7,306 bases of DNA from an uncultured Victivallales bacterium (GTDB lineage: Bacteria > Verrucomicrobiota > Lentisphaeria > Oligosphaerales > JAFGRS01): NCBI GenBank assembly GCA_903834675.1, contig CAILKC010000402.1, positions 1 to 7,306 of the forward strand, in the 5' to 3' direction. The notes below the pieces were generated by a model. That model was not told the DNA's origin and did not search any database. It saw only the letters and a program-made list of their open reading frames with translations. How positions within the stretch are numbered: position 1 is the stretch's first letter; every line of letters starts with the position of its first letter. A program made the translations under genes and the position numbers. Positions 1-7,306 of the stretch are shown piece after piece.

Positions 1-180
1 CAACCCAAAATACATCAGCCAGCCTCGGAATGTCTAGCAAAGGGCGCTGATTCCTGCCCAGCAGGCAGGCTGAACAACTCGCGATTTGTGAAAGTGCAGT
101 TGTATCCATATGAAGACCAGACCTCACCTCTCTGAAGGTAACCCCATAGCAACCTGAACGCCCGAGTTGGGGGCGGGTTT

Positions 181-540
181 CTACCAGGTTGGCGGTGCTG
201 CCAGGAGGGTAACCCTTCCCTGGGTTCCGGTGGGAGCGAAGAGCCGGGTGAGGTCCTCGCTGACCCCGGCCAGGAAGCGGTAGAAGGCGCGGGTCTGCCA
301 GTCTTGGAAGCGTCCCCTGAGCCAGAGCCTGACATAGACGGTCTGGCCGTCGCGGTGCAGGAAGCCATCGGCTCGGGTGAGTTGCCTGAGCATGACATGG
401 TCGTTGCGGTGGTTGCCGTAGAGGGGCCGGAAGTGGCTGGGGCGAGAAGCTCCACACACCCATGGTTGCCGCGGGTGCATCCACGAGTCGTCCGGCATTC
501 CTGGCACATACTCCCTGCGGATCGTGGGACCGGAATGCCA
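181..540 (-). pseudogene. C-terminal remnant of a transposase-like or unknown protein
   Basis: An open frame on the minus strand ends at a TAG (183-181) and runs back to a TGA at 543-541. Its codons are rich in G/C at third positions and its protein is well formed over the last 70 residues, with segments such as NDHVMLRQL, GQTVYVRLWLRGRF and FYRFLAGVSEDL. This layout (leucine-rich helix, two short beta strands, a helix, then a final strand near RVTLLAA) recalls the tails found after the catalytic domain of some transposase-like proteins; that is a recollection of shape, not a database match. The residues before the first starts (GTG 507, ATG 498) still look coding up to the TGA, which suggests the N-terminal part has been lost. 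It lies downstream of and in the same direction as the HTH gene. An intact small protein starting at 498 or 507 cannot be excluded. Confidence 0.45.
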
Positions 541-598
541 TCAGCCGGGACATACGAGTATCCTGTTGCGCTGAGGGACAGCAGGACGTGAGAAGACG

Positions 599-982
599 CT
601 ATCCGCGCTCGCGGAGGATCTTGAACCGGGCAAACTCCAAGACTTCATGGCGGGACTCTGGCGAGAGCTGGTCCAGCAGGATCTGTAGTTGGCGGGCGTT
701 GGACCCATCGTCCCGACGTGCCGTGGAACCGTCACCCGCGGTCTCTCTTTCGTCCAAGACTCCGGCTTCGGCCGCCAGTGTCAGCAGCGCCCGCTTCGCG
801 TAGAGGCCGGGACTACGGCGGTGGTGTAGCCAGGCGGAGACCGTCTGGCGCGCCACCCTGCAGCGGGTGGCGATGTCGAGCTGACTCAGGTACATGCGCT
901 TCTGGATGCGCTGCACCAGAGCCGCCCAGTCGGCCTCCCGCCTCGCGTCGGCCCCGTGTCCTTGGCGGGTGTCGGACCCCAT
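599..982 (-). CDS. XRE/Cro-CI-type helix-turn-helix regulator
   Basis: Small DNA-binding protein, 127 aa from ATG 982. The helix-turn-helix is visible at about residues 24-50: LSQLDIATRC is the first helix, VARQTVSAWLHHR the recognition helix, followed by a helix reading LYAKRALLTLAAEAG. This is the Cro/CI (XRE) arrangement. The C-terminus, LLDQLSPESRHEVLEFARF, forms an amphipathic helix of a kind common at the ends of small regulators and antitoxins and may dimerise. ATG 982 is chosen because GGGAG lies 9 nt upstream. Alternatives in frame are ATG 1075 and GTG 1081 (158 and 160 aa); they add a hydrophilic, probably disordered segment and have only a weak upstream site. The gene is divergent from the dynamin cluster, and the operator-like array at 1077-1128 lies at its 5' side, so self-repression and control of the cluster are inferred. 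No toxin-like partner is visible beside it. Confidence 0.8.
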   Translation of the reverse strand: MGSDTRQGHGADARREADWAALVQRIQKRMYLSQLDIATRCRVARQTVSAWLHHRRSPGLYAKRALLTLAAEAGVLDERETAGDGSTARRDDGSNARQLQILLDQLSPESRHEVLEFARFKILRERG

Positions 983-1074
983 GAACGCATGCTCCCGGTC
1001 TGTCGGCAGGCTGCTCCGCTCGATCTGGGTTGGGGAAGGAGCATCACCCGATTCGACATTCGCCCCCGCATCCA

Positions 1075-1103
1075 TTGACACAACTCGCTGTGTCTCGTAT
1101 GTT
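1075..1103 (+). promoter_or_regulatory. Candidate sigma70-like promoter facing the dynamin cluster
   Basis: A perfect -35 hexamer TTGACA (1075-1080) is followed after 17 bases by TATGTT (1098-1103), which matches four of six bases of TATAAT including the key TA-T positions. Transcription would start near 1110 and run right, towards the 115-aa gene and the GTPase. It is the best promoter match I noticed in the gene-free region; nothing comparable was seen just upstream of the GTPase itself. The hexamers are interleaved with the GTGTC/GACAC half-sites, as expected for a repressed promoter. Confidence 0.55.
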
Positions 1104-1128
1104 CCATTAGGTGTCTCTGACGCGACAC
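1077..1128. promoter_or_regulatory. Symmetric four-half-site operator array
   Basis: Four 5-bp half-sites occur as GACAC (1077-1081), GTGTC (1090-1094), GTGTC (1111-1115) and GACAC (1124-1128), with spacers of exactly 8, 16 and 8 bases, so the array is symmetric about 1102.5. The left pair extends to GACACA-N6-TGTGTC. The two inner sites extend to GTGTCTC and start 21 bp apart, two helical turns, which puts them on the same DNA face. The array covers the -35 element, flanks the -10 element and reaches past the likely start of transcription. The most likely ligand is the HTH protein encoded next door; that is inference from position. Confidence 0.55.
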
Positions 1129-1302
1129 GGAGGGGCGCTTTGGAGCAGAGGGAATGCAGCGCAGAGCGTTCAGACGGATGGGGAAGCGGGGAATAAGCGG
1201 ACGCCGCCGAGAAATATCTGCATGCGCCATAGCTCAGGGCCTAAGATCTGGCGACCTGGTACGGATATAGGGTGGTGTAAGGCTTCGTCGGACAGTTCAG
1301 GC

Positions 1303-1330
1303 CCGCCACCAACTCACCTGCGGTGGGCGG
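1303..1330 (+). other. Hairpin in the leader next to a ribosome binding site
   Basis: CCGCCACC (1303-1310) can pair with GGTGGGCGG (1322-1330) with one bulged base and an 11-base loop. The Shine-Dalgarno sequence of the following gene (GAGGGG, 1332-1337) starts two bases after the hairpin. A structure this close could affect ribosome loading, but GC-rich DNA forms such stems by chance and no alternative pairing or switch is evident. The rest of the leader, 1129-1302, shows no gene, tRNA or repeat that I can support. Confidence 0.25.
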
Positions 1331-1345
1331 TGAGGGGAAACCCCA

Positions 1346-1693
1346 ATGGTCGACTCCGTATCCGGGGCAAGGCGCAGTTGCGTCGGGGCTCCATCATTCC
1401 TCTCTCGTCTGGGCCTGTTCGGACGTCCCGAGTGCGACTCCGACGTCAGCCGCAAGGATCTGCAAGCCATCCGCAGGCTGGTGCGCTCCCTGCCTCTCAT
1501 CTCAGGCCCGATACTCTCGGTGTCAAGGGCCGAAGACGACCAACGCCCCAACGGCTGCGAGGCGGCCGAGGTCTTCGCGGTCATGACCGGCGCCACGCAG
1601 GCGCCGCTTTGTGGCCGGGGAGAGTGCCTGATCGTTGTCAGGCAGGAAGATGGACAGATGACTCTCGCTGAGCGGCAGCATTGGGTGTCGTGA
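1346..1693 (+). CDS. Small uncharacterised protein, 115 aa
   Basis: A complete small gene in the gap before the GTPase. ATG 1346 is the first start after an in-frame TGA at 1331-1333 and has GAGGGG eight bases upstream, which fixes the start well. Third codon positions are mostly G or C. The N-terminal 35 residues look loosely ordered. From about residue 36 the protein looks folded: a helix reading KDLQAIRRLVRSLP, a strand GPILSV, then a beta-rich C-terminus with EVFAVMTG, a Gly-rich turn PLCGRGECLIVV, a hairpin around QEDGQMTL, and a final HWVS. A G-rGe...V-r-dG-W/M-L...WVS ending is typical of short hypothetical proteins of a cystatin/NTF2-like look, but I do not recognise a named family. 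No signal peptide or membrane segment is visible. It lies 84 bases upstream of the GTPase on the same strand and is probably co-transcribed, so it may be an accessory or sensor of the cluster (inference). Confidence 0.65.
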   Translation: MVDSVSGARRSCVGAPSFLSRLGLFGRPECDSDVSRKDLQAIRRLVRSLPLISGPILSVSRAEDDQRPNGCEAAEVFAVMTGATQAPLCGRGECLIVVRQEDGQMTLAERQHWVS

Positions 1694-1777
1694 TGGTGGC
1701 GCATGCGTGAAGCCATAAGTAACCAAGTCTGAGAGCCTTTCTGTGTAACTGGCACGATACTGCGAAAGGATTCGGCG

Positions 1778-4228
1778 ATGGATGATCCTGCGGTGACGAC
1801 CGGCAAATCCCCTGACCTGCGGTTGCCGCCCTCGGCGGCCGGTGCTGTTAAGATTCAGCTCATTAGGGAGGTTCAGAAGGAACTGCTCTCGCAGATTTCC
1901 GCCTTTGGCAGCGCCATCGGCAAGCTGCAGGAAGTGAGCGGTGGGGAACAGAAAGAGAGACTTGGTAAACTCGCGATGGCAGCGGAGGATGAGCGCCTGA
2001 AAGTCGGCGAACTGCGTATGGTCTTGGCGTTCGTCGGTGTCATGAAGGCCGGCAAGTCCACGACCATCAACGCCATCGTGGGCGCCGAAGTGCTTCCAAA
2101 CCGCACTGGAGCCATGACCACATTGCCGACTCTCGTCACCCACACAGAGGGGCAACGTGATCCTGTCCTACGATTCACCAAACCCAAGCCGTTCAACCAG
2201 GCGATCGAAAAGATCCGCAAGGCGCTGCACGAGGATGGCGCCATGGAGCGCCTGGCGGATTCTGTGTCCGAAAAGGCCGCCCGCCGCCTTCATGAAGGGC
2301 GCCTAACGGCCGTAGAGGCCAAGTACGAGGGTGCCGCCAAGATCTGCGAGTTCATGGAGTACATCAACGACATCGTACGCATCTGCCGGGATCTGGAGCT
2401 TGAAAACCCGCTTGATGCCTGCAGCAGTATCGCCGACTTCCCTGAGATCGAGGTCGAGTTTGCCTACCTGAAAGACCGCGTCAGGGGCGGGATTGGACGC
2501 CTTTCGCTGCTCGACACACCAGGCCCGAACGAGGCCAGCCAAACGGCCTGTATTAAGGGGGTCGTCAAAGAGCAACTTGCCAAGGCTTCGGCTCTCGTCT
2601 GTGTCGTTGACCCTTTCCAAGCCGAGAGCGAAGCACAGGAGGAGCTACGTGGCTGGATCCGAGAGGCGCAGGAGAATGAAGGAGGGGTGCCCCTGTTTGT
2701 GCTGGTCAATAAGCTCGACCAGCTTCAGAGCAAGGATCGGAGCCATGAGTTCTTTGTGAGCAAGGCACGGCGGATCTTCCCAGACTACGAGACTGATACA
2801 GGGCGAAGACATACTGTTGGGGGCCGAGCATTCGGTATCGCCGCGGCCGATGCATACCTCAGTAACCGTGTCTCGCGTGCGCTGGCGACGCATGGCGGGT
2901 TGCCCGTCGGCGAGGACTGGGTTCAAGACTTCCTCAATGCGGCATACGGGTGTGACGCCTCTGAGGCCGTCAGCAGATCCGCTGAGGAGCTCGGGAAGCG
3001 CAGTGCATCTCTGTGGGAGCGCTCGCGCATGGCCGAGCCGATGGAGTCCGTCGTTGCCCATTCCGTGAGGCGCGCCGCGCCGCTCTGCCTCGGGCAAGCC
3101 ACAAAGAACATATTCTTCCAGGTGGGTAAGTTGAGTAACATGGCGAGGATCCCACTCAAGGCCATGGAACTCGAGCTTGCTAATATAGAGAGCGTACTCG
3201 CGGAACTTGACAAGGGTCTCCAGGACCTGGACAAAGCCAGGACGCATGTCGATAAACGTAGGGAAGAAACAGTTCGTGAAGTCCAGTGGAAGCTCGAAGC
3301 CTGCCTCGATGAATTGACGAAGACGGCCGGGGCGACCCTGGAGAATATCGCATCGAAGGAGCAGAAGACGCAGCTAGACAGAATGGAAAAGGACGGCAGA
3401 AAGGAGGAAGGTGAACGCTTGGGCAGGGTCTACGGGCCATTGGCTTCATTTGCGTGGTTCCTCGCGCGGCCGCCCAAGGAGGGAGATGGCCAAAGCAATA
3501 TCGTGAAGTTGCTCAGCAGCAAAGACCCCATCGAGTTCCCTTCCGAAGAGGTGGCCGTGACGTTCCTGAAGACGACGCGCGAAGCTATTGAAAAGGCGAT
3601 TACGGAGGAGATTACCGGTACGCTGGCGGGTATGAAGACGGCGGTGTCTGGTGCTCAGGCTGCGCTGAAGATGGCAGTTGAGGGCACCGTTGCCCCCGCT
3701 GTGGAGAGCATGCAAAGGTGCCTAAAGAAGCAGTTCGATATTAACGTCAGCGTTCCTGAGCTTATGCTCCCGCGGATAACTATGGATATCGACCTGGCCA
3801 AGTGCGGGACGGTGAGTGCCAAGACCACGACCAGTTCCTATCACGAGAGGCGATGGTACTCTCTATGGCTGTGGAAGCACGAGGAGACGTATCACACCAC
3901 GAAATACAGCATCGATCCGGAGAAGGTCCAGGAAGACATCGTCCGGGTGATCGAAGAGCGTGTTGACGCCGCGGGGAAACTAGTCCATGCTTACCTTGAC
4001 GGCGAGCTCCGCAAGAGCATCGACTCTTTTTTCGGTGATATCCACGGCGTCTTCGACAACATCAGGGGCGCCGTGGTGGATGCAAGACGTATCCGCAACG
4101 AGAGTCGCGAGAAACAGGAAGCCGCGAAGGTCGCCCTAACTGCCATATGCGCGGACGTCGATCGCCTGGTGAAACGTGCGGAAGAGCAGCGCCGACGAAC
4201 TGAGAACGACGACTGGCCGGATCGGTGA
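1778..4228 (+). CDS. Dynamin-like GTPase (CrfC/YjdA-type bacterial dynamin)
   Basis: Large GTPase, 816 aa, with the full set of nucleotide-binding motifs: G1 GVMKAGKST (residues 87-95), a Thr-rich switch I segment TTLPTLVTH (114-122), G3 DTPG (246-249) and G4 NKLD (311-314). The insert between G2 and G3 is long (about 125 residues), as in bacterial dynamin-like proteins. After the G domain (about 75-370) the protein is helical: a long charged coiled-coil stretch at about 455-540, helices at 590-660, an aromatic patch RRWYSLWLWKHEETY (691-705), and a last coiled coil at about 755-810. There is no transmembrane helix, so it is likely cytosolic and peripheral to membranes. Length and the block VLPNRTGAMTTLPT resemble E. 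coli CrfC/YjdA (742 aa), a dynamin-like protein reported to bind the sliding clamp and later described as RdcA, acting with YjcZ/RdcB on a diguanylate cyclase. The start at ATG 1778 has AAGGA seven bases upstream. It is followed after 115 bases, with no terminator, by its probable partner gene. Confidence 0.92.
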   Translation: MDDPAVTTGKSPDLRLPPSAAGAVKIQLIREVQKELLSQISAFGSAIGKLQEVSGGEQKERLGKLAMAAEDERLKVGELRMVLAFVGVMKAGKSTTINAIVGAEVLPNRTGAMTTLPTLVTHTEGQRDPVLRFTKPKPFNQAIEKIRKALHEDGAMERLADSVSEKAARRLHEGRLTAVEAKYEGAAKICEFMEYINDIVRICRDLELENPLDACSSIADFPEIEVEFAYLKDRVRGGIGRLSLLDTPGPNEASQTACIKGVVKEQLAKASALVCVVDPFQAESEAQEELRGWIREAQENEGGVPLFVLVNKLDQLQSKDRSHEFFVSKARRIFPDYETDTGRRHTVGGRAFGIAAADAYLSNRVSRALATHGGLPVGEDWVQDFLNAAYGCDASEAVSRSAEELGKRSASLWERSRMAEPMESVVAHSVRRAAPLCLGQATKNIFFQVGKLSNMARIPLKAMELELANIESVLAELDKGLQDLDKARTHVDKRREETVREVQWKLEACLDELTKTAGATLENIASKEQKTQLDRMEKDGRKEEGERLGRVYGPLASFAWFLARPPKEGDGQSNIVKLLSSKDPIEFPSEEVAVTFLKTTREAIEKAITEEITGTLAGMKTAVSGAQAALKMAVEGTVAPAVESMQRCLKKQFDINVSVPELMLPRITMDIDLAKCGTVSAKTTTSSYHERRWYSLWLWKHEETYHTTKYSIDPEKVQEDIVRVIEERVDAAGKLVHAYLDGELRKSIDSFFGDIHGVFDNIRGAVVDARRIRNESREKQEAAKVALTAICADVDRLVKRAEEQRRRTENDDWPDR

Positions 4229-4343
4229 GTGCTCGTGCGACTGCTGGTCGGGACGGTAGCGACGACGGCACGAACCCTATGGCTCGGGCAGTGGGGCGGC
4301 AGGGGATTCGGGTAAGTGGTGCAGGTGTCAGGAGTGGTGAGCC

Positions 4344-5279
4344 ATGACCGGAAACGCTGTGCAGGTTGTGTTCTGCACCAAGATCCATACCATTCTGCGG
4401 GAACTGGAGAACGTCCCGCACCTGAAGGAGAAGGCTCTGCTCGATCTGGTCAATGGCCTTGAAGTGAGCCGTGACCTGATCACCTACAAGCGCGATCAGG
4501 GGTTGTGGTCACGCATGATCGGTGCTTTGGACGGTTCAAATCGCCGTCGTGAGATCATCATCCAAGAGCAAACACAGGGCTCCCTCGAGACTTTGACTGA
4601 CTGGATGCTGGAATTGACCCGTGAAGCCAGGTTTTCCCAAGAGGTGCTGACCAAGGTGGCGGACAAGCTGAGGGAGACACGCTGCGATCTGGCTGCGCTC
4701 GGCAAAGCGATCGTCGATAACCGGAGTGCTATAGCGGCGCTGGATAAGCGACTGGCCGAGGTCGGGCGACGCATGGACTGCGAATTGGAGGACGTGCGTT
4801 CACGTGTGGAGCGTGTCGAAGATCACCAGGCCATCCAGTTGGTGACGGAGCGCTGGGAGAGTGGTCGTCTGTTTGCCGGTTATCCTGCGCTTGTTCAGGG
4901 TGCTTTTGCGGTCGACGACATCCTGCGCGGCAGCCTGGGACGCCGGGTACATGCAGACGCCGAATTGCGGGGCTTTCTCCATGACCGGGTGGTCAATATC
5001 CTGCGACGGCAAGAATCTATCGGCCAACGCAATGGTTCGCTGGAGCGGGTATGGCTGCCCACGGTCACCTGTTGCGACCAGGTTAGGCGTGAGGTGGCAG
5101 CGTTCGGCCTGGAAGCCGGTGACATGGCCCCGTTGCATCGCACTCTTGCCGCCGCCGTGTCAACCGGCGAAGCCCCCGACTGGTTGGAGCGAGCGCAGAT
5201 AGGGGATGGCATGCCGGTCTTCTACGACTGCTCGGATCTCGTCGAAGATCTGATGCGCGAAACGTCTTCGATGAACTGA
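4344..5279 (+). CDS. Coiled-coil partner protein, YjcZ/RdcB-like
   Basis: Soluble, mostly helical protein of 311 aa without signal peptide or membrane segment. Residues 12-48 form charged helices. A block at 52-95 (GLWSRMIGALDG, then RRREIIIQEQTQGSLETL and WMLELT) resembles the conserved part of E. coli YjcZ (RdcB, about 292 aa), the product of the gene next to the dynamin-like gene yjdA. Residues 97-168 give a heptad-like coiled coil with hydrophobic spacing (LTKVADKLRETRCDLAALG, LDKRLAEVGRRM, VRSRVERVED). The C-terminal half (170-311) is a separate, probably globular helical region with a TCC pair at 242-244. ATG 4344 has GGAG nine bases upstream. Position directly after the GTPase and 33 bases before the patatin gene supports a partner role linking the two, perhaps by coiled-coil contact; this is inference. 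The RdcB assignment rests on remembered sequence pattern, length and context, and needs a profile search. Confidence 0.8.
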   Translation: MTGNAVQVVFCTKIHTILRELENVPHLKEKALLDLVNGLEVSRDLITYKRDQGLWSRMIGALDGSNRRREIIIQEQTQGSLETLTDWMLELTREARFSQEVLTKVADKLRETRCDLAALGKAIVDNRSAIAALDKRLAEVGRRMDCELEDVRSRVERVEDHQAIQLVTERWESGRLFAGYPALVQGAFAVDDILRGSLGRRVHADAELRGFLHDRVVNILRRQESIGQRNGSLERVWLPTVTCCDQVRREVAAFGLEAGDMAPLHRTLAAAVSTGEAPDWLERAQIGDGMPVFYDCSDLVEDLMRETSSMN

Positions 5280-5312
5280 CAGGCGGAAGGCGAGATAGGA
5301 GTTGTGGGGGGC

Positions 5313-6389
5313 ATGGACACCGCGAGACGCACGAAGCTAGGCCTGGTCCTGTCGGGGGGTGGAGCCAAGGGTGCTTACGAAGTGGGCGTGCTGAAAGCTC
5401 TGGCCCGTTGCGGATGTTGCCCGGAAGTGGTGGCCGGTGCCAGCATCGGCGCGGTTAATGGCGCGGTCGTTGCCTCGTCGCCGGACCTCTTGACTGCGGC
5501 GACCTCGCTGGAGACTCTCTGGAATGGGGTGACGACCGACTCGGTCTTGAAACTGAAACCCGAGACGGCCCCAGCGCATTACCTTGCTCTGGTTGGGCTC
5601 AATCTCCTAGTCCGCACCTACTTCGCGACGCCGATGCTGACTCTCAGTGCCCTGATCTCCAGCATTCCGCAGATCCGCGATCTATTCTCCGACGACGACA
5701 GACGCTACATCAGTATGCTCGACCACAGCCCAATCGAGGCTCTGGTCGAAAAGGCGGTCGACCTAGAGCGGCTGCTCTCTCCCGGAGCACTCGATTTCTA
5801 TGTCTCCGTCTACCCCGCCTCGAAAGCCGGCGGACTTGTGGGGCTTGCCAAGGACGTGGTTCGATATGCAGTAAGCCGAGACAAATCGGAGTTCTTTCGT
5901 CTGAAAGACGTCCCGCGTGACACTGCCGCCAAGTTGATTCTGGCCAGTGCGGCCATCCCCTTTGCGTTCAAGCCGATGGAGTACCAAGGCAGGAGGTTCT
6001 ACGACGGTGGCATGGGGGACCGTGTCAAAGCTCAAGGGAACACACCGGTCGAGCCGCTGGTCAAGGCGGGATGCACACACGCGATTGTTGTTATCATCGG
6101 CAACGGAGTACCGTGGGACCGTTATGAATGGCCGGACCTCACGGTGCTGGAGATCCGGCCCAGCAAGGTGATCGACGGGATGCTTGACTTCGATCCTGCG
6201 CGTATCCGAGCCCTGATCGCCCTGGGCGAACAGGACGCTACACGTTCGCTGGCCCGGTTCGCCAAGGCCTCGGCCGAAGTCCAGGGACTCATGCGGGCGC
6301 ACCAGGGACTGGAGCGAGCCATCGCAGATCTGGAGCGGCGTGACCCCGACTATGACGACATCGTGCGCGCGATCCGGAACGGCGGATGA
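5313..6389 (+). CDS. Patatin-like phospholipase
   Basis: Lipid acyl hydrolase of the patatin family, 358 aa, with a Ser-Asp dyad. Visible motifs are the oxyanion loop GGGAKG (residues 15-20), the nucleophile elbow GASIG (42-46, Ser44), the family block ASAAIPFAFKP (211-221) and the catalytic Asp in DGG (231-233). All key residues are present, so the enzyme should be active on phospholipid or acyl esters. No signal peptide, beta-barrel domain or transmembrane helix is seen, so it should act from the cytosol on the inner leaflet. The insert at about 80-125 (LVGLNLLVRTYF and neighbours) is hydrophobic and may form a lid or membrane contact. ATG 5313 has AGGAG 11 bases upstream; GTG 5304 in the same frame is possible but lies only two bases after that site. 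It is the third gene of the trio. Bacterial patatins serve in lipid turnover, in type-secreted toxins and as CBASS effectors (CapV), but no nucleotide cyclase is present here. Confidence 0.93.
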   Translation: MDTARRTKLGLVLSGGGAKGAYEVGVLKALARCGCCPEVVAGASIGAVNGAVVASSPDLLTAATSLETLWNGVTTDSVLKLKPETAPAHYLALVGLNLLVRTYFATPMLTLSALISSIPQIRDLFSDDDRRYISMLDHSPIEALVEKAVDLERLLSPGALDFYVSVYPASKAGGLVGLAKDVVRYAVSRDKSEFFRLKDVPRDTAAKLILASAAIPFAFKPMEYQGRRFYDGGMGDRVKAQGNTPVEPLVKAGCTHAIVVIIGNGVPWDRYEWPDLTVLEIRPSKVIDGMLDFDPARIRALIALGEQDATRSLARFAKASAEVQGLMRAHQGLERAIADLERRDPDYDDIVRAIRNGG

Positions 6390-7033
6390 GCCTCGGCGGC
6401 GCCTGCGCGTTGCCGATCGATCCGAGTATGGACGGGCAGTTCCAGCTGGTCCTAACCCTTGACCGGCGTGACCGGGGCCGCGTGACCGGATTCGGGATAC
6501 TGACGCTGGCGAATGGGCGTCACATTGCCGTGCAGGCCATGGGTAAGGAAGCTGCAGGCTTGGTGATTCTCCGGGTTGGCGGGGATGGGGCCATGGACCC
6601 GTCATTTGCTGCGGTTAGGCTCCGGCTAACCCTACGGACTCTCGCCGACGGCACGGCCGACGGCGTAGGGCACCGCGGGCCGCATCCGTCCCACGCTTGT
6701 CTCGAGAGGTGCGGCTTGCCGACACCGCTCTGGCGTTCTGGCCTGTTATCTGGGGAAAGACGAGTGGCATGGGAGGGTTGGGACCGGATCACCCATGGCG
6801 ACCGAATCTCATCCTCTATGGAACCTGCTCTCGATGTCGGCGAGGAGGTAGGTACCATCTCTGTCTCTCCCCCCCTCGCCCTTTTTTGTCGCACCTCTGC
6901 AGCAACGGGGGCTGTCCCTGCTGCGGATCATGCACCGTGCTGCGGGGAACCATCCACGCATGATCGTCGGAACGCTCTCCGCTTCCCTGAGGCTGCGCCT
7001 TCCCATCCTGCGTCGGGCGCGACGGACCTATGA
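6386..7033 (+). CDS. Doubtful ORF: real beta-rich N-terminal fragment, degenerate tail
   Basis: The ATG overlaps the patatin stop codon (ATGA), so it is in position to be translated by coupling. Residues 10-95 look like a real beta-rich domain: FQLVLTLDRRDRGRVTGFG, LTLANGRHIAVQAMGKEA, VILRVGG, DPSFAAVRLRLTL and LADGTADG. This strand-turn repeat with GxVTGxGxLxLxNG resembles the repeated C-terminal modules of large secreted proteins from planctomycete-like bacteria (pattern recalled, not searched). After about residue 95 (near 6670) the translation loses any protein-like order, is rich in Cys, Pro, Ser and Arg, runs through the candidate terminator and ends inside the convergent recombinase gene. 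I therefore think only the first 285 or so bases are descended from a gene, and that it is a truncated or captured fragment. Confidence 0.35.
   Translation: MSLGGACALPIDPSMDGQFQLVLTLDRRDRGRVTGFGILTLANGRHIAVQAMGKEAAGLVILRVGGDGAMDPSFAAVRLRLTLRTLADGTADGVGHRGPHPSHACLERCGLPTPLWRSGLLSGERRVAWEGWDRITHGDRISSSMEPALDVGEEVGTISVSPPLALFCRTSAATGAVPAADHAPCCGEPSTHDRRNALRFPEAAPSHPASGATDL
6839..6887 (+). terminator. Candidate rho-independent terminator for the rightward cluster
   Basis: GGCGAGG (6839-6845) pairs perfectly with CCTCGCC (6874-6880), and after one C there is a run of six T (6882-6887). Two further G-C pairs (6847-6848 with 6871-6872) can form after a mismatch. The remaining loop is long, about 22 bases, which weakens the call. 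It lies 450 bases after the patatin stop, between the cluster and the convergent recombinase gene, and is the only stem plus T-run I found on this strand downstream of the trio. Confidence 0.5.
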
Positions 7034-7306
7034 GACCAAGACCCTACGGATCTCGCTGACGCCCTCACTCGCGTCCTTGAGGCCGTCTATGATCGCCAAC
7101 GCCTTCGCGATGCGCTCCCGGTCGGATGTGGCGTTGGTATTGCCGGCGATGGCCATGATCGCCTTCTCTTGGGCATCCTCGCCGATGTGGGTGTAGTGCT
7201 TGGCGACGACCTGCGAGTTGGCGCCGACGATGGAAACGACGACAGCCTCCGGAATCCCGGCCTCGGCACAGTGAGAGACGAAGCTGTGCCGCAGGGAATG
7301 GAAGCC
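7028..7306 (-). CDS. Tyrosine recombinase/integrase, C-terminal part (runs off the window)
   Basis: A minus-strand frame open to the window edge encodes the last 92 residues of a phage-integrase-family recombinase and ends at a TAG (7030-7028). The catalytic HxxR is HSLR in HSLRHSF (residues 3-6 from the edge) and the nucleophile is Tyr38 in KHYTHIG. Between them, where most family members have LGH or VGH, this protein reads VGAN, so the usual His/Trp of the active site appears to be replaced. The tail after the Tyr is long (about 54 residues) and helical, with IAKALAIIDGL. The N-terminal core-binding and first catalytic Arg lie outside the window. The gene converges on the dynamin-patatin cluster. 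It may be the integrase of the island carrying the cluster or of a neighbouring element; its attachment site is not identifiable here. Confidence 0.85.
   Translation of the reverse strand, partial: GFHSLRHSFVSHCAEAGIPEAVVVSIVGANSQVVAKHYTHIGEDAQEKAIMAIAGNTNATSDRERIAKALAIIDGLKDASEGVSEIRRVLVS

What the first reader, a model, noticed from the sequence alone, without database searches (positions are those of the whole stretch)
1778..6389. Three-gene membrane module: dynamin-like GTPase, coiled-coil partner, patatin lipase
Sequence shows intact G1, G3 and G4 motifs in the GTPase, a coiled-coil protein, and a patatin with its Ser-Asp dyad, on one strand with gaps of 115 and 33 bases. CrfC/YjdA (RdcA) with YjcZ (RdcB) is a known dynamin-partner pair in E. 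coli; bacterial dynamins and patatins have each been tied to anti-phage or membrane-damage responses. A fixed trio with a lipase is not a system I can name. Inference: the GTPase and partner sense or assemble on damaged membrane and direct or restrain the phospholipase, possibly causing abortive infection.
Basis: partly seen in the sequence, partly recalled or inferred. Interest (0 to 1): 0.75.

Follow-up and report, generated by a model that had tools for sequence, protein, structure and literature searches.

The report
Mobile dynamin–RdcB–phospholipase three-gene system
A membrane-type GTPase, a helical partner and a fat-cutting enzyme form a fixed three-gene cassette found in very different bacteria, often beside virus-defence genes and in nearly half of complete E. 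coli genomes, and a familiar E. coli biofilm regulator looks like a version of it that lost the enzyme.

Summary
In detail: a dynamin-superfamily GTPase (1778-4228), a YjcZ/RdcB-family partner (4344-5279) and a patatin phospholipase (start probably 5313, end 6389). The trio is a real module. Of the 80 loci kept from a patatin scan, 33, from six phyla, carry all three genes in this order on one strand; the three proteins diverge in parallel. It is accessory: 3 of 199 Pseudomonas genomes, seed included; 35 of 72,556 plasmids hold the patatin; 2426 of 5426 complete E. coli genomes hold the trio, in CP4-44-like islands in the loci I read, while rdcAB is in 5354. Its neighbours include WYL regulators (12 trio loci, no other locus), restriction-modification and ZorE genes. 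K-12 RdcA and the other patatin-less GTPases form one clade inside the trio GTPases, so RdcAB looks like a derivative that lost its phospholipase. Best reading: a mobile stress/anti-phage system in which GTPase and partner sense or assemble on membrane and gate the phospholipase. Defence is inferred from context; whether the pair activates or restrains the lipase is untested. None of my searches of open-licence papers found the trio described.

The parts
1778..4228 (+). Dynamin-superfamily GTPase, 816 aa, RdcA/CrfC-like: G domain about 80-400, helical bundle and stalk, a beta-hairpin RWYSLWLWKH... (from residue 692) between two long stalk helices
   Evidence: Pfam Dynamin_N 47.8 bits; NCBIfam CrfC 266.4 bits over 70-779, below its cut-off of 1146; AlphaFold2 pLDDT 82.1; BDLP, SynDLP, IniA, mitofusin matches; motif positions
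4344..5279 (+). YjcZ/RdcB-family partner, 311 aa, all-helical with one long helix at 65-172 and a C-terminal helical domain
   Evidence: PF13990 37.4 bits, cut-off 27; AlphaFold2 pLDDT 82.6; no PDB match at E <= 0.001
5313..6389 (+). Patatin-like phospholipase, 358 aa from the ATG at 5313 (361 aa from the GTG at 5304); GGGAKG, GASIG Ser44, DGG Asp231
   Evidence: PF01734 91.5 bits; alignments; start and residues
7031..7306 (-). C-terminal piece of a tyrosine integrase cut off by the window edge, converging on the trio; mobile-element context, not a part of the trio
   Evidence: Phage_integrase 24.3 bits, E 2.9e-5, profile 129-168 of 172, below the cut-off of 27.1; translation

Best explanation
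The trio is a mobile, operon-like stress module, most likely an anti-phage (abortive-infection type) system. Shown: a dynamin-fold GTPase, an RdcB-family partner and a patatin phospholipase with conserved catalytic residues travel together across phyla, on plasmids and in islands, often beside defence genes. Inferred: GTPase and partner form a complex (as RdcA and RdcB do), the GTPase assembles on disturbed membrane through its stalk-tip hairpin, and its GTP-hydrolysis-linked change of state releases or clusters the patatin at the membrane, which then cuts phospholipids and stops the cell or damages the infection site. Also inferred: E. coli K-12 RdcAB is a descendant that lost the patatin and now activates another client, the diguanylate cyclase DgcE.
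For: Fixed order and strand in 33 of 80 patatin loci, six phyla. Gene overlaps: 22 of 32 at the first junction and 26 of 32 at the second (ORF starts are mechanical). Pairwise divergences correlate (r 0.87, 0.81, 0.86; 0 of 2000 permutations as high; 33 triples), which shared descent alone also gives. Accessory: 3 of 199 Pseudomonas incl. seed; 35 plasmid records; 2426 of 5426 E. coli genomes against 5354 for rdcAB; a Bacillota patatin (L024) lies inside a clade of Burkholderiales. In E. coli loci read it lies by DUF932, antirestriction, RadC/JAB and CbeA/CbtA genes; at that site K-12 MG1655 has flu-yeeR-yeeS. Defence context: WYL regulators in 12 trio loci and in no non-trio locus (7 of the 12 built the profile); in a PADLOC scan at 1e-10, 128 trio neighbours match 162 models, among them WYL (10 proteins), type I methylase and specificity subunits, AbiLi; 119 control neighbours match 5 models; ZorE beside L038. 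Enzyme residues invariant. Dynamin fold. RdcA binds RdcB and DgcE, and needs its G2 threonine T103 (passages of PMC6510439); window T114 sits at the same place (alignment).
Against: No functional data. The control neighbours are mostly from other phyla (Bacillota, Mycoplasmatota, Synergistota), one restriction gene hits many PADLOC models so 162 overstates the difference, and mad2 was hit in both sets (2 and 3 proteins). When sampled by GTPase instead of patatin, 5 of 6 positive Pseudomonadota genomes had GTPase plus partner without patatin in 18-19 kb. No relative in phage records or, by two scans, in viral contigs. E. coli islands with it also carry non-defence genes (adhesins, TA). In the patatin tree the nearest fetched rows to the window are stand-alone patatins L002 and L003, and the closest GTPase P0125 and partner P0002 share a contig length that no listed patatin has.
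Confidence: 0.55

Rival explanations
1. A membrane-repair or lipid-remodelling stress module without an immune role: the dynamin fuses or seals damaged membrane and the patatin trims or recycles lipids there.
For: Bacterial dynamins act in membrane surveillance (abstract of PMC8844932). Eight relatives of the window GTPase carry a TerB domain, a domain I recall from Ter stress systems. Some trio neighbours are ordinary metabolic genes.
Against: Patchy distribution, plasmids, islands and WYL/restriction neighbours fit an accessory defence system better than repair.
Confidence: 0.2
2. An addiction or toxin-antitoxin-like module of mobile elements: the patatin is a toxin kept in check by GTPase and partner.
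For: Resident on plasmids and islands next to toxin-antitoxin genes.
Against: A Klebsiella plasmid keeps intact partner and patatin genes beside a truncated GTPase (340 aa), and an Aliarcobacter plasmid has partner and patatin with only a 15-bit GTPase trace, so an intact GTPase does not seem needed to survive the lipase.
Confidence: 0.12
3. A second-messenger or biofilm regulator like RdcAB, in which the patatin is a passenger or lipid-signal enzyme.
For: RdcA and RdcB are homologues with this role.
Against: Patatin is conserved with its dyad in all 33 aligned rows, the patatin-less GTPases are one derived clade, and trio bearers span phyla that need not have DgcE-type clients (not tested).
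Confidence: 0.08

Closest known systems
RdcA-RdcB (CrfC/YjdA-YjcZ) of E. coli K-12
   Same: Homologous GTPase (678 bits) and partner (131 bits) against profiles of the trio, same order, 4-base overlap in K-12; G1 lysine and G2 threonine aligned
   Different: No patatin follows (proP does); near-universal in E. coli (5354 of 5426) rather than mobile; lacks about 50 residues of a stalk loop; known client is DgcE (passages of PMC6510439)
CBASS with patatin effector (CapV)
   Same: Patatin phospholipase effector
   Different: Window patatin scores 19.4 bits against CBASS_lipase, cut-off 200; no cyclic-nucleotide synthase in the window; the partner is a GTPase pair
LeoABC dynamins
   Same: Bacterial dynamin fold, paired gene; LeoA structure 4aur among the matches
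   Different: PADLOC LeoA only 14.1 bits; no LeoB/LeoC-like second dynamin in the window; patatin added. Their listing as an anti-phage system (Eleos) is recalled
DynA of Bacillus subtilis
   Same: Dynamin-like protein active against phage (abstract of PMC8844932)
   Different: Single protein that delays lysis; no partner or lipase

Membership tests
Dynamin superfamily | Large-GTPase G domain with G1, G3 and G4 motifs | tested here: met
   Dynamin_N 47.8 bits; motifs at 87, 246, 311
Dynamin superfamily | Helical bundle and stalk on the G domain | tested here: met
Dynamin superfamily | Membrane binding and GTP-dependent remodelling | not testable with these tools
   Aromatic hairpin is only suggestive
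RdcA (CrfC equivalog NF007368) | Score above the curated cut-off of 1146 | tested here: not met
   266.4 bits; homologue, not the equivalog
RdcB / YjcZ (PF13990) | Score above the gathering cut-off | tested here: met
   37.4 against 27
Patatin (PF01734) | Score above cut-off, GXSXG serine and DG(G/A) aspartate | tested here: met
   91.5 against 27.7; dyad invariant in 33 rows
CBASS | CD-NTase next to the effector | tested here: not met
   No such family among the window ORFs scanned; CBASS_lipase 19.4 of 200
LeoABC | LeoA-type sequence with LeoB and LeoC genes | tested here: not met
   14.1 bits; the neighbour genes are YjcZ and patatin
Anti-phage defence system | Location among defence genes and on mobile elements | tested here: met
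   control imperfect
Anti-phage defence system | Protects cells or populations from phage | not testable with these tools
   Needs an experiment

The most novel reading that the evidence does not exclude
Bacterial immune dynamins with their own phospholipase: a widespread, undescribed defence system present in about 45% of complete E. coli genomes, in which GTPase and RdcB partner sense membrane injury by phage and unleash the patatin; and the chromosomal biofilm regulator RdcAB of E. coli K-12 is a domesticated copy that lost the killer enzyme and was rewired to a diguanylate cyclase.
Probability: 0.4. Interest if true: 0.88.

Novelty: new variant of a known kind. Interest (0 to 1): 0.74.

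Why it matters
If right, a cassette present in nearly half of complete E. coli genomes is an unrecognised defence or membrane-stress system that links a dynamin-like machine to a phospholipase, comparable in outline with the dynamin-family immune GTPases of animals (recalled). It also offers an origin for RdcAB, whose GTPase has been given two unrelated roles (replication clamp binding and c-di-GMP control), as a regulator derived from an effector-bearing module, and makes that testable in K-12.

Tried and rejected
Housekeeping operon: rejected, sporadic occurrence. Chance neighbours: rejected. CBASS or known PADLOC system: no strong match of the three proteins. RssA: 36.9 bits against 272. 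Dot/Icm effector VpdC: 29.5 against 1000. Phage-borne module: no phage record at 1e-15, and two viral-contig scans matched patterns but confirmed no relative (confirmation used the window protein, so reach is limited). A solved fold for the partner: no match at E <= 0.001; this does not show a new fold. Truncated TerB domain upstream of the window GTPase: the ORF upstream in the same frame (1346-1693) shows no likeness to P0125's N-terminus by eye; not tested with a program. ORFs 6386-7033 and 15-509: no Pfam match, taken as spurious or unknown.

Rows dropped before counts. One search used 33 triples: 28 of the 33 complete genome contigs trio loci (L005, L015, L022, L024, L041 left out as cut or split), plus L103, L105, L110, L111 and the window; L102 was left out because its partner reads as two ORFs. 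One search has four rows (P0164, P0171, P0190, P0216) whose patatin status I do not know. One search left out the long-branch rows L010 and L042 and some others; its outgroup (L048 dynamin) has a branch of length 10, so the rooting is weak. The control set holds 119 of the 154 neighbour proteins listed (34 of 43 loci), cut by hand to reduce near-repeats and size. The patatin tree left out 22 of the 80 patatin loci's non-trio rows numbered above L042, keeping 13 of them.
Full report
Observation. The window holds three co-directional genes: a GTPase (1778-4228), a helical partner (4344-5279) and a patatin (5304 or, more likely, 5313 to 6389). Pfam places them as Dynamin_N (47.8 bits), YjcZ (37.4) and Patatin (91.5), each above its cut-off. 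The GTPase matches NCBIfam CrfC over 70-779 with 266.4 bits, far below the equivalog cut-off of 1146, so it is a homologue of CrfC/RdcA and not that protein. No whole genome is held for the window and its organism is unknown.

A fixed trio. HMM searches of their ORFs found GTPase, partner and patatin in 33 of 80, all in this order and on one strand: Pseudomonadota 21, Cyanobacteriota 4, Bacillota 4, Campylobacterota 2, Fidelibacterota 1, Altimarinota 1 (first look). Four more have partner and patatin without the GTPase profile (L007, L008, L044, L048) and 43 have neither partner nor, by this profile, GTPase. Genes overlap at 22 of 32 first junctions (17 of them by exactly 4 bases) and 26 of 32 second junctions (11 by exactly 4) (starts are the first start codon of the ORF, so long overlaps may be wrong starts). 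Pairwise divergences of the three proteins correlate with r 0.87, 0.81 and 0.86, never reached in 2000 permutations; shared vertical descent would also produce this. For the window's own subfamily, 9 of the first 21 GTPase hits share a longest-contig length with a listed patatin (read by eye), which points to the same pairing; the closest GTPase and partner, P0125 and P0002, do not.

Accessory and mobile. Patatins of this kind (E <= 1e-50) occur in 3 of 199 Pseudomonas genomes including the seed; the other two carry the trio, one with a split partner ORF. The GTPase (E <= 1e-40) occurs in 6 of 398 Pseudomonadota genomes including the seed (two candidates scored per genome); the other five have GTPase and partner without a patatin in 18-19 kb, so counted by GTPase the patatin-less pair is commoner in that sample. 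Plasmids: the patatin is in 35 of 72,556 records (Klebsiella 19, Enterobacter 8, Escherichia 6, Aliarcobacter 2), 18 of the 35 rows naming an RdcB-family gene under the match; six regions were opened. Phages: 0 of 50,697. E. coli: a 4.35-kb trio query covers at least 80% in 2426 of 5426 genomes, 3384 places on chromosomes and one on a plasmid; patatin alone 2482 genomes, GTPase alone 2416, rdcAB 5354. The E. coli loci opened (L107, L108, L110-L112) lie in islands with DUF932 or DUF945, RadC/JAB, YeeU/CbeA and toxin genes, in two of the three chromosomal ones ending at yeeA/sbmC and in one at a tRNA-Ser and ghrA; K-12 MG1655 has flu-yeeR-yeeS-cbeA-cbtA in CP4-44 at that place. In the patatin tree a Bacillota row (L024) sits among Burkholderiales rows (support 94), a sign of transfer between phyla.

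Defence context. Two genes on each side of 39 trio loci gave 128 proteins. Pfam: WYL in 9, phage integrase in 3, type I methylase and specificity domains in 2 each, type III restriction subunit in 2. PADLOC at 1e-10: 162 models, WYL in 10 proteins, type I methylases, specificity subunits, AbiLi in 2, mad2 in 2. Control, 119 neighbours of 34 non-trio patatin loci: 5 models, mad2 in 3, WYL not among them (Pfam). The control differs in phylum, and one restriction gene meets many models, so the ratio should not be read as a fold-enrichment. Single scans confirmed WYL in 7 of 10 chosen neighbours and ZorE in one; two of the ten had no match. A profile built from those seven finds a WYL regulator in 12 trio loci and in no other locus; in five it lies under 100 bases upstream of the first GTPase on the same strand. 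WYL regulators control several defence systems (recalled). The window itself has an HTH gene (602-1081, -) upstream and an integrase end (7031-7306, -) downstream.

RdcAB as a relative that lost the lipase. K-12 rdcA and rdcB overlap by 4 bases and are followed by proP. They match the trio profiles with 678 and 131 bits. In a 49-row GTPase tree the six patatin-less rows (K-12 RdcA, L097-L101) form one group (100) next to the enterobacterial island and plasmid GTPases (90), inside the trio rows with midpoint rooting. With a distant outgroup and 42 rows the place is the same (95), but the outgroup branch is very long. RdcA lacks about 50 residues of a stalk loop and part of the hairpin's aromatic residues. 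The simplest reading is one loss of the patatin in Enterobacterales; a root on the RdcA branch would reverse it and is not excluded by the trees alone.

Mechanism. In K-12, RdcA binds RdcB and the MASE1 domain of DgcE; the G2 mutant T103D loses DgcE binding, K82A remains functional, and the authors propose that the GTP-bound form is inactive and that RdcA may bring two DgcE together (passages of PMC6510439). Window K93 and T114 align with K82 and T103. By analogy I propose that in the trio the client is the patatin: GTPase and partner hold or recruit it, and a hydrolysis-linked change at damaged membrane brings active patatin to phospholipid. The steps after 'three conserved proteins with intact active sites' are inference. 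The truncated GTPase beside intact partner and patatin on a Klebsiella plasmid and the near-absent GTPase on an Aliarcobacter plasmid speak for activation rather than restraint, weakly.

Allele mosaic. Among E. coli trios, partner and patatin are 94-100% identical between L110 and L111 or L112, whereas the GTPase falls to 76-78% in one 200-base stretch and 86-92% in others; in another pair (L110, L107) the GTPase is identical and the patatin 90-95%. This exchange of pieces fits a gene under diversifying pressure or frequent recombination; no selection test was run.

Literature. Those joining dynamin or YjcZ/RdcB with patatin gave no paper on such a trio in their listings; the one YjcZ-plus-patatin paper, PMC7696260, lists mutations in genes it calls crfC, rssA, yeeP and yjcZ in E. 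coli ATCC 25922 (passages). PMC12595487 and PMC10855318 mention dynamins as predicted defence genes (passages); PMC8844932 shows DynA delays lysis (abstract and outline); PMC10121019 has no mention of dynamin, patatin or CP4 in its main text. Preprints and most subscription papers are not in this library, so absence is not proof.

Verdict. Observation confirmed; interpretation partly supported and extended. A new variant of known kinds (dynamin defence, patatin effectors, RdcAB) whose combination I could not find described.

Noticed in passing
window 602-1081 (-): HTH regulator-like ORF divergent from the trio; only weak matches (HTH_23 18.4 bits, mad1 16.7 bits, NadS 16.9 bits).
   Followed up: partly
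relatives P0126, P0127, P0130, P0132, P0134, P0135, P0137, P0139: GTPases of the window's subfamily carry an N-terminal TerB domain (PF05099) that the window GTPase lacks.
   Followed up: partly
L044:3945-9083: Actinomadura locus with an Hsp70-like ATPase (25.7 bits), a coiled-coil ORF and a weak partner match (28 bits) before the patatin, instead of a dynamin.
   Followed up: partly
L048:6699-11342: Streptomyces locus with weak partner match, patatin and then a different dynamin-like GTPase downstream (Dynamin_N 72.3 bits).
   Followed up: partly
L037:2915-7027: Two GTPases in tandem before partner and patatin in Acinetobacter chengduensis, behind a WYL regulator.
   Followed up: partly
L109:4823-14561: Aliarcobacter plasmid with partner and patatin, hardly any GTPase signal, a Shedu gene nearby and two integrases.
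   Followed up: partly
L021, L029, L032, L034, L035, L036, L039: Synergistaceae have stand-alone patatins that fall in one group inside the trio patatins, among metabolic genes.
   Followed up: partly
L110:14001-18354 against L111, L112, L107: Mosaic alleles: divergence concentrated in stretches of the GTPase, or in the patatin, by pair.
   Followed up: partly
PMC7696260 tables: Over a hundred changes reported in 'crfC' and many in 'rssA', 'yeeP' of E. coli ATCC 25922; these may be the island trio mislabelled or cross-mapped (my guess; passages).
   Followed up: no
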